Positions 1 through 64,000 of a DNA stretch of 64,000 nucleotides are shown here, piece after piece. Location of the stretch: NCBI GenBank assembly GCA_012727955.1, contig JAAYGB010000047.1, positions 1-64,000 of the forward strand. Direction: 5' to 3'. How positions within the stretch are numbered: the first letter of the stretch is position 1; every line of letters begins with the position of its first letter. The notes beneath the pieces were generated by a model. The model was given only the letters and a program-made list of their open reading frames with translations. It was not told where the DNA came from and did no database searches. Position numbers and translations under genes: made by a program. This DNA comes from Bacillota bacterium. GTDB lineage: Bacteria > Bacillota > Limnochordia > DTU087 > JAAYGB01.

Positions 1-48
1 GGTACTTCCGGGGTGACCCGGTGGGAGAGTAGCACGTTGCCGAATACC
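1..48 (+). rRNA. rrf: 5S ribosomal RNA, 3' end (partial)
   Basis: The first ~48 bases match the 3' third of a bacterial 5S rRNA: a G+C-rich helix (ccgggg/cccgg) is followed by GTGGGAGAGTAG and the closing strand that would pair with the missing 5' end. A terminator hairpin follows at once. The rest of the gene, and probably the rRNA operon, lies upstream of the window. The exact 3' end is uncertain by a few bases. Confidence 0.75.
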
Positions 49-55
49 TTTTCAG

Positions 56-97
56 AAAGCCTTCTATTGATTCGATAGGATCACTAGAGGGCTTTTT
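56..97 (+). terminator. Rho-independent terminator of the 5S rRNA / rRNA operon
   Basis: Stem AAAGCCTTCTA (56-66) pairs with TAGAGGGCTTT (85-95) with one G-U pair, and a run of five T follows. Confidence 0.8.
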
Positions 98-230
98 GTT
101 GTTCTTGGTTTATAACGTTGTAATTTGGCGGTTCTTGTGGATCTGTGCAGGAGGGTGCCTGTCTTGCTTGAATGATTACTAGCTGAGAGCATTTGGAGGT
201 GTCAGTTACAGTTAGTAAGGAGGAGTATGC

Positions 231-1721
231 GTGACCGGTAGGTCCAATAAATGCCAGAGTGATGAGGGGTTTAAGGAGTTCATCGAGCTGATAGGTGCGA
301 GCGACAGCATTTTTAGTCTTGTTTGTAGGTTCTTCCACAAATTGCGATGCGGCGTCGCGATTTTGGACTTAGACTACAACTTCTTATATGTCAGTGAGCT
401 CTATGCTCAAATTCTCGATGTAAGTCGTGGGCACTTAGTGGGAAGACACTTTTTCGATCTCTTTGGCTCGCCGATGGAACTCAACATCTTCGAGCAAGTG
501 GTTGCAAGTAACGAGGCCTATCGCGGGTACGATTATCCCTTGGTTTATCGGGTCAATGCAGGTAAAGATGGCCAGTCGGTGCGATATTACGACTGGATGC
601 TGGTGCCCTTGGCGGTCTGTGGGAGACAGCCTCAGTGGCTGCTGTTAGTCCAACGAGATGTAACGGCTAGGAGAATGAGGGAGACAGCTCCCTGTGAGCT
701 GCAGTCGGATGTCTCGGCACTAAGCGGCGTGATTGATGTACAGCTGGGTAGGTTTATTTGTTTTAACCCCGCTTTCAGCAGAGCCTTGGGATATTCCTGC
801 GAAGAGTTACAGGGTACATCCCTGCAGGAGCTTATCGATCCCAAGGATCGAGAATTGCTTGAGGAGCAGTTATCTCTGTTGCGGAAGGGGCAGTCTGTTA
901 AAGGGGTGCGTTTGAGACTGCGGCGTAAGGACAGTGATTATCGCTCCTTCTACTGGAGTCTGTCGGCCATCAGTGAAGAAGGAATTGCCTATTTAGTGGG
1001 CCGAGATATCACCGATGAGCTGCAGTGGGTGGGACAAACCAGCTACTTAGAGCGGGTTCGTTTGGTTGGTGAAATGGCAACGGTCATCGGTCACGAGATG
1101 AGAAATCCCCTGTCTTCGATTCGAGGCTTTTTGCAGCTGCTTTTGTACAGACGGGACTGGCCGGCCCGGGAAGAAATAGAAAATGCCATTCGGGAATTAG
1201 ACCGAACCAGTACGGTGGTGGACAGGTTTCTTGACCTGGCCGGGGAGTCACCGAAGGAGTGTCGGCGGGTTAATCTCAACGGGATTGTAGAGGAACTGCA
1301 ACCCTACATCCAGGTCAATGCCACCGAGGGTGAGTGCAAGGTGATGCTGGATGTTCACCCGTTACCGGATATGAGCCTGGACAGAGAAGAGATGATGCAA
1401 TTAGTCCTTCATCTGTGTCGGGGTATCCTGGAGGCCATCGGGCGGGGAGGTTCTTTGGTTCTGCGAACTGGCTATCTCGGCGGCAAAGTTATTCTGCTGG
1501 TCCGTGGGATCGTTGATCTTGATCATCACGACGGGGAGCCTAGATCAATTCGGCCAGAGGATGGCCAGCTCAGTGCCACTTCCCGGATTCTCTTTTGCCA
1601 ATGGATCGTTGATCGTTATCAGGGAAGTATCGCGGTTTACGAAGAGGATTTGGGGCTCAGCGTTGTGGTGAAGCTGCCGGTGCGCACTACCGAGGAAAAA
1701 TTGGAGGCCGACAGCCAATAG
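231..1721 (+). CDS. PAS-domain sensor histidine kinase-like protein with degenerate ATPase domain
   Basis: This 496-aa protein has no membrane segment and is probably cytoplasmic. Two PAS-like sensor domains (about residues 25-145 and 160-265) precede a HisKA dimerisation domain. The H-box GHEMRNPLSSIRGF carries the phospho-acceptor His288. This part resembles sporulation-type kinases (KinA family). The C-terminal HATPase region (about 340-485) has the family's spacing but not its motifs. The N-box Asn is replaced (LCRGILEAI for xxxNALEA), no DxGxG G1 box is visible (GIVDLDHHDG instead), and the GTGLGL box is SATSRI. It may therefore accept or relay phosphate, or act only as a sensor. The GTG start is fixed by AAGGAGGAG at 217-225. 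It stands alone, between the rRNA terminator and the ychF promoter. Confidence 0.8.
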   Translation: MTGRSNKCQSDEGFKEFIELIGASDSIFSLVCRFFHKLRCGVAILDLDYNFLYVSELYAQILDVSRGHLVGRHFFDLFGSPMELNIFEQVVASNEAYRGYDYPLVYRVNAGKDGQSVRYYDWMLVPLAVCGRQPQWLLLVQRDVTARRMRETAPCELQSDVSALSGVIDVQLGRFICFNPAFSRALGYSCEELQGTSLQELIDPKDRELLEEQLSLLRKGQSVKGVRLRLRRKDSDYRSFYWSLSAISEEGIAYLVGRDITDELQWVGQTSYLERVRLVGEMATVIGHEMRNPLSSIRGFLQLLLYRRDWPAREEIENAIRELDRTSTVVDRFLDLAGESPKECRRVNLNGIVEELQPYIQVNATEGECKVMLDVHPLPDMSLDREEMMQLVLHLCRGILEAIGRGGSLVLRTGYLGGKVILLVRGIVDLDHHDGEPRSIRPEDGQLSATSRILFCQWIVDRYQGSIAVYEEDLGLSVVVKLPVRTTEEKLEADSQ

Positions 1722-1745
1722 TGAGATGCCTGCACCTTCGGGAAA

Positions 1746-1754
1746 TGATATAAT
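1746..1754 (+). promoter_or_regulatory. Extended -10 promoter for ychF
   Basis: TGATATAAT at 1746-1754 is a TGn-TATAAT extended -10 element with no clear -35, in the 83-bp gap before ychF. It lies about 50 bp before the GTG start. Confidence 0.45.
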
Positions 1755-1804
1755 GCAAAAGGATTTGTTTGCATTATGTTGTTGCCAGGAAGGAGCTTGA
1801 ATGA

Positions 1805-2887
1805 GTGGACATAGGAATTATTGGTCTTTCCGGTGTAGGCAAGACTTCTTTTTTCAATCTTCTGACCGGAGGTAAGGCGGACGCCGGATATGGCGGCGGT
1901 CGGGGACAGGCGAATATGGGCATGGGAAGGGTTCCCGATCCCCGGATTGATCGGTTGTCTGCTGTTTTCCAACCCAAGAAGACTACATACGCCACAATCC
2001 GCTTTATCGATGTGGCTGGATTGCAACCTTCAACTCAGGGAGAACGTCGGACCGGGGATTTCCTCAATGATATCCGTAACGTTGACTGCCTCGTTCATGT
2101 AGTTAGGGGCTTTGCCTCCGATGTTGTCCCCCACGTTGCAGGAAGCATTGATCCCCTGCGGGATCTGGAGCTAATCCATAATGAGTTGTTGTTGACCGAT
2201 TGGGGTTTTGTTGAGACTAGACTGGAGAAGCTCGCTAAGGAACGGGTCAAAAACCCCAATCTAGCTAAAGAGGAGCCGATCCTGCGACGCTGTATGGAGG
2301 CCTTGGAAGAGGGCCGCCCCTTGAGCACCGTGGACCTCAGCGAGGATGAAGAAAAGCTGATGGCGGGGTACACCTTTTTCACCCGCAAGCCGATGATTAT
2401 TGTCGTTAACCTCGACGAGGATCAGCTTCAGAGCGGTGAGTATCCCAACCAAAGCCAGGTACAAGAGTGGTGCCGGGATCATGCCCTTCCTCTAATTGAG
2501 GTCTCTGCCCAGGTGGAGCTGGAAATTAGTCAGCTCGACGAGGCGGACCGGGACCTGTTTATGGAGGAGTATGGACTCAAGGAAACGGGAATCGCTCGCC
2601 TAGCGCGCACCGCCTACAGCCATCTGGGTCTAATCTCTTTCTTCACAGTGGGTCAAGATGAAGTTCGAGCTTGGACTGTACGGGACGGTGCCACTGCCCA
2701 GGAGGCCGGTGGCAAGATTCACTCTGACATTGCCCGGGGCTTTATTCGCGCAGAAGTTTGCTCCTACGCTGACTTCATTGAGCATGGTTCCATGGCGGCG
2801 CTGAAGGAGAAGGGTTTACTGCGTCTAGAAGGGAAAGATTACAAGGTAAAGGACGCAGATATTATGACTTTTCGGTTCAATGTATAA
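1805..2887 (+). CDS. ychF: Redox-regulated ATPase/GTPase YchF (OLA1 family)
   Basis: YchF belongs to the Obg-related P-loop NTPases. It associates with ribosomes and usually prefers ATP over GTP. The 360-aa length is typical. The P-loop GLSGVGKTSF is at residues 7-16, a DVAGL switch II motif follows near residue 68, and the G4 motif is NLDE, the NxxE form that explains relaxed base specificity. The C-terminal 80 residues form the TGS-like domain (FFTVGQDEVRAWTV onward). The GTG start at 1805 has AGGAAGGAGC at 1787-1796. The gene overlaps the following ylbF-family gene by 8 nt if that gene starts at its ATG, and asnS follows, so the three are likely co-transcribed. Confidence 0.93.
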   Translation: MDIGIIGLSGVGKTSFFNLLTGGKADAGYGGGRGQANMGMGRVPDPRIDRLSAVFQPKKTTYATIRFIDVAGLQPSTQGERRTGDFLNDIRNVDCLVHVVRGFASDVVPHVAGSIDPLRDLELIHNELLLTDWGFVETRLEKLAKERVKNPNLAKEEPILRRCMEALEEGRPLSTVDLSEDEEKLMAGYTFFTRKPMIIVVNLDEDQLQSGEYPNQSQVQEWCRDHALPLIEVSAQVELEISQLDEADRDLFMEEYGLKETGIARLARTAYSHLGLISFFTVGQDEVRAWTVRDGATAQEAGGKIHSDIARGFIRAEVCSYADFIEHGSMAALKEKGLLRLEGKDYKVKDADIMTFRFNV

Positions 2888-3308
2888 CGAGGTGAGTCAA
2901 TTGTCGGTTATCGCCAAAGCCCATGAACTAGCCAAGGCACTGAAGGAAAGCGATGAATGGGTCCGGCTGGAAAGGGCTAGGGAAGAGATTAGCAGCCGAG
3001 AGGCTGCCAAGATCATGCTTCGGGACTTTAATGCCAAACAGCTGCTGCTCTACCAGAAGCAGCTGCAGGGCCAGGAACCCACAGAACAGGAGATCAATGA
3101 GTTGCAGACCATGCTGCACAACATCAGTTTTAATCCCTACGTTCGGGAGTTCCTCGAGGCGGAGCAGGCTTTGGGCGCGCTAATTCAACAGGTGCAGGAG
3201 ATCCTTAGTCAGGCCCTGGGAATTGGTTCTGTTGGTGACGACGGGGAGTCGATATCGGAACCTACTCCTCGGGAACCGAAACAAACCTCGAAATTGTGGA
3301 CACCTTAG
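2880..3308 (+). CDS. YlbF/YmcA family protein (Com_YlbF, DUF964)
   Basis: A small helical protein of 142 aa. Residues ~10-115 match the YlbF/YmcA family: conserved AHELAKALKES near the N terminus and FNPYVREFLEAEQALG in the second half. Family members in Bacillus form a complex that affects RNase Y, competence, biofilm and sporulation, but this one is not demonstrated to do so. The C-terminal ~30 residues are polar and probably disordered. The ATG at 2880 overlaps ychF. A TTG at 2901 in the same frame has the better ribosome site (GAGGTGAG, 2889-2896), so the true protein may be 7 residues shorter. Confidence 0.8.
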   Translation: MYNEVSQLSVIAKAHELAKALKESDEWVRLERAREEISSREAAKIMLRDFNAKQLLLYQKQLQGQEPTEQEINELQTMLHNISFNPYVREFLEAEQALGALIQQVQEILSQALGIGSVGDDGESISEPTPREPKQTSKLWTP

Positions 3309-3375
3309 ATGGTGTTATGGCACGTAGCATTGGCAACAGGAGGTGGCAGGGCAGCCCTTGGGCTTGCCCAAGACT

Positions 3376-4668
3376 ATGGACCAAGTGTATATAGAAGACC
3401 TGGGTCAACACGTAGGTCAAGAAGTTGTCATCAAAGGATGGTTATATAACAAGCGATCCAGTGGTAAACTGCAGTTTCTCATGGTGCGGGACGGTACCGG
3501 CATCGTCCAGGCGGTAGTATTCAAAAATGATGTATCGCCGGAGGTCTTTGCGGAGGCCGATCGTTTAACCCAGGAGTCATCGATTATTGTCAAGGGAACG
3601 GTGCGGGCCGACGATCGGGCACCGGGGGGATATGAGCTGGGGCTGACGGATCTAGAGACGGTACAGCTCTCTGAGGAGTATCCCATTACCCCTAAGGAAC
3701 ATGGTGTGGAGTTCTTAATGGACCACAGACACCTGTGGCTTCGCTCCCAGCGGCAGCATGCCGTGATGCGGGTGCGGGGAACCATCATCCAGGCGATCCA
3801 TCGGTTCTTTACCGAACGGAACTTCCTCCTGGTCGATCCCCCCATTCTAACTCCGGCAGCTTGCGAGGGAACCACGACCCTCTTTGAAACCGATTATTTC
3901 GAAGACAAGGCCTATTTAACTCAAAGTGGACAGCTGTATATGGAAGCAGCAGCCATGGCCTTTGGCAAGGTATACAGCTTTGGACCTACCTTCCGCGCGG
4001 AAAAGTCCAAGACTCGTCGGCACTTAATGGAGTTCTGGATGATTGAGCCGGAAGTTGCCTACGCGACCCATGAGGACAACATGCGTCTGCAGGAAGATTT
4101 CATTACCTACATCGTGCAGGCGGTACTGACAGAACGCAGAGCGGAACTGGAACTGTTGGAGCGAGACATTTCTCGCCTCGAAAATGTCCAGGCTCCCTTC
4201 CCGCGGATCACCTACGACGAAGCCCTGGAGATCCTGAAGGAAAAGGATCTGGCCATCGAGTGGGGTGAGGACTTTGGTGCTCCCCATGAGACTGCCTTGG
4301 CGGAATCCTTCGATCGACCGCTGATTGTTGAGAAGTATCCCACCAAGGTGAAGGCCTTCTACATGGAGCCGGATCCTGAGCGGCCGGAAGTAGTGTTGTG
4401 TAACGACTTGCTGGCACCGGAGGGTTACGGCGAAATCATCGGGGGCAGCCAAAGGATTGCCAGCCTTGAGCTGATGGCCCAGCGGATCCGGGAGCATCAG
4501 CTGCCGGAGGAGGACTACCGCTGGTATCTGGACTTGCGCCGCTACGGAAGCGTACCCCACTCCGGTTTTGGACTGGGCCTGGAGCGGGTTGTGGCTTGGA
4601 TTTGCGGCCTGTCCCACCTCAGAGAGGCGATTCCATTCCCACGCTTGCTGAATCGGATCTATCCGTAG
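3376..4668 (+). CDS. asnS: Asparaginyl-tRNA synthetase
   Basis: A class II synthetase that charges tRNA-Asn with asparagine. An OB-fold anticodon-binding domain comes first ([18 protein letters not shown], about residues 15-110), then the catalytic core. Motif 2 is [15 protein letters not shown] and motif 3 is [13 protein letters not shown] near the C terminus. The [19 protein letters not shown] segment is typical of AsnRS rather than AspRS. The frame is open from GTG 3343, but CAGGAGG at 3337-3343 overlaps that codon. The family N terminus is best matched from ATG 3376 ([10 protein letters not shown], 430 aa). TTG 3358 is an alternative, so the start is uncertain. It is third in the ychF-ylbF-asnS run. 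Confidence 0.92.
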
Positions 4669-4697
4669 TTCTTTGCCTGTGCAATAGGTTTCATTTG

Positions 4698-4740
4698 GTT
4701 GCGGCTGAGAAGGCTAATCCTCTCAGCCGCAACTGTATTT
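4698..4740 (+). terminator. Terminator hairpin after asnS
   Basis: A perfect 13-bp stem (4698-4710 with 4721-4733, GTTGCGGCTGAGA and its complement) has a 10-nt loop and is followed by TGTATTTA. The T-run is weak. It lies between asnS and the convergent minus-strand gene and could serve both. Confidence 0.7.
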
Positions 4741-4767
4741 ACGGGAGAAAGAGGAGTAAGCTAGAGG

Positions 4768-5034
4768 TTAACGGGTACCTAGAAAAATGAAGCAGACTCC
4801 CATCACCAGGAGAATGAGTTTCCTCGGCGACACTTGATAGGACATTCCCAAAATACCTAGGGCACTAACGGTCATCAGAATTACGGGACCAATCATTCCC
4901 AAGACACCGTTGATGCGCAAAGCAGTAGCGACTCGGCCAAACCGGAGCATTAGCAGTGCTGCGGTGATCTCGATGGAGCCTGCGATCATCCGCATCACCG
5001 CCATCTGAAAGACAGTTCTGCTTTCGTCACCCAT
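4768..5034 (-). CDS. YqhV-like small membrane protein (DUF2619)
   Basis: An 88-aa protein with about three hydrophobic segments (near 20-33, 42-62 and 70-86). The segment [20 protein letters not shown] resembles the YqhV/DUF2619 family of spore-forming Bacillota. The function is unknown and the assignment rests on memory of that family. It is a single gene, divergent from glyA and convergent with asnS. An AAAGGCGGG-like site precedes the ATG. Confidence 0.65.
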
Positions 5035-5141
5035 GGTCTTCCCGCCTTTTCCCGAGATTTTCGGTGTGGACCCGTTGTCTCAGTGTCGATCCATCTCATC
5101 TCTATGTGGGGGGAGTCAGAATCATGTTGGGAGGTGTCTGC

Positions 5142-6383
5142 ATGTACGAAGAGTTGAAGCAGATAGATCCAGAAGTCGCAGAAGCAATAATCAGTGAACT
5201 GCAGCGCCAGGAAGACAACATTGAACTCATCGCTTCCGAGAATTTTGTCTCTCGGGCGGTAATGGCAGCTACCGGTTCCGTCCTAACTAACAAATATGCC
5301 GAAGGGTATCCCGGCCGGCGGTATTACGGCGGTTGTGAGCACGTTGATACCGTTGAAACTCTCGCCATTGACCGGGCCAAGGAGCTATTTCAAGCAGAGC
5401 ACGCCAATGTGCAGCCCCATTCCGGCGCCCAGGCCAACATGGCAGTGTACCAGGCGCTATTAGAGCCAGGAGACAGGGTCCTGGGCATGAGCCTGTCCCA
5501 TGGTGGTCACTTAACCCACGGCAGCCCGGTAAACATGTCCGGGAAGTGGTACCACTTCTTTCACTATGGTGTAGATCCATCCACGGAAACCCTGGATTAT
5601 GATCAGGTCAGAGACCAGGCTAAAAAGCACCGCCCCAAGCTGATCGTCGCCGGGGCCAGCGCCTATCCCAGGAAGATAGACTTTGCCCCGCTGAAGGAGA
5701 TTGCCGACGAAGTAGGGGCCTATTTGATGGTGGATATGGCCCACATCGCGGGATTAGTGGCCGCGGGAATCCATCCCAATCCGGTGCCCTATGCCGATGT
5801 GGTTACCACCACCACCCACAAGACCTTAAGGGGACCCCGGGGCGGGATGATCCTGGCCAAGGAGGAGCTGGCTAAGGCCATCGATAAAGCCGTCTTTCCG
5901 GGAACCCAGGGTGGTCCTTTGATGCATGTCATTGCCGCCAAGGCCGTGGCCTTGAAGGAGGCGATGGCCCCGGAGTTTGCCGATTACCAAAGGCAAATCG
6001 TTGCCAATGCCAAGCAGCTGGCCGCCAGCCTGATGGAGAAAGGCTTCCGCTTGGTGTCCGGCGGTACCGATACCCACCTGATGCTGGTGGATGTTAAGGC
6101 AGTGGGACTGACGGGGAAAGAGGCGGAATCTGCCCTGGACCAGGTGGGCATCACCGTCAACAAGAACACCATTCCCTTTGATACCGAAAGCCCTGTAGTC
6201 ACCAGTGGAATCCGTCTCGGCACTCCGGCGGTAACCACCCGGGGGATGAAGGAACGGGAAATGGAGGAGATCGCCGAGTTGATTGCGCAGACCCTACGCT
6301 CCGGTAAGGCTGAAGGGCAACGGGCACAGATCTCCCAGCGTCGCCGAGAACTCACGGCCAGATTTCCCATCTATAAATTCTAA
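5142..6383 (+). CDS. glyA: Serine hydroxymethyltransferase
   Basis: A PLP enzyme that interconverts serine and glycine and supplies methylene-tetrahydrofolate. The product is 413 aa, the usual length. The PLP lysine is K227 within [14 protein letters not shown]. The N-terminal [20 protein letters not shown] and [16 protein letters not shown] segments are diagnostic. The frame is open further upstream (5064), but GGGAGGTG at 5129-5136 and the family N terminus ([12 protein letters not shown]) fix ATG 5142. It is a single gene closed by its own terminator. Confidence 0.95.
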
Positions 6384-6402
6384 ACCAGTAAGCGAGGACC
6401 TA

Positions 6403-6455
6403 AGGCCCCATTTGCCCGTCTAGGACGGCGGGTAGATGGGGCCTCCCTTTGTTTG
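6403..6455 (+). terminator. Terminator after glyA
   Basis: AGGCCCCAT (6403-6411) pairs with ATGGGGCCT (6436-6444), with an inner G+C-rich stem (GCCCGTC/GACGGCGGG). CCCTTTGTTTG follows. Confidence 0.7.
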
Positions 6456-6527
6456 TCATCGAGTAATCTGGCAACCCATGGGGCATATTAGCCAAGAGTA
6501 ACAGGAAGTTGAAGGAGGCGATGGCTG

Positions 6528-7112
6528 ATGGCAGAAATGCTGGAGATTCGCTGGCACGGTCGCGGTGGTCAGGGAGCCAAAACCGCTGCCATCCTTTTGG
6601 CTGAGGCGGCTGCCGCTGCCGGGAAATACATTCAGGCCTTTCCCGAGTATGGGCCGGAGCGGATGGGTGCTCCCGTGGTGTCCTACAACCGCATCAGTGA
6701 TGAGCCCATCCTGCTGCACAGCAGTGTCGTTAGTCCCCAGTACGTGATGGTGCTGGACTCGACCTTTATCGGTTCCGTGGATTTCACCGCCGGTATCCCA
6801 CCGGGAGGGACCATTGTCCTGAACACTTCCCACTCTCGGGATGAAATGTGGGAGCGGATGCAGCTGGGGGATCGGGACCTGCGGCTGTTTGTCGTTGATG
6901 CCAGTGCCATATCTGAAGCGGAGATTGGCCGACCTATTCCCAATACTCCCATGTTGGGAGCGCTGGCCAAGGTCAGCAAAGGGCTGGAGCTAGAGGCGCT
7001 CATTGAGGATATCACCGGGAAGTTAGAGAGGAAGTTCCGCGATCGACCTGAGGTAATCGAGGGTAACCTACGGGCAATTCGTAGGGCCCACGCGGAGGTG
7101 TCGGGAGGATGA
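6528..7112 (+). CDS. porG: Pyruvate:ferredoxin oxidoreductase, gamma subunit
   Basis: Gamma subunit (194 aa) of a four-subunit 2-oxoacid:ferredoxin oxidoreductase, probably for pyruvate to acetyl-CoA + CO2 + reduced ferredoxin. The N-terminal RWHGRGGQGAKTAAILLAEA and FPEYGPERMGAPV are characteristic of the POR gamma domain. The ATG at 6528 follows AAGGAGG at 6512-6518. A second ATG seven bases earlier is out of frame. It is first of the porGDAB operon and overlaps porD by 4 nt (ATGA). The gamma-delta-alpha-beta order is that of Thermotoga-type PORs. Confidence 0.9.
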   Translation: MAEMLEIRWHGRGGQGAKTAAILLAEAAAAAGKYIQAFPEYGPERMGAPVVSYNRISDEPILLHSSVVSPQYVMVLDSTFIGSVDFTAGIPPGGTIVLNTSHSRDEMWERMQLGDRDLRLFVVDASAISEAEIGRPIPNTPMLGALAKVSKGLELEALIEDITGKLERKFRDRPEVIEGNLRAIRRAHAEVSGG

Positions 7113-7534
7113 GGATAGAGAATACCAGCCAGACCAAACACATGAAGTCCAGTCATGAAGCGATTAACATCGGTCCCGGCGCGGGATGGCGGGACCTTCC
7201 CCGAGGGGGTGTCATCCCTGAAGGAGGTACCGCGCAGCGTTTTGCCACCGGAGACTGGAGAACTCTTCGCCCGATTTGGAGTGCGGAAAAGTGCATCCAC
7301 TGCCATCGGTGCTGGGTCTACTGCCCCGACATGGCAGTGATCAGTGAGGACGGCAAGATCCAAGGGATGGACTACAAATTCTGTAAGGGGTGCGGGATCT
7401 GTGCCAACGTCTGCCCCACTAAGGTCCATGCTATTGAGATGCATCCCGAGGACAAGTTTGTCGATGATGAGGCAATGAAACAGGAGGATGAAGTAATACA
7501 GGAAGATGAGCCGAGACCAAAGGAGGATGGCTGA
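7109..7534 (+). CDS. porD: Pyruvate:ferredoxin oxidoreductase, delta (ferredoxin) subunit
   Basis: A 141-aa subunit with two [4Fe-4S] clusters. The motifs CIHCHRCWVYCP and CKGCGICANVCP supply eight cysteines in CxxCxxCxxxC form at about residues 68-105. An N-terminal segment typical of PorD (GPGAGWRDLPRGGV) precedes them. It would pass electrons from the ThDP site to ferredoxin. The last ~30 residues are acidic and probably unstructured. The start overlaps porG (ATGA) and the stop overlaps the porA start (TGATG), indicating translational coupling. Confidence 0.92.
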   Translation: MRIENTSQTKHMKSSHEAINIGPGAGWRDLPRGGVIPEGGTAQRFATGDWRTLRPIWSAEKCIHCHRCWVYCPDMAVISEDGKIQGMDYKFCKGCGICANVCPTKVHAIEMHPEDKFVDDEAMKQEDEVIQEDEPRPKEDG

Positions 7535-8730
7535 TGGCGGTGCAAATGGAAACAAAAATGGTGGCATTAACGGGCAACGAGGCCGCAGCCCAGGCGATGC
7601 GACAAATCTGCCCCGACGTGGTAGCCGCCTATCCGATCACCCCACAGACGGAGATCGTTCAGATCTTCTCGACGTTTGTGGCCGATGGGTTGATCCCGAC
7701 GGAATTCGTCCCGGTAGAGAGCGAACACAGCGCCCTGAGCGCCACCGTGGGCGCAGCAGCCGCGGGCGCCCGGGCGATGACCGCAACATCGGCCAATGGG
7801 TTGGCCTTCATGTGGGAGGTCTTGTACATCGCCTCGGGAATGCGACTGCCCATCGTAATGCCCGTAGTCAATCGGGCTTTGAGTGGGCCGATTAACATTC
7901 ACTGTGATCACAGCGACACCATGGGAGCCCGGGATTCCGGCTGGCTGCAGCTGTACAGCGAGACGGCCCAGGAAATGTACGACAATCTCATCCAGGCGGT
8001 GCGCATCGCCGAGCATGCCGATACCCGCCTGCCGGTGATGGTGATGATGGATGGCTTTATTACCAGCCACGGAATGGAAAACGTCGAGTTACTAAAAGAC
8101 GCCCAGGTCCGGGAGTTCATCGGAGAGTACCACCTGGAGCATGCCCTGTTGGATGTGGACAACCCCAGCACCTGGGGACCCTTGGACCTGCAGGACTTCT
8201 ATTTTGAACACAAGCGGCAGCAGGCCGAGGCGGTGAAGATAGCCAGGAACGTGATCGCCGAAGTGGCCAAGGAATACGCTGACTTAAGTGGTCGCCATTA
8301 CGGGTTCTTGGAGGAATACCGTATGGAGGACGCGGAGGTGGCCATTTTGGTCATCGGGTCCACTGCAGGAACTGCCAAGTATGTGGTCAATCAGCTGCGG
8401 GAGCAGGGAGTCAAGGCTGGGGTCATCAAGCTCAGGGTTTTCCGGCCCTTCCCGGTACAGGAGCTAACCAATGCCGTAGCCAATCTCAAAGCCCTCGCGG
8501 TGATGGACCGGGCGGAAAGCTTCTCGGGACAGGGAGGCCCGCTGTTTACCGAAGCACGGGCTGCCTTGTATGCCGCACCCCACCGTCCCCTGATGCTCAA
8601 CTATATCTACGGCCTTGGAGGTCGGGACATCACGCCAGAGATGATCGCGTCGGTGTATCAGGACCTTCAGGATGCGGCCCAATCGGGGCAAGTCCAGGAT
8701 CCCTATCGGTTCCTGGGAGTTCGGGACTAA
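7534..8730 (+). CDS. porA: Pyruvate:ferredoxin oxidoreductase, alpha subunit
   Basis: The 398-aa alpha subunit carries the pyrimidine-binding half of the ThDP site. AAYPITPQTEIVQIFS and VPVESEHSALSATVGAAAAGAR near the N terminus are POR alpha signatures. The C-terminal half is the transketolase C-like domain II (AILVIGSTAGTAKYVVNQL). The sequence resembles pyruvate-type rather than 2-oxoglutarate or 2-oxoisovalerate enzymes, but substrate is inferred from similarity only. The ATG at 7534 shares two bases with the porD stop. Confidence 0.92.
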   Translation: MAVQMETKMVALTGNEAAAQAMRQICPDVVAAYPITPQTEIVQIFSTFVADGLIPTEFVPVESEHSALSATVGAAAAGARAMTATSANGLAFMWEVLYIASGMRLPIVMPVVNRALSGPINIHCDHSDTMGARDSGWLQLYSETAQEMYDNLIQAVRIAEHADTRLPVMVMMDGFITSHGMENVELLKDAQVREFIGEYHLEHALLDVDNPSTWGPLDLQDFYFEHKRQQAEAVKIARNVIAEVAKEYADLSGRHYGFLEEYRMEDAEVAILVIGSTAGTAKYVVNQLREQGVKAGVIKLRVFRPFPVQELTNAVANLKALAVMDRAESFSGQGGPLFTEARAALYAAPHRPLMLNYIYGLGGRDITPEMIASVYQDLQDAAQSGQVQDPYRFLGVRD

Positions 8731-8745
8731 CAGGAGGTGACAAAC

Positions 8746-9687
8746 ATGGCGACATTAAAGGATTTGGCGAAGAAAGAAGTGCTCATCACCGGAGGCCACC
8801 GGGCTTGCTCTGGGTGTGGCTTTCCCATTGCCATTAAGATGATTCTTTCCCAAGTGGATACACCGGTAGTGGTGGGCTGCGCCACAGGCTGTATGGAGGT
8901 GACTACCACCGTCTATCCCTACACTGCTTGGAAGCCCAACTTCATTCACAATGCCTTTGAAAACGTAGCGGCAACCATCAGTGGGGTGGAAACTGCCTAT
9001 CGCAGTCTAAAAAAGCAGGGCAAGATCGATAAGGAAATCAAGTTCATTGCCTTTGGCGGCGATGGCGGTACCTATGACATCGGCTTGCAGTCCCTGTCGG
9101 GAGCGATGGAACGGGGCCATAACATGGTCTATGTCTGCTATGACAATAACGCCTATATGAACACCGGAGTGCAGCGATCCAGTGCTACCCCCTTGGGGAC
9201 CAATACCTCCACGACACCCGCGGGAACCCAGTCCACGGGAAAACCTCAGTCTCGGAAGGACTTGACCGCGATTATGGCGGCCCATAACATTCCCTACGTA
9301 GCCCAGGCAGCCATCAGTCATTGGAACGATCTGGTCAGAAAGGCGGAGAAGGCCTTTACCGTGGAGGGACCGGCCTTTCTCAACGTCCTTACCTCCTGTC
9401 GATTGGGATGGGCCATTCCCCCAGAGGATGCCATCGATGCCGTTGACGGTGGAGTCCAGTCAAATTTCTGGCCGTTGTATGAAGTGGAGAATGGGGAATG
9501 GAAGCTGACCTTCCAGCCGCGAAAACCGCTGCCGGTAGCCGATTGGTTGAAACAGCAGGGGCGGTTTAAGCATCTCTTTCGGGGAGACCACTCCGAAGTC
9601 TTGGAGGCCATCCAAAGGGATGTCGACGAGAAATTCGCTCAGCTGTGCCGCCGCTGCGGTGTCGAGCCAAAGACCGCGGTACACTAA
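8746..9687 (+). CDS. porB: Pyruvate:ferredoxin oxidoreductase, beta subunit
   Basis: The 313-aa beta subunit binds ThDP-Mg and a [4Fe-4S] cluster. The N-terminal CSGCGFPIAIK gives the first cluster cysteines. GDGGTYDIGLQSLSGAMERG through DNNAYMNTG is the ThDP/Mg motif (GDGG...NN). The frame is open from GTG 8737, but that codon lies inside the ribosome site CAGGAGGTG (8731-8739), so ATG 8746 is the start. It is last in the operon. A bidirectional terminator lies at 9782-9828. Confidence 0.93.
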   Translation: MATLKDLAKKEVLITGGHRACSGCGFPIAIKMILSQVDTPVVVGCATGCMEVTTTVYPYTAWKPNFIHNAFENVAATISGVETAYRSLKKQGKIDKEIKFIAFGGDGGTYDIGLQSLSGAMERGHNMVYVCYDNNAYMNTGVQRSSATPLGTNTSTTPAGTQSTGKPQSRKDLTAIMAAHNIPYVAQAAISHWNDLVRKAEKAFTVEGPAFLNVLTSCRLGWAIPPEDAIDAVDGGVQSNFWPLYEVENGEWKLTFQPRKPLPVADWLKQQGRFKHLFRGDHSEVLEAIQRDVDEKFAQLCRRCGVEPKTAVH

Positions 9688-9781
9688 AGATGTGGTTAGC
9701 CGGTTGCGCAGCCAGACCGCTAGGTCCGATAGACGATGAGGGCGGCAGGTTCATATCAACGTCTTGATTTGGAAAAGCAGA

Positions 9782-9828
9782 ACAGGGGATCAAAGTCCGA
9801 CCCTTTGCGTCGCCCTTTGATCCCCTGT
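9782..9828. terminator. Bidirectional terminator between porB and the MscS-like gene
   Basis: A 14-bp perfect inverted repeat (ACAGGGGATCAAAG at 9782-9795 and its complement at 9815-9828) encloses an 18-nt loop. It sits between two converging genes and is followed by T-rich sequence on both sides. Confidence 0.75.
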
Positions 9829-9832
9829 ATCT

Positions 9833-10369
9833 TTACTGGGAATCATCCTCTTGGTAGATTGTATAGATTCCAGAGTCAACGGTACGGTTGGGGATGGTAT
9901 GTAAATTACCGTTATCGTCTCGTACCCGGGTCTTCCGGATATTCAGCTCCACCAAACGCCCTTCGATGTTACCTGCTTTGATGCGTTTGCCGATGGTCAG
10001 TTCGTCATCGCTAATGAGAAATACTCCGGCCAAGAGATCCTGGGGAACAGTATTTAGCCCTGTGGCCAAGGCGGCGCCGATGAGGGCGATGGAACCACCT
10101 AGAGCCAAGGAAAGCTGAGTCAGCCCCAGTGTATTGAGAACGGCAGCAACTCCTAGCACCCAGGCGACGAACTTGCCGGCCGACAGAAGCATAGACAAAA
10201 CCTTTGGTTCGATTTTGCCCCACCGACTTAGCCTTTGCACTAACGCGGTCAGCAGGTAGTTGAGGGCTCCGACAAAGACAACGATCGCGATGATCTGCGG
10301 TAGTTGATTGACGAAAACCCCTAACCCAGTCCGAAACTGTTGCCACAATGAAAGCTCCATTTTCATCAC
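9833..10369 (-). CDS. Compact MscS-like small-conductance mechanosensitive channel protein
   Basis: A 178-aa membrane protein with two or three hydrophobic helices. The third (about 85-110, GGSIALIGAALATGLNTVPQD) has the Gly/Ala-rich pattern of the MscS pore helix, followed by a short beta-domain (ISDDELTIGKRIKAGNIEGRLVELN...IPNRTV). It stops right after the beta domain, so the C-terminal alpha/beta cage of E. coli MscS (286 aa) is missing. No sign of a frameshift was seen. The frame opens with GTG-ATG. The Shine-Dalgarno site is weak, and the start could be the ATG one codon in. Confidence 0.75.
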   Translation of the reverse strand: MMKMELSLWQQFRTGLGVFVNQLPQIIAIVVFVGALNYLLTALVQRLSRWGKIEPKVLSMLLSAGKFVAWVLGVAAVLNTLGLTQLSLALGGSIALIGAALATGLNTVPQDLLAGVFLISDDELTIGKRIKAGNIEGRLVELNIRKTRVRDDNGNLHTIPNRTVDSGIYTIYQEDDSQ

Positions 10370-10809
10370 GAGACATCCCTAAAGAGGCCCACGACTGTCG
10401 TCGTGGGAGGAATGCGACTCGTTTCCTCCCTTCCTTTGGATTCAAGCAATTCTCTTCTTCTTGTACTGCCATCCATCTGAATCCCAGGAAATTGGCAGTA
10501 ATTGTAGTTTACTCCATGGCAGATACCTTTGCCTGCACCATCTCGTGGATCCACCAAGTCTCAAGCTCTGACCATCACTTAGGACAGTTCATCTACCTTG
10601 GTATTTTCCCCTAAAATCTGGTAGAGCTTGCAGCGATATTGCAAGCTCAAGACTCTGGCAGAAGTCCATGACTTCTTGTATTTGATTTATCACAAAAGCA
10701 TCAACATTACTTCATCGTATATTAACCGCGAAACTGCTTATATCCTTTAGACTTTGCCCTTCAAAACAGGTATGATAAACTTAGAACCATTTTTTCGGGG
10801 GAATGACAG
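10370..10809. other. 440-bp intergenic region with two inverted repeats
   Basis: No convincing gene was found on either strand. It holds the divergent upstream regions of the MscS-like gene (minus) and the MFS gene (plus). Two hairpins stand out: CCCACGAC/GTCGTGGG at 10388-10407 (4-nt loop), just upstream of the MscS-like start, and GAGCTTGCA/TGCAAGCTC at 10624-10648 (7-nt loop). A TATGAT box near 10771 could be the -10 for the transporter, without a good -35. The stretch is more A+T-rich than its neighbours. Confidence 0.5.
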
Positions 10810-12195
10810 ATGACACAGCGAGACCCTCGCGAGGACGATGGTGGTGGGGTTGTGACGAAGCGACGTCGGGGCAAATGGTCACAGATGCAAAGGGCGATGC
10901 GCTACAGCATCTGGGACGGAATGGCAGCCAACATGAGTGAAAACCTCTTTGGACCCTTCCTGTCCCTGTTTGCGCTGGAATTGGGTGCGACGAAGGCTCA
11001 GATTGGTCTGTTAAGTTCATTACCTAGTTTGTTAGGCAATATTGCTCAGATCCCGGCCGCGATGCTTACTGAACGCTTGGGCCGTCGGAAGATATTGACG
11101 GTATGGTCGGCGATTGGAGCCCGGTTGTGTCTTTTGGCGACGGTGTTTATTCCCTTCTTGTTTGGCAGTGAGTTTAATCTGATAGGTCTGTTCATTTTTC
11201 TTGTGGCAATGCGGGGCTTTGTCAACAGCCTGGGAGTGCCGGCTTGGACATCGATCATGGCTGATATCAGCCCGGTGGAGTCACGGGGTGCCTTTTTCTC
11301 CACTCGCAACATTCTCTCAGGGATGACGGGGTTTGCCGGTACCCTGTTGGCGGGGTGGATTATCCGAACCTATGGTTTCCCGGGAGGATATCAACGGTCC
11401 TTTTTCCTAGCCTTTCTCACCGGGGTACTTGCTATTTACTTCTTTGCCCGGATTCCCGTTCAGGAACCGGGGCCAAAAAAGGCAAGGATAGCTGAGGAAG
11501 CAGCAGAAACTGAAGAGCCGGCAGAACCAAAACTAACCCTTAGGCAGAAGTGGAACAGAGCTCTGGATGCCTTTTCACAACACGCTAATTTCCGGAAGTA
11601 TTGTTTCACCTCGATCTTCTGGCAATTCTCCGTTTCCCTCGGCGGTCCCATGGTAGCCGTTCACTTTGCCGAGAACCTCGGTGGTACCCCGGCGCAATGG
11701 AGTATCGCCAGCTCTGCTGGGTTGGTGGCCGGTATCCTCTTTCAGAAGTACTGGGGACGGTTAGCCGATCGCTTCGGACCTAAGAACGTGATGAAATTCG
11801 CTGGAATCCCCGCTGCGGCATTGCCGTGGATATGGTTGGCGATACCCATCCCTCAGTTAGGGTTTATTGCTAGTTTTATTGGCCAGTTTGGCTGGAGTGG
11901 GTATAACCTAGCGGCCTTCAACTTGATCCTGGAGTTGACTCCCGATGCCAGCCGCTCCACCTATGTGGGCGTGTACAACACGATGGCGGGAATCAGTGCC
12001 GCTATCAGCCCAGTGATCGGAGGAGTGTTGGCGGAGCACATCGGGATGTACTGGGTGTTGTTTCTTTCCGGTCTTTTGCGGTTTGTAGCTTTCCTGGTGT
12101 TTGTGTTCAATGTCGACGATACTCGGTCTACACCGATGCGTTGGTCCGACATGTTTCCGGATGCCTTGAGACCGAGGCAAAAACTCGCCGGGTAA
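10810..12195 (+). CDS. Major facilitator superfamily transporter
   Basis: A 461-aa inner-membrane protein with about 12 predicted hydrophobic helices after a basic cytoplasmic N terminus of ~30 residues. The loop 2-3 signature appears as ERLGRRKILTVWSAIGAR, and a second copy as GRLADRFGPKNVMKF in the second half. A charged central loop (about 215-260, rich in Glu/Ala/Lys) separates the two six-helix bundles. The substrate cannot be told from sequence. Resemblance to multidrug/sugar-efflux-like MFS proteins is only general. GGGGGAATGACAG precedes the ATG. The serS T-box promoter begins only a few bases after its stop. Confidence 0.85.
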   Translation: MTQRDPREDDGGGVVTKRRRGKWSQMQRAMRYSIWDGMAANMSENLFGPFLSLFALELGATKAQIGLLSSLPSLLGNIAQIPAAMLTERLGRRKILTVWSAIGARLCLLATVFIPFLFGSEFNLIGLFIFLVAMRGFVNSLGVPAWTSIMADISPVESRGAFFSTRNILSGMTGFAGTLLAGWIIRTYGFPGGYQRSFFLAFLTGVLAIYFFARIPVQEPGPKKARIAEEAAETEEPAEPKLTLRQKWNRALDAFSQHANFRKYCFTSIFWQFSVSLGGPMVAVHFAENLGGTPAQWSIASSAGLVAGILFQKYWGRLADRFGPKNVMKFAGIPAAALPWIWLAIPIPQLGFIASFIGQFGWSGYNLAAFNLILELTPDASRSTYVGVYNTMAGISAAISPVIGGVLAEHIGMYWVLFLSGLLRFVAFLVFVFNVDDTRSTPMRWSDMFPDALRPRQKLAG

Positions 12196-12199
12196 ACGG

Positions 12200-12228
12200 T
12201 AGACAATTAGGTTATAATGCCATATAAT
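12200..12228 (+). promoter_or_regulatory. Sigma-A-type promoter of the serS T-box leader
   Basis: TAGACA (12200-12205), 17-bp spacer, TATAAT (12223-12228). Transcription would start near 12235, just before the T-box stem I. Confidence 0.75.
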
Positions 12229-12235
12229 AGACGCA

Positions 12236-12484
12236 AATCCGATGCAGGGGAATAGATGGAAGTCCGGTGCCCTCAGAGAGTCGGCGGCAGGTGTGAGCCG
12301 ACCACCGCTTCATCGATCCACCCCGAAGGGAGACACCGATGAGGTGGTCCGGGTCAGCCCGTTATCGCGACAAAGGGACGTTACCGTCTACTCGTAGGAT
12401 CAGAAGAGCTAGGAGTTAGAGGTAGCGTAATTTGGGTGGCACCGCGGATAACTCTCCGTCCCATAGGGACCGGGGAGTTTTTTT
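12236..12484 (+). promoter_or_regulatory. T-box leader (serine) with terminator/antiterminator
   Basis: This is a T-box riboswitch controlling serS by sensing uncharged tRNA-Ser. The T-box itself is TGGGTGGCACCGCGG at 12433-12447. The intrinsic terminator is the stem 12450-12462/12466-12479 followed by a run of T. Stem I can be folded: 12255-12269 pairs with 12303-12314, which places GATCCA (12315-12320) in the specifier loop with the codon TCC (Ser) at 12317-12319 followed by A. AGAGAG and the GGTG apical element are also present. Uncharged tRNA-Ser with anticodon GGA would favour the antiterminator and allow serS transcription. The specifier assignment is my own folding by eye. Confidence 0.9.
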
Positions 12485-12535
12485 ATTTCCGAATTTGAGG
12501 ATGAGACAAAGTACCTACAGGAAGAGGTGGAAGAC

Positions 12536-13810
12536 ATGCTAGACCTAAGATGGATTCGCGAGAACGTTGCTGAGGTCAAAGAGGCCATGGCTAAGAGGGG
12601 AACCGACGTCTCCGTCGATGGGCTCCTGCAAGCCGATGAGCGCCGCAGAGCACTGCTTAGGGAGACTGAGGAACTAAAGGCGCGACGCAACACCGTCTCT
12701 CAGGAAGTGGCGAAGAGAAAAAAGGCCAGGGAAGATGCCGATGACATCATTGCAGAGATGCGCGAGGTATCGGACCGGATTAAGACCCTAGATCAAGAGT
12801 TGAAGGAAGTTGAACAGGAAATCTCTGATACCCTGTTGTTGATTCCCAACATTCCCCACCCCTCGGTTCCCGAAGGTAGCGATGATAGCGATAACCTGGA
12901 AATTACCCGCTGGGGAGAGCCTCGCCAGTTCTCCTTTGAACCTAAGGCCCACTGGGATTTGGGAGTAGATCTCGATGGGATCGATTTTGAACGGGCCGGG
13001 AAAGTAACGGGTGCTCGCTTTGCTTTCTTGAAACAGGGCATCGCTCGGCTGGAACGGGCCTTGGCCAACTTTATGCTCAACCTACACGTCGATAAGCATG
13101 GTTATCAGGAGGTGCAGCCGCCCTACATCGTCAACAGTGCCAGCATGACCGGGACCGGTCAGCTGCCGAAGTTTGCCGAAGATTCCTTCCGGCTCGAGGG
13201 CACCGATTATTGGCTGATTCCCACCTCAGAGGTACCGGTCACAAACATCTATCGAGGCGAGATTCTCGATGGGGAACAGCTTCCCATCTACTTTACCGCA
13301 TTGTCGGCTTGCTTCCGGTCGGAGGCAGGATCCCACGGTCGGGATACCCGGGGCCTAATCCGGATGCACCAGTTCAATAAGGTAGAACTGGTCAAATTTG
13401 TGCGGCCGGAAACCTCCTATGATGAACTGGAGAAGCTAACGGCCGATGCCCGGGAAGTCCTGGAGCTATTGGGTCTGCCCTATCGAGTAGTGAAGCTGTG
13501 TACCGGTGACCTGGGCTTTAGTAGTGCCATGACCTATGACATAGAGGTCTGGATGCCCAGTTATGGTCGATATGTTGAGATCTCAAGCTGCAGCAACTTC
13601 GAGGACTACCAGGCCCGTCGGGCCAATATTCGGTTCCGTCCAGAGCCGGGGGCAAAACCGGAGTTTGTCCATACCCTCAATGGCTCGGGTCTAGCCGTTG
13701 GCCGAACCCTAGCCGCGGTGATGGAAAACTACCAGCTACCCGATGGCAGCATCGAGGTACCTGAAGTCTTACGCCCCTACATGGGTGGAATGGAGATTAT
13801 TAAGAGATAG
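12536..13810 (+). CDS. serS: Seryl-tRNA synthetase
   Basis: A 424-aa class II synthetase that charges tRNA-Ser (and tRNA-Sec where present). The N-terminal arm (about residues 30-100) is a long antiparallel coiled coil that grips the tRNA variable arm. Motif 2 is [21 protein letters not shown] and motif 3 is [22 protein letters not shown] 12536 follows AGGAAGAGGTGG and matches the family start [10 protein letters not shown]. The GTG nine bases earlier is less likely. It is controlled by the T-box leader just upstream, and a tRNA-Ser gene follows. Confidence 0.95.
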
Positions 13811-13819
13811 CAGGATAGT

Positions 13820-13856
13820 GGGGATGTCGGCAAGGGTATAGCTTGCCGGCATCCCC
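13820..13856 (+). terminator. Hairpin after serS
   Basis: GGGGATGTCGGCAAG (13820-13834) pairs with CTTGCCGGCATCCCC (13842-13856). It lacks a clear T-run, so termination may be weak or Rho-assisted. Confidence 0.5.
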
Positions 13857-13870
13857 ATCCCGCCGTTTCA

Positions 13871-13900
13871 TTGACAGTCAGCGGCGGCGAATGATATAAT
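13871..13900 (+). promoter_or_regulatory. Consensus promoter of tRNA-Ser
   Basis: TTGACA (13871-13876), 18-bp spacer, TATAAT (13895-13900). Both hexamers are perfect and the tRNA begins 12 nt downstream. Confidence 0.85.
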
Positions 13901-13912
13901 AATTAAGTGCTT

Positions 13913-14002
13913 GGAGGGGTGTCAGAGCGGTTGAATGAGGCGGTCTTGAAAACCGTTGAGGGTTTACGCCCTCCGTGGGTTCGAATCCCACCCCCTCCGC
14001 CA
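13913..14002 (+). tRNA. tRNA-Ser (anticodon UGA)
   Basis: A 90-nt class II tRNA with a long variable arm. The acceptor stem is GGAGGGG/CCCCTCC with discriminator G and an encoded CCA (14000-14002). The anticodon loop CTTGAAA gives anticodon TGA at 13947-13949 (reads UCA and related codons). The T-loop GGTTCGAATCC is canonical. The variable arm GAGGGTTTACGCCCTC forms a stem. Confidence 0.95.
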
Positions 14003-14017
14003 TATTTTCTGAGTATG

Positions 14018-14044
14018 CCGGAAGCTGCCTGCTTCCGGTTTTTT
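14018..14044 (+). terminator. Terminator of tRNA-Ser
   Basis: CCGGAAGC (14018-14025), 5-nt loop, GCTTCCGG (14031-14038), then six T. Confidence 0.9.
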
Positions 14045-14144
14045 GATCTAGTGGAAAAACCAGTAAATCCGTGCTCTGATGCACGGGACAGGTTTATTTG
14101 GTACACTAGGAGGGGTTGATCTCGATTGAGAGGACGAATATGCA

Positions 14145-15959
14145 ATGCAATTGCGTAATATTGCTATTATAGCCCACGTAGACCACGGTAAGACTACCCT
14201 GGTTGATGGGATTCTACGTCAGACTGGGGTCTTTCGTCACCATGAGCAGGTGCAAGAGCGAGTCCTGGACTCCGACGACATTGAGCGGGAGCGGGGTATC
14301 ACCATTTTTTCTAAGAACACCGCTGTTCTTTATGGTGATTACAAGATTAACATCGTCGATACTCCCGGTCACGCGGATTTCGGCGGTGAGGTAGAGCGGA
14401 TCCTGGGGATGGTTGATGGAGCATTGTTGGTAGTAGATGCCTTTGAAGGTCCGATGCCCCAGACTCGGTTTGTGCTGCAGAAGGCCCTAGCCAAGAGGGT
14501 GAAGCCCCTGGTGGTGGTCAACAAGGTTGACCGCAGTGACGCTCGTCCCTACGAGGTAGTCGATGAGGTTCTGGACCTGTTCATCGATCTGGGAGCCGAT
14601 GGAGACCTCCTAGAATTTCCGGTGCTCTATGCTGTGGCCCGTGCCGGGATTGTCTCTCCAGACCTCGATGAAGTTCTATCCGGTTTGGCCAGCGGACAGG
14701 GTTCCGTCCGACCTCTCCTCGATACAATTGTGCAAGAGGTACCGGCGCCCAAGGGAGACGCTGATAACCCCTTGCAGCTCTTGGTGAGTAACTTAGATTA
14801 CGATCCCTACATTGGCCAGATTGCCATCGGTCGCATTCAGGAGGGGAAATTGACCCGGGGCCAGACGGTCAGCGTCGTGCGTGGAGGTACCGATAAGCTA
14901 GAGACAGCTCGTGTAGGTCAGGTTTATTCCTTTGCCAACCTGCAGCGGGTGGAAGCCGATGTGGCAGTGGCGGGAGATATTGTTGCCGTTTCTGGGATCG
15001 ACAAAATCGCTATCGGCGATACCATCGCCGACGCGGATGACCCAGTACCCTTGCCTCCGGTGGAGGTAGACTCCCCGACCTTGACGATGCTCTTTCGGGT
15101 CAACGATAGTCCCTTTGCCGGCCGAGAGGGCGAATTCCTGACATCTCGTCATCTGAAAGACCGACTGGAACGAGAAACCAAGAACAACGTGGCTCTGCGC
15201 GTAAGGGCAACGGATAGCCCCGATGTCTTTGAGGTCTCGGGACGGGGAGAGCTGCATCTGTCGATTCTGTTGGAGAACATGCGCCGGGAAGGCTATGAAC
15301 TGGCGGTCTCCAAGCCTATGGCAGTCACCAAAGAAACAGAAGATGGACTGTACGAGCCCCTGGAGCAGCTGGTAATTGATGTTCCCAGTGAGTTCATGGG
15401 AACAGTCATCGAGAAACTCGGGACCCGCAAGGGTGAGCTCGTTAACATGCAGCACATGGCCGATGATCGGGTGAAGTTGGAGTTTATCGTTCCCACTCGG
15501 GGCTTGATTGGCTTCAATTCTCAGTTCTTGACGGACACCAAGGGTAACGGAGTGATGTACTACAGTTTCCACGGATATGGCCCCTATCGGGGGGAAATCG
15601 TCCAGCGCACCACCGGTGCCCTGGTGGCCTGGGAGGCTGGAGTGGCTACTACCTATGCCATCAGCAACATCCAGGAACGAGGTACCCTGTTTATTCGTCC
15701 GGGAACGGAAGTTTACGAGGGAATGATCATCGGAGAGCATTCCCGAGAAGGGGATCTGGATGTGAATGTTGCCCGGCAAAGGCATGTGACCAACATCCGC
15801 TCCTCCACCAAGGAAATCGCGGTCAAGCTCGACGAGCCTCGGATCCTGACCCTTGAGGAAGCCTTGGCCTTCATTGCTGAAGACGAGTTGGTGGAGATTA
15901 CCCCGAAGAGTTTGCGTTTGCGCAAGTTGATCTTGAATAAGAGCAAGCGGAACAAATAG
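14145..15959 (+). CDS. typA: Translational GTPase TypA/BipA
   Basis: A ribosome-associated GTPase involved in stress and cold adaptation and in ribosome assembly in other bacteria. At 604 aa it is the usual length. The P-loop is [13 protein letters not shown] (about residues 9-21), G2/G3 are [12 protein letters not shown] and [14 protein letters not shown], and G4 is NKVDR. The C-terminal TypA-specific domain is intact ([20 protein letters not shown]). GAGAGGACGA precedes ATG 14145. A hairpin (TCCGTGC/GCACGGG, 14068-14087) lies in the leader. It is a single gene, closed by the hairpin at 15962-15996. Confidence 0.95.
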
Positions 15960-15961
15960 CA

Positions 15962-15996
15962 AAGAAGCGAGCCCATGGATGCTGGACTCGCCTCTT
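15962..15996. terminator. Bidirectional terminator between typA and a tiny minus-strand gene
   Basis: AAGAAGCGAG (15962-15971) pairs with CTCGCCTCTT (15987-15996) with one mismatch-like G-U pair. A/T-rich flanks lie on the typA side. It separates converging genes. Confidence 0.55.
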
Positions 15997-16027
15997 CGCA
16001 GCTGCGACTCAGAGAGAATCGATTTCC

Positions 16028-16135
16028 CTAGTAGCCGAATCCCAAGCCACCGAAGAGTAGCAGGATCAGGACTAGAAAGACGATAAACGCGAAGGAACCA
16101 TCTTTTCCGCCGAAGAATTCAGCGTTAGCAGCCAT
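16028..16135 (-). CDS. Tiny YjcZ-like membrane peptide (35 aa)
   Basis: This minus-strand ORF encodes 35 aa: a short polar N terminus (MAANAEFFGGKDGS), one hydrophobic helix (FAFIVFLVLILLLF) and GGLGFGY. A perfect GGAGGTG site (complement of 16141-16147) sits 5 nt before the ATG, which strongly supports translation. The layout resembles the YjcZ family of tiny sporulation-associated membrane peptides of Bacillota. That is similarity by pattern, not proof. The likely location is the cell or spore membrane. No clear sigma-A promoter is seen in the 190-bp upstream gap. A CATAGTATG segment there loosely recalls a sporulation -10 element, but is not convincing. Confidence 0.7.
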   Translation of the reverse strand: MAANAEFFGGKDGSFAFIVFLVLILLLFGGLGFGY

Positions 16136-16274
16136 GTTTGCACCTCCAAATGAGTTGGTCAGGGAGTACATTTCATACTATGAAGAAGTGTACCGGCTTG
16201 GTCTAGGATAGGGGTACTCTTTTCAAAAAGTTGTTCCGACTGGGATTGTTCGCCGGTTTCGCTAGAATGTGATT

Positions 16275-16302
16275 TTGACAACAAAGGTGCCCGCGGTATA
16301 AA
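16275..16302 (+). promoter_or_regulatory. Promoter of the DedA-family gene
   Basis: TTGACA (16275-16280), 16-bp spacer, TATAAA (16297-16302), about 27 bp before the GTG start. Confidence 0.7.
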
Positions 16303-16328
16303 ATAGCATTACCTGTCGCTATGCATCT

Positions 16329-17012
16329 GTGGGATTCGGTTGGGTTTGGAGGAAGGTGAGGACAACGACTGTAGAGACTGTAATTAGCTTTATCGCTGGC
16401 ATGGGATTAGGTGGACTGCTGCTGGCAATGGCCTTAGAGGGTTCGTCACTGCCCTTTCCGGGAATGGCAGTGGTATTGGCCTTTGGATATGCCCTGCAAC
16501 CGGACCTGGCTCAACTACCGATTATAGCCCTTTTGATGAGTCTAGCGTATACCGGTGCTTCCTATATTGCCTACGGCATCGGTAGGAAGATGGAGCAACA
16601 GATTCGCAAACGCTACGCCAAACCACTGGACAAAGCACAGAAGTGGTTCTGTAAATATGGCGATTGGAGCATTGCTCTGCTGCGTCCCTTTGGATTGGGG
16701 AATTATGTATCCTATATTGGTGGGATGAGCAGGGTGCATCCCGTGAAGTACGGGATCTACACTTTGATGGGGATTTATCCCTGGTCCTTGGCAATGCTCT
16801 GGCTGGGTCGTGTCTCCCGGGGAGGCGGCGAGGTAGTCAAGGAGCTGCTGTGGAGCCATCGTTGTTTGCTCGTAACGGTCCTGGCTGTCATAGTGGCAAT
16901 TGGAGTGGCTGTACTCGGGACCGGAAGACCCCTGACTCGTAAGTCAAGGCCTAGACAGCCCAAGGGAAAGATAAACAGGGTCAATATAGTAGAAGCAAAG
17001 GGGGAACATTGA
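16329..17012 (+). CDS. DedA family (SNARE-associated/VTT domain) membrane protein
   Basis: A 227-aa membrane protein with four or five hydrophobic segments. The VTT/DedA signature is visible as EGSSLPFPGMAVVLAFGY near residue 40 and as RPFGLGNYVSYIGGMSRV near 120. DedA proteins flip phospholipids or undecaprenyl phosphate. The exact substrate here is unknown. The start is uncertain: the GTG at 16329 lacks a good site, while GGAGGAAGG at 16348-16356 suggests a start further in, at or after 16356. The protein would then begin just before TVETVISF. The stop lies inside the loop of the following terminator. Confidence 0.8.
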   Translation: MGFGWVWRKVRTTTVETVISFIAGMGLGGLLLAMALEGSSLPFPGMAVVLAFGYALQPDLAQLPIIALLMSLAYTGASYIAYGIGRKMEQQIRKRYAKPLDKAQKWFCKYGDWSIALLRPFGLGNYVSYIGGMSRVHPVKYGIYTLMGIYPWSLAMLWLGRVSRGGGEVVKELLWSHRCLLVTVLAVIVAIGVAVLGTGRPLTRKSRPRQPKGKINRVNIVEAKGEH

Positions 17013-17035
17013 AGTTCCCCCTTCAGTATTTTTAG
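17000..17035. terminator. Bidirectional terminator between DedA and ABC exporter genes
   Basis: GGGGGAAC (17000-17007), 6-nt loop containing the DedA stop, GTTCCCCC (17014-17021), then TTCAGTATTTTT. Confidence 0.8.
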
Positions 17036-18792
17036 CCGGCGATGGAATCCTGAGCAGAGACCAGCTCCCAGTATTCACCCTTCCGGGCCATTAGACTTTC
17101 ATGGTTGCCCTGTTCTAGAATCCGGCCTTGTCCAATCACCACGATTTCATCGGCATTGCGGATGGTAGACAGGCGGTGGGCGATGACAAAGGAAGTTCTC
17201 CCCGCCAATAGTTTCTGCAACGCCTCCTGTACCCGTTGCTCTGTGACGGTATCGACGTGGGCAGTGGCTTCGTCCAAGATCAGGATCTTGGGATCCGCCA
17301 AGAGGGCTCTGGCAAAGGAAAGCAGTTGTCTTTGTCCCGTAGAGAAGTTACTGCCCCTTTCCGTCAGCAGGGTATCGAGGGTAACCTTCTGTTGCTGGAA
17401 GGACTCCTTGAGACCAACGGTTTCCAGTGCTGCCCATAGTTCTTCGTCGGTAGCATCGGGAGCACCGAAACGAAGGTTGTCCCGTAAAGTTCCCGAGAAG
17501 AGAAAGGGCTCCTGCAATACCAGTCCGACTTGCTGACGATAGCTGCTTAACTCCCGCTCCCAGATGTCATGACCATCGACCAGGATTTGTCCCTTCTGGG
17601 GTTGGTAAAACCGACAAAGCAAGTTGATAATCGAAGTCTTACCGGCACCGGTGTGTCCGACCAAGGCGATGGTCTGCCCCGGTTGAGCTTCTAGGTTGAT
17701 GTTCCTTAGGACCATCTCATCATCGGAGTACCCGAAGGTGATGTCCTTGAATTGCACGTGGCCCTTAATCTGAGGCATCGGTGGCAGCGAGGGATCTACC
17801 TCTGCTGGAGTAGAGAGAATATCGTGGATTCGTACTGCTCCCGCCAAGCCTCTTTGGATAATGCGGTAGGCCTGGGACAGTCCTCGCAAGGGACCAAAAA
17901 ACTGACCGGAATAGCCGATAAAGGCAATGAGCGTCCCTACGGTAGTAGAGCCATCAAGTACCCAGCGCCCTCCAAAGAACAACAGTGCTCCTACACTCAG
18001 AAACCAGTTTAAGTCCACCAGGGGCCAGAAATAGGCGTAAACACGCAGAGCGTAGAGGCTAGCATTCAGCAGACTGGCATTGTCCCGGGCAAAGCGATCT
18101 TCGAAGTATTCCTGGGCACCAAAAGCCTGGATTACCTTCACTCCGGAGATAGTCTCCTGGGAATTAGCATTGACCACCGAGGCCTGCTCCCGGACCTCAT
18201 CCTCTGCTCGGTGGATCCGATAGGATAAGAAGAACATGGCATATACCAAGAGGGGCAAAAGCGCCAGGGTAATCGCCGTGAGTCTCCAATCCAACCAGAT
18301 CATTACAGCTAGGAATCCAAAGAGCCGCAGGGTTTCTATCGAAGTATTGACAACCGCATTGCTCACCAGTTCCGAGAGGGCATCCACGTCACTGGTCAGT
18401 CGAGTAACCACCTTACCCACCGGGATCTTGTCAAACCAACTTACCGGCAACACCTGAAGCTTCTTGAACAAGTCTCGGCGGATGGCGCGGATGATGTCCT
18501 GTCCTACCTTGGCCATCAGTCGTGCCCTGATGGCCGTTGTCAGGTTCGCTACAATGAATAGCCCCGTGGCCAACAGAATTAGGCGAATTAGCCCCGCCCC
18601 GTCACCTACTGCGATGTACCGATCGATGGCGATTCGGGCGAACATCGGCAGCAGGATTCCAATCACCGCGCCGACAATCATCGCGAGGATCGCGATGGAT
18701 AGGGTGGATAGATGGGGGCGTAGGTAGGGATACAACTTCGTCAGGCTCCGAAAGGCGGATCTGCGATCCTGGACATAGTAATCATCTCTCAC
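17032..18792 (-). CDS. ABC exporter, consensus-site half (fused TMD-NBD)
   Basis: A 586-aa half-transporter with six transmembrane helices in the first ~310 residues and an NBD after ~340. Walker A is GHTGAGKTS, Walker B ILILDEATAHVD keeps the catalytic Glu, and the H-loop is AHRLST. The signature is FSTGQ instead of LSGGQ. With its partner (18782-20557) it forms one normal and one degenerate ATP site, the usual design of heterodimeric type IV exporters (BmrCD, TM287/288). The substrate is unknown, probably drugs or lipids. It is second in the operon, and its start overlaps the partner's end by 11 nt. Confidence 0.88.
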   Translation of the reverse strand: MRDDYYVQDRRSAFRSLTKLYPYLRPHLSTLSIAILAMIVGAVIGILLPMFARIAIDRYIAVGDGAGLIRLILLATGLFIVANLTTAIRARLMAKVGQDIIRAIRRDLFKKLQVLPVSWFDKIPVGKVVTRLTSDVDALSELVSNAVVNTSIETLRLFGFLAVMIWLDWRLTAITLALLPLLVYAMFFLSYRIHRAEDEVREQASVVNANSQETISGVKVIQAFGAQEYFEDRFARDNASLLNASLYALRVYAYFWPLVDLNWFLSVGALLFFGGRWVLDGSTTVGTLIAFIGYSGQFFGPLRGLSQAYRIIQRGLAGAVRIHDILSTPAEVDPSLPPMPQIKGHVQFKDITFGYSDDEMVLRNINLEAQPGQTIALVGHTGAGKTSIINLLCRFYQPQKGQILVDGHDIWERELSSYRQQVGLVLQEPFLFSGTLRDNLRFGAPDATDEELWAALETVGLKESFQQQKVTLDTLLTERGSNFSTGQRQLLSFARALLADPKILILDEATAHVDTVTEQRVQEALQKLLAGRTSFVIAHRLSTIRNADEIVVIGQGRILEQGNHESLMARKGEYWELVSAQDSIAG

Positions 18793-20557
18793 TGCCAGCC
18801 ACCTCCCCTACTGCCCTAGCACCGGAAGTCTGCATCCTTTGTACATGGTATAGATGCCGGTATAAGCCCTCTTGGGCCAGTAGTTCTTGATGTGTGCCTT
18901 GCTGCACCATCTCACCATCTTCCAAGACGACAATCTGATCCGCTTCCATAGCAGTGGAAACCCTTTGGGCGATGATCACTACCGTCCTGCCGGCAAAGAG
19001 CTGTTTGAGGGCCCGATTCAGCTCGGCTTCAGTCTTCACATCTAGACTCGATGAGGAGTCATCAAAGACTAGAATCTTGGGATCCCGCAGAAGGGCTCTA
19101 GCAATGGCAACTCGTTGCCGCTCCCCTCCCGACAGGCCTATTCCTCTTTCGCCCACTTCGGTTTCATAGGCTCGGGGCAGCTTTGTGATAAAACCTTTGG
19201 CCTGGGCCACTTCCGTGGCAAAATCCAGCTGTTGTTGCTCCACCCCGTAACCCATCGTCAGGTTGTCCCGCAAAGTAGAAGAGAAGAGGAAGTTGTCTTG
19301 AAAGACAAACCCAATCTGCCGCCGCAAGGCGTCTAAGTCCCAATCCCTGACATCGATGCCGTCGATCTTGACGCTGCCGGAAGTAGCGTCATAGAACCGG
19401 GGAATCAAATTGGCTACCGTGGTCTTACCGGAACCAGTAGTTCCGAGAATACAGACCGTTTGACCCGGCTTGATTTCTAAACTGAAGTTCTTGATGGCTT
19501 CCTCATCTTCGGTATAGGAAAATCCAACGTTTTCAAAGGTAATTCTGCCTTCAACGGGTTTATCGATCTTCTTTCCGTGATTGTTTCGCAGCACATCGGG
19601 CTCATCAAGCACCCGGAAAACCCGTCTGGCTCCGGCGGTGGCTCGCTGCAGCATTTCCGACAACCATCCGATGGAACGGATGGGCCAAATGAGAGATTCG
19701 GCAAAGTTCTGGAAGGCAATCATTGTGCCTAGGGTAATGTCACCGCGGATCACCATGAGCCCACCGGCCCCCAGCGCGATCCAACTGGCTGCCCCGCCGA
19801 GGAAGTCGAGCCCTGGATGCACCTTGCTGTTGAGGAAGGCAATGCGGAGATTGCTTCTATATAGATTCCCACTGGTGTTTGCAAACTTAGCTTCTTCCTC
19901 TTGGTTACGAACAAAGGCCTTGACCACTCGAATCCCCGATATGTTTTCCTGGGAGACAGTATGGAGTTCACCGGACTCATGTTGTACCCGGCGATACATC
20001 GGACCCACTATTTTACTGTAGGTTACTGCCAAGACAAGAAGGAAGGGAAAAGTGGCCAAGACGATCAAGGCAAAGAGTGCATGCAGCCGGAACATCGCGA
20101 CGATGATCCCAATAGCTGTCAGCCCGTTAACTACGATGAGCATCACCACAAATCCCGTTCCATCTCGGACAGCATCGACGTCCCTGGTGAGAACGCTCAT
20201 CAGATCTCCCGTCTTGGTTCGATCAAAAAAGGAGAAGGGGAGCTGGAGCAACCGCTTGATCAACAGCTGCCGGACGTCATGGCTGATGTAACTGCCCGTT
20301 GCCTCCTGGAAGTAGATTTCAACATAGACTCCTACCGATCGCACGATGGCCAGTAGGACAATCCACTTGACACCGGTGATCAGTGCAGTCATAGCCTCGC
20401 CCCCAGTGGCCAAGGCACTAAGGGAATCGAAAACTTGCTTCAGAAGTAGGGGAAGAATAATCAGCCCGAGGGAGTCGACGATGATACCTATCGCTGCGAC
20501 TATCCGCCTTCCCCACTGGTTTTTTGAGAGAAGAAATGCCCTCCAATAATCCCGCAC
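18782..20557 (-). CDS. ABC exporter, degenerate-site half (fused TMD-NBD)
   Basis: A 591-aa half-transporter, first gene of the pair. There are six membrane helices in the first ~320 residues, then the NBD. Walker A is GTTGSGKTT and the signature LSGGERQR is canonical. Walker B reads ILVFDDSSSSLD, with Asp in place of the catalytic Glu, and the switch His is Gln (AQRVSTAM). These replacements are typical of the regulatory half of heterodimeric exporters. The canonical signature completes the active site with the partner's Walker A/B. The GTG start is preceded by CTGGAGGGA. Confidence 0.88.
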   Translation of the reverse strand: MRDYWRAFLLSKNQWGRRIVAAIGIIVDSLGLIILPLLLKQVFDSLSALATGGEAMTALITGVKWIVLLAIVRSVGVYVEIYFQEATGSYISHDVRQLLIKRLLQLPFSFFDRTKTGDLMSVLTRDVDAVRDGTGFVVMLIVVNGLTAIGIIVAMFRLHALFALIVLATFPFLLVLAVTYSKIVGPMYRRVQHESGELHTVSQENISGIRVVKAFVRNQEEEAKFANTSGNLYRSNLRIAFLNSKVHPGLDFLGGAASWIALGAGGLMVIRGDITLGTMIAFQNFAESLIWPIRSIGWLSEMLQRATAGARRVFRVLDEPDVLRNNHGKKIDKPVEGRITFENVGFSYTEDEEAIKNFSLEIKPGQTVCILGTTGSGKTTVANLIPRFYDATSGSVKIDGIDVRDWDLDALRRQIGFVFQDNFLFSSTLRDNLTMGYGVEQQQLDFATEVAQAKGFITKLPRAYETEVGERGIGLSGGERQRVAIARALLRDPKILVFDDSSSSLDVKTEAELNRALKQLFAGRTVVIIAQRVSTAMEADQIVVLEDGEMVQQGTHQELLAQEGLYRHLYHVQRMQTSGARAVGEVAGSER

Positions 20558-20822
20558 CGGCGTGTCCCTCCAGTCAATTGGCTATAATGCCCAACCACTT
20601 TATCATGGGCCCCTGCAAAAAGCAAGGTAGGGTTTTCAGATTTATAAATTAGAATAAACAATTCCGGGCAAACGGGATAAAAGTCCCACAAATGCAGGAA
20701 AATGGGACCTCGGTCCCTAATTAATAGAAATTACAGTGCCATAAATTGGGACCATATGCAGTTTTTTGTAAGGTTTCCATAAATGCATAAATCTATGTTG
20801 CCTTTTATGGAGGTCGTTGGAC
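20558..20822. other. A+T-rich divergent upstream region of ABC exporter and exopolysaccharide genes
   Basis: This 265-bp gap holds no gene. It contains a short palindrome GGGACC/GGTCCC at 20704-20717, further TGGGACC-like boxes near 20702 and 20747, and CCATAAAT repeats near 20739 and 20778. These could be regulator sites for the export operon at 20823. No promoter hexamers match well enough to call. Confidence 0.4.
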
Positions 20823-23800
20823 ATGAGATTCTCACCAGGGAAAGTAGTATGGGTACTTGCAATAGCAATAGCTTTCGGTCTTGGAGTCGGATGTTCCAAG
20901 GCTCAGGAGTATACCCTGGGCCCTGGAGATGTTATTGCTATTACCGTGTGGGGACATGGGGAACTTTCTACAGTGGCCCCTGTACGACCCGATGGGAAAA
21001 TATCCCTACCCCTGGGTGAAGATCTACTAGTTGAGGGGCTTTCGGTTACAGCTGTGAGGGATAGGGTGGCTGATGTTCTCCGAGAGTATTTGCGGGAACC
21101 GAAAGTCTCCGTCAGAGTGGAGAGTTTTCGGACGATCCGAGTTCAAGTGCTGGGAGCGGTGCGGGCACCGGGATACTATCAGTTACCCCCCGATTCCGGT
21201 ATTATCGACGCTATCAGTCGTGCTGGGGGGACCTTGGAACAGTCGGATCTCGGTCGGGTAACCCTGACCAGTGTCAGTCAAGGAGAGGTCAGGGTTCTGG
21301 ATGTAAAGAGGCTTTTAGGTGGCCTTGAAGTAGATGGGCCACGGCTTTGCGATGGCGATATTATTCATATTCCGGAAGTGAGAAAGGCTTCGGTCTTAGG
21401 CGAGGTTAGGGCTCCGGGTTCCTACGTTATTGATGATGATTCTACCGTAGTAGAGTTACTGGCATTGGCGGGGGGAGCTACCTCTAGTGGTGATCTGGAG
21501 AATGCTGTCCTTACCAACAGCAGCAGTTCAGCCCCGGAAAGAACGTTAGATTTACACAGACTGCTGGCCAATGATGCTGAGGCAGCACGGTATCGGATCC
21601 ATCCAGGTGATATCTTATATATTCCCCCTAAGACAGAAGTAGTGATTTTAGGTGAGGTGGTTCGCCCAGGGGTCTATCCCATTAAGAGGGATACTCGGGT
21701 AATTGACCTGATTGGTCGGGCCGGGGGCCTAACCTCTTCGGCAAAACCGGAGGAGATCTTGATTACCCGGGCAACGGGAGAACACGTCGTGGTGAATTTG
21801 GAGCAAAGGAGCAACGCCGATGAGGATGCTGAGGCGGTACTTCAGGCGGGTGATGTGATCCTAGTTCATCGGCGACGCAGTATGGTCTCGGTGTTGGGTG
21901 AAGTTCGCAATCCTGGCGCCTATCCTATTGAGCCAGGGGATAAGCTACTGGATTTGCTTGCAAAGGCAGGCGGCTTGACGGAAGACGCCAATACTGCAGA
22001 AGTTAGTGTTACCTATACCAATGACCAGGGGATTCCGGTATCACGACAAATTGACTTGGGCCCATTGCTCAATCAGACCGATACCACTGGCAATATCGCT
22101 ATTAATGATAGCGGACTGATTGTGGTGCCAAAGATCGAGCGCCAAGTGTTGGTCTTGGGTGAGGTTAATCGACCGGGTTATTACTTACTCCATTCAGGCA
22201 CTCGTGTTCTAGATGTAATAGCAATGGCGGGAGATACCACCCCAGATGCCGATCTAGATAATGTTGTCTTGACGAGAACGAACCCTGACGGAAGCATTCA
22301 GTCAGTAACTATTCCCCTCAGTCAGGTAAAGGAGGGGTTATCTCTCAGTGACAATGTGACAGTTCAGCCTCGGGATGTAGTTATGGTACCCAAGGCTAGG
22401 ACTGAAGTCCTGATTCTCGGCGGCGTGAATAGACCGGGATCCTATCGAGTTGAGTCCGGAGACACCGTCCTTGATATCATTGCTCGAGCCGGTGGTTCCA
22501 CGGATTCAGCGGATCTGACTAGGGTGGCGATTACCAACAGAAAGCTAGAAGACCAGGAGACTATCTATATTGATATTTCCGACAGTATGACCAGCGGTCA
22601 GCCTGACCGGTATCCGGTGCAGGGTGGAGACACTATTGTCATTCCGGAAATAGTCAATCGGGTTACCGTTCTCGGTGAAGTGGTCCGGCCTGGTTCCTAT
22701 CCGCTGCAACCGCAAGAACGATTACTGGATGTGATTGCGAAGGCCGGTGGCCCTACGGATCGTGCAGATCTAGGGAATGTAAAATTAACTAGTACTAATG
22801 AGGCAGCAAGAACTATTGACCTGGAACATGTGATGCTAAGTCCGACCTCTGTTGCTAATGTCCAGTTGCGCGCTGGAGATGTCGTAGTGATCTCAGAGGC
22901 TCGACGGGAAGTAGTGGTTCTTGGTCAAGTTAGAAACCCGGGCACCTATACCTATCGGGAATCCGATACCGTACTAGATGCACTGGCTATGGCTGGCGGT
23001 GTTCTGCCGAACGCCGACACCACCGACGTTAAGCTGACACGTAGTGTTAGGGGACAGAGGGAAGCCAAGTCTCTAGACGTTCAGGCGATGCAGGCAGGAG
23101 ACCCAAGAACTGAAATTCCCGTACTGCAGACCGGTGACACCATCTATGTTCCCGAGGCAAATCGCAATGTCTTGGTCTTGGGGGCGGTGAATCGTCCAGG
23201 TGCCTACCCCTGGAAGGAGCAACTGTCAGTATTGGATCTGTTGGCCCTTGCCGGCGGGGCTCGAGATACGGCAAACCTGTCGGAAGCGGTACTTACCGGC
23301 AGGAAGGATCACTTTGGGCAAACCCTGGATCTCTCGGCTATCCTCGAAAACAGGGAGCCCGATCGGTGGCAGATACAACCGGGAGATACTCTATACGTGC
23401 CCCAGGCTAAGCAGGTGTTGGTCTTAGGTGAAGTGAATAGACCTGGTTCATATTATCTTCCTTTAGGCAGTACCCTGTTGGACGCTTTGGCAGCGGCCGG
23501 AGGTCCTCGAGATGGGGCGAATCTGGAAGAGATCACCTTAACCCGGCAGGGTGATAGAGAAAACAAAATATCGGTATTTGATTACAAAGTACTTACTACT
23601 ACGACCACAGAGGGCAACGTGTTGGTAAGTGGAGGAGATGTTGTTTTCGTACCCGAGGCCTCTAGACAGGTCCTAGTTCTCGGTGAGGTAGCAAGACCTG
23701 GTTTGTACCCGACTACGGAAAACATGGGCTTGATGGAAGCCATCGGTGCTGCTGGAGGTCCTACGGATAGGGCTGCATTACAGTCGGTAGGTCTTTTCCG

Positions 23801-23996
23801 CAACGGAGATCTAACAGCGGGAAGCGACTTCAGCATGGGCAAAGAGAAAAGGCTCTTTGTTGGTAACGCTGAGGAAAACCCGAAGATCTACGGCGGGGAC
23901 ATCGTCTTCGTACCGGAGACGCAGCGGCCTAATTGGAGTAAGATCTTCTCCTTTGTTGGAGGCATTAGTCTCTTCAAAGAGCTACTGGGCTGGTAA
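20823..23996 (+). CDS. Wza-like polysaccharide export protein with eleven SLBB repeats
   Basis: A 1057-aa secreted or envelope protein. A signal sequence (about 1-27, ending GVGCSKAQ; the Cys could be lipidated, though the lipobox is poor) precedes a Poly_export domain (YTLGPGDVIAITVWG to about 100). Eleven SLBB domains of ~85 aa follow, each starting with a [VI]LGxVxxPGxY motif and ending near A[GK]AGG. The protein ends in a hydrophobic/aromatic tail (WSKIFSFVGGISLFKELLGW). Wza has only two SLBB domains (in ~380 aa), so this one could span a wide periplasm or wall. ATG 20823 has GGAGGT at 20809-20814; the TTG at 20817 is too close to that site. It is first of the exopolysaccharide module. 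Confidence 0.88.
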   Translation: MRFSPGKVVWVLAIAIAFGLGVGCSKAQEYTLGPGDVIAITVWGHGELSTVAPVRPDGKISLPLGEDLLVEGLSVTAVRDRVADVLREYLREPKVSVRVESFRTIRVQVLGAVRAPGYYQLPPDSGIIDAISRAGGTLEQSDLGRVTLTSVSQGEVRVLDVKRLLGGLEVDGPRLCDGDIIHIPEVRKASVLGEVRAPGSYVIDDDSTVVELLALAGGATSSGDLENAVLTNSSSSAPERTLDLHRLLANDAEAARYRIHPGDILYIPPKTEVVILGEVVRPGVYPIKRDTRVIDLIGRAGGLTSSAKPEEILITRATGEHVVVNLEQRSNADEDAEAVLQAGDVILVHRRRSMVSVLGEVRNPGAYPIEPGDKLLDLLAKAGGLTEDANTAEVSVTYTNDQGIPVSRQIDLGPLLNQTDTTGNIAINDSGLIVVPKIERQVLVLGEVNRPGYYLLHSGTRVLDVIAMAGDTTPDADLDNVVLTRTNPDGSIQSVTIPLSQVKEGLSLSDNVTVQPRDVVMVPKARTEVLILGGVNRPGSYRVESGDTVLDIIARAGGSTDSADLTRVAITNRKLEDQETIYIDISDSMTSGQPDRYPVQGGDTIVIPEIVNRVTVLGEVVRPGSYPLQPQERLLDVIAKAGGPTDRADLGNVKLTSTNEAARTIDLEHVMLSPTSVANVQLRAGDVVVISEARREVVVLGQVRNPGTYTYRESDTVLDALAMAGGVLPNADTTDVKLTRSVRGQREAKSLDVQAMQAGDPRTEIPVLQTGDTIYVPEANRNVLVLGAVNRPGAYPWKEQLSVLDLLALAGGARDTANLSEAVLTGRKDHFGQTLDLSAILENREPDRWQIQPGDTLYVPQAKQVLVLGEVNRPGSYYLPLGSTLLDALAAAGGPRDGANLEEITLTRQGDRENKISVFDYKVLTTTTTEGNVLVSGGDVVFVPEASRQVLVLGEVARPGLYPTTENMGLMEAIGAAGGPTDRAALQSVGLFRNGDLTAGSDFSMGKEKRLFVGNAEENPKIYGGDIVFVPETQRPNWSKIFSFVGGISLFKELLGW

Positions 23997-24014
23997 GGGC
24001 AGGGGGTCGACGAT

Positions 24015-25442
24015 ATGGACAATGGACAGAGCTTTGAGGAAATTGACCTGAGGGATCTCTTCCGAATCCTTATAGGTCGGAAGTGGCTAATATTATTGGT
24101 TGTTGTCTTGGCAGTGGCAAGTGCCATAATCACCAATAATCTAACCACTCCGATCTATGAAGCCAGCACCACCGTTTTGCTCAAGAATGAAGGCGGAATA
24201 GGTGCTATGGCATTCTTGACCGGTGGAGCGGAAATGGGGCGAGATGCTCGGAATACCTATGTGGAGATTCTCAAGAGTCGGTCCCTAGCCCTAGCCGCGG
24301 CTGAACGGTTGGGTTTGGATTACACCATGGAGTCCGAGGAGCTGGATCGGCTGAGGAAGTCCATTACGGTACAACCGGTGCAGTCGGGAGATATCATCCG
24401 AGTTAGTGTGCAGTCTCCAGATCCCCATCAAGCGGTGGCGGTGTCTAACGCTCTAGTTGAAGCACTGCAGGATTACAGTAGAGACAGAAATCAGCTAGAG
24501 GCCCGCAGTGCTCGAGAGTTCATCGGTGAACAAATAGCTCTAGTGTCTGAAGATCTGTATAGGGCTGAGGAGGAACTCAAGAACTTTAAGGAAGAGAAGG
24601 GCGTACTTCTCCCCGCAGAAGTTTCTACAATCCTAGCCCGGCTTTCACAGTTGCAGGCACAAAAGGCAGAGGCAGAAGTTGGAGTTGGGGAAGCCCAAGT
24701 TCGTTTGAAACAGCTACGGGAGCGCCTATCCGATGAGCAGCGGGAAATTATAACCTCCACTACAATCTCCGTAAACCCATTGGTACAGCAATTTCGTTCT
24801 CGACTGGCGCAATTGGAGACGGAGTTGGCCGCTGCCCTTGAGACCTATACAGAGAAGCATCCCAGTGTAGTGGCCCTACGTTCTAAGATCGATAGTACCA
24901 AGGCCCAAATGGAGTCAGAGGTCGAAAACATAATTACAGCACAAACTCGAGCCCGAAACCCCATCTATCTACAGGTAATACAACAGATTGTCGAGCTAGA
25001 GGTGGAAGCAACGGCTCTGCAAGCTCGCAGTGAGTCTTTACAGGGGATTATCGCTGACTATGAAGAGCAGTTGCGGCAGTTGCCGGAGACAGAGCTGACC
25101 TTGGCTCGCCTAACTCGAGAGAAGATGGTGGCGGAAGAGCTATATTTGTTACTGGCTACCCGTCATGAGGAGATGAAGATTACCGAGGCGATGGAGCCCT
25201 CTAGTGTGCAGGTACTAGATCCGGCGATTCCGCCTCGCAGTCCAATCAAGCCCCGCAAAATGCTGAATTTGGCTATTTCCGGAGTTCTGGGCGTATTTGT
25301 AGGTGTTGGACTGGCCCTGTTGTTAGATTTTCTCGATATGTCTGTCAAGACCGAAGAGGACATCCGCCGACTCCTAGACGTTCCCGTATTGGGCCAGATT
25401 CCAGACTTGAAGCATGAAGTGAAGCGCAGTGGAAATAGATAG
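24015..25442 (+). CDS. Wzz/GumC-type polysaccharide co-polymerase
   Basis: A 475-aa inner-membrane chain-length regulator or kinase activator. Transmembrane helix 1 is about residues 26-45, followed by the Wzz domain. A long helical coiled-coil part (about 150-370) follows, and helix 2 comes after the Pro-rich PAIPPRSPIKPRKML motif at about 400. A short cytoplasmic tail (DMSVKTEEDIRRLLDVPVLG) would contact the tyrosine kinase encoded next. The kinase is a separate gene, as in Gram-positive CapA/CapB systems, although the coiled-coil length is more GumC-like. It starts 18 nt after the SLBB gene. Confidence 0.88.
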   Translation: MDNGQSFEEIDLRDLFRILIGRKWLILLVVVLAVASAIITNNLTTPIYEASTTVLLKNEGGIGAMAFLTGGAEMGRDARNTYVEILKSRSLALAAAERLGLDYTMESEELDRLRKSITVQPVQSGDIIRVSVQSPDPHQAVAVSNALVEALQDYSRDRNQLEARSAREFIGEQIALVSEDLYRAEEELKNFKEEKGVLLPAEVSTILARLSQLQAQKAEAEVGVGEAQVRLKQLRERLSDEQREIITSTTISVNPLVQQFRSRLAQLETELAAALETYTEKHPSVVALRSKIDSTKAQMESEVENIITAQTRARNPIYLQVIQQIVELEVEATALQARSESLQGIIADYEEQLRQLPETELTLARLTREKMVAEELYLLLATRHEEMKITEAMEPSSVQVLDPAIPPRSPIKPRKMLNLAISGVLGVFVGVGLALLLDFLDMSVKTEEDIRRLLDVPVLGQIPDLKHEVKRSGNR

Positions 25443-25478
25443 GGGAGTTAGGTCAGCAATGTTTCGGGAGATGGTGAA

Positions 25479-26180
25479 GTGGTACTAGATCGAAGAGAAT
25501 CCATTATCGTTAGGGAGAATCCCAAGTCCCCCGTCTCAGAGGCGTACAGGGTTCTTCGTACCAATCTTGAATTTGCCTCCCTCGATGGACAGTTGAAGTG
25601 CTTTCTATTCACCAGTTCAGGCCCCAATGAAGGTAAGTCGACAACGGTTTCCAATCTAGCTGTTGCAGCAGCCCAGACGGGGGCAAAGGTGTTACTGATC
25701 GATGGTGACTTGCGTAGCCCAACATTGCATCGGGTTTTCCAGTGTTCCAACCGGAAAGGCTTAACCAGTGTCCTAGTAGGCAGGGAGACCGCGGCCGAAG
25801 TGATTCAACAGCTCGACGAGGCCAACTTATTTCTCCTGCCCACCGGTCCAATTCCGCCCAATCCCGCAGAATTATTGGGTACAGAGCGCATGAAAGAGCT
25901 GTTGTCTCAGGTTCGGCAGGAGTATGACTATATTTATATTGATGCACCGCCGGTATTAGCGGTTACAGACGCGGCAGTGCTGTCCCGGAGAGTCGATGGG
26001 GTAATCTTGGTGGTAGCCAGTGGGATGACCCATAGGAAGGCCTTGATTGAAGCCAGGGATCGCTTGGCGAGAGTTAACGCCAACCTATTAGGCGTAGCCT
26101 TGGTTCGGGCTAAATTCGATTCAGAATATCAGTCATACTACTATTACTACTACAGTACAGAAGCAGCCGCTTTTGAGTAA
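25479..26180 (+). CDS. Bacterial tyrosine kinase (CpsD/CapB/YwqD family)
   Basis: A 233-aa BY-kinase that autophosphorylates and controls polysaccharide polymerisation with the Wzz-like partner. Walker A is SSGPNEGKST, Walker A' is LLIDGDLRSP, and Walker B is YIYIDAPP. The C-terminal tyrosine cluster (SEYQSYYYYYYSTE) is the autophosphorylation site. The start is GTG 25479 with GGGAG ~9 nt upstream. The CpsB-type phosphatase follows after a hairpin. Confidence 0.92.
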   Translation: MVLDRRESIIVRENPKSPVSEAYRVLRTNLEFASLDGQLKCFLFTSSGPNEGKSTTVSNLAVAAAQTGAKVLLIDGDLRSPTLHRVFQCSNRKGLTSVLVGRETAAEVIQQLDEANLFLLPTGPIPPNPAELLGTERMKELLSQVRQEYDYIYIDAPPVLAVTDAAVLSRRVDGVILVVASGMTHRKALIEARDRLARVNANLLGVALVRAKFDSEYQSYYYYYYSTEAAAFE

Positions 26181-26209
26181 AACTTTACCATAGGTAAGTG
26201 CGTGACCGT

Positions 26210-26246
26210 CACAGAGTCCCTTTGGTGACTTTGTGGGGGTTTTGTG
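26210..26246 (+). terminator. Hairpin between the tyrosine kinase and phosphatase genes
   Basis: CACAGAGTC (26210-26218) pairs with GACTTTGTG (26227-26235) with one G-U pair; GGGGGTTTTGTG follows. It could terminate or attenuate transcription inside the module. Confidence 0.55.
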
Positions 26247-26359
26247 TTATCTTGGGTCGGAGAATGACAACCTTCAAGGACTGCAATTTCCTGCCGATAC
26301 AATAGATTAGATAGTACGTGGAATTTACTAGGATACTCAATACAGTGGAGGCATTTGTC

Positions 26360-27157
26360 TTGATCGATATTCATTGTCACATATTACCGGCATTAGATGA
26401 TGGAGCGGAAAATTGGGATATCGCGGTGCAGATGGCTAGAATTGCTGCCGCTGACGGAGTAACCGATATTATTGCGACCCCACACATGGTACCTGAAAGT
26501 AAGTTTGTCCCCGAACCCCATCGGGTGAGGGAGTTAACCGATGAGTTGAATCAAAGACTTGACAGTCAAGGGATTCCGGTGACGATACATCCAGGTATGG
26601 AGGTGTACTTAACGCCGGAGACTCCCGATCTGCTGGAGGCGGGCCGTTTGTTGACGCTGGCCGATAGCGAATATCTGCTGGTGGAGCTGCCGGCCAATTC
26701 GGTACCACACTATGTGGATCAAGTCCTTTTCGAAATAATGCTTCAAGGCGTGAGACCGATTCTGGCTCATGTTGAGCGGAATCGTTCCTTGGCTACCGAT
26801 CATTTCCGGCTTCAAGAGTTACTGAACCGAGGTAACTTAGCACAGTTGAATGCCAGCAGCCTGATGGGCGGGCAAGGGCGTAAGGCTCAGTCCGTAGCCA
26901 AGGATCTGGTAAGAAGGGGATTGATCCAGTTCATCGCCAGTGATGGACATTCGCTTGGTCGGCGTAAACCTGTAATAGGAGATGCGGTAGAAGTACTGGG
27001 TAGGAAATTAGGTTCGGAAAGGGCTTACCAGCTAAGCATCGGAAACCCTCGGTCTGTGCTAGCAAATGAGTCGGTGACGCTATCGGACGGGGAAGCCGTC
27101 GATAGGTGGAATATCCTTGGACGTGTGAGAAGGGTAGTTCAGGACATTTTCCAGTAG
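26360..27157 (+). CDS. Protein-tyrosine phosphatase, CpsB/CapC/YwqE type (PHP family)
   Basis: A metal-dependent phosphatase (265 aa) expected to dephosphorylate the BY-kinase encoded upstream. The PHP-fold metal ligands begin at the very N terminus (DIHCHILPALDDGA) and continue as ATPHMVP, PGMEVYLTPE, AHVERN and ASDGHSLGRRKP. The frame is open from 26318, but GGAGG at 26347-26351 lies 8 nt before TTG 26360, which gives the usual family N terminus. The acting site is cytoplasmic. Confidence 0.9.
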   Translation: MIDIHCHILPALDDGAENWDIAVQMARIAAADGVTDIIATPHMVPESKFVPEPHRVRELTDELNQRLDSQGIPVTIHPGMEVYLTPETPDLLEAGRLLTLADSEYLLVELPANSVPHYVDQVLFEIMLQGVRPILAHVERNRSLATDHFRLQELLNRGNLAQLNASSLMGGQGRKAQSVAKDLVRRGLIQFIASDGHSLGRRKPVIGDAVEVLGRKLGSERAYQLSIGNPRSVLANESVTLSDGEAVDRWNILGRVRRVVQDIFQ

Positions 27158-27212
27158 GGGGTAACCATTTTAGTCAACGCACCGAATTAGAGGAGTTAGG
27201 AGGTTAGTAGAT

Positions 27213-28388
27213 TTGGTCGATGGAAACTACAGTGACAGTTACGCAGAAATAGACTTGATGGAACTGCTACTGGTCCTTTGGAAGCGAAAAGCACTCATTG
27301 TTATTTTGGCAGTGGCAGCGGTCGTAGCAGGGTTTGTAGGCAGTAAGCTGATGTCCCCTGTTTATGAAACGACCTTGCCTGTAAGGATCACCGAGCCTTT
27401 GGCACAAACGGAATTCACTCCAAAGGTACCGACGGTAGCTGAGGTGGCACACTTTCTTCGGAGTCCCAGTGTACTCCAGGCTGTGCATAGAGAAACTGGC
27501 ATAGGAGATTCCTGGGAAAGTCTCAGGGGTGCTTTGAGTGTTGAGACCCCATCCAATACCAACATGGTGGTTCTGAAGGCAGAAGCAGGTTCGCCGGAGG
27601 ACGGAGTCAAGTTGGTAGAAACATGGTTTCATCTGGCAACGGATCGATACAATCAAAGCACAAGGCGATCCCTTGCAGCTGTTGTAGATAGGCTCTCTCA
27701 CGAGTTGGAGACGAGCCAAGGGAAACTTGCGAGTATACAAGAGCAATGGCAGGTGTATTCCAAGGCCGGTAATGTAGATTCTAACGCTCAGAAAGTAGAG
27801 ACTTTGTCAGTATTACTGGCGGAGTATCAACGGGAACAGCAACGATTGTTGGCGACCATTGACAGTCTCGACGCTCAGGTTTGAGTTCTGACCGATGAGG
27901 TTGAGCGAGTGAAGCCCGGGGAAACTGGGTTGCCCATCGAATCATCGGAAACACAGATTACCCTATATACCGCTTTGTATCAACAGTTGGTGGAGGCAAG
28001 GGTTGAGCTGGAGGGCGAGCGAGCAAGACTAGACAAGCTGCGGGAGACCATTGAGCAAGCAAGAGGCGAACTAGAGGTCGCGGAAGCTAAGTTGGCTCAG
28101 AGCATGGAACGTCGCCAAGTAGAATTGCTGATGGAAGGTGTTTCGGAAGGGTACCTGCTGGCCCACACAAACTACACCAACGCAGAGCGAGCACAGGCCC
28201 TCGATTTTAGTTACCTTACGGCCGTCGGCAATCCGGTTCCCCCAGAAACTCCGATCAAACCTCGAACCATGCTTAATACAGCTATTGCTGGAGTCCTAGG
28301 CGTCTTTGTCGGAGTTGGTCTAGCGCTGTTCTTAGAGTATTTCGAGTCCTACAAGACTCGTCAATCCAGCATGGGGCTGACGCGGTAG
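27213..28388 (+). pseudogene. Second Wzz-like polysaccharide co-polymerase, interrupted by an in-frame TGA
   Basis: The frame encodes a Wzz-type protein of 391 codons. Helix 1 is near residues 29-48 and a coiled coil spans about 140-330. The C-terminal PPETPIKPRTMLNTAIAGVLG motif and helix are nearly identical in style to the upstream Wzz gene. A TGA at 27882-27884 (codon 224) breaks it into 223 aa and a 167-codon remainder. That remainder continues in the same frame (VLTDEVERVKPGE) with no frameshift. CGA->TGA or TGG->TGA would explain it. The second part has a GTG (27909) but no good ribosome site. TTG start 27213 has AGGAGG at 27198-27203. The alternatives are a true nonsense mutation, a sequencing error or stop readthrough. 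Confidence 0.75.
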
Positions 28389-28415
28389 TTGATGATATCT
28401 GTATAAGCAATACGT

Positions 28416-28469
28416 AAGGGAGAGGCAAACCCAAGTGCAGGGTTTCACCTCTCCCTTCTGATTTTTCTT
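28416..28469. terminator. Terminator after the exopolysaccharide module
   Basis: AAGGGAGAGG (28416-28425) pairs with CCTCTCCCTT (28448-28457), with an inner CAAACCC/GGGTTTC pairing. CTGATTTTTCTT follows. It lies between convergent genes. Confidence 0.8.
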
Positions 28470-28480
28470 AATGAATTTCG

Positions 28481-29317
28481 CTATTGCCTTGTCCCAAACC
28501 CATAGGAAGCAAGCCAGGCGGCACAGTGCTCTGTCCACGTTGCCACTTCGGGGTGGTGTTCTGCCAGTCCCAGCCCATGGGGTCCCTTGGGGTAAATGTG
28601 TAGGGCAAAATCTATCTTATGTTTTGCCAACTCTTGGGCAAAGATAAGAGTATTGGCGACGGGGACTACAGCGTCGTCCGCGGTGTGCCACATGAAGGTC
28701 GGTGGTGTATCGGCTGTCACGTGATTTTCGTTGGACAGCTGTTCCATCAATTCCTGGGGAGGTTCTGGCCCTAAGAGATTGAACATCGAGCCCTGATGTC
28801 GGTGAGCACCGAAGGAAATCACCGGATAACAAAGGATCATGAGATCGGGCCTGGAGCTTTGCTGCTCAACGGGATCGGCAGCGTTGGGGTCACCGCTGTT
28901 ATAATGGGTTCCCGCCGTTGCCGCCAGGTGTCCCCCGGCGGAGAAACCAATAATTCCAATCCGATGGGGGTCGAGATTCCAATCCTGGGCTTTACAGCGA
29001 AGAGTCCGGATTGCCCGCTGAGCATCCAGTAGGGGATAGGGATGTCGATAAGGTGCTACTCGGTAGTCGAGCACAAAGGCCGATATCCCCAGGGTATTTA
29101 GCCAGCGAGCTATGGGTTCTCCTTCATGGGGAGCCCTTCGTTGATAGCCTCCTCCCGGTATGACGATGATCCCACTGGTAGGCTCCTGGCTTTCCACTAG
29201 ATATCCCGTCAGTTTTGGACAATCTTCTGGTGTTTCCCCCATTGCACCGGGAGCCCCATCACGCCAGAGTAGATAGGGCATTAGTTCAGTTACCTGATTC
29301 AAGTGCAACAACCTCAC
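28481..29317 (-). CDS. Alpha/beta-hydrolase esterase (acetyl-xylan/BD-FAE-like)
   Basis: A 278-aa hydrolase without a signal peptide, so probably cytoplasmic. The oxyanion region is VIPGGGYQRRAPHEGEPIA, the nucleophile elbow is GFSAGGH, the acid lies in HTADDAVVPV and the catalytic His in KGPHGLGLAEHHP. This is the pattern of carbohydrate acetyl-esterase-like hydrolases that deacetylate imported oligosaccharides. The substrate is not proven. It is a single minus-strand gene convergent with the polysaccharide module and divergent from the hydrogenase operon. Confidence 0.82.
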   Translation of the reverse strand: MRLLHLNQVTELMPYLLWRDGAPGAMGETPEDCPKLTGYLVESQEPTSGIIVIPGGGYQRRAPHEGEPIARWLNTLGISAFVLDYRVAPYRHPYPLLDAQRAIRTLRCKAQDWNLDPHRIGIIGFSAGGHLAATAGTHYNSGDPNAADPVEQQSSRPDLMILCYPVISFGAHRHQGSMFNLLGPEPPQELMEQLSNENHVTADTPPTFMWHTADDAVVPVANTLIFAQELAKHKIDFALHIYPKGPHGLGLAEHHPEVATWTEHCAAWLASYGFGTRQ

Positions 29318-29528
29318 TCTCAGTAGTTCCTTTCACTCTGCAAGGGCACCAATATGTCACACTCTTGCTGTGATCTATTCTGTATGCACCACAGGGGAAC
29401 CTTTCCATACAATGGTCTAGGACAGTGTTTCTCCCGGCCACTGGAATAGTCGCAATTGTATGACTTGAGGGAAAACATAGGAAGGAGTTTTACGTATGAT
29501 ACAGAAACAAAAGTTGAGAATCATACCA

Positions 29529-29546
29529 TTGTGATACTTTTCACTA
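29529..29546 (+). promoter_or_regulatory. Rex-like operator upstream of the hydrogenase operon
   Basis: TTGTGA-TACTTT-TCACTA differs from the Rex consensus TTGTGA-N6-TCACAA at one position. It lies 16 bp before the first gene of the hydrogenase operon, which also holds NADH-linked hydC/hydB. Rex represses fermentation and hydrogenase genes when NADH/NAD is low. No rex gene is in the window. A TATGAT box (29495-29500) and TTGAGA (29514-29519) are nearby possible promoter elements. Confidence 0.55.
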
Positions 29547-29561
29547 TCCGGGAGTGGTAGT

Positions 29562-29921
29562 GTGCGTCTGAAGGATATTTGCGAAATTATATCCGCTGAA
29601 GTGTTAACTCCAACTCTAGATCTAAATGTAGAAGTCAGTTCCGTTTGCGGCTGTGATCTAATGAGCGATGTGTTGGCCTACACTAAAGCCAATACTCTCC
29701 TCTTAACCGGTTTAGCTTCACTGCAGGTGATTCGCACTGCAGAGATGGCAGATTTAATCGGAATTGTATTTGTACGGGGCAAGAGGCCCGAGCCTGAGGT
29801 GATTGAGCTGGCTATCCAGAACAAATTGCCCCTGCTTACTACACACTATCCGCTGTATGAAACTGCTGGACTATTGTTTCAGGTGGGACTGCCCGGTTGT
29901 TACCAACTTGAGGAGGTTTAG
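29562..29921 (+). CDS. DRTGG domain protein (hydrogenase-associated), copy 1
   Basis: A 119-aa stand-alone DRTGG-like domain (MRLKDICEIISAEVL ... SVCGCDLMSDVLAYTK ... LLTTHYPLYETAGLL). Such proteins recur next to [FeFe]-hydrogenase operons in Clostridia, and their role is unknown. They may bind a nucleotide or act as regulators with the neighbouring HATPase protein. It is first gene of a run of ten that are overlapping or spaced by a few bases. A related copy lies at 31771. The GTG start follows GGGAGTGGTA. Confidence 0.8.
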   Translation: MRLKDICEIISAEVLTPTLDLNVEVSSVCGCDLMSDVLAYTKANTLLLTGLASLQVIRTAEMADLIGIVFVRGKRPEPEVIELAIQNKLPLLTTHYPLYETAGLLFQVGLPGCYQLEEV

Positions 29922-29924
29922 CCG

Positions 29925-30377
29925 ATGGACCTATCCCCTCCTCCATCTGAAAAGGTGTTGCTGAGTCAGTCCTTTGACGTGGCTGCTCAGGACTTTGTCC
30001 GTGCCGGAGAAGCCTCTAGTCGCATCAAGAGGATTTTGCAGCAGTTGGGAATCGATAGCAAGGTGGTAAGGCGATCGGCCATTGTCACCTACGAGGCGGA
30101 GATGAACATCGTCATCCATTCCCACGGAGGAGGAATTACCCTGACCGTCACCCCCACCGATGTGATTCTCCAATGTATCGATCGGGGTCCCGGCATAGAG
30201 AATATCCCGTTGGCTATGCAGGAGGGTTACTCGACGGCTTCGGAGGAAGTGCGGGAGATGGGTTTTGGTGCCGGCATGGGGTTGCCTAATATCAAGCGCA
30301 GTGCCGATGAGTTTCGGATTGAGTCCAGCCCTTCGGGTACTGCTCTGTTTGTTCGCATCTCACACAGGAGCGGGTGA
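29925..30377 (+). CDS. Stand-alone HATPase (anti-sigma factor/RsbW-like) protein 1
   Basis: A 150-aa GHKL ATP-binding protein without a His-kinase dimerisation domain, close to SpoIIAB/RsbW proteins. The N-box is YEAEMNIVIH, G1 is CIDRGPGIEN and G2 GFGAGMGLPNI, so ATP binding should be intact. RsbW-type proteins phosphorylate an anti-anti-sigma partner, but none is encoded nearby. A regulatory role in hydrogenase expression is inference from position. It overlaps the following HydS-type gene by 4 nt (GTGA). Confidence 0.82.
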   Translation: MDLSPPPSEKVLLSQSFDVAAQDFVRAGEASSRIKRILQQLGIDSKVVRRSAIVTYEAEMNIVIHSHGGGITLTVTPTDVILQCIDRGPGIENIPLAMQEGYSTASEEVREMGFGAGMGLPNIKRSADEFRIESSPSGTALFVRISHRSG

Positions 30378-31780
30378 ATGCCGCTATGCTACCCCTATTC
30401 CATTCCGTTGCCCTGGAACGACAGCGATGCAAAGGTTGTACAAACTGCATCAAGGGTTGCCCCACTGAGGCGATTCGAGTCAGAGCCGGTAAGGCTGTGA
30501 TTTTGGCCGAGAAGTGCATTGATTGTGGGGAGTGCATTCGTACCTGTCCCAACCATGCCAAAGTCGCGGTTGCCGACGAGATGTCCTGTCTGAAAAAATT
30601 CACCAAGACTATTGCCTTGCCTGCCCCATCCCTCTTTGGACAATTTCGAGGAAACTCCGTGAGCGTGGAGCAAATCTGCCAGGCAATCAAACTAGCAGGC
30701 TTCGATGAAGTGTTCCTCGTTGCCGAGGCTGCGGATCAAATCAGCGTGGCCACTTGGTTATACGCCGAAGAACATCGCCTCCGCCCCTTGATTTCCTCAT
30801 CCTGCCCGGCAATCGTGCAGCTGATCCAAGTCCGATTCTCCGAACTAATTCCCAATCTAATCAAACTGGAATCCCCCGTGGAAGTGGCGGCCAAGCTGGC
30901 CAAAGAGGAGGTCTGTCGCCTTTATGACCTACCTCCGGAGGAAGTAGGTGCCGTGTTCTTGTCTCCCTGTGCTGCTAAAGTCACCGAACTTAAGGGACCG
31001 GAGGGACAACCGGGAGCCTATGTCGATGCGGTTATTCCCATCAACGTTGTTTATCCTCATCTGGTGAGAAACCTGGGGCAGGTGATTGATCCCGACTTAA
31101 GAATAACTGCCTCCTTTGCCGGTTTTTCCTGGGCAAGGCAGGGCGGGGAAGAGGAATTCATGCAGGATTTTGTCCATGTCTCAGTATCGGGAATTCATCA
31201 AGCCCTGGATGTGCTGGCCGATGTGGAGATGGGGAAGTTTGCCGGAGTAGATTTTCTCGAGGTTCAGGCCTGTCCCGGGGGGTGCGTAGGAGGACCCTTG
31301 ACGGTGGTGAACGCCACCTTAGCCAAAACCCAGCTGGAAGGGGTACTATCCCGCTCCCGCATCAGGGAAAGGCCCCAGGAAGAAGACCTCCATAGGATTC
31401 AACGGCGTTACCGGAAGGGCTTATATCATCTTACCAGGGAGATCCAACCCCGTCCGGCGATGCAGCTAGATGAAGATTTGACCCAAGCCGCCAGGAAAAT
31501 GACAGTGATGGAACGGGTGGGTGCCTCTTTACCGGGACTAGACTGCGGCTCCTGTGGTTCCCCCAGCTGTGCCGCTTTGGCCGAGGATATCGCTCAGGGC
31601 TTGGCTACGGAGTCCGACTGTATCTTCAAGCTAAAAGAGGGGATTCAGGAACTAGCGGAGGAGCTCTTGGTTTTAATCAAACAGGTGCCATCTTCTATGC
31701 CACCGGAAACAGCGGCGGCGATGGAGGGTGGAGTCATTAATCACAAAACTGGCGATGGGAGTGAAGGTCCATGCAACTGA
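30374..31780 (+). CDS. HydS-type [FeFe]-hydrogenase homologue (putative sensor)
   Basis: A 468-aa iron-sulfur protein. Two [4Fe-4S] motifs (CKGCTNCIKGCP, CIDCGECIRTCP) come first, then a hydrogenase large-subunit domain (about 85-370), then a C-terminal 4Fe-4S domain (DCGSCGSPSCAALAEDIAQG...C). The H-cluster loops are altered: SSSCPAIV for TSCCPxW, SPCAAKVTE for MPCxxKxxE, and VQACPGGCVGG for ExMxCxxGC. The four cluster cysteines appear kept, while the proton-relay Cys is Ser and the conserved Met residues are lost. This fits sensory/uncharacterised group C-D hydrogenases rather than a fast catalyst. The GTG start overlaps the previous stop. Confidence 0.85.
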   Translation: MNAAMLPLFHSVALERQRCKGCTNCIKGCPTEAIRVRAGKAVILAEKCIDCGECIRTCPNHAKVAVADEMSCLKKFTKTIALPAPSLFGQFRGNSVSVEQICQAIKLAGFDEVFLVAEAADQISVATWLYAEEHRLRPLISSSCPAIVQLIQVRFSELIPNLIKLESPVEVAAKLAKEEVCRLYDLPPEEVGAVFLSPCAAKVTELKGPEGQPGAYVDAVIPINVVYPHLVRNLGQVIDPDLRITASFAGFSWARQGGEEEFMQDFVHVSVSGIHQALDVLADVEMGKFAGVDFLEVQACPGGCVGGPLTVVNATLAKTQLEGVLSRSRIRERPQEEDLHRIQRRYRKGLYHLTREIQPRPAMQLDEDLTQAARKMTVMERVGASLPGLDCGSCGSPSCAALAEDIAQGLATESDCIFKLKEGIQELAEELLVLIKQVPSSMPPETAAAMEGGVINHKTGDGSEGPCN

Positions 31781-32118
31781 AGCAAATACTGGAGGAGTTA
31801 CCCTTAATCGAAGTTAGCACCATCGATCCCCATCGGGAGGTCACCGGCGGCTATGCTTCCGACCTACTTAGTGATGTCATCGCTAAGTCCGGCGAGGGAT
31901 CGATTTGGGTGACCAATCAGGCCCATGCCAATGTGGCCGCGGTGGCGGTATTGACGGAAGCAGCCGCGGTGATCGTCGCCGGAGGTATCGAGCCGGACCC
32001 AGATCTGGTGGCCAAGGCCAAGGATAATGCCGTTAATCTGCTTCGTACCGATTTGCCCTGTTTTGAGGTGGTGGGCCGGTTGTATCAGTTGGGGATTCAG
32101 GGCGTGGTAAAGGAATGA
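31771..32118 (+). CDS. DRTGG domain protein (hydrogenase-associated), copy 2
   Basis: A 115-aa DRTGG-like protein (REVTGGYASDLLSDVIAKSG ... NLLRTDLPCFEVVGRLYQLG). It shares the core pattern of the 29562 copy but keeps a GGYASDLLSDV motif closer to the family consensus. It overlaps the HydS-type gene by 10 nt and the PHP gene by 4 nt (ATGA), so translation is coupled. No biochemical role is known. Confidence 0.82.
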   Translation: MQLKQILEELPLIEVSTIDPHREVTGGYASDLLSDVIAKSGEGSIWVTNQAHANVAAVAVLTEAAAVIVAGGIEPDPDLVAKAKDNAVNLLRTDLPCFEVVGRLYQLGIQGVVKE

Positions 32119-32882
32119 AGACCTTCGTCGGGGATATCCATGTGCACACAGGGCTTTCCCCCTGCGCTGCCAAGGACATGACCCCCAACAACATCATCAG
32201 GATGGCCAAACTGGAGAATCGAGACTTTCTGGTGATCTGCGACCACCACTCTGTAGGCAACGTCCAGGCATGTCAGGAGGTGGGAGCGGAGTACGGGCTC
32301 ACCGTACTGCCCGGCATGGAGCTGGAGACCCGGGAGGGAGTCCACCTACTGACTATCTTTCCTAGTTTGGAGGTGGCCCTGGCCCAACAGCGTTGGGTCC
32401 ATAGTAGCCTGGCACCGATTAAGAATCGCCGGGAGGTTTTTGGAGAGCAGTTGATCTTTGACTCTAGGGATCGAATCATTGGCAGTGAGCCCCAGCTGTT
32501 GTCCCAAGGTCTGCCGCATTCCCTGAGCGCGGTGACGGAGCAGATGCAGGCAGAGGGCGCCCTGGTTATCGCCGCCCATGTGGAGCGGCGCAGCTCCGGC
32601 TTGCTTGGTCAGCTGGGTCTGGTTCCGGCGGATTTTGCCCCCGATGGTTGGGAGATTGGACTCGGAGAAAACCTATCGGCGGTCCAGGACCGCTATCATC
32701 TAGCCCAGGCCAAGGGCTGGGTATTTGGCTCCGATGCCCACTACCTGCAGGATTTGGTTACTCCCTGGGTGACGGTGCTGCAGGCTGAAGGAATTACCTT
32801 TGCAGAACTGGCGAAGGCGCTGCAGCAAAATCAGGGGCGTAAGACAGAGATTCGATGTCTAGAACATAAAATAAGTGAGTGA
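32115..32882 (+). CDS. PHP-domain phosphoesterase (hydrogenase-associated)
   Basis: A 255-aa metal-dependent PHP-fold protein. The metal-binding motifs are DIHVHTGLSPC, CDHHSVGN, PGMELETREG.H, AAHVERR and GSDAHYLQD. PHP proteins cleave phosphoesters, from tyrosine-phosphate to nucleoside phosphates. The substrate here is unknown. Its fixed position beside DRTGG and HATPase genes suggests it removes a phosphate or nucleotide signal in the same pathway (inference). Confidence 0.85.
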   Translation: MKTFVGDIHVHTGLSPCAAKDMTPNNIIRMAKLENRDFLVICDHHSVGNVQACQEVGAEYGLTVLPGMELETREGVHLLTIFPSLEVALAQQRWVHSSLAPIKNRREVFGEQLIFDSRDRIIGSEPQLLSQGLPHSLSAVTEQMQAEGALVIAAHVERRSSGLLGQLGLVPADFAPDGWEIGLGENLSAVQDRYHLAQAKGWVFGSDAHYLQDLVTPWVTVLQAEGITFAELAKALQQNQGRKTEIRCLEHKISE

Positions 32883-32889
32883 CAAACCG

Positions 32890-33444
32890 ATGCGGGAGCT
32901 ATCCCTTCACATTCTAGATATTGCCCAAAACTCCATCGCCGCCAAAGCCTCACTACTGGAAATCTTGGTGGAGGAAAGTCCCACTCAAGACCTGTTAACT
33001 ATTCAAATCACCGATAACGGTAAGGGGATGCCGCCGCAGCTGGTGGCCACCGTTACCGACCCCTTTACTACATCCCGTACTACCCGGAAAGTGGGTCTGG
33101 GTCTGCCCCTGTTTAAGGCGGCGGCGGAGGCCTGTGGTGGATTCTTTCACATCTGGTCCCAAGAGGAGCGGGGAACCCAGGTAAAGGCTGCCTTCCAGTT
33201 CAGTCATATTGATCGAGCGCCCTTGGGAGATATGGCAAGCACCATCACTTCCTTGGTTGCTCTTAATCCCGAGATCGACATCCTGTATATCCACAAATAC
33301 GAGAACAGGCAGGTGGTGTTGGACACTAGGGAGATCAAGTCAGTGTTGGAGGTGGATACTCTGACCCATCCTTCGGTCCTGGCTTGGATGAGGGAGTATC
33401 TTCAAGGGGGACTTGAAACTATCAAAGGGGAGGACGACCGATGA
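32890..33444 (+). CDS. Stand-alone HATPase (histidine-kinase-like ATP-binding) protein 2
   Basis: GHKL ATP-binding domain with an N-box LDIAQNSIAAKA, G1 ITDNGKGMP and G2 KVGLGLPL. It resembles the catalytic part of sensor kinases (or MutL-like domains) but has no His-phosphotransfer domain. The C-terminal ~70 residues are a separate small domain (HPSVLAWMREYLQGG at the end). ATG 32890 (184 aa) follows the PHP stop by 7 nt. A GTG at 32875 in the same frame would add 5 residues and overlap the PHP gene. The stop overlaps the next gene (ATGA). Confidence 0.8.
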   Translation: MRELSLHILDIAQNSIAAKASLLEILVEESPTQDLLTIQITDNGKGMPPQLVATVTDPFTTSRTTRKVGLGLPLFKAAAEACGGFFHIWSQEERGTQVKAAFQFSHIDRAPLGDMASTITSLVALNPEIDILYIHKYENRQVVLDTREIKSVLEVDTLTHPSVLAWMREYLQGGLETIKGEDDR

Positions 33445-33821
33445 AATCATTGGAGGATCTCAAGAAACTGCGGGATCAAGTCAGAGCTTCGGTAAGTGTC
33501 CGGGAAGATTTGGGCCAGGTACGGATAGTCGTGGGAATGGGTACCTGTGGGATTGCGGCAGGAGCCCGAGATGTAATGAGCGCCTTAATGGATGAAATCA
33601 GTAAGCGGAATCTAACCAACGTCATTGTCAGCCAAACGGGGTGTGTCGGCATGTGTGACAAGGAGCCCTTAGTTGACGTCATGGTGCCGGGAATGCCCAC
33701 CGTTACCTATGGCCACATGGACGGCAACAAGATGCGCCGGGTACTGGCCAGTCATGTGGTAAACGGTCAGATCATCGGCGAGTACGTAGTCGCCACCAAG
33801 GATGGCTCCAGTGTAGGGTAG
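33441..33821 (+). CDS. Thioredoxin-like [2Fe-2S] ferredoxin
   Basis: A 126-aa protein of the thioredoxin-like ferredoxin family (related to the HydB N-terminal domain and to NuoE). The cluster cysteines are in VGMGTCGIAAGARDV (about residue 38; only one Cys in this segment) and TGCVGMCDKEP (two Cys). The usual C-x(4)-C spacing of the first pair is reduced to a single Cys, so binding may use another residue. It is often found directly before hydC in Clostridia and may carry electrons to or from the hydrogenase complex. Confidence 0.82.
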   Translation: MKSLEDLKKLRDQVRASVSVREDLGQVRIVVGMGTCGIAAGARDVMSALMDEISKRNLTNVIVSQTGCVGMCDKEPLVDVMVPGMPTVTYGHMDGNKMRRVLASHVVNGQIIGEYVVATKDGSSVG

Positions 33822-33835
33822 AGGAGGTTACAACC

Positions 33836-34330
33836 GTGGCCATGTCAGCCCAGTCCATTGACTGGAAGTCCGAAGTAAAGGAGATCGTGGAGCGACACGG
33901 GGGCAAGCCGGAGTACTTACTAGACATTCTCCACGAGGTGCAGGCAAAGGTTAACTACTTGCCCCAAGAAGCTTTGCTGGAAGTGGCCAGAGAGCTGGAC
34001 ATCCCGTTGAGCAAAGTACATGGAGTAGCCACCTTCTACTCCATGTACTCCATCCAGCCTCGTGGTCAGTTCATTATCCGGGTTTGTGAAAGCGCCCCCT
34101 GTCACGTGATGGGGTGCGACGCCGTGATTGCTGCCTTGGAGTCGGCTGCCGGTGCCAGAATGGGGGAAACCACCTCCGATGGATTGTTCACCTTGGAATA
34201 CACCAGCTGTATCGGTGTCTGTGGGGTGGCCCCGGCGATCATGATCAATGATCGGGTCTATGGGAACCTGACTCCAGAATCGGTGGTCGAGATTATTGCC
34301 GAATACCGAGCCCGGGAGAGGGGGGAGTAG
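33836..34330 (+). CDS. hydC: Hydrogenase subunit HydC (NuoE-like, [2Fe-2S])
   Basis: The 164-aa gamma subunit of a trimeric, NADH/ferredoxin-linked [FeFe] hydrogenase. The N-terminal helical domain (LLDILHEVQAKVNYLPQEAL, HGVATFYSMYS) precedes a thioredoxin-like fold with ligands in CESAPCHVMGCD and CIGVCGVAPA. The GTG start at 33836 has GAGGAGGT 6 nt upstream. hydB starts one base after its stop. Confidence 0.92.
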   Translation: MAMSAQSIDWKSEVKEIVERHGGKPEYLLDILHEVQAKVNYLPQEALLEVARELDIPLSKVHGVATFYSMYSIQPRGQFIIRVCESAPCHVMGCDAVIAALESAAGARMGETTSDGLFTLEYTSCIGVCGVAPAIMINDRVYGNLTPESVVEIIAEYRARERGE

Positions 34331-34331
34331 G

Positions 34332-35960
34332 GTGCAGTTCTTTCGCAGTCACGTTTTGGTCTGTGGAGGCGTCAATTGCTCGTTGCAGGGCTCGAGGACC
34401 ATCCGGGACCTGCTGGTCGATGCCATCGCTGAAGCGGGACTAAGCCAAGAGATCAAGGTGGTGGAGACGGGATGCTTTGGCCTTTGTGAACAGGGTCCGA
34501 TGATGGTCGTCTACCCCGAATCCGTCCACTATTGTCGGGTGCAGCCCAGCGATATTCCGGAAATCGTCGATGCCCATCTGAAGAAGGGCAGAGTAGTTTC
34601 CCGGCTCTTGTATCGGGGCACCGATCCCAGTCAAGAAGTGCAAACCCTGACAGAGACGGACTTCTACGGTAAACAACAACGGGTGGTGCTTCGCAACTGT
34701 GGCCTGATTGATCCGGAGTCCATCGATGAGTATATCGCCCGGGGTGGCTATGAAGTCTTAGGTAGAGTATTGACCTCGCTGACTCCCCAGCAAGTAATTA
34801 AGGAAGTGCAAGACTCGGGACTGCGGGGTCGAGGTGGGGCAGGATTTCCTACGGGACTGAAGTGGAGTTTCACCGCCCAGGCAGAGGCCCAGCAGAAATA
34901 CCTCATTTGCAACGCCGATGAAGGGGAGCCGGGAACCTTTAAGGACCGACTGATTCTTGAGGGTGATCCCCATTCCGTCATCGAGGGGATGATTATCGCC
35001 GGCTATGCCATCGGAGCTACCCAGGGATACATCTACTCCCGGGGTGAGTATGGTCTTTCCATTCAGCGTCTGAGAAAGGGTATCGAGCATGCGAGAAAGG
35101 TGGGACTCTTAGGGAGAAACATCTTCGACAGCGGCTTTGATTTTGATATTGAAGTTCGTATCGGCGCCGGTGCCTATGTTTGTGGTGAAGAAACGGCATT
35201 GATCAACTCCATGGAGGGCAAGCGGGGTGAACCCCGGTTCAAACCGCCCTATCCCACTACCGCAGGCCTGTGGGGCAAACCCACCTGCGTCAATAACGTT
35301 GAGACCTTGGCCAATATCGTGCCCATCATGGAAAGGGGAGCCCAATGGTATCGTTCCATCGGTACGGAGAAATGCCCCGGCACCAAGGTCTTTACCCTAA
35401 CGGGAAATATTGTCAATGAAGGCTTAATTGAGGTTCCCATGGGAATTACCCTGCGGGAGATTATCTATGACATCGGCGGTGGAATTCCCGATGGCCGGGA
35501 ATTCAAGGCGGCCCAGACCGGGGGCACCTCCGGCGGCTTTTTGTCCGCTGCCTTCTTGGACGTCCCCATGGATATTGAATCCGTGGCCGAAGCAGGATCG
35601 GCCCTGGGCTCGGGGGCATTGCTCATCATCGATGACACCCATTGTATCGTCGATGTGGTGCGAAGCTGTGCTCGCTTTTTCCGGCATGAATCCTGTGGAC
35701 AGTGTACTCCCTGTCGCGAGGGTACCCAACGTTTGCTGGAGTTTGTCGATGCCGTCGCCGAGGGCAGGGCAACGGGCGCGGATGTTCGCCTCTTCCGGCG
35801 ACTGGCCCAGACCATGGAGGACAGCAGCCTCTGTGCGCTGGGGCAGACAGCACCCTTCCCCATCCTGACAGCGATGCGCTTTTTCCCCGAGGACTTTGAG
35901 GCCCATATCGTCCACAAGAAGTGTCTGGCATCCGATGCCAAGACGGGCGCCACAGCATAG
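34332..35960 (+). CDS. hydB: Hydrogenase subunit HydB (NuoF-like, FMN/NADH/[4Fe-4S]) lacking the C-terminal ferredoxin domain
   Basis: The beta subunit (542 aa) oxidises or reduces NAD(H) through FMN. An N-terminal thioredoxin-like [2Fe-2S] domain (VCGGVNCSLQGSRT ... TGCFGLCEQGPM) is followed by the NuoF core (GRGGAGFPTGLKWSF for NADH/FMN; AGAYVCGEETALINSMEG), an SLBB segment, and the cluster motif ESCGQCTPCREGTQRLLE. HydB of bifurcating enzymes normally ends with two more [4Fe-4S] clusters (about 600-630 aa). Here the protein stops after HIVHKKCLASDAKTG with none. GTG 34332 with GGGGGAG upstream is the start; the frame is open from 34296. Confidence 0.92.
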   Translation: MQFFRSHVLVCGGVNCSLQGSRTIRDLLVDAIAEAGLSQEIKVVETGCFGLCEQGPMMVVYPESVHYCRVQPSDIPEIVDAHLKKGRVVSRLLYRGTDPSQEVQTLTETDFYGKQQRVVLRNCGLIDPESIDEYIARGGYEVLGRVLTSLTPQQVIKEVQDSGLRGRGGAGFPTGLKWSFTAQAEAQQKYLICNADEGEPGTFKDRLILEGDPHSVIEGMIIAGYAIGATQGYIYSRGEYGLSIQRLRKGIEHARKVGLLGRNIFDSGFDFDIEVRIGAGAYVCGEETALINSMEGKRGEPRFKPPYPTTAGLWGKPTCVNNVETLANIVPIMERGAQWYRSIGTEKCPGTKVFTLTGNIVNEGLIEVPMGITLREIIYDIGGGIPDGREFKAAQTGGTSGGFLSAAFLDVPMDIESVAEAGSALGSGALLIIDDTHCIVDVVRSCARFFRHESCGQCTPCREGTQRLLEFVDAVAEGRATGADVRLFRRLAQTMEDSSLCALGQTAPFPILTAMRFFPEDFEAHIVHKKCLASDAKTGATA

Positions 35961-35970
35961 AGAGGAGGGA

Positions 35971-37743
35971 ATGCCAGTGGCTGATATCACTGTAACTGTC
36001 GATGGCAAGAGGGTCTCAGTTCCCGTGGGAAGTACCGTCCTTGAGGCAGCTCAGGCTGCCGGGATTGATATCCCTACCCTGTGCCATCATCCCGATCAGC
36101 AGGTCAAGGCGGTGTGTCGGATCTGTGTAGTGGAGATAGAGGGGATCCGCAGTCTAGCGGCTGCCTGTGCCTTTCCCGCCAGTGACGGAATGATGGTGAG
36201 AACCAATACCCCTCGGGTGCGCACCGCCCGGCGAACAATCTTGGAATTGATGCTAGCCCATCACCCCCAGGATTGTCTCCAGTGCCATCGGAACCTAGAC
36301 TGCGAACTGCAGGATTTGGCCCACCGCTTGGGGGTTCGGGAAATTGCCTTCCCACCGGTGCTGCGGGGTCTTCCCAGCGATGACTCCAATCCAGCCATTG
36401 TCCGGGAACCGGACAAGTGTATTAACTGCCGCCGCTGCGTCGAGGCCTGTCACGAAACCCAGAGTGTGGGGATCCTAGAAGCGGTGAATCGGGGCTTTGA
36501 CACCTACGTTGCCTCAGCGGCAGGGCTGCCCTTAGAGGAACTGTCCTGTGTATACTGCGGGCAGTGTGTGGTGGCCTGCCCCACCGGTGCCCTCCATGAG
36601 CAGGATGATACCGCCAAGGTATGGGAGGCCTTGGCCGATCCTAACCTCCATGTGGTGGTTCAGACGGCACCGGCGATTCGAGCTTCCCTGGGTGAGGAGT
36701 TTGACCTGCCCGTGGGAACCCGGGTCACCAAGAAAGTGACCGCGGCTTTGCGGCGGTTAGGCTTTGACCGAGTTTTCGATACCGATTTCACCGCTGACTT
36801 GACCATTATCGAAGAAGGCAATGAGCTTCTAGAGCGGATTAGAAATCAGGGAGCTTTGCCGCTGTTGACTTCCTGTAGTCCGGGATGGATCAAGTTCATC
36901 GAAAGCTACTACCCCGAGCTCTTGGCCCATGTCTCCACCTGCAAATCACCCCAGCAGATGTTTGGCGCCCTGGCCAAGACCTACTACGCTGAAAAGAGTG
37001 GTATCGATCCCAAGGACATCTTCGTAGTCTCCATCATGCCCTGTACCGCCAAGAAGTTTGAGGCCAATCGTCCGGAGATGAGCGCCAGCGGCTATCCCGA
37101 CGTGGATGTGGTTTTGACCACCCGGGAGTTGGCCAGGATGCTGCGGGAAGCTGGGATAGACCTGGCAACGCTGCCCGATGAAGACTACGATGAACCCCTG
37201 GGTATTTCCACCGGAGCCGGGGCCATCTTTGGTGCTACCGGTGGGGTAATGGAGGCGGCACTGCGGACTGTCTACGAACTGGTAACGGGAACGGAATTAG
37301 AAGATCTGGAGTTTACTGCAGTGCGGGGTCTGGAGGGAATCAAAGAGGCCGCGGTAAAACTGCCGGTGGCCGAGGCTGCCATGGCCGGTGAGAATGGGCA
37401 AAGCACGGAGCTGGAGATTAAAGTGGCGGTAGCCCATGGCTTAGCCAATGCCAGAACCCTAATGGAGGCCATCGGCTCCGGCAAAGCCGATTATCACTTT
37501 GTGGAAATCATGTCCTGCCCCGGTGGATGCATCGGGGGCGGTGGACAGCCGATTCCCAGCAACTCAGAAATCAAAGAGAAACGAATTGCCGCCATCTATG
37601 AGGAAGACCGGGGATTGCCCCTGCGTAAGTCCCATGAAAACCCTGCGGTGAAGGCTCTTTATGCAGAGTTCTTAGGCAGCCCCTTGGGGGAGAAGTCCCA
37701 TCAGCTGCTCCACACTCACTACACACCCCGTCAGCGGACCTAG
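35971..37743 (+). CDS. hydA: [FeFe] hydrogenase catalytic subunit HydA (NADH/ferredoxin-linked type)
   Basis: The 590-aa catalytic subunit that evolves or takes up H2. The order is [2Fe-2S] (CHHPDQQVKAVCRIC), His-Cys3 cluster (HHPQDCLQCHRNLDC), two [4Fe-4S] (CINCRRCVEACHE, CVYCGQCVVACP), then the H-cluster domain. Loop L1 is TSCSPGW, L2 is IMPCTAKKFE and L3 is EIMSCPGGCIGGGGQP. The TSCSPGW form (Ser after Cys) and STCKSPQQ are, as I recall, frequent in multimeric HndD/HydA-type enzymes. ATG 35971 has AGAGGAGG 3-9 nt upstream; the frame is open earlier. It is last in the operon, with a terminator 19 nt later. With PorGDAB and HydBC it is expected to dispose of electrons from fermentation. Confidence 0.95.
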   Translation: MPVADITVTVDGKRVSVPVGSTVLEAAQAAGIDIPTLCHHPDQQVKAVCRICVVEIEGIRSLAAACAFPASDGMMVRTNTPRVRTARRTILELMLAHHPQDCLQCHRNLDCELQDLAHRLGVREIAFPPVLRGLPSDDSNPAIVREPDKCINCRRCVEACHETQSVGILEAVNRGFDTYVASAAGLPLEELSCVYCGQCVVACPTGALHEQDDTAKVWEALADPNLHVVVQTAPAIRASLGEEFDLPVGTRVTKKVTAALRRLGFDRVFDTDFTADLTIIEEGNELLERIRNQGALPLLTSCSPGWIKFIESYYPELLAHVSTCKSPQQMFGALAKTYYAEKSGIDPKDIFVVSIMPCTAKKFEANRPEMSASGYPDVDVVLTTRELARMLREAGIDLATLPDEDYDEPLGISTGAGAIFGATGGVMEAALRTVYELVTGTELEDLEFTAVRGLEGIKEAAVKLPVAEAAMAGENGQSTELEIKVAVAHGLANARTLMEAIGSGKADYHFVEIMSCPGGCIGGGGQPIPSNSEIKEKRIAAIYEEDRGLPLRKSHENPAVKALYAEFLGSPLGEKSHQLLHTHYTPRQRT

Positions 37744-37761
37744 GGTGCACAATAATATAGA

Positions 37762-37806
37762 AGAAGGCCGGTCGAAGCAGAGAATTTGGCCGGTCTTCTC
37801 CTTTTT
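37762..37806 (+). terminator. Terminator of the hydrogenase operon
   Basis: AGAAGGCCGGTC (37762-37773) pairs with GGCCGGTCTTCT (37788-37799) allowing two G-U pairs, and CCTTTTTAG follows. Confidence 0.8.
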
Positions 37807-37883
37807 AGAAAAAAGTTATGGATCTGGGACAATTGAGGCACCCTACCCATGTAACTAAATTTCCTGCAAGAGGTGAAAATGTG

Positions 37884-38405
37884 ATGGATCGACAGCAACT
37901 AATTAACCAAGCCACCCAGCTGATGACTCGGATGGAGCAAAGTGAAACCCGCAACGCGCAGATGCTCCAACAGCTGGCCCAGACAGAAAATCGCAATGCC
38001 CAGATGATTCAGCAACTCCATCAAGCGGAGCTTCGGGCTGCGGAGGAGTTGCGGCAACTTCGGCAGATGATCACTCAGCTGGCAGGCCAGACTCAAGGGA
38101 TGACGCAGAGTTTCACCCCTACCTATGGCGGTAGTTCCGGAGGGGCCTTCGGATACTCTGGACAGACCAATTTCGGCCAAACCAACTACGGCGGGCACTT
38201 TGGTTCGGGACAAACTAGCTACATGGGTCAATCCCAGGGTGTGGGAGGGCAGAGTAGCTATTCGGGGCAAGGGGGATTTACTCCCCAGTACAATCAGTCT
38301 AATTACTTCACTCCAGGTGGATTCACCAATCAAAGCAGTGGGGACACCAACCTGGGTGGGACGACGATGGGGTCTCAAATGCCACCGGTTACCTTTAACC
38401 AATAG
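37884..38405 (+). CDS. Unrecognised coiled-coil protein with low-complexity G/S/Q/Y tail
   Basis: I do not recognise a family. The 173-aa product has no Cys, no signal peptide and no membrane segment. Residues ~10-65 form a Q-rich coiled coil with three 14-residue repeats (ETRNAQMLQQLAQT, ENRNAQMIQQLHQA, ELRAAEELRQLRQM). Residues ~75-170 are low-complexity, rich in Gly, Ser, Gln, Tyr, Thr and Asn with YSGQ/FGQTNYGG/YMGQSQ units, similar in composition to prion-like or phase-separating tails and to some spore-coat proteins. ATG 37884 is preceded by AGAGGTG (37870-37876). It lies just after the hydrogenase terminator, apparently its own unit. Whether it is cytoplasmic, coat or surface cannot be told. 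Confidence 0.75.
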   Translation: MDRQQLINQATQLMTRMEQSETRNAQMLQQLAQTENRNAQMIQQLHQAELRAAEELRQLRQMITQLAGQTQGMTQSFTPTYGGSSGGAFGYSGQTNFGQTNYGGHFGSGQTSYMGQSQGVGGQSSYSGQGGFTPQYNQSNYFTPGGFTNQSSGDTNLGGTTMGSQMPPVTFNQ

Positions 38406-38469
38406 TCAGGCGAGTCCAACTTCCTAAAGGGGAAGAACCCGTGAGATGCGAGGAATCGGCGTTTCCGGC

Positions 38470-38498
38470 TTGTGAAAAGGTTCTATAAATGATATATT
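38470..38498 (+). promoter_or_regulatory. Promoter of the small zinc-binding protein gene
   Basis: TTGTGA (38470-38475), 17-bp spacer, TATATT (38493-38498). It is followed by a ~115-nt leader before ATG 38615. Confidence 0.6.
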
Positions 38499-38614
38499 AG
38501 TTATAGTGAATAGTGCCTTTGGTCACAAAAGTACACTGGTTCCTCGCTATCAAATTCCTTTAATATATATGGAGTTTTCCAAAGATCAACACAATTTAGG
38601 AAGAAGGACTAGCT

Positions 38615-38809
38615 ATGACCAGAACAAACGAAAGACAATACGTCGGTGATCTCCGCAATATGACAGTGCACAAGTGCGGAACCGGAGCTGGGTGCCAGAA
38701 CCACGACATTCCAGCAGCCTACACGGCGTATTTCTGGCCGGATACTCTGGATCAGGCCCTCGATGAAGGGTTTCAATCCTGTCGGCTGTGTATCGATCGA
38801 GTGAAGTAG
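38615..38809 (+). CDS. Small Ada-like zinc-binding protein
   Basis: A 64-aa protein with a pattern (YVGDLRNMTVHKCG ... AYFWPDTLDQALDEGFQSCRLCI) that resembles the Ada-type metal-binding module found at the ends of nucleases: a Cys/His segment, a hydrophobic strand, an A[LI]xxG[FY] segment and a final CxxC. A zinc ion would be held by His/Cys ~20-27 and the C-terminal CRLC. The function is unknown. The ATG has AGGAAGAAGGA upstream and its own promoter and terminator, so it is a free-standing gene. Confidence 0.65.
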   Translation: MTRTNERQYVGDLRNMTVHKCGTGAGCQNHDIPAAYTAYFWPDTLDQALDEGFQSCRLCIDRVK

Positions 38810-38855
38810 TTTGCGATCTGATGCTAAGGTGTAAAAACCACAGTAGGTTCCTTTG

Positions 38856-38887
38856 AAAATCCTCTCCCGGGCGGGGGAGGATTTTTT
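38856..38887 (+). terminator. Terminator of the small zinc-binding protein gene
   Basis: AAAATCCTCTCCC (38856-38868) pairs with GGGGGAGGATTTT (38873-38885), and TT follows. Confidence 0.85.
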
Positions 38888-39045
38888 CTGTGTGGAATTT
38901 ACCGTCAATTGGGAGGAGTTTGGCAATTGTCCAGGAACCGTCTGCTCAGAACCAACTACGTGGATAGGTTTTGTTGTGTTCTAGGTGTTAAGGCATTGTG
39001 GCACAACCTTCACCTTCGCTAATCCTTCTAAGGAGAGTGGGAAGA

Positions 39046-40506
39046 ATGAGGATCCTGTTTCTTGATCTGGATACCCTGCGTCCCGATCACTTAGGGTGTT
39101 ACGGGTACCATCGCAACACATCGCCTAACATTGACCGGATTGCCGCTGAGGGAACAAGGTTTACTAACTATTTTTGCTCCGACGCGCCCTGTTTGCCTTC
39201 CCGGGCCGCCTTGATGACCGGCAGACATGGTATCCATACTGGAGTTGTGGGGCATGGTGGTACCACAGCTGACATGCGGATAGAGGGAGAATCCCGAGAC
39301 TTCAGAGATCGAATGTCCTTTGAAAATCTCCCTGCGGTTCTTCGGAGGGCTGGCTTTCGGACGGTTTCTATCAGTCCCTTTGCGGAGCGGCACGCCGCCT
39401 GGTGGTTTTATGCCGGCTTCAACGAAATGTACAATCCCGGCAAGGGCGGGATGGAGTCTGCTGAAGAGGTTACCCCTACAGTGATGAAGTGGTTACAGGA
39501 TAACGCCAAGGAAGACAATTGGTTCTTGCACATCAACTACTGGGATGCCCATACACCCTATCGGGCACCAGAAGACTTCGGAAACCCCTTTGCCGACGAG
39601 CCCTTACCGGAGTGGTTAACGGAAGAGGTTCTGCAGGCACACCTGAAAATGGTTGGACCCCATAAGCCCCTAGAGATCGCAATGTACGACGACAGGGAGG
39701 ACCCAAAGTATCCCCGTCATCCCGGCAAAATCACTGACATGGACGGCTTAAGGAAGATGATCGACGGCTATGACTGTGGGATCCGATACTTAGATACCCA
39801 CGTCGGTCGCATTCTAGATTTTCTCGAAGAACAAGGCGTCCTTGAGGATACCGCGATTATCGTCACTTCCGATCATGGCGAGAACATGGGGGAACTGGGA
39901 ATCTACGGAGAGCATGCCACCGCCGATGCCGCCACCTGTCGCATCCCGATGATCATTAAGTGGCCTGGAGCCCAACGGGGACACGTGGACACCGACTACC
40001 ACTACAATTTAGATCTGCTTCCCACCCTATGCGACATTTTTGATATTCCCCCCAGCGATTGCTATGACGGCCAGTCCTATGCACCGGCCTTTATGTCCGG
40101 TAAAAGTTGTGGGCGCTCGGAGCTGATCCTCAGTCAGTGCGCCCATGTCTGTCAACGCAGTGTGTTGTTTGACTCCTGGCTGTATATCCGCACCTATCAT
40201 GATGGCTATCATCTCTTTCCCAAGGAAATGCTCTTTAATCTAGCTACCGATCCCCACCAGCAGGAAAATCTAGCGGCCAAACACCCAGAGATCTGTAATG
40301 AAGCGGTTCGGCTCCTTTACGCATGGCATGATCAGATGATGGCCTCGATGCCGGGACAAGAGGATCCTCTGTGGACGGTGATGAGGGAAGGCGGTCCTTA
40401 CCATGCCAGGGGCCAACTAAAGGGATATATCGAGCATCTGAAAAGGACAGGAAGGGAATGGGCAATTCCTGAGCTGGCCGAGCGACATCCCGATGAATTG
40501 AAGTAA
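39046..40506 (+). CDS. Sulfatase (formylglycine-dependent)
   Basis: A 486-aa sulfatase of the heparan-N-sulfatase/arylsulfatase superfamily. The active-site motif CLPSRAALMTG carries Cys49, which needs conversion to formylglycine. Metal ligands include DLDTLRPDHLG at the N terminus and SDHGENMGE (about 280). There is no signal peptide, so it is probably cytoplasmic, acting on imported sulfated sugars (inference). The frame is open from 38998, but AAGGAGAGTGGGAAGA precedes ATG 39046. The modifying enzyme was not seen in the window. Confidence 0.87.
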   Translation: MRILFLDLDTLRPDHLGCYGYHRNTSPNIDRIAAEGTRFTNYFCSDAPCLPSRAALMTGRHGIHTGVVGHGGTTADMRIEGESRDFRDRMSFENLPAVLRRAGFRTVSISPFAERHAAWWFYAGFNEMYNPGKGGMESAEEVTPTVMKWLQDNAKEDNWFLHINYWDAHTPYRAPEDFGNPFADEPLPEWLTEEVLQAHLKMVGPHKPLEIAMYDDREDPKYPRHPGKITDMDGLRKMIDGYDCGIRYLDTHVGRILDFLEEQGVLEDTAIIVTSDHGENMGELGIYGEHATADAATCRIPMIIKWPGAQRGHVDTDYHYNLDLLPTLCDIFDIPPSDCYDGQSYAPAFMSGKSCGRSELILSQCAHVCQRSVLFDSWLYIRTYHDGYHLFPKEMLFNLATDPHQQENLAAKHPEICNEAVRLLYAWHDQMMASMPGQEDPLWTVMREGGPYHARGQLKGYIEHLKRTGREWAIPELAERHPDELK

Positions 40507-40629
40507 CTCTGCCCTTGATGAGCAAGGAGTCATTCCTCAAAGGGAGCATCGCCAAAGTTAAAGGATGAGGAAAGGATGAGGGCGGACACAGGCCCAGGAT
40601 AGGTGTCAACGCCATAGCAAGTTATTGTT

Positions 40630-40660
40630 AAATCCTCGCCTCTAGGGGTGAGGATTTTGT
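40630..40660 (+). terminator. Terminator after the sulfatase gene
   Basis: AAATCCTCGCC (40630-40640) pairs with GGTGAGGATTT (40647-40657), and TG/T-rich sequence follows. Confidence 0.6.
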
Positions 40661-40754
40661 CCCTTAAGAGGAATATTGTCACCGCTATGTAACTTAACAG
40701 TGAAATAGTACGGTGGTCTGGTGTAAACATTTTACTTATAAGGGGGTTTTGACC

Positions 40755-43700
40755 TTGGACAAGGAGAAATGGACCCATCCCGGAGCTTCCTATCGACCGC
40801 TACCCTTCTGGGCGTGGAATGATCGGCTGGACCCAGAGCGGGTGCGGGAGCAGGTGCGCCATATGCATCGCATTGGGCTCGGTGGGTTCTTTATGCACTC
40901 TCGGCAGGGACTGGATACGGCATACCTGTCAGAGGAATGGATGGCTGCTGTGGAAGCTGCGGTGGATGAAGCGGAGAAGCTGGGGATGGATGCCTGGTTA
41001 TATGACGAGGACCGGTATCCCAGTGGCACCGCCGGTGGTCTGGCCTTAGAGCCCAATCCCGTGGAATTTGGTGCCAAGCATTTGCTGTGCCTGGAAAGTG
41101 AAGATATTCCGGCGGTTCCGGGGACGGTGGTGGCTCGCTTTGCCGTAAGTCAAGATGAGCAGGGTAAATTCACCGCGCGCCGGCTGTGTCCTACGGAAGA
41201 GTTGCAGGAGGGCGAGCGGTGTCTGACCTTCTATTGGACCCTTACTGCTCCCTCGGGATGGTATAACGGGTTTACCTATCTAGATACCTTGAATCCCGAC
41301 GCGGTCCAGTCCTTTATCAAGCAGGGGCTGGAGCCTTATAAAGAACGTTTTGCCGACCAGTTCGGCGGCCGAATTCCCGGAGTCTTTACCGATGAGCCGC
41401 AAATGTTTAGTCAGCGGCTAGGTCCCGACACTTCCACTTGGCCTTGGACTAAGGCCTTTCCCGTAGAGTTTCGCAATCGGCGGGGATACGATCTATTGGA
41501 GAAGCTAGTTGCCCTAGTCATCGATACCGAGGACGCCCGCCAGGTCCGATACGATTTTTGGAAAACGGCTACGGAGCTGTTCCTGGCAACCTGGTGTGAG
41601 CCCATCGCTCGCTGGTGCCGGGAGAACAACTTACAGTGGACGGGACATTACTGGGAGCATGAATTCCCCTACTTCCATAAGGCTGGATCCTTCATGGCGC
41701 CCTTGATGTACCTCGATGTGCCGGGGGTAGATTTACTTGGCAGCCGTCAGTACTGCGGAAAGCTGCCGGGCAACGAGATCCAGCATCAGATGGGTAATGT
41801 ACAGATGATTAAGTTAGCCTCCAGTGTCGCCCATCAGATGGGTAAGCCACGGGTGTTATCGGAGACCTATGGCGGTGCGATGTCTGACATGAACTTCTTG
41901 GACCACAAGATCATGGCTGACTGGCAAATGGCCCTGGGAGTCAACTTGATTAACCCCCACCTGTATCATTATTCTATCCGAGGTTTGCGCAAACGGGATT
42001 ATCCACCCTCCTGGGGAGAGCATCAGCCCTGGTCGGCTGAATACAAGCCCTTGGCGGACTATCTCGCCCGGGTGTGTCAGGTTTTGTCAGAGGGTGACTT
42101 CGTCGCCAACATCGCCGTCCTGTATCCCACCACGGTGTTCTGGGTAGAGGGCTTTGGCCAACAGGACATCGCCCGCAGCTTTGAAGATCTGTGTAAGGAT
42201 TTGACGGAAGCCAACTGGGACTACGACCTAGCCGATGAGACGATGATGGAAACTCTGGGTGCTGCAGCCGATGGCCAGCTGCAAATCGGTCAGGCAAGTT
42301 ACAAGTGCGTAGTGATTCCCTCCCAGATGGTATTGGCTTCCACCACCATTGCTCTACTTAATCAGTATGTCGAGACGGGAGGCACCCTCTTGATTCTGGG
42401 GTCAGCCCCCGAGGCCGTCAATCCTGAGGATGGACCGGTTCTGGAAAACATTATCGCCAAGTCTCTTAGGGCCAAGGATTGGCCGGAGTTAGAGGAGCTT
42501 TTGTTGGCCAATACCCACCGGCCGGTAACGGTTCAGCAGGTTGAATCCTCCAATGGAGACGGTCCCCAGGCGAGGATTTATTCCCAGGTGCGCTGGATAG
42601 ATGATCGCTTGGTGGTCTTCTTAACCAATGTCGGTGAGAAGGATTGCCAGAAAGCCCACGTGATCATTGATCACAAGGGTCCGGCGGTAGCCTTGGACCT
42701 ACACCGAGGGTGCTTCTGCCCAGTGGATCGGGTTGTCACTGAGCAGGGTACGGAACTAGACCTGAGATTCCTCCAGGGTGACTCCTACCTTCTGATCTTT
42801 GGTGACGGGGTGGAGGAGCTGCTCGATGGAGGTGCCCAGCCCATCAATCGGTATCCGGTGCTGGATTCCCGACCGGAGGTGCTGGGACCCTGGAGGATCA
42901 AGCCCTTAGACGTCAATCCCCTGGTGCTCGATTACTGTCAGTACCGGATTGGGCAGGGCCAATGGAGCGAAGCTATTCCCGTATGGGACGCCTATTGCCG
43001 AATTCGGACTCACTATGGCCTGGACACTTCGCTGCATAATCGCGATGTACAGCCTTGGCGGATTCGCCAAGCCCGCCGCTTGATTACCGCAGACGATCCC
43101 ATTCAGGTGCGGTTCTTCTTTGAAGTAAAGGATCTCGCGGCTAATCAGGCACCAGTTAAACTGGTGGTGGAGTCCGCGGAACGGTATGCCATCTCGGTCA
43201 ACGGTCACTCCGCCAGTGATATCGACGGCACTTGGCTCGATGCCGCCTTTAGTACCGTAGATATCACCGCGAACCTCATCGAAGGAGTCAATACCGTTGT
43301 TCTCACCACTACCTTTGCTGAGGACTGGGAGCTGGAAAACAGCTACCTCATCGGAGGCTTCGCCGTGGAGCAAAGGGCCATAGGCACTCCGAATGTCGCG
43401 GACTTCTCCAATAGAGCCCTACAGCTAGGGGACTGGGTCAGTCAAGGATATCCCTTCTACGCCGGTAGAATGGAGTATACCAATACCTTGGGCTGGCGAG
43501 GGGACTCTTCGGTGTTTATCCAGCTGGCAGGGGTACAAACCAACTGCGTCGCGGTCTATGTCAACGGTACTCGGGTCGGTCAGATTGCCTATCCGCCCTA
43601 CCAGTTGGAGATCACCCCCTGGTTGGAGACGGGGGAAAATCAGATCCGGCTGGTGGCCGTCAACAGCCTGCGAAACTTGACGGATCCCCTGCACTTTGTC

Positions 43701-43814
43701 GAGATGAAGTTCATCGCCGGACCGGAGACCTTCTCCGATCGGAACAACTGGCAGGACACATATAACCTGGTGCCCCAGGGACTAGGGGAAATCCAGATCA
43801 TTTTCGCTGACTAA
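40755..43814 (+). CDS. Large glycoside hydrolase, GH106-like (possible alpha-L-rhamnosidase)
   Basis: A 1019-aa enzyme without a signal peptide. The N-terminal part (RPLPFWAWNDRLDPERVREQ, HRIGLGGFFMHSRQGLD, WLYDEDRYPSGTAGG) belongs to a large family often annotated as GH106-related. A catalytic-type TIM-barrel spans ~20-420, a middle domain of amidotransferase-like fold ~430-620, and beta-sandwich/carbohydrate-binding domains fill the C-terminal third. Rhamnosidase activity is not certain from sequence. The start is TTG 40755 with AAGGGGG at 40739-40745; the frame opens at 40713. It lies in the carbohydrate cluster beside the GH127 pair. Confidence 0.65.
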   Translation: MDKEKWTHPGASYRPLPFWAWNDRLDPERVREQVRHMHRIGLGGFFMHSRQGLDTAYLSEEWMAAVEAAVDEAEKLGMDAWLYDEDRYPSGTAGGLALEPNPVEFGAKHLLCLESEDIPAVPGTVVARFAVSQDEQGKFTARRLCPTEELQEGERCLTFYWTLTAPSGWYNGFTYLDTLNPDAVQSFIKQGLEPYKERFADQFGGRIPGVFTDEPQMFSQRLGPDTSTWPWTKAFPVEFRNRRGYDLLEKLVALVIDTEDARQVRYDFWKTATELFLATWCEPIARWCRENNLQWTGHYWEHEFPYFHKAGSFMAPLMYLDVPGVDLLGSRQYCGKLPGNEIQHQMGNVQMIKLASSVAHQMGKPRVLSETYGGAMSDMNFLDHKIMADWQMALGVNLINPHLYHYSIRGLRKRDYPPSWGEHQPWSAEYKPLADYLARVCQVLSEGDFVANIAVLYPTTVFWVEGFGQQDIARSFEDLCKDLTEANWDYDLADETMMETLGAAADGQLQIGQASYKCVVIPSQMVLASTTIALLNQYVETGGTLLILGSAPEAVNPEDGPVLENIIAKSLRAKDWPELEELLLANTHRPVTVQQVESSNGDGPQARIYSQVRWIDDRLVVFLTNVGEKDCQKAHVIIDHKGPAVALDLHRGCFCPVDRVVTEQGTELDLRFLQGDSYLLIFGDGVEELLDGGAQPINRYPVLDSRPEVLGPWRIKPLDVNPLVLDYCQYRIGQGQWSEAIPVWDAYCRIRTHYGLDTSLHNRDVQPWRIRQARRLITADDPIQVRFFFEVKDLAANQAPVKLVVESAERYAISVNGHSASDIDGTWLDAAFSTVDITANLIEGVNTVVLTTTFAEDWELENSYLIGGFAVEQRAIGTPNVADFSNRALQLGDWVSQGYPFYAGRMEYTNTLGWRGDSSVFIQLAGVQTNCVAVYVNGTRVGQIAYPPYQLEITPWLETGENQIRLVAVNSLRNLTDPLHFVEMKFIAGPETFSDRNNWQDTYNLVPQGLGEIQIIFAD

Positions 43815-43824
43815 AAGCTTTGGG

Positions 43825-43861
43825 ACGGGAGTATCTTGGGCTGAAACCTCGATACTCCCGT
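43825..43861 (+). terminator. Terminator after the GH106-like gene
   Basis: ACGGGAGTATC (43825-43835) pairs exactly with GATACTCCCGT (43851-43861). There is no long T-run. Confidence 0.6.
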
Positions 43862-43955
43862 TGACAATTCCCCCAACGGCTGGTCTCTTGGGTGTAGCTT
43901 GGGGCAAAGGGGGATATGCTAAGACAGAAGGATAGGCAGCTTTGGGGGAAGAGCA

Positions 43956-44387
43956 GTGGATACACAGGATTTAGTCAGCAGACTGCAGTTTTTCTATGGT
44001 TTGGAGTTGAGCCAGGTCCGGATGTATACCTTGCAAAGTGAGGCGGTAACCGATCCCTATCTCAAGCAGGTGTTCCGGCATCTGGCAAGTATTGAGCAAA
44101 GCCATGTCCAGCGGATAAAGAAAGAGATTGAGAAGTTGGGTGAGGCCCCGGCTAAGGCCAGTGAAGTCATCGGCCCCATTACTGGCCGTATTTTGGGAGT
44201 CATCTCAGGGGCAATTTCTGTGGACAAGCTGCTGCGCATGAACATTGAGCTGGAGCAGAGGGCCATGGAAGATTACCGCTCGGCCATTAATGCCTTGGAT
44301 CCAGCTCACCCCGTCACCTCGGTCCTAGTCGAGAACCTGATCGATGAGGACCTGCACACCGCTTGGTTTCTGAATCGACTGCAGTAA
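43956..44387 (+). CDS. Ferritin-like/rubrerythrin-type diiron domain protein
   Basis: A 143-aa four-helix protein. Candidate diiron ligands are in YGLELSQVRMY (helix 1), ASIEQSHVQRI (E-xx-H, helix 2), IELEQRAMEDYR (helix 3) and LIDEDLHTAWFL (E/D-xx-H, helix 4). This is a ferritin-like fold without the ferritin length, perhaps for oxidative-stress or iron handling in an anaerobe. It sits alone between terminators and does not match the sugar genes around it. The start is GTG 43956 after GGGGGAAGAGCA. Confidence 0.7.
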   Translation: MDTQDLVSRLQFFYGLELSQVRMYTLQSEAVTDPYLKQVFRHLASIEQSHVQRIKKEIEKLGEAPAKASEVIGPITGRILGVISGAISVDKLLRMNIELEQRAMEDYRSAINALDPAHPVTSVLVENLIDEDLHTAWFLNRLQ

Positions 44388-44411
44388 ATCAATTGATCAC
44401 CACCATAGGCC

Positions 44412-44445
44412 AAGATCCTTGTTCTACCAGGGATCTTCTTTTTTG
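44412..44445 (+). terminator. Terminator of the ferritin-like gene
   Basis: AAGATCC (44412-44418) pairs with GGATCTT (44431-44437) around a 12-nt loop, and CTTTTTT follows. Confidence 0.8.
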
Positions 44446-44463
44446 TCCAGAAGTAGCGAAAAT

Positions 44464-44514
44464 GGATACCGCTGGGCAGTCCCCACCGCGCCAAAGGGGA
44501 AGGAAAGCGGTATC
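44464..44514 (+). promoter_or_regulatory. Structured leader upstream of the GH127 pair
   Basis: GATACCGCT (44465-44473) pairs with AGCGGTATC (44506-44514), and CCCC/GGGG (near 44481 and 44495) can pair inside. This gives a two-level stem in the 174-nt leader between the ferritin terminator and ATG 44620. It may be a cis-acting RNA or an operator. Function unknown. Confidence 0.35.
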
Positions 44515-44619
44515 ACGAATCTTTGCCAGAGACTGGAAGGAATTGCACAATACCGAAATTGGTTAAGGGTTATCATAGGGGATTTCATGAGAAAAATAGA
44601 GACAACCGGAGGTCGTAGT

Positions 44620-46500
44620 ATGGCGAACAAATTGCAGGACCGGCGTTTTCGGCCCCTACCCCTAGGAACGGTCAAACCCCAGGGCTGGTTGAAGCGGCAG
44701 CTGGAGATTCAAGCCGATGGGCTGACCGGTCATATTGATGAGTTTTGGGAGGATCTTGGCCCTAATAACAAGTGGCTGGGCGGAAACAAAGATGGCTGGG
44801 AGCGAGGCCCCTATTACCTCGATGGGCTATTGCCCTTAGCCTACTTAATTGATAACGGAATTTTGCAGCGAAAAGCCCAAAAATGGATCGAAGTCTTCCT
44901 CACTTACCAAGAGGAAAACGGTTGGATCGGGCCCGTTCGGGCTGAGGATCCCAGGCAACCGGAGCGGGACCCCTGGCCGATTTTCGTGGTCTGTAAGGTC
45001 CTGACCCAGTACTACGAAGTGAGCCAGGATCAACGGGTTCTTGACGTGATGACCAAGTTCTTTCGGTACTTGGAGGCCAACCTACCGGGCACTCCTTTGG
45101 TGTCCTGGGGTAAGTTTCGGTGGGCCGATTTGGTGCTGTCAATCCACTGGTTGTACGAGAAAACCGGAGAAGAATGGCTCTTGAACTTAGCCCATCTCGT
45201 CAGGGAGCAGGGGTACGACTGGTTGGATCATTTTACTAACTTTCGATACACCGGTAAGCAACCTATTGATCAGCGCACCCTGGAAACCCATGTGGTGAAC
45301 AATGCCATGGGGATTAAGGCCCCGGTGGTGTGGTATCGGCAGACCGGAGACCCAACTGCCAAAGATGGATTGTACAGCGCGTTAGAAAATCTCGATGGAT
45401 ACCACGGGCAAGTTACTGGGTTGTTTTCCGGAGATGAGCACTTCGCCGGTCGCAGCCCCTCTCAAGGAACGGAACTGTGTGCCGTAGTGGAGTACATGTT
45501 TTCTTTGGAGTATGCGCTTTCGGTGCTGGGAGATCCCCTCTTGGCAGACCGTTTAGAATCCATTACCTATAACGCTCTGCCGGCTACCTTTACCCCCGAT
45601 ATGTGGGCCCACCAGTATGATCAGCAGGCCAATCAGGTGATCTGTAACGTGGCGGAAAGGGATTGGAGCAACGGTCCCGATGCCAATATCTTCGGACTGG
45701 AGCCCAACTTCGGGTGCTGTACCGCTAACATGCATCAGGGGTGGCCCAAGTTTGTCTCCAGTCTGTGGATGGCAACCTCCTTCGGCGGCTTGGCGGCAGT
45801 AGCCTATGGCCCATCGGTGGTTACCACTCGTTTGCCTTCGGGTGAGAAGGTAACGATTCATGAAGTAACGGACTATCCCTTTGATGATACTCTGATGTTT
45901 CGTATCGAGGGGGAGCATCCCGTGACCTTCCCCTTGGTCCTGCGGATTCCCGCTTGGGCTAGTGGGGCTGAGATCCGACTGCCTAACGGAGAGACTGTAA
46001 ACCCCGAGGCCGGGACCTTCGTTACTCTGGAGCAGGAGTGGCATCCCGGTGACAGTGTCACCTTGACCTTGCCTATGGCCACCCGTATTGAAGAGCGTTA
46101 CCAGGGGGCGGTGGCCCTAAAGCGGGGCCCCTTAGTCTTCTCCCTGGCAATCGGTGAGGAGTGGAAGTTGATCGGCGGGGTTCCTCCCCACGGTGACTGG
46201 GAAGTGCATCCCACCACAGCCTGGAACTATGGACTAGAGATAGACATCGCCGATCCCGAGGCCGCCGTTAAGGTAGAGAGCCGCAGTCTTGGGGATATGC
46301 CCTTTTCTCCGGAGGGAGCTCCCGTGAGTCTCAAGGTGCCGGGGCGGAGGGTTAAGGAGTGGGGAATGGAGAAAAACTCCGCCGCACCGCCTCCTCCCAG
46401 TCCTGTGATTTCCCAGGAGCCGATGGAAGAGTTGGTCCTTATCCCCTATGGATCGACCCATCTGCGGATTACGGAGTTTCCTTGGATTAAGCGGGATTAA
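44620..46500 (+). CDS. GH127-family beta-L-arabinofuranosidase-like enzyme 1 (DUF1680)
   Basis: A 626-aa (alpha/alpha)6-barrel enzyme of the DUF1680/GH127-GH146 group, which removes beta-L-arabinofuranose. The metal/catalytic pattern is present: E285-L-C287 (GTELCAVVEYM) and the Cys pair C366-C367 (FGCCTANMHQGWPK). One Cys of such pairs is the nucleophile in characterised GH127 enzymes. There is no signal peptide, so it acts on imported oligosaccharides. ATG 44620 has CGGAGG before it; the frame is open to 44419. A second, distinct GH127 gene starts 18 nt after its stop. Confidence 0.87.
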   Translation: MANKLQDRRFRPLPLGTVKPQGWLKRQLEIQADGLTGHIDEFWEDLGPNNKWLGGNKDGWERGPYYLDGLLPLAYLIDNGILQRKAQKWIEVFLTYQEENGWIGPVRAEDPRQPERDPWPIFVVCKVLTQYYEVSQDQRVLDVMTKFFRYLEANLPGTPLVSWGKFRWADLVLSIHWLYEKTGEEWLLNLAHLVREQGYDWLDHFTNFRYTGKQPIDQRTLETHVVNNAMGIKAPVVWYRQTGDPTAKDGLYSALENLDGYHGQVTGLFSGDEHFAGRSPSQGTELCAVVEYMFSLEYALSVLGDPLLADRLESITYNALPATFTPDMWAHQYDQQANQVICNVAERDWSNGPDANIFGLEPNFGCCTANMHQGWPKFVSSLWMATSFGGLAAVAYGPSVVTTRLPSGEKVTIHEVTDYPFDDTLMFRIEGEHPVTFPLVLRIPAWASGAEIRLPNGETVNPEAGTFVTLEQEWHPGDSVTLTLPMATRIEERYQGAVALKRGPLVFSLAIGEEWKLIGGVPPHGDWEVHPTTAWNYGLEIDIADPEAAVKVESRSLGDMPFSPEGAPVSLKVPGRRVKEWGMEKNSAAPPPPSPVISQEPMEELVLIPYGSTHLRITEFPWIKRD

Positions 46501-46517
46501 GCAATGGAGGGAAAACC

Positions 46518-48440
46518 ATGAGTCGACAGGACATCAAGACGAAGATGCAGGCTGTATCCTTTTCACAGGTAACCGTGGAGGACAGCTTTTGGAAACCCCG
46601 GATGACGGTAAATCGGGAGCGGACGATTCCCCATCAGTATCAGGAGTGTAAGCAAACAGGCCGAATCGATGCCTTTGACCTAAATTGGCAACCAGGCATG
46701 GAACCGATGCCCCATTATTTCTGGGACTCCGATGTAGCCAAGTGGATTGAAGCCGCAAGCTACTCCCTGGTCACCCATCCCGATCCCAAGCTGGAAGCAC
46801 TGCTGGACGAGGTAATCGCCAAGATCGTCTCGGCCCAGCAGCCAGATGGATATCTCAACGTCTATTTCACCGTGGTGGAGCCGGAAAAGCGGTGGAAGAA
46901 CCTGGGGATGTGGCATGAGCTGTACTGTGCCGGACATCTAATCGAGGCGGCAGTGGCCCACTATGAGGCAACGGGAAAGCGAACCCTGTTGGATGCGATG
47001 TGTAGGTACGCGGATTACATCGACTCCGTCTTTGGTCCCGGAAAACGCGATGGGGCCCCGGGACATCAGGAAATCGAATTGGCTCTGGTTAAGCTGTATC
47101 GGGTTACCGGCAACGAGCGGTACTTGGCCCTGAGTATGTTTTTCCTCTATCAGCGGGGACAAAAGCCCTCAGTCTTTGAAAGGGAGTTGGCCCATCTGTC
47201 GGAAGAAGACGCTAGGCTCAACCGCCACTTCTTCTGTCAAGGGGACACCTTCGACAGCCGCTATTGTCAGGATCACCTTCCCGTCAGAGAACAAAGGGAA
47301 GTTACCGGGCATGCCGTTCGGGCGATGTACATGTACTGCGCCATGGTGGATGTGGGGATTGAGACCGGCGATGAAGCCCTGATTGAGGCCAGTCGCCGGT
47401 TGTGGGAGAATGTTTGCCGGCGGCGGATGTACATTACTGGAGGAATCGGGCCCTCCCGAGACAACGAGGGCTTTACCGTTGACTACGATCTTCCCAACGA
47501 GACCGCCTATGCTGAAACCTGCGCGGCCGTGGGCCTGATTTTCTGGAACCACCGCCTGCTTCATATCGATGGCGACGGCAGGTACGCTGACGAAATGGAA
47601 CGGGCCCTCTATAATGGTTCCATCAGTGGTATCTCCCTGGATGGAGAGAAATTCTTCTATGTAAATCCCTTGGCCAGTAAAGGAAATCACCATCGGCAAA
47701 GTTGGTTTGGCTGCGCCTGCTGTCCGCCGAATATATCCCGCCTGATTGCTTCTATTGGCGGATATATTTATTCCGAATCCGCGGATACAGCCTATGTGAA
47801 CTTGTATGTTGCAGGGGAAGGTAACGTAAGGGTTGGCGACCTCAATGTCAAGTTGTCGCAAAGGTCTAATTACCCTTGGGATGGTGATATCAAGCTTGTG
47901 GTTGCTCCGGAGCGAGCGGCGGAATTCACCCTGGCGCTGCGGATCCCCAGTTGGGCTCGGTCGGCGCAGGTTAGGGTAAGGGGCCGAATTTGGGACCATC
48001 ATAAGACCCTTGAGTCGGGGTATGTCAAGATTCACCGCCTCTGGTGGCCCGGTGATGTGGTGGAACTGTACTTGCCAATGCCTGTGGAATTGGTGGAGTC
48101 CCACCCCGCGGTGGCAGCCAATGCGGGGGTCGTAGCCATCCAACGGGGCCCGGTGGTGTATTGCCTGGAGGCCGTTGACAATCCTGTGCCCTTGCATCGG
48201 ATAGTGGTACCCACTGACACTGAATTTGCGGTTAAGTTTGAACCGGACCTTCTGGGCGGTGTGGTCACCGTCTCCGCCGAGGCCTTCGCAGTTGATGATG
48301 GAGATTGGGAAGGGACCTTGTATCGCGCCAAGTCCGATACGGCGGAAAAAAGGGTCCCCGTTACCATCAAGGCCATTCCCTACTACGCCTGGGATCACCG
48401 CGAACCAGGAGAGATGAGGGTGTGGCTGCGCTCCTGCTAA
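46518..48440 (+). CDS. GH127 beta-L-arabinofuranosidase 2 (HypBA1-like)
   Basis: A 640-aa enzyme, closer to the characterised Bifidobacterium HypBA1. The zinc/catalytic set is E333-T-C335 (YAETCAAVG) and C399-A-C401-C402 (WFGCACCPPNIS), matching the Glu-x-Cys...Cys-Cys ligands of HypBA1. The early SQVTVEDSFWKPR segment is typical of the family. The product should release L-arabinose from beta-arabinofuranosides (plant hydroxyproline-linked or arabinan-type). It shares an operon with enzyme 1. The sequences differ, suggesting different linkages. Confidence 0.93.
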   Translation: MSRQDIKTKMQAVSFSQVTVEDSFWKPRMTVNRERTIPHQYQECKQTGRIDAFDLNWQPGMEPMPHYFWDSDVAKWIEAASYSLVTHPDPKLEALLDEVIAKIVSAQQPDGYLNVYFTVVEPEKRWKNLGMWHELYCAGHLIEAAVAHYEATGKRTLLDAMCRYADYIDSVFGPGKRDGAPGHQEIELALVKLYRVTGNERYLALSMFFLYQRGQKPSVFERELAHLSEEDARLNRHFFCQGDTFDSRYCQDHLPVREQREVTGHAVRAMYMYCAMVDVGIETGDEALIEASRRLWENVCRRRMYITGGIGPSRDNEGFTVDYDLPNETAYAETCAAVGLIFWNHRLLHIDGDGRYADEMERALYNGSISGISLDGEKFFYVNPLASKGNHHRQSWFGCACCPPNISRLIASIGGYIYSESADTAYVNLYVAGEGNVRVGDLNVKLSQRSNYPWDGDIKLVVAPERAAEFTLALRIPSWARSAQVRVRGRIWDHHKTLESGYVKIHRLWWPGDVVELYLPMPVELVESHPAVAANAGVVAIQRGPVVYCLEAVDNPVPLHRIVVPTDTEFAVKFEPDLLGGVVTVSAEAFAVDDGDWEGTLYRAKSDTAEKRVPVTIKAIPYYAWDHREPGEMRVWLRSC

Positions 48441-48534
48441 GGATAGCCGAAGGCTAATCTAAGACTTTGCCGGGATCAAGGCAGGACACAGGGAACAGAC
48501 AGAAGAATACAAACTATAGCGCAAATATCACTGT

Positions 48535-48568
48535 GCTGGGCCACAGGGGCGTGGCCCAGCATGTTTTT
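48535..48568 (+). terminator. Terminator / possible attenuator just upstream of the CapD-like gene
   Basis: GCTGGGCCAC (48535-48544), 6-nt loop, GTGGCCCAGC (48551-48560), then ATGTTTTTGG. It ends the GH127 operon but lies only 12 nt before the next start codon, with GGAGTGA overlapping the T-run's end. This leaves little room for a separate promoter. Confidence 0.7.
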
Positions 48569-48580
48569 GGAGTGATTTGA

Positions 48581-50464
48581 TTGGCTCTGACCCGGATTAA
48601 TGTCCTGTTAGCTGTCTACGATGTGCTGGTGGTTAACATGGCCCTGTATCTAGGATTTTGGCTGCGTTTTGAGGGCAGAATCCCGGGGGTTTTTACCGAT
48701 GAGATGCCGTTTCTTTTTCTCTTGACATCGATGGCTTACTTAGCATCCTTTGTTGTTTTTCGGATGTATGACAAGGTCTGGAGATATGCCAGTATTAGGG
48801 AAATGTTATTTCTGGGGACTTCGATTTTCTTTGGTTCCGCGGGTACCCTTACCCTCATTCATTTTATCCACCGCTCCCTAATCGTTCCCCGCAGTGTGAT
48901 TGCCTTTCAGATTCTGCTGACGGGCTTCCTGCTCGGTGGAGCAAGATTGGCGCTTAAGATTGGGGTGGTGGAGCGTTTTCGGGCCTGGAGGGCTCGGAAG
49001 GGCAAAAAGCGAGCGATTCTGGTGGGAGCCGGCGATGCCGGGGCCATGATTATGAAGGAACTCAATCGTCATCCTGAATTAGGTATTTCCGTACAAGCCA
49101 TCGTCGACGATGATCCCGGTAAGCTAAATAAAGTGGTCTATGGGGTCAAGGTGGTAGCCGATACCACCAGCCTACCTCAGCTGATTACCCAAAGGAACAT
49201 CTCGGAAGTGATCATTGCCATGCCTTCCGCTCCCGGTGCAGCGATTCGACGGGTGGTTAACCTGTGTCAAGACACCGGAGTGAAGATCAAGGTCCTGCCT
49301 GGGCTTTATGAGTTGGTCGACGGCAAAGCTACCATTGGCCAGCTGCGGGAGGCCCAGATCGAGGACTTGCTGCATCGAGATCCCATTCGCCTGGACACCG
49401 GAGGAATTCGCCAGTTCCTCTCTGGCAAGCGGATTATTGTCACCGGTGGGGGCGGGAGCATCGGCTCGGAGCTCTGTCGGCAGATTGCCAAATTCGATCC
49501 CCAGCTTCTGGTCATTCTCGATCATTCGGAGAACAATCTGTATCACATTGAGTTGGAGCTGCGAAAAACTAGGCCTAATCTCCAATTCTACCCCGTGATC
49601 GCCAGTATTCAAGACGCCCGGCGGATTGATGGGGTATTTAAGCAGGTGCAGCCCCATGTGGTCTTCCATGCCGCGGCCCATAAGCATGTGCCGATGATGG
49701 AGTACAATCCCGGTGAGGCCATCAAGAACAATGTCTTTGGCACCAAGATTGTGGCCGAGGCAGCTTCCCGGTATCAGGCGGAGAAGTTTGTTCTTATCTC
49801 AACGGATAAGGCCGTTAATCCCACCAATGTGATGGGAGCCACCAAACGCCTGGCGGAGATGGTGATTCAATCCATCAATGAGACCAGCAGCACGGAGTTC
49901 GTCGCGGTGAGATTCGGCAACGTTCTCGGCAGCGCCGGCTCCGTAGTGCCGCTGTTCAAACGTCAAATCGCCGAAGGTGGGCCCGTTACCGTCACCCATC
50001 CAGAGATGACTCGATACTTCATGACCATCCCCGAGGCCTGTCAGTTGGTCCTTCAGGCAGGACATTTGGGACGGGGAGGGCAAGTGATGGTACTGGACAT
50101 GGGCGAGCCGGTGAAGATCAAGCAGTTGGCCGAGGACCTGATCCGGTTCTCGGGCTTGGAACCCGGTCGGGATATCGAGATTCAGTATGTGGGGTTAAGG
50201 CCAGGGGAGAAGCTGTATGAAGAACTGCTGGCCGATGAGGAAAATACCAATGCCACTCAGCATGAAAAGATCTTTACCGCGATCCTTTCGCCCTGTGATT
50301 TTGACCAGCTTAGGTTTATGCTGGAGCGGTTGGTCCAGACGGCCGAATCCGGCGATGGACAGTCCATTAGGGATTTACTCCAGAAAATGGTGGATACATA
50401 TACTCCCGATGATGTACCCGCGGCGGACTTGGCGATGGCCCAGGTGGCTGCGGTGAAGGAATAG
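48581..50464 (+). CDS. Membrane-bound nucleotide-sugar 4,6-dehydratase (CapD/FlaA1/PglF type)
   Basis: A 627-aa enzyme that makes 4-keto-6-deoxy UDP-sugars for surface polysaccharides. Four membrane helices lie in the first ~150 residues. A first Rossmann-like domain (AILVGAGDAGAMIM, about 150-270) precedes the SDR domain (IIVTGGGGSIGSELC near 290; STDKAVNPTNVMGATKR near 410 with the Met-Lys catalytic pair of this family). The TTG start has GGAGTGA upstream. It is probably linked in function with the export module at 20-28 kb, though separated by 20 kb. Confidence 0.9.
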   Translation: MALTRINVLLAVYDVLVVNMALYLGFWLRFEGRIPGVFTDEMPFLFLLTSMAYLASFVVFRMYDKVWRYASIREMLFLGTSIFFGSAGTLTLIHFIHRSLIVPRSVIAFQILLTGFLLGGARLALKIGVVERFRAWRARKGKKRAILVGAGDAGAMIMKELNRHPELGISVQAIVDDDPGKLNKVVYGVKVVADTTSLPQLITQRNISEVIIAMPSAPGAAIRRVVNLCQDTGVKIKVLPGLYELVDGKATIGQLREAQIEDLLHRDPIRLDTGGIRQFLSGKRIIVTGGGGSIGSELCRQIAKFDPQLLVILDHSENNLYHIELELRKTRPNLQFYPVIASIQDARRIDGVFKQVQPHVVFHAAAHKHVPMMEYNPGEAIKNNVFGTKIVAEAASRYQAEKFVLISTDKAVNPTNVMGATKRLAEMVIQSINETSSTEFVAVRFGNVLGSAGSVVPLFKRQIAEGGPVTVTHPEMTRYFMTIPEACQLVLQAGHLGRGGQVMVLDMGEPVKIKQLAEDLIRFSGLEPGRDIEIQYVGLRPGEKLYEELLADEENTNATQHEKIFTAILSPCDFDQLRFMLERLVQTAESGDGQSIRDLLQKMVDTYTPDDVPAADLAMAQVAAVKE

Positions 50465-50473
50465 TAGAAATAG

Positions 50474-50510
50474 CAAGCCACTGACCCAAAGTCAGTGGCT
50501 TGTTGGATTT
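50474..50510. terminator. Bidirectional terminator after the CapD-like gene
   Basis: CAAGCCACTGAC (50474-50485) pairs exactly with GTCAGTGGCTTG (50491-50502); TTGGATTTT follows. It lies between convergent genes. Confidence 0.8.
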
Positions 50511-50535
50511 TAGGCCAGAAGTATGTCTCTAGCCG

Positions 50536-52647
50536 TTAGGCTTCAACGGCGGTGAGGGCCACAGAATCCACCGCGACTCGACCCTCTTCACAGACCAGGG
50601 CGATCGCGCCCTCCGTCAAGGGACCGTCGGTGTCTTCATAGGTAAAGACCAGCTCTCCCGCTACCCAGCCCCGGAGCCGATTGCCGACCACTTCTAGAGA
50701 TAGCTCATAGGTTTGCCCGTACTCCCAAGCAAGGTCCTGGGATGCCAGGACGGTGGTGTCATCAAGGGCCTTGACTAACTGAATCTTGCCCTCCGTGGTC
50801 AAAAGCAGGGCGTAATAGCGTTTCATCCCCTGGACCCTGACGGCAATGCCCGCAGACTTGGCAAGATGGGGAGTGACCTTGGTGGTAACTTGGTAGTCGG
50901 TCCACTCGCGCATCCCTTGGATCAGAAGACCGGTGCCTTCGTTCTGGATTAGGCGGTACATGTCTGCCCCGGTGTAGACCTCGGACACCCCATTGACCCA
51001 GGCCCTGAGCCACATCTTACCTCCGGCGTCCGGCCGACGGAACACCGTAGTGGGAGTGTTACCCCAGGTGAAATAGTCTAAATAAATGCGGCCATCGGCT
51101 CGGCTCGTGGAGCTGACCTCAACCCCGATTTCCGCAATTGGGTACCCGCCGGTATCGGGGATGGTCCACTGGAATTCATGCTCCACCCCGGGGATAAGAT
51201 GCACCGCGGGACCATAGACCGGTGTGAGCCGATCCTGGTCATTGTACACTCTAATATACAACTGACAGGTGGCCTCTCCAGTAATCTGCTCATCGGCGAC
51301 GATGCGGGCTTTAACCTGCTGACTGGGATAGAGAGTCGGTGAGGCCAAGAGCTGGTAACCGGGCATCTCGATGGCTGATTCAGGTACGAAGGTTGCCGTG
51401 GCTGCCCGGGCAGGTCTACCGGGGGCAACATGATTGTATTCGATGGCTAAACTGCGGGTTCCCTCGCGGCTGTATCCCTCGACGTTATAGACTTTGGTGG
51501 TTCCCTGAACCTCGCTGCTATCCTCGGGCACAAACCCTTGCACTGCGCCCGGCAGATTGAAGTGGAAGCGGGCACCATCCTTTGGAGCCACCGGGTCCAA
51601 CCCAGCCAAAGCTCGGCCGATGTTGACGATGTGATAAGTTTCAATCACGGCATCGGAAATTGCTCGGCCGCCATCGGCGGTGGGGATATACAGGCGATCG
51701 GCCACCGGGGTTCGGAAATCCGCTCCGGCATCGATGCCCTCCAGTCCGTTCTTGATGCCCATGATACAGCCCACATTGGCGGCGTTGCAGTCGGTATCCC
51801 AACCGGCCGTGTTGACAATCATCTGAGATTTTTGGAAGCTGTCTTCGCTATACAGTAGACTGAGGATAATTAGGCCGTGGTTAGGTACAATGTGGCAATT
51901 TCCCCCGTATTTGTCGTAGCCGTATTCTGCGGCTAGGAGTTCCCGGGCTTTGCGCCAATCGGATTCCCGCTCCCGCCACTCCCTGATATCAGCGATCATC
52001 CGGTAGATTATGGAATCCTTGGGAATCAGAGCCACCGCGGTATCGATTAGCCTGTCAAGGTCCGATTCCACGAAGGCCTAGGCCTCCATGGCAGCGATTA
52101 CCTGGGCCCCGTAGATGGCTTCACCGTCGTGGCTGACGGATCCCGCCCGTCGGGCAAAGTCTGCCGCCAGTTCTGGATCGCCGGGGCAAACCATTCCCCA
52201 CCCATCGATGAAGATCTGGGCCCCAATCTGCTCGGAGACTACCTTCCCGTTCAGCTCCCGGGAACCGCTTTGGGGTGCGGGAATGCCCTGTTTGAGGCGA
52301 AGGTAGGCGGTGTGTTCCGTGGAATTACCCAGCCCACCCCACCACAGGATGGTCCGGTTTTCGATGAGGTAGTTGAGCCAAGTTTGGGCAATCTGCTGCG
52401 GCGTGATGTCCTTGGTATTTCCGTAATCGGGTAAAGCTCTGAGAAAGGTAAAGGTACCGGAAATGTCGTCGTCGGTAACAATCAAGGGTTTGCCCAGTCG
52501 GTCGTGCACATAGTAATTGATTTCCCCCAGCTGCGACATAATCTGTTCGTAGGTCCATCCTTCAAAGGGTCGACCGAGGTAGACACCGATAATCTTTCCT
52601 AAAACACCAGCGTAGACTCGCTGTTCATAGTCTGGTGTGATTGGCAA
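50536..52647 (-). pseudogene. ADP-ribosylglycohydrolase-like gene interrupted by an in-frame TAG
   Basis: On the minus strand one frame of ~703 codons encodes an ADP-ribosylglycohydrolase-fold protein (N-terminal ~420 residues; VYAGVLGKIIGVYLGRPFEGW, TDDDISGTFTF, TAGWDTDCNAANVG for metal binding). A beta-sandwich C-terminal domain of lectin/LamG-like appearance follows. A TAG at 52078-52080 (EA-stop-AFVESD) splits it into 206- and 511-aa frames with no change of frame; CAG->TAG or GAG->TAG would explain it. The frame opens at 52698, but GGGAGGGAG precedes TTG 52647, the likely start. A downstream GTG (52071) lacks a good site. The gene is divergent from the Gfo/Idh/MocA gene. Confidence 0.75.
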
Positions 52648-52854
52648 TTGACTCCCTCCCAAGCTAACTTTCGCTATCCTTCTTTTGGGATTTACCACCC
52701 TTTCCTTTCTTCCGCTACCATCGGGCTTTATCCTCTCTCAGCTGCGGTGTCGTCAGGGAATATCGAGGGCCATGGGAAGGGGGCCCGTTCTAAGTCAAGA
52801 AGTGAAATACTGCAAGGACAAAGAAACCAGATTGGGGTGGAGATGGTGGCGGTC

Positions 52855-52857
52855 TAA
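52855..52857 (+). other. In-frame TAA at the 5' end of the Gfo/Idh/MocA gene
   Basis: The codons from 52843 read ATG GTG GCG GTC TAA GTT GGA ATG ATT GGT. The normal family N terminus (M..xVGMIGLDTSH) begins exactly here, so the stop appears to interrupt codon 5 of the original gene. Confidence 0.55.
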
Positions 52858-52863
52858 GTTGGA

Positions 52864-53754
52864 ATGATTGGTTTGGATACCTCCCATGTGGTTGCCTTTA
52901 CCCAGTTACTTAACAATCCCGAGGCGCAATACCATGTGCCGGGGGCCCAGGTGATCTGCGCCTTTCCCGGTGGATCACCGGATTGGGAGATGAGTTGGTC
53001 TCGACTGGAGGGATTCACCCAGCAGGTTCAGGAGTTTGGAGTGAAGATCGTTGATTCCATCGCCGAGGTGGCCCAGACCAGTGACGCTATCTTGCTGGAG
53101 TCCGTTGACGGCCGGGTGCATTTGGCCCAGTTTCGGGAGATTGCCCCCTATGGCAAGCCGGTATTCGTTGACAAACCCTTTGCCGTCAGCTACCGGGATG
53201 CCAAGGAAATGGTGGATCTGGCTCGAAAGTACCAGGTCCCCCTGATGAGTTCCTCTGCCCTGCGCTATGCCGAAGAGCTGACTGGGGTGCTGGCCCGTTG
53301 TGAGAAGGAGACTATTGTTGGGGCCGATACCTACGGTCCCATGGCCATGGCGCCGACACAGCCGGGACTTTTTTGGTATGGGATTCACGCAGTTGAAATG
53401 CTGTATGCTATCCTAGGCAGGGGGTGCCGCCGGGTAACGGCCCACAGAACAGAAGATTACGATGTCATCGTGGGAGAGTGGGAGGATGGTCGACTGGGAA
53501 CGGTCAGGGGAAATCGCCGGGGAAACAACGATTTTGGCGCAGTGGTACATACAACCCAGGGCAGTCAATTCGTCGATGTGTATGCCAACCCTAAACCCTA
53601 TTACGCCAGTCTGTTAGAACAGGTGATGATCTTATTTAGGCAGAAGCGATCTCCCCTGGATATCGAGGAGACCCTAGAGATTGTTGCCTTTATTGAGGCC
53701 GCCAACTTAAGCCGGGAGACGGGAAGACCGGTGGAGTTGATGCAGGATGGATAG
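52864..53754 (+). CDS. Gfo/Idh/MocA-family oxidoreductase, N-terminally truncated by an upstream stop
   Basis: A 296-aa NAD(P)-dependent oxidoreductase-like protein. It starts at IGLDTSHVVAF, in the middle of the Rossmann beta1 strand, and continues through the EKP-type motif (FVDKPFAV near 100) and the C-terminal beta-sheet domain. Full-length relatives (about 300-310 aa) begin about 7 residues earlier. Those codons exist here (52843 onward) but contain TAA (52855-52857). ATG 52864 has no good ribosome site, while GGGGTGGAG lies just before 52843. It could be a restart protein, a pseudogene or an error. The likely role is sugar/inositol oxidation in the carbohydrate cluster. Confidence 0.7.
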   Translation: MIGLDTSHVVAFTQLLNNPEAQYHVPGAQVICAFPGGSPDWEMSWSRLEGFTQQVQEFGVKIVDSIAEVAQTSDAILLESVDGRVHLAQFREIAPYGKPVFVDKPFAVSYRDAKEMVDLARKYQVPLMSSSALRYAEELTGVLARCEKETIVGADTYGPMAMAPTQPGLFWYGIHAVEMLYAILGRGCRRVTAHRTEDYDVIVGEWEDGRLGTVRGNRRGNNDFGAVVHTTQGSQFVDVYANPKPYYASLLEQVMILFRQKRSPLDIEETLEIVAFIEAANLSRETGRPVELMQDG

Positions 53755-53789
53755 AACTAGGCCATGGGGCCTTTCGCAGTAGGTGAATT

Positions 53790-55766
53790 ATGAGAAAGAC
53801 CATTGGAATTTTTGCCCATGTCGATGCTGGAAAGACAACCTTTTCGGAACAGATTTTGTACCACGCCGGGGTAATACGCGGCCAAGGTCCTGGCAATCAA
53901 CCGGGGGCTTGGCTTGATACCCATGCCCTTGAACAACAGCGGGGAATCACCATCTTCGCCGAAGAGGCCTATTTCCATTGGCAAGATGATATTTACTACC
54001 TAATCGATACCCCAGGACACGTGGACTTCTCCGGGGAGACTCAGCGAATCATCGGGGTGTTGGATTACGCAATCCTGTTAGTCAGCGGCACTGCCGGCGT
54101 GCAGGCCCATACAACGACGCTCTTTCGCCTTTTGCAGGACCAAGGGGTGCCTACCTTCATCTTTGTTAACAAAAGGGATCTAGCCACCTTCCAACTGCCC
54201 CGGGTCTTGGGGGAAATTCGGGACCGATTGACGGCAGACAGCCTCTATCTAGCCGGTCCCACGGCACTGCTTCAGCCCCCGGAAGAGGTGGCGGAGTTTG
54301 TTGCAGAACGAGATGAAGAGTTTCTATTGGCCTATTTAGAGGGGGAGGATACTCCTGAACTTCTTCGTCGGCACCTCATAGACCTAATTAAGCAGCGAAA
54401 ATGTTTTCCCGTGACTTCCGGATCAGCCCTGCGGGATCTTGGTGTCAAGGAATTTCTGGACCTCTTTTCCTTGCTAACTGTGACGGAGTATCAGGTCGCG
54501 GCCGATGAACCCAGTTTTGTCGGCAGAGTTTACAAGATTCGCCATGAGCCCGACGGGAATCGGTTGGTCTTTCTCAAGGCACTGGCGGGGACCCTGCAGG
54601 TAAGGGATGAGTTTCGCTTTGACGCAGAGGGGCAAGTGGTGGTGGAAAAGGTTAATACCCTTCGGGTTTACAATGGCGCCAGATATGAGACGAGGCAGCG
54701 GGCCGTTGCCGGTGATGTCATTGCAGTGACGGGGCTGAAGACCCCGGTGTGCGGCACTGTGCTGACTACGGATCAGATCATTACCCCAACCCAGGAAAGC
54801 TCCCCCTTGGTACCTGCCCTACGCGCGAGGGTGATCCTGCAGGATGATACCCCAGTGGATCAATGCCTGCAGCGGCTGCGTCTTTTGTCCGATGAAGATC
54901 CAATGCTGGCGGTGACCTTCCAGGAGGAGTCTGGGGAAATTTTGGTCAGTGTGATGGGTAGGATCCAGCTGGAGGTACTGGAGGAGGTAATCGCCTCCCG
55001 CTTTGGGATGGCCGTTACCTTTGGACCACCTCAGGTACAGTACCGGGAAACCATTGCCGCTTCCGTGGTGGGATTTGGACACTTTGAACCGCTGCGTCAT
55101 TACGCCGAAGTTCAGCTGCGTCTGGAACCTAATCCTCGGGGTAAGGGGATTACCTTTGCCAGCGAATGCCATGTCGACGATTTGCCCCTGAACTATCAGC
55201 GGCTTATTCGGTCCCACGTCTTTGACAAAACCCATCGGGGTGTTCTTACTGGAGCTCCGCTGACCGACGTCAACATTGTGCTCCAGGCAGGCCTGGCCCA
55301 TGAAAAACATACCGCTGGTGGGGATTTTCGCGAGGCTACCCATCGGGCAATTCGACAGGGATTAGAAAAGGCGGAGTCCATCCTCTTGGAACCCTACTAC
55401 CGGTTTCAAATCTACGTCGATGAGGCTGATTTAGGGAGGGTGATCGCCGATATCCAGCGGCTGCAGGGAACCTTTGATCCGCCCATCCACCAAGGAAAGA
55501 CCCTCTACCTTGAAGGCAGAGGGCCAGTGGCTACCTTTATGGACTACAGTGTGGAGCTTGTCTCCTTCACCAAGGGACGGGGCAGCATTACCTGTGTCTT
55601 TGATGGGTATGAGCCCTGCCACAACCCCGAGGAAGTGATTGCCTCCATCGGGTATGACAAGGACCGAGACACTGCCAATCCCTCATCATCGGTTTTCTGC
55701 GCCAAGGGAACTTCCTTTATCGTCCCTTGGTACGAAGCGGAAAAGTACATGCACACCCTTAAATAG
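53790..55766 (+). CDS. TetM/OtrA-like translational GTPase (ribosomal protection family)
   Basis: A 658-aa EF-G-like GTPase. P-loop AHVDAGKTT (residues 9-17), G2/G3 LEQQRGITIFAE and IDTPGHVDFSGE, and G4 NKRD; then EF-G domains II-V, with domain IV including the AGGDFREATHRAIRQGL segment typical of Tet ribosomal-protection proteins. It may protect ribosomes from tetracycline or be an uncharacterised member without resistance function. The domain IV loop that probes the decoding centre was not compared residue by residue. It starts 35 nt after the Gfo gene. Confidence 0.85.
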   Translation: MRKTIGIFAHVDAGKTTFSEQILYHAGVIRGQGPGNQPGAWLDTHALEQQRGITIFAEEAYFHWQDDIYYLIDTPGHVDFSGETQRIIGVLDYAILLVSGTAGVQAHTTTLFRLLQDQGVPTFIFVNKRDLATFQLPRVLGEIRDRLTADSLYLAGPTALLQPPEEVAEFVAERDEEFLLAYLEGEDTPELLRRHLIDLIKQRKCFPVTSGSALRDLGVKEFLDLFSLLTVTEYQVAADEPSFVGRVYKIRHEPDGNRLVFLKALAGTLQVRDEFRFDAEGQVVVEKVNTLRVYNGARYETRQRAVAGDVIAVTGLKTPVCGTVLTTDQIITPTQESSPLVPALRARVILQDDTPVDQCLQRLRLLSDEDPMLAVTFQEESGEILVSVMGRIQLEVLEEVIASRFGMAVTFGPPQVQYRETIAASVVGFGHFEPLRHYAEVQLRLEPNPRGKGITFASECHVDDLPLNYQRLIRSHVFDKTHRGVLTGAPLTDVNIVLQAGLAHEKHTAGGDFREATHRAIRQGLEKAESILLEPYYRFQIYVDEADLGRVIADIQRLQGTFDPPIHQGKTLYLEGRGPVATFMDYSVELVSFTKGRGSITCVFDGYEPCHNPEEVIASIGYDKDRDTANPSSSVFCAKGTSFIVPWYEAEKYMHTLK

Positions 55767-55776
55767 CGCCGGTAGC

Positions 55777-57636
55777 CTACTTCTCCAGGCGGAAGCGAGC
55801 GACGAGATCCTGAAGCTCGTTGCTCATGTCCGTTAAGGCCTGAGCCGCGCCGGCCACTTCCTCCATAGAAGCAGCCTGCTCTTCGCTGGCACTGGCGATT
55901 TCATGTCCGCCAATATTAATTGCCTCTAGACTTTGGGTGATCTCCTGGATATCGTTGGCAACCGTGGTAACTGCTTGGATGATTTCCTGGAGGATTTCGC
56001 CATTGGCCTCGACGCTGGTCAACGCCAGTTCCGCTCGCTGGGCATCCCTGTTAATATCGGTGACGGCTCCTGCGATGCCCCCCTGGATCTGAGCGATCAT
56101 GGCGGTGATTTCGGTAGTTGCCTGGCCCGATTGCTCTGCCAATTGGCGCACCTCATCGGCCACCACTGCAAAGCCCCGCCCATGTTCGCCGGCTCGAGCG
56201 GCCTCAATGGCAGCGTTGAGGGCCAGGAGGTTGGTTTGCTCAGCGATACCGGAGATGACATTGACAATCTTCCCGATTTCCTGGGAAATGGCGCCAAGTC
56301 CTTCAATGTCTTGAACCAGGCGCTGACTGTTATCCCGAGCCTGCCTCACCTGATCCACCATTTCCGTCAATGCCTCGCTACCTTCGGTCGCCCGCTGGGC
56401 AACCCTTTGCACTTCCTCCCGCATGTGTTGGGCTCGCAGGTTCGTGTTCTCCAAAGTGTGGGAGAACTCGTTAGTGGTACTGGCTACTTCCTCCACCGAG
56501 GCACTGACCTGCTCGGAAGAGGCCGCCAATTGCATGCTGGTGTGGGTCAATTCATCGGTGGCGGCAGAGACTAGGCTCAGTGTGTGGCGCATGTGGGCGA
56601 TGGTCTGGTTGATGGCTTCGGCCAGGACTCCTACCTCGTCCCTGCGCTTGATGTTAAGCTCCTCCGTCAGGTCTCCCGAGGCCGTTACACTAATAACCCG
56701 CTGCGCCTCCCGGATGGGTTTGGCAATGGCCCGCGCGGCCACAACGGCTACCGCGATACCCAAACCAATACTGAGCACCGTGGCCAGTACCAGGTAGGTC
56801 CTCAACTTGAGGACCTGGGCCAACACAGCCTGTTCCAGGGCCCCTACCGCGAGGCTCCAGCCGGTGGTGGGCATCGTCGCTACTCCCGCCAGCAGGGTTC
56901 GTCCCTCAATCTCGTATCTGATTACCCCGGTGCGGCTGCTCCCTAGGCCCCGAAGGGCTTGTCCAGCATTACGCAGTTCAGCGGTATCGGTGAAAAGGTT
57001 CCTCTGCTCCATAACCCAGTCCTGTCTGGGGTGGGCATAGATGGTGCCGTCGGCGCCGATGATGTAAGCCCAGCCACCAGTTCCAAAACCCAGGTCGGCG
57101 ATAACCTCCGATAGAGTAGTACCTTCCTGCCTGGCAATTAGTGCTCCCACCACTTGGTCGTTCCGTTTAATTGGAACAGCAAACATCAGGACCATTTCCT
57201 CGGTGACCTTGCTGATCAAGGGTTCCGATACCGTGGACTGGCCCATTAGGGCCCGGCGGACGTACTCACGATCACTGAGATTGGCGGTAGCACCGTCATT
57301 GTAGCGAACGTTGCCTCCGGTATCGACCACACCTAGCGCCAAGAAGTTTCCCAGCCGTTGCCACTCACTGTCAAGTACCGAGCGCTGTATGTTCCAATCC
57401 ATGCTGGCTATTTCCGGCCTGGCGGCGATGGTTTCTAGAGCCGTCAGCTGCGTTTCGATGCGGCTTTCTAACAACCTGATAGACTCGCCGGCCTGAGACT
57501 GCAGGGCAACCTTAACTTCCTCGATCACAGCAGCCCGGCTGGAGTAATAGGCTAAGTAGCCCAAGCCAAGGCAGACGATTACTACCACTGCTGCGACATA
57601 AGCAGCGATTCTCCCGACAATATTCAGTCGAAGCAC
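55777..57636 (-). CDS. Methyl-accepting chemotaxis protein (dCache)
   Basis: A 619-aa transducer. Helix 1 is about residues 10-30, then an extracellular double-Cache domain (about 35-275, with [21 protein letters not shown] and [14 protein letters not shown]) for small-molecule binding. Helix 2 (about 283-303) is followed by HAMP and a long signalling coiled coil whose hairpin tip is [24 protein letters not shown]. The C terminus has no CheR/CheB-binding pentapeptide. The start is GTG 57636, preceded by a GAGGGGGGAG site. Flanking genes are not chemotaxis genes, so the receptor is an orphan. Confidence 0.93.
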
Positions 57637-57851
57637 TAAACTCCCCCCTCTCTAGATAACAATGGTTTCGAAACATTCCCAAAATATGGGGATCCTTGCC
57701 ATAGTATCTACCTGCTTTCGGTGCTGTTGAAACACTTTGTTGGAGCAAATTGTAACTTTACTTCGCATATCAGGATAGAGCAGGGATTGCTGCAAAAAAA
57801 CGGGTAGAGTAGATATAAGTTCACTGCTTGCAGAGGGGAGTGGGTGTGGGG

Positions 57852-58865
57852 ATGAGTCCATCGAAACCAGGTGTTTGGCGACAGGCACAGGAACAGCTAA
57901 AGCGACTGTGGAGGTCCTTGGGACCAGAGCCAGCCTCCCCGAGGACACCGTCGGAGCGAAGGTACAATCTAGCACTGGCCTTAGGCAGTGGTGGCCTGCG
58001 GGGTGCCGCCCATGTCGGTGTATTGTCTGTCTTGGAAGAGGAAGGGCTCAAACCTGATATCCTGGCGGGAACCAGCGCCGGGAGCGTAGTTGCCTGCCTT
58101 TATGCTGCGGGGTACAATTCGGAGCGGATGCAAGAATTGATGGACCAGTTGCCCGCGGATCTCTTTACCGATTTGACAATGCCCCGATTTCAGCTCTTGG
58201 TGGCGGGAATTAGTGTGCTGCGGGATTACCTGGGAACGGAAAGCCGAAGGAGTTCCCGGGCTCCCAGTGGTCTAATCAAGGGAGAGCGATTTCGGGAATG
58301 GCTTCAGGTTTTTCTCGGGGATAGAACCTTCGAAGATCTGCTGATTCCCACCTACGCCGTTGCCACAGACCTGGTCAGCGGCGAAGCGGTGGTCTTTGGC
58401 TCCCGGGACTTTGTCCCGGTGCTGCCTCCAGGCTATGTTTATATAACGGGGGTGTCGGTGGTGGACGCGGTGAGGGCCAGTTGCTCCATTCCCTTTGTCT
58501 TCCAGCCGATGGAACTTAAGGGCCGCTGGCTCATCGATGGAGCCTTTGCCGATCCGGTACCGGTTCGACTCTTTAGCCAGACGGACATAGAGCAGGTGAT
58601 TGCCGTGGATCTGGCGGTGCCGCCAAGGGTGCAAGAGGATGAGGACTCCGGGGATTTTAACCTTTTTCAGGTATTGAGTCGAGGGACAACATTGATTACC
58701 GATCGATACGCGGCGGAAACCTTGCCCCGCTATGCGGATTTAATCATCCGACCCTGTGAATTCAAGGCTAAACTAACGGATACCGAGCAGGCAGAGACCT
58801 TTGTGGAACAGGGTCGCCGGGCCACGGAGCAGGCATTGCAGCAGTGGCGCCGCTCCTCGGCCTAA
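57852..58865 (+). CDS. Patatin-like phospholipase (RssA family)
   Basis: A 337-aa Ser-Asp dyad lipase. The oxyanion GSGGLRGAAHVG, nucleophile GTSAGSVVA and catalytic Asp in DGAFADPVP (DGA for the usual DGG/DGA) are all present. The N terminus is basic and Pro-rich, and no signal peptide is seen. The frame opens at 57828, but ATG 57852 follows GAGGGGAGTGGG. It is a single gene with a strong terminator at 58884-58923. Confidence 0.88.
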   Translation: MSPSKPGVWRQAQEQLKRLWRSLGPEPASPRTPSERRYNLALALGSGGLRGAAHVGVLSVLEEEGLKPDILAGTSAGSVVACLYAAGYNSERMQELMDQLPADLFTDLTMPRFQLLVAGISVLRDYLGTESRRSSRAPSGLIKGERFREWLQVFLGDRTFEDLLIPTYAVATDLVSGEAVVFGSRDFVPVLPPGYVYITGVSVVDAVRASCSIPFVFQPMELKGRWLIDGAFADPVPVRLFSQTDIEQVIAVDLAVPPRVQEDEDSGDFNLFQVLSRGTTLITDRYAAETLPRYADLIIRPCEFKAKLTDTEQAETFVEQGRRATEQALQQWRRSSA

Positions 58866-58883
58866 GAGAGTGCAAGTGATAGG

Positions 58884-58923
58884 AAAACTTCAAGGCGCCT
58901 CAATGGAGGCGCCTTGAAGTTTT
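58884..58923. terminator. Bidirectional terminator between patatin and DUF4139 genes
   Basis: A perfect 18-bp stem (58884-58901 with 58906-58923, AAAACTTCAAGGCGCCTC and its complement) around a 4-nt loop, with T on both ends. Confidence 0.9.
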
Positions 58924-58935
58924 CTCTGGGATGGC

Positions 58936-60321
58936 TTAAAGGAGGATCCGATAGGTAAAGCGCTTTTCTTCCCCGGGCTCGATGGAGACGGTAAATTCCA
59001 GGGTATTGGCGTCGGGAATCCGGTACTCTTCCTTGGCCTCCAGGAGCTCCCATGTTCCCCAGATTTTCTCGGTGACTACAACGGTGATGGCCTCCTCCTT
59101 ATGATTGCGGATAATAACTTGCCGGGTGACATCCTTGGTATCTTTAGTTATTTCCCGGCTGCCTAGGGTAGTCACTTCGCCGCGAATATCAAAGGCATTG
59201 CCGACATGTAAGCGAAGGACCTCGTCCTTGGGCGTATGCTCGATGCTGTCTTCTCCGATAAACTGCAGCTCTCCGGAGCTGTCGGCTTGATACAGGCGGA
59301 CCTTGCCCTGGGGCAAGGGAATCCCTAGACCGTTGGCTTCGGAGTTCTCCGTTTGCAGCATTACCTTGATGGGGGAACTGCCGTTATACCATACGTTATT
59401 TTCCAGGAGATATACCGTGTCCGTCTCGGCACTGTCGCAGCTGAGTAAACCAATCTGTTTGATCTGTCGGTCCTTGATGGTGGTTCGTCGATCTAGGGTA
59501 TACAGATGATATTCAAAGAGATTTTCCTCAACAAACTGCGGTTGCGCAGTGTAGGGAGCCTGGGCCCGTTGGACCAGCAGGTTTTCAGGCCGAACCTGAG
59601 AGTCCGAGACCAGGTTGATGTCTCCGGCTACCAACTGCAAGTTGGCGTTTTCGTAGGACTTACCGCTGTTGTTCTCCAGGGTTACCCAGCCGCTCAGGGC
59701 CAGTTCTCCCGAAGGCGTCAGCACACCGACATAGTCTGCGTACCAACTAATCCCTCTGGTTAAGTAGGTGAGTTCAACCAGTTGGGGTCCCGCAGTCTGG
59801 CTGCTCACCAGCCACATCAGCGTGGGACGGATGATCAGTCCATCGGGCAGCCTTGGCAAGCGAATCCGCCCGGGAGGATCGATGACAATGCGATCTCCCT
59901 CCATTACCACCAAATTGCCCCCCTGATGGGCCAGCAATGTGACCCGTCGGCTGGTGTTGTTGTCGTCGATGAGTTCGATTTCCTGGCCGAGATATCTCTC
60001 TAACAGGCGGCTTTGGTTGACCAGGTCATACTCAAAATTTTGCTCCAGTACCTGGGTAGAGGCATTGCTCAGGGAACGAAAATGTACCGAGGTGGGGTCC
60101 AGCTGGGCCGCCACATCCGATACCGTGACATTGGTGATGCCAGAGTCGACATGAATCCGGCGAATCTCCTTGACTAAGCCCAGACCCTGGTTGTAGACGG
60201 TAATGGAAAGATCATTGTTAGCGGCGGTAATCCGTTGCCCCAAGGCGATCCCGGAACTTCCCAGAACCGTAGTGAGAATTAGGACTGCGACTAGTAATCT
60301 TGCTAATCGGGAACATCGCAT
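58936..60321 (-). CDS. DUF4139-domain secreted protein
   Basis: A 461-aa protein with an N-terminal signal peptide (about 1-29, hydrophobic LLVAVLILTTVLGSSGIAL, cleavage near ALGQ). The rest is almost all beta structure: N-terminal NDLSITVYNQGLGLVKE, central GISWYADYVGVL (the DUF4139 core) and a C-terminal beta domain (EYRIPDANTLEFTVSIEPGEEKRFTYRIL). This domain is found in many anaerobes, with unknown function, possibly an envelope protein. It is single, minus strand, with CTGAGGAGGAATG at the start. Confidence 0.82.
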   Translation of the reverse strand: MRCSRLARLLVAVLILTTVLGSSGIALGQRITAANNDLSITVYNQGLGLVKEIRRIHVDSGITNVTVSDVAAQLDPTSVHFRSLSNASTQVLEQNFEYDLVNQSRLLERYLGQEIELIDDNNTSRRVTLLAHQGGNLVVMEGDRIVIDPPGRIRLPRLPDGLIIRPTLMWLVSSQTAGPQLVELTYLTRGISWYADYVGVLTPSGELALSGWVTLENNSGKSYENANLQLVAGDINLVSDSQVRPENLLVQRAQAPYTAQPQFVEENLFEYHLYTLDRRTTIKDRQIKQIGLLSCDSAETDTVYLLENNVWYNGSSPIKVMLQTENSEANGLGIPLPQGKVRLYQADSSGELQFIGEDSIEHTPKDEVLRLHVGNAFDIRGEVTTLGSREITKDTKDVTRQVIIRNHKEEAITVVVTEKIWGTWELLEAKEEYRIPDANTLEFTVSIEPGEEKRFTYRILL

Positions 60322-60584
60322 TTCACATTCCTCCTCAGGTAGTTTCTTACCGAAGATACCGGCAAAGGACTGGGCGGTATCTGTTTATCCTGCTATTCTC
60401 GACAATTCCCGTTACCCCTCCAGCATCACCGCCAATCCCAGCAAAGGGTGTGGTGGTACCGATTTGCAGGGGATGTCTGGTTTGCTGCGAACTCATTGAT
60501 TAATCACGAATTTTCCCAAAAAAGTTGCTGCCGGCTTATCGCCCTGGAAGAGATGTGGCACTGGAAACAGGAGGAGCGAACACT
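60322..60584. other. Divergent upstream region of the DUF4139 and SEC-C genes
   Basis: No gene is seen. It holds an inverted repeat AGATACCG/CGGTATCT at 60354-60382 (13-nt loop) near the DUF4139 start. No clear promoter hexamers were called. Confidence 0.35.
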
Positions 60585-61712
60585 ATGCTTCAGATAGATC
60601 ACGGCCAGCAGATTGAACTCTGGCTCGGCCAAGTGCCGGTGAAGGCTGATTACTACCAATACCTGATGCAGCAAACCAAGGAGAGTCTCGACGGCTTTCG
60701 TCGCATCTGGGAGCTCAAGGGGATCAGTCATCTCAACAAGGGGCCCCTGGCCCAGGCCATTGCAGAGCAGATTCCGGAGCATCTGTCCCAGTGGGCGGTG
60801 GTTCTCACGGAAAAGCAGCTTCGGACCCTTGAGAAACTGGTGGCCTGCCAGGGAATTCTCAACGGTGAATTGACGGAACCCTTGTTGTCTTTGCTGCGTC
60901 GGGGACTGGTGTTTCCTGGAGTGATCGATGATGTCGACGTTTGGGCTATGCCCCAGGACTTGGTTCCCCATATAGCAGATTTGATTTCCGATCCCAGGGT
61001 GCGGCAAGGGGCCCGGGTTAATACCCAGGCTCTGCAGCTGGCCCGCGGAATGCTGGTCCTTTATGGGGTGGCCTCCTGTCATGAGCTGCTGACTTTGGTG
61101 CAGGAACACCTTCCTGAGATGGAGGATTTTCGCCGGTTCTTTGAGTTATTGTATGAAGTCCATCTGAACGATGGGGGCATCAACTTTGCCGATGGAAAGT
61201 TCGCCGCAGCGGAAGTAAGAAATCCCGAGGAAATCGCTCAGGAGCAGGCCAAGCGTCCCCTTCTAGCCTATAAGCCAGTGGCTCCGGGGCTACTGCGGGA
61301 CATCGCCACCAAGGGACACCTGCCTTGGACCCCTCACCAAAAAACATTGGCGGAGCGATTGCGGCGCTGTCACGGGATCTCCGTCGATGAAGTTGAGGCC
61401 ATTATGATTGAAGCATGGTATCAGGTGAACAATGATGTTTCGATGGTTGAAATGAACCAGTGGCTGGTGCAGCTGGTGGGGGTCAACTCCTTTGACCAAA
61501 TGTCAGAATTGCTGCTGACCTTTACTGAGTTTGTCAACCACACTCCGCAGTGGATCTTGAAGGGACATACCCCTCAAGAGGTTGGCACCACCCTTGGCCC
61601 CGGGCTTTCCCCCAATTCGGGCTCAGGGAAAAGTATGTCTAAGGTCGGGCGCAACGACCCTTGTCCCTGCGGCAGCGGTCAGAAGTATAAGTACTGCTGC
61701 GGCAGAGGTTGA
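60585..61712 (+). CDS. SEC-C motif protein of unknown function
   Basis: A 376-aa cytoplasmic protein. The C-terminal SEC-C zinc motif (GRNDPCPCGSGQKYKYCCG) is clear and usually binds zinc for protein or ribosome contact, as in SecA. The first ~330 residues are helical with leucine-rich segments (HLNKGPLAQAIAEQIPEHL; a Rho-N-like short segment) and match no family I recognise. ATG 60585 has CAGGAGGA upstream; the frame opens at 60525. It may be an adaptor for a chaperone or protease, but there is no direct evidence. Confidence 0.7.
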   Translation: MLQIDHGQQIELWLGQVPVKADYYQYLMQQTKESLDGFRRIWELKGISHLNKGPLAQAIAEQIPEHLSQWAVVLTEKQLRTLEKLVACQGILNGELTEPLLSLLRRGLVFPGVIDDVDVWAMPQDLVPHIADLISDPRVRQGARVNTQALQLARGMLVLYGVASCHELLTLVQEHLPEMEDFRRFFELLYEVHLNDGGINFADGKFAAAEVRNPEEIAQEQAKRPLLAYKPVAPGLLRDIATKGHLPWTPHQKTLAERLRRCHGISVDEVEAIMIEAWYQVNNDVSMVEMNQWLVQLVGVNSFDQMSELLLTFTEFVNHTPQWILKGHTPQEVGTTLGPGLSPNSGSGKSMSKVGRNDPCPCGSGQKYKYCCGRG

Positions 61713-61819
61713 TCAGCCTCTGTTGAAACATTCCTCTTTGTCCAGCGTTGGAGGATATCCTCATAAAGATAAGGTTAGCCTTGGATAAGAGGGTATCCGC
61801 ATAATGAATAATCTTAATT

Positions 61820-61848
61820 TTGACAAAACTTGGAAGGAAACCGGTTAT
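61820..61848 (+). promoter_or_regulatory. Possible promoter and operator of the GH2 gene
   Basis: TTGACA (61820-61825) is followed after 17 bp by GGTTAT, a poor -10. An 18-bp inverted repeat AAACC-N8-GGTTT (61838-61855) overlaps the -10, as expected for a LacI/ROK-type operator. Both calls are tentative. Confidence 0.35.
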
Positions 61849-61972
61849 CTGGTTTTTAATCATAGCTGTGCAGGCAAAGGCCGGAGGGGAAGGAAAGGAT
61901 TGGGAATACGTCTAAACTAATGGCGAGCTAGGTACCGCTCTAGCTACAATCATAGATAAAGAGGTGGGTTTA

Positions 61973-63748
61973 TTGACAGCGTATCGGACTGAGTATCCCA
62001 GACCGGATTTTGTTCGTCAAGATTGGCTCTCTCTCAATGGAACTTGGGACTTTGCCTTTGCTGACTGTGCCGACGATAAGCGCTATCTTACCGACGAAGG
62101 CGCCTTCGATCGCAAGATCGAAGTTCCCTTTGTGTTTCAAAGCAAGTTAAGCGGCATCGAAGATCCCACACCCCATGAGGTGGTTTGGTATCGCCGCAGC
62201 TTCATCGTTCCGGCAGAGTGGAGCGGAAAGAGGATCCGGTTGCACTTTGGCGCCGTGGACTATGAGTCTGTAGTTTGGGTCAACGGCCAGTTTGCCGGGA
62301 CCAATCGCGGCGGTTATGTGCCCTTTTCCTTTGATATTACCTCACTATTAGTTGATGGAGAAAACAGCCTGGTAGTTCAGGTGATTGACCGGGATAGCAC
62401 CGACCAGCCCCGGGGTAAGCAAAGTGCCAACCTAGAGAACTGGGGTTGTTGGTATACCAGGACCACGGGAATCTGGCAGTCGGTGTGGTTGGAGCCGGTG
62501 TCGGAGGTTCATATTTCTCACCTTCGCATGGTGCCGGATATCGACAACCAGGTGCTTGATCTGGAGTATCAGCTGAGTAAAGTGACCGAGGGCCTGGAGG
62601 TTCGCTTCGACATCACCTTAGCCGGTGAGGCCGTTGCTTCGTCTACCTTCCCGGTTTTTGTCCGGCATTCCCGTTACTCCGATTTGACCCCAAGACCGGA
62701 GAATCAAGTGCGACTATCGGTACCGGAGTGCCAGTTGTGGAGCCCAGAAAACCCAGTCCTGTATGATCTGAAGATCACCCTCCTGCAGGATGGCCAGCCG
62801 GTGGATATCGTCGATACCTACTTTGGAATGCGTAAGGTAGAAGCCAGGGGCAACCGCATCTACCTCAACAACCAACCCTACTACTTGCGGATGGTGCTGG
62901 ATCAAGGTTTTTGGCCCGATGGCATCTGCACACCGGAAAAGGTCGCAGAGTATGAGTGGGACGTGCAATTTATGAAGGATTGCGGCTTCAATGGAGTCCG
63001 CAAACACCAAAAGATCGAGGATCCCTACTTCTATTACTACTGTGACAAGTTAGGGTTGCTGGTCTGGGCTGAGATGCCCTCCCGCTATATCTATGATGAA
63101 ATCGGCGCGATGAACATCGCCGAGGAGTGGCAGCGGGTTGTCCGTCGGTTGTACAATTTCCCCGGAATTATGGCTTGGGTGCCGATGAACGAAAGCTGGG
63201 GAGTTGAGCAGTTGCGCCAGGGTTGCAAGCGGGCTCAGGCCCATCTAGACTCCCTGTACTATCTGACCAAGGCATTGGATGACAGCCGGTTGGTGATCAG
63301 CAACGATGGTTGGCAGCAGGCCACCACGGATATTATCACCATCCACGAGTACACCCAGAATCACGAAGAACTGACGGCTCGGTATGAGCATTTCCGGGAA
63401 GACCGGCATGCAGCAGCCTTTAGCCACAATTTCCCGATCTTGCTTCCCGACTATGAGTACCAGGGACAGCCGATCATGATCACCGAGTATGGCGGGGTCA
63501 AGGTGGAGGAGCAGCAGGCCGAGGGCTGGGGATATGGTGTGGCCGCCAAGGACTATCAGGAAATGTTAGAGCGGATCAAGAACCTGACCTTCGCGATTTT
63601 AGCCCAAGAGGAAGTATGCGGTTACTGTTACACCCAGCTGACCGACGTGCAGCAGGAGGTCAACGGTCTTGCCACCTTTGACCGTAAGCCTAAGGTAGCA
63701 CCGGAGAAGTACAAGGAGATTTTTGGCGTCAATCCCTCTCGACGATAA
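61973..63748 (+). CDS. GH2 family glycosidase (beta-galactosidase/glucuronidase-like)
   Basis: A 591-aa cytoplasmic retaining glycosidase. The N-terminal sugar-binding domain (FVRQDWLSLNGTWDFAF; WYRRSFIVPAEW) and the immunoglobulin-like domain precede the barrel. The acid/base is E407 in PMNESWG and the nucleophile E505 in ITEYGGVK. A group of short GH2 enzymes of about 590 aa has varied substrates. It starts at TTG 61973 after AAAGAGGTG (61958-61966); the frame opens at 61964. The sugar-binding protein gene follows, so both may belong to one utilisation locus. Confidence 0.9.
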   Translation: MTAYRTEYPRPDFVRQDWLSLNGTWDFAFADCADDKRYLTDEGAFDRKIEVPFVFQSKLSGIEDPTPHEVVWYRRSFIVPAEWSGKRIRLHFGAVDYESVVWVNGQFAGTNRGGYVPFSFDITSLLVDGENSLVVQVIDRDSTDQPRGKQSANLENWGCWYTRTTGIWQSVWLEPVSEVHISHLRMVPDIDNQVLDLEYQLSKVTEGLEVRFDITLAGEAVASSTFPVFVRHSRYSDLTPRPENQVRLSVPECQLWSPENPVLYDLKITLLQDGQPVDIVDTYFGMRKVEARGNRIYLNNQPYYLRMVLDQGFWPDGICTPEKVAEYEWDVQFMKDCGFNGVRKHQKIEDPYFYYYCDKLGLLVWAEMPSRYIYDEIGAMNIAEEWQRVVRRLYNFPGIMAWVPMNESWGVEQLRQGCKRAQAHLDSLYYLTKALDDSRLVISNDGWQQATTDIITIHEYTQNHEELTARYEHFREDRHAAAFSHNFPILLPDYEYQGQPIMITEYGGVKVEEQQAEGWGYGVAAKDYQEMLERIKNLTFAILAQEEVCGYCYTQLTDVQQEVNGLATFDRKPKVAPEKYKEIFGVNPSRR

Positions 63749-63789
63749 CCGTCGGAGTCAAGCAAAGTTCGCAGCAGCTAGGAGGTGAT

Positions 63790-63870
63790 ATGTCCTTAGG
63801 ACCAATGATCGCGGCAGCCAGTGGGATTGAACATGAACCCTATCTTTGTGATGAGGAGGATTCAGGTTGA
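63790..63870 (+). CDS. 26-aa micro-ORF coupled to the solute-binding protein gene
   Basis: MSLGPMIAAASGIEHEPYLC... is 26 codons long with a strong ribosome site (AGGAGGTGAT, 63779-63788) right before the ATG. Its stop TGA (63868-63870) overlaps the TTG start (63867) of the next gene, the signature of translational coupling. No family is recognised, and it may be only a leader peptide. Confidence 0.4.
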   Translation: MSLGPMIAAASGIEHEPYLCDEEDSG

Positions 63871-64000
63871 AGAGAATCTTGTTACTGGCGCTGGTTCTGT
63901 GCGTGGTTATGAGTGCTTCAGTCTTAGCAAAGACCGTTGAGATTGAGTATTGAACCTTGTTCTCCGGTGGCGATGCTGAGTACATGGATGCTATTGTGGA
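63867..64000 (+). pseudogene. Extracellular sugar-binding protein (SBP family 1), broken by TGA at codon 29; partial
   Basis: The gene begins with TTG 63867 (GAGGAGGA 6 nt upstream). The signal peptide (MKRILLLALVLCVVMSASVLA) is followed by KTVEIEY-stop-TLFSGGDAEYMDAIV. ABC sugar-binding proteins have ...EIxFWTLFSGGDxxYM at this place, so the TGA (63951-63953) sits exactly where Trp (TGG) belongs; one G->A change explains it. The frame stays open to the window end. It is not a lipoprotein by its visible sequence (no lipobox). The 3' part lies outside the window. Confidence 0.7.

Follow-up and report, generated by a model that had tools for sequence, protein, structure and literature searches.

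In the window, by which we mean the whole 64,000-nucleotide stretch of DNA that was analysed, seven small genes are followed by hydCBA in one tightly coupled operon (29562-37743, + strand) whose junctions are overlaps or gaps of at most 14 bp (Table 1). An earlier sequence-only reading had proposed this arrangement, and all seven small open reading frames were found on the + strand at the coordinates it gave. The real start of hydB probably lies downstream of 34296, and the hydA frame is open from 35896, the methionine at 35971 being its inferred start. A Rex-operator-like palindrome precedes DRTGG1; at one mismatch this pattern is expected by chance 1.19 times per 64 kb. Candidate Rex sites matching 13 or 14 of the 14 positions occur upstream of the module at 8 other loci as well as in the window (whose own copy in this count is L007), against a shuffled frequency of 0.4%.

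Table 1. Genes and other features of the operon in the window.
Feature	Position	Strand	Evidence
Rex-operator-like palindrome TTGTGATACTTTTCACTA	29529..29546	+	directly upstream of DRTGG1; 1 mismatch to TTGTNA-N6-TNACAA
DRTGG1	29562..29921	+	Pfam PF07085 E=1.2e-8; alignment A2; AF2 model pLDDT 94
HATP1	29925..30377	+	PF13581/PF02518 (HATPase_c_2/HATPase_c); TIGR01925 E=1.4e-8; alignment A3; SpoIIAB structures E=1.3e-11
HydS	30374..31780	+	Pfam Fe_hyd_lg_C + FeS (PF04060) + 2x4Fe-4S; alignments
DRTGG2	31771..32118	+	PF07085 weak, 25.5 bits vs 25.2 cut-off; alignment A4
PHP-family metallophosphoesterase	32115..32882	+	alignment A5; PDB profile matches
HATP2 (GHKL ATPase)	32875..33444	+	PF02518 (HATPase_c) E=4e-14; alignment A6; AF2 model pLDDT 92
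TRXfd (TRX-like [2Fe-2S]-type protein)	33441..33821	+	alignment A7; PDB matches
hydC (NuoE-like)	33836..34330	+	PF01257 E=1e-51
hydB (NuoF-like)	34296..35960	+	PF01512/PF10589
hydA, group A6 bifurcating [FeFe] hydrogenase	35971..37743	+	NF040763 910 bits, above cut-off
Putative intrinsic terminator, operon end	37762..37799	+	15-bp stem, T-rich tail

DRTGG1 and DRTGG2 are both stand-alone DRTGG domains, with D32, S35 and T49 invariant in the former and D31, S34, W46 and T48 in the latter. The serine, part of a DLxS motif, is invariant in both families and is replaced by Gln in AF1212; in the AF2 model of DRTGG1, D32 and S35 sit at the N-terminus of a helix. Analysis of this model using Foldseek placed AF1212 and the DRTGG domain of CBS-PPase nearest, and a STAS-like fold was discarded, as the folds returned were AF1212, CBS-PPase, the HprK N-domain and MurE-type folds, with no STAS among them. 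HATP1 is a GHKL ATPase of the SpoIIAB type, presumably resembling RsbT as well, in which the E57xxxN61, D86xG88xG90 and GFGAGxG boxes are invariant (E57 and N61 in all 34 aligned sequences); its best PDB matches are SpoIIAB structures. ATPase domains fill both HATP1 and HATP2, leaving no space for a DHp/His domain, in keeping with the earlier description of two ATPases without His domains. With the DHp phospho-His absent and a receiver not a widely conserved neighbour, a classical two-component system was rejected.

HydS is, by its domain layout and residue motifs, a putatively sensory [FeFe] hydrogenase of group D (M2e, TamHydS type). It consists of two N-terminal [4Fe-4S] motifs, an H-domain and a C-terminal Cx2Cx4Cx16C motif, and no PAS domain is found among its Pfam matches. 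The H-cluster loops had been called sensor-like from the letters alone, and they do carry altered residues at the positions equivalent to C299 (S143), M353 (S197) and M497 (Q298); the four cluster cysteines, C144, C199, C300 and C304, are kept.

PHP and TRXfd score below their Pfam cut-offs (17 vs 26.4 bits and 23.3 vs 24.8 bits, respectively), and their identities were secured by the invariant motifs seen when each family was aligned, together with PDB profile matches. All metal-ligand motifs of a PHP phosphoesterase, as the gene had first been named, are present in PHP (HxH, DH, E, H, H and SDxH), with H9, H11, D43, H44, E69, H77, H155, D207 and H209 invariant or nearly so, and its profile matches are TM0559, EndoQ and PHP phosphoesterases. 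HATP2 couples its ATPase to a unique C-terminal alpha/beta domain at about residues 113-184; no known fold could be assigned to the latter, as good structural matches cover the ATPase part only. TRXfd retains three of the four canonical cysteines expected of a TRX-like [2Fe-2S] ferredoxin, the first ligand cysteine being missing throughout the family and all cysteines at two loci (L048, L083). Its PDB matches are the N-terminal domains of HydB/NfnB chains, and it is missing from stand-alone modules (L118, L120, L128, L130, L131). TRXfd was accordingly rejected as a component of the switch and is most likely an enzyme subunit (HydD/HndB-like). The seven-gene module of the sequence-only reading is thereby reduced to a functional set of six, from DRTGG1 to HATP2.

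This set appears to be almost always found together in anaerobic bacteria. In a phylum sample of 249 genomes, taken as raw genome counts in which kinship is ignored, DRTGG was found in 104, HATPase-2 in 99, and HydS and PHP in 92 each; the latter three never occur without DRTGG, and all four (DRTGG, HATP2, PHP and HydS) are present in 87. Co-conservation, set beforehand as a refuting test, thus holds and is far above chance. The order DRTGG1-HATP1-HydS-DRTGG2-PHP is contiguous in 59 of the 65 loci with flanks; elsewhere only HATP1-HydS is adjacent (L069, L075, L091, L102, L113) or HydS stands alone (L070), with two DRTGG-type matches still present in each of these genomes. The adjoining enzyme varies by locus between HydABC, formate dehydrogenase, Rnf and Nfn (as HydBC+Nfn), and sets with no neighbouring enzyme also occur. 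The early view of a hydrogenase-linked regulatory module therefore stands as to a regulatory set beside a hydrogenase, and not as to the link itself, since the set is also found alone, beside these other enzymes or with a CBS sensor.

Nearly every neighbouring pair of the module is joined by some gene fusion: DRTGG1-HATP1 (L040, L041, L240-L243, L245), HATP1-HydS (L136), HydS-DRTGG2 (L233, L234) and PHP-HATP2 (L235-L239). In versions lacking HydS, HATP1 is instead fused to a tandem CBS pair (CBS2-HATP1; L118-L120, L123), suggesting that the hydrogen/redox sensor can be replaced by one of the adenine-nucleotide type; elsewhere, HydS-type sensors share a chain with MCP or sigma-54 activator outputs. 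Together with co-conservation, the fusions make it probable that the six proteins belong to a single signalling complex, in which HydS (or CBS) is the input and the SpoIIAB-like ATPase the proposed hub. Comparison across genomes thus shows the six-part set, the order of interaction predicted by the fusions, the interchange of HydS and CBS, and intact active sites.

The reading that we prefer, and to which we give about an even chance, is of a six-gene phosphorylation-based signalling complex. HydS would provide the input by reading the H2/ferredoxin redox state with its Fe-S chain and, in those versions that have one, its H-cluster; through contact with HATP1 it would set the ATP-bound or kinase state of this ATPase, which would most likely phosphorylate one or both DRTGG partners at the invariant DLxS serine. 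PHP, acting as a unit with HATP2, would most likely remove the phosphate, and this unit would relay the state to the adjoining Fd/NAD(H)-coupled enzyme, HydABC here and FDH, Rnf or Nfn elsewhere. We infer the phosphorylation, the acceptor serine, the direction of PHP action and the enzyme as target. DRTGG is, to our knowledge, no known phosphoacceptor, and D32, S35 and T49 could line a ligand pocket instead, which counts against phosphorylation.

The same complex may operate with no protein phosphorylation at all, HATP1 and HATP2 being GHKL ATP-driven clamps, DRTGG binding an adenine nucleotide as in the CBS-DRTGG pyrophosphatase, and PHP hydrolysing a nucleotide signal. This alternative is less likely. 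In its favour, HydS is replaceable by CBS, the DRTGG1 fold is nearest to AF1212 and the CBS-DRTGG regulatory region, HATP2 has similarity to MutL/TopoVI in addition to histidine kinases, and the nearest NCBIfam and PDB relatives of PHP, nucleotide phosphoesterases and EndoQ among them, act on nucleotides and DNA, which also counts against the preferred reading. Opposed to it are the closeness of HATP1 to SpoIIAB, a protein-serine kinase, and the invariance of a subfamily-specific serine in both DRTGG families.

A further question is what HydS senses. The K358-equivalent lysine holds the [2Fe] subcluster. Five genomes that have neither A6 HydA nor HydEFG have lost it and retain all Fe-S cysteines, including the four H-site cysteines, suggesting that the core HydS signal is redox and that H2 is one form of it. 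That HydS here senses only the Fe-S redox state, its [2Fe] site being vestigial, is rather improbable, as the lysine is kept in 63/63 genomes with HydEFG and in 20/20 with HydA and no HydEFG, and the window genome itself carries HydE, HydF and HydG; TamHydS of the same group also turns over H2 (PMC8163306). The absence of HydEFG is likewise weakened as proof of a HydS without H-cluster because 20 of the 28 HydS-containing genomes lacking HydE, HydF and HydG retain A6 HydA, all 20 with the HydS lysine and with motifs intact in the members inspected.

Control of hydrogenase transcription by HATP1 as an anti-sigma kinase in partner-switching is improbable. HATP1 does have the GHKL kinase E-xxx-N box, matches the SpoIIAB and RsbW profiles and has anti-sigma F (TIGR01925) as its sole NCBIfam match; however, no STAS, receiver, sigma factor or PP2C phosphatase is widely conserved as a module neighbour across 80 loci, and Rex sites with neighbouring rex genes explain transcription more simply. 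No further gene cluster is common to more than 10 of these 80 loci, and with no such partner conserved nearby, no precedent names the output of the module. A role of these genes in the maturation or assembly of HydABC or of the HydS H-cluster, as adjacency to hydABC and the occurrence of hydE, hydF or hydG near the module in some genomes could suggest, is very improbable because their distribution does not match: the set is missing in 75/169 A6-HydA and 65/139 HydF genomes, 28 genomes have it with HydS and lack HydE, HydF and HydG, and at least 7 have HydS and PHP without A6 HydA.

The fusions and phyletic pattern name partners and an order for group D HydS signalling, which makes direct tests possible and gives a proposal, itself testable, for how 'sensory' hydrogenases relay their signal. 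If true, one widespread module would tune the main electron valves (HydABC, formate dehydrogenase, Rnf, Nfn) in anaerobes living by fermentation or syntrophy, which would matter for biohydrogen, biofuel yield and gut H2.

Among known systems, TamHydS from Thermoanaerobacter mathranii, a putatively sensory group D (M2e) [FeFe] hydrogenase (PMC8163306, PMC13104023), shares with HydS its domain layout, the C-terminal Cx2Cx4Cx16C cluster, the lack of PAS, the altered C299/M353/M497 positions, and a location upstream of a trimeric bifurcating hydrogenase beside a histidine-kinase-like ATPase. The full module is present in T. wiegelii (L059). The TamHydS paper names no neighbours other than the HK-like ATPase at its flank and an AraC gene, and how the signal is passed on is left open there (PMC8163306); its available text does not describe the set of six, the fusions, the exchange of HydS for CBS or the branch lacking HydEFG. 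A literature search did not find HydS together with DRTGG, the sole overlap of hydrogenase with 'DRTGG domain' being unrelated. Group C HydS (T. maritima TmHydS; HfsB of Thermoanaerobacterium) is likewise a sensor of the [FeFe]-hydrogenase type that lies close to a catalytic hydrogenase. It differs in its PAS domain, which the HydS of the window lacks, and, in the case of hfs, in being partnered by a serine phosphatase (PMC10055695, PMC11837493). The anti-sigma and stressosome kinases SpoIIAB, RsbW and RsbT have GHKL kinase boxes in common with HATP1; here the partner is DRTGG and the sensor an Fe-S protein, with no conserved STAS, sigma or PP2C. The CBS-DRTGG region of CBS-pyrophosphatase (3l2b/3l31) has the DRTGG fold and pairs it with CBS, but there the two domains control a pyrophosphatase within a single chain, whereas the module has DRTGG as a separate protein and CBS joined to the ATPase. 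As in Hnd/HydABC, hydCBA comes with a TRX-ferredoxin subunit; the hydrogenase is ordinary, and the switch is extra and missing from many HydABC genomes. We tentatively suggest a separate class of bacterial signal transduction, distinct from two-component systems and from sigma partner-switching: a modular complex whose swappable sensor (Fe-S/H-cluster HydS or a CBS pair) would drive a SpoIIAB-like ATPase. This ATPase would modify stand-alone DRTGG proteins, a PHP-GHKL unit would counteract it, and together they would control how active ferredoxin/NAD-coupled enzymes are throughout the anaerobes.

Seven open reading frames had been read from sequence alone as preceding hydCBA in one operon, and all of them exist in the order given: DRTGG1, HATP1 (a SpoIIAB-like GHKL ATPase), HydS (a group D sensory [FeFe] hydrogenase), DRTGG2, PHP, HATP2 (a GHKL ATPase with its own C-terminal domain) and TRXfd (the TRX-ferredoxin gene), on one strand and leading directly into hydCBA, with each junction an overlap or a gap of at most 14 bp. 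Pfam domain assignments are consistent with these identities; for DRTGG2, PHP and TRXfd the Pfam scores are close to or under the cut-offs, and their identities are based on family alignments. Elsewhere in the window lies a gene for another PHP-type protein, which on inspection resembles the CpsB/YwqE tyrosine phosphatases and precedes a Wzz-like chain-length gene.

Coordinates of features in the window and in fetched loci
Source	Feature	Positions	Placement
Window	second PHP-type protein	26318-27157	outside the module
Window	Rex-like palindrome	29529-29546	immediately 5' of DRTGG1
Window	A6 HydA	35971-37743	
Window	terminator-like hairpin	37762-37799	3' of hydA
L066	HydS-like fusion (sigma-54)	11017-13356	
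L075	HydS-like fusion (MCP)	11395-13308	
L133	RseC/MucC-like gene (PF04246)	9110-9577	between HATP2 and TRXfd
L134	protein resembling the L133 one	7805-8269	

A HydS profile search of genome contigs gave 80 loci from Clostridia, other Bacillota, deltaproteobacterial-type bins and Spirochaetes, and DRTGG1-HATP1-HydS-DRTGG2-PHP is contiguous in 59 of the 65 with sufficient flank. Across 249 whole genomes sampled over the phylum, DRTGG1-type genes occur in 104, HATP2 in 99, and HydS and PHP in 92 each, HATP1 presence being based on the loci read. The proposed co-conservation is upheld, as every genome with HydS, HATP2 or PHP also has DRTGG and all four are present in 87 genomes (none of the four in 145); Fisher P values for co-occurrence, in which phylogeny is ignored, are ~1e-52 to 1e-64, but HydS is spread over 62 genera and DRTGG over 72. 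The HATP1-HydS pair alone is adjacent in five loci (L069, L075, L091, L102, L113) and HydS is solitary in L070; because two DRTGG-type matches persist in these genomes, the co-occurrence looks like functional coupling and not mere operon hitch-hiking.

That the genes are maturation factors, the reading that had been set against a regulatory role, is made very unlikely by distribution: the module is absent from 75 of 169 genomes with A6 HydA (the bifurcating hydrogenase subunit) and from 65 of 139 with HydF, and 28 of the 92 HydS-bearing genomes have no over-cut-off match to HydE, HydF or HydG. In the window's genome all three maturases are on contig C28. Twenty HydS-bearing genomes have A6 HydA over cut-off with none of the maturases over cut-off (among them G001, G016, G030, G071, G079, G083, G101, G121, G149, G155, G171, G186, G188, G223, G241, G271, G278, G287 and others); G149 and G287 are single-contig genomes, and the H-cluster motifs are intact in those read. 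This leaves two options, maturases of strongly divergent sequence or a different route of maturation. The L1 loop of A6 HydA in the window and in L137-L152 is mostly TSCSPGW, with Ser at the usual cluster-ligand position, versus the classical TSCCPxW.

HydABC is the commonest neighbour of the module. Other loci place it beside HydC-HATP2-TRXfd-HydB and a molybdopterin formate dehydrogenase (L127, L129), the rnf operon (L119; rnfC nearby in L118) or HydBC with Rex and Nfn-like genes (L133), the formate dehydrogenase, Rnf and Nfn labels being assigned by reading sequence rather than by family scans; L128, L130 and L131 have no neighbouring enzyme. These stand-alone modules end with HATP2 and lack TRXfd, so the earlier grouping of both ATPases and TRXfd into one regulatory module holds for HATP2, which is part of the switch, and probably fails for TRXfd, which most likely belongs to the enzyme. 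In L048 and L083 no cluster cysteine remains in TRXfd (GMGTSGIAAGAR...TGEKGLASQEP), thus a TRX-like protein can persist without an Fe-S cluster. Fourteen of the loci fetched include a rex gene. Boxes that score 13 or 14 of 14 as Rex-like sites lie 5' of the module in the window and eight other loci, whereas shuffling gives a rate of 0.4% per region (~92 regions); Rex control of hydrogenase operons has been reported for C. thermocellum (PMC8457756).

Natural fusions join DRTGG1 to HATP1 (seven loci), HATP1 to HydS (L136), HydS to DRTGG2 (L233, L234) and PHP to HATP2 (five genomes of one family), which combine into a likely contact order of DRTGG1-HATP1-HydS-DRTGG2 plus PHP-HATP2. In the HydS-less loci L118, L119, L120 and L123, a tandem CBS pair is N-terminal on HATP1 (Pfam E ~1e-30); together with the fusion chain, this points to HATP1 as the hub of the module and to an interchangeable sensor. 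A HydS-like Fe-hydrogenase sensor also occurs in one chain with other outputs, an MCP signalling domain in L075 and a sigma-54 activator carrying a Fis-type HTH in L066, which independently marks the HydS architecture as an input domain.

Window HydS has all group D sequence features tested, and the four H-site cysteines are invariant among 91 HydS proteins. In the hydrogenase CpI, K358 contacts the [2Fe] cyanide. The equivalent Lys of HydS is retained in all 63 genomes with HydEFG and all 20 with A6 HydA only, and is replaced (by Q, Q, Q, R and E) in five of the eight with neither (P=1.2e-6; 1.4e-5 when G086, with its possibly partial HydA, is left out), these five representing three families (f21, f42, f43). 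Because the Lys is lost while the cysteines are invariant, HydS apparently cannot do without its Fe-S part but can do without its H2-binding part.

Comparison establishes a six-part unit with a likely contact order. HATP1, whose closest solved structure is SpoIIAB, has intact ATPase boxes (E57, N61, D86, G88, G90), the PHP metal ligands are intact, and a DLxS motif is invariant and common to both DRTGG families, with S35 starting helix 34-40 in a confident AF2 model of DRTGG1; the archaeal DRTGG protein AF1212 has Met and Gln at the positions of D32 and S35. In the preferred reading HATP1, controlled by HydS, would phosphorylate the DLxS serine, and PHP with HATP2 would reverse this and signal to the adjoining enzyme. 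The main rival is a switch driven by a nucleotide ligand instead of serine phosphorylation, which is favored by the replacement of HydS by CBS, the analogy with CBS-DRTGG pyrophosphatase and the action of PHP relatives on nucleotides.

In the work on TamHydS, the group D HydS of Thermoanaerobacter mathranii, only an HK-like ATPase and an AraC gene are noted as flanking, and the question of how the signal is transduced is posed (PMC8163306); a proteomic study of C. thermocellum refers broadly to kinases and phosphatases encoded upstream (PMC3492117). HydS combined with DRTGG was not found in the open-access papers searched; subscription literature was mostly outside the search, and an earlier description is possible. 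The module counts as a variant of hydrogenase-based sensing, itself known, and there is a fair chance that it forms a signalling class of its own.
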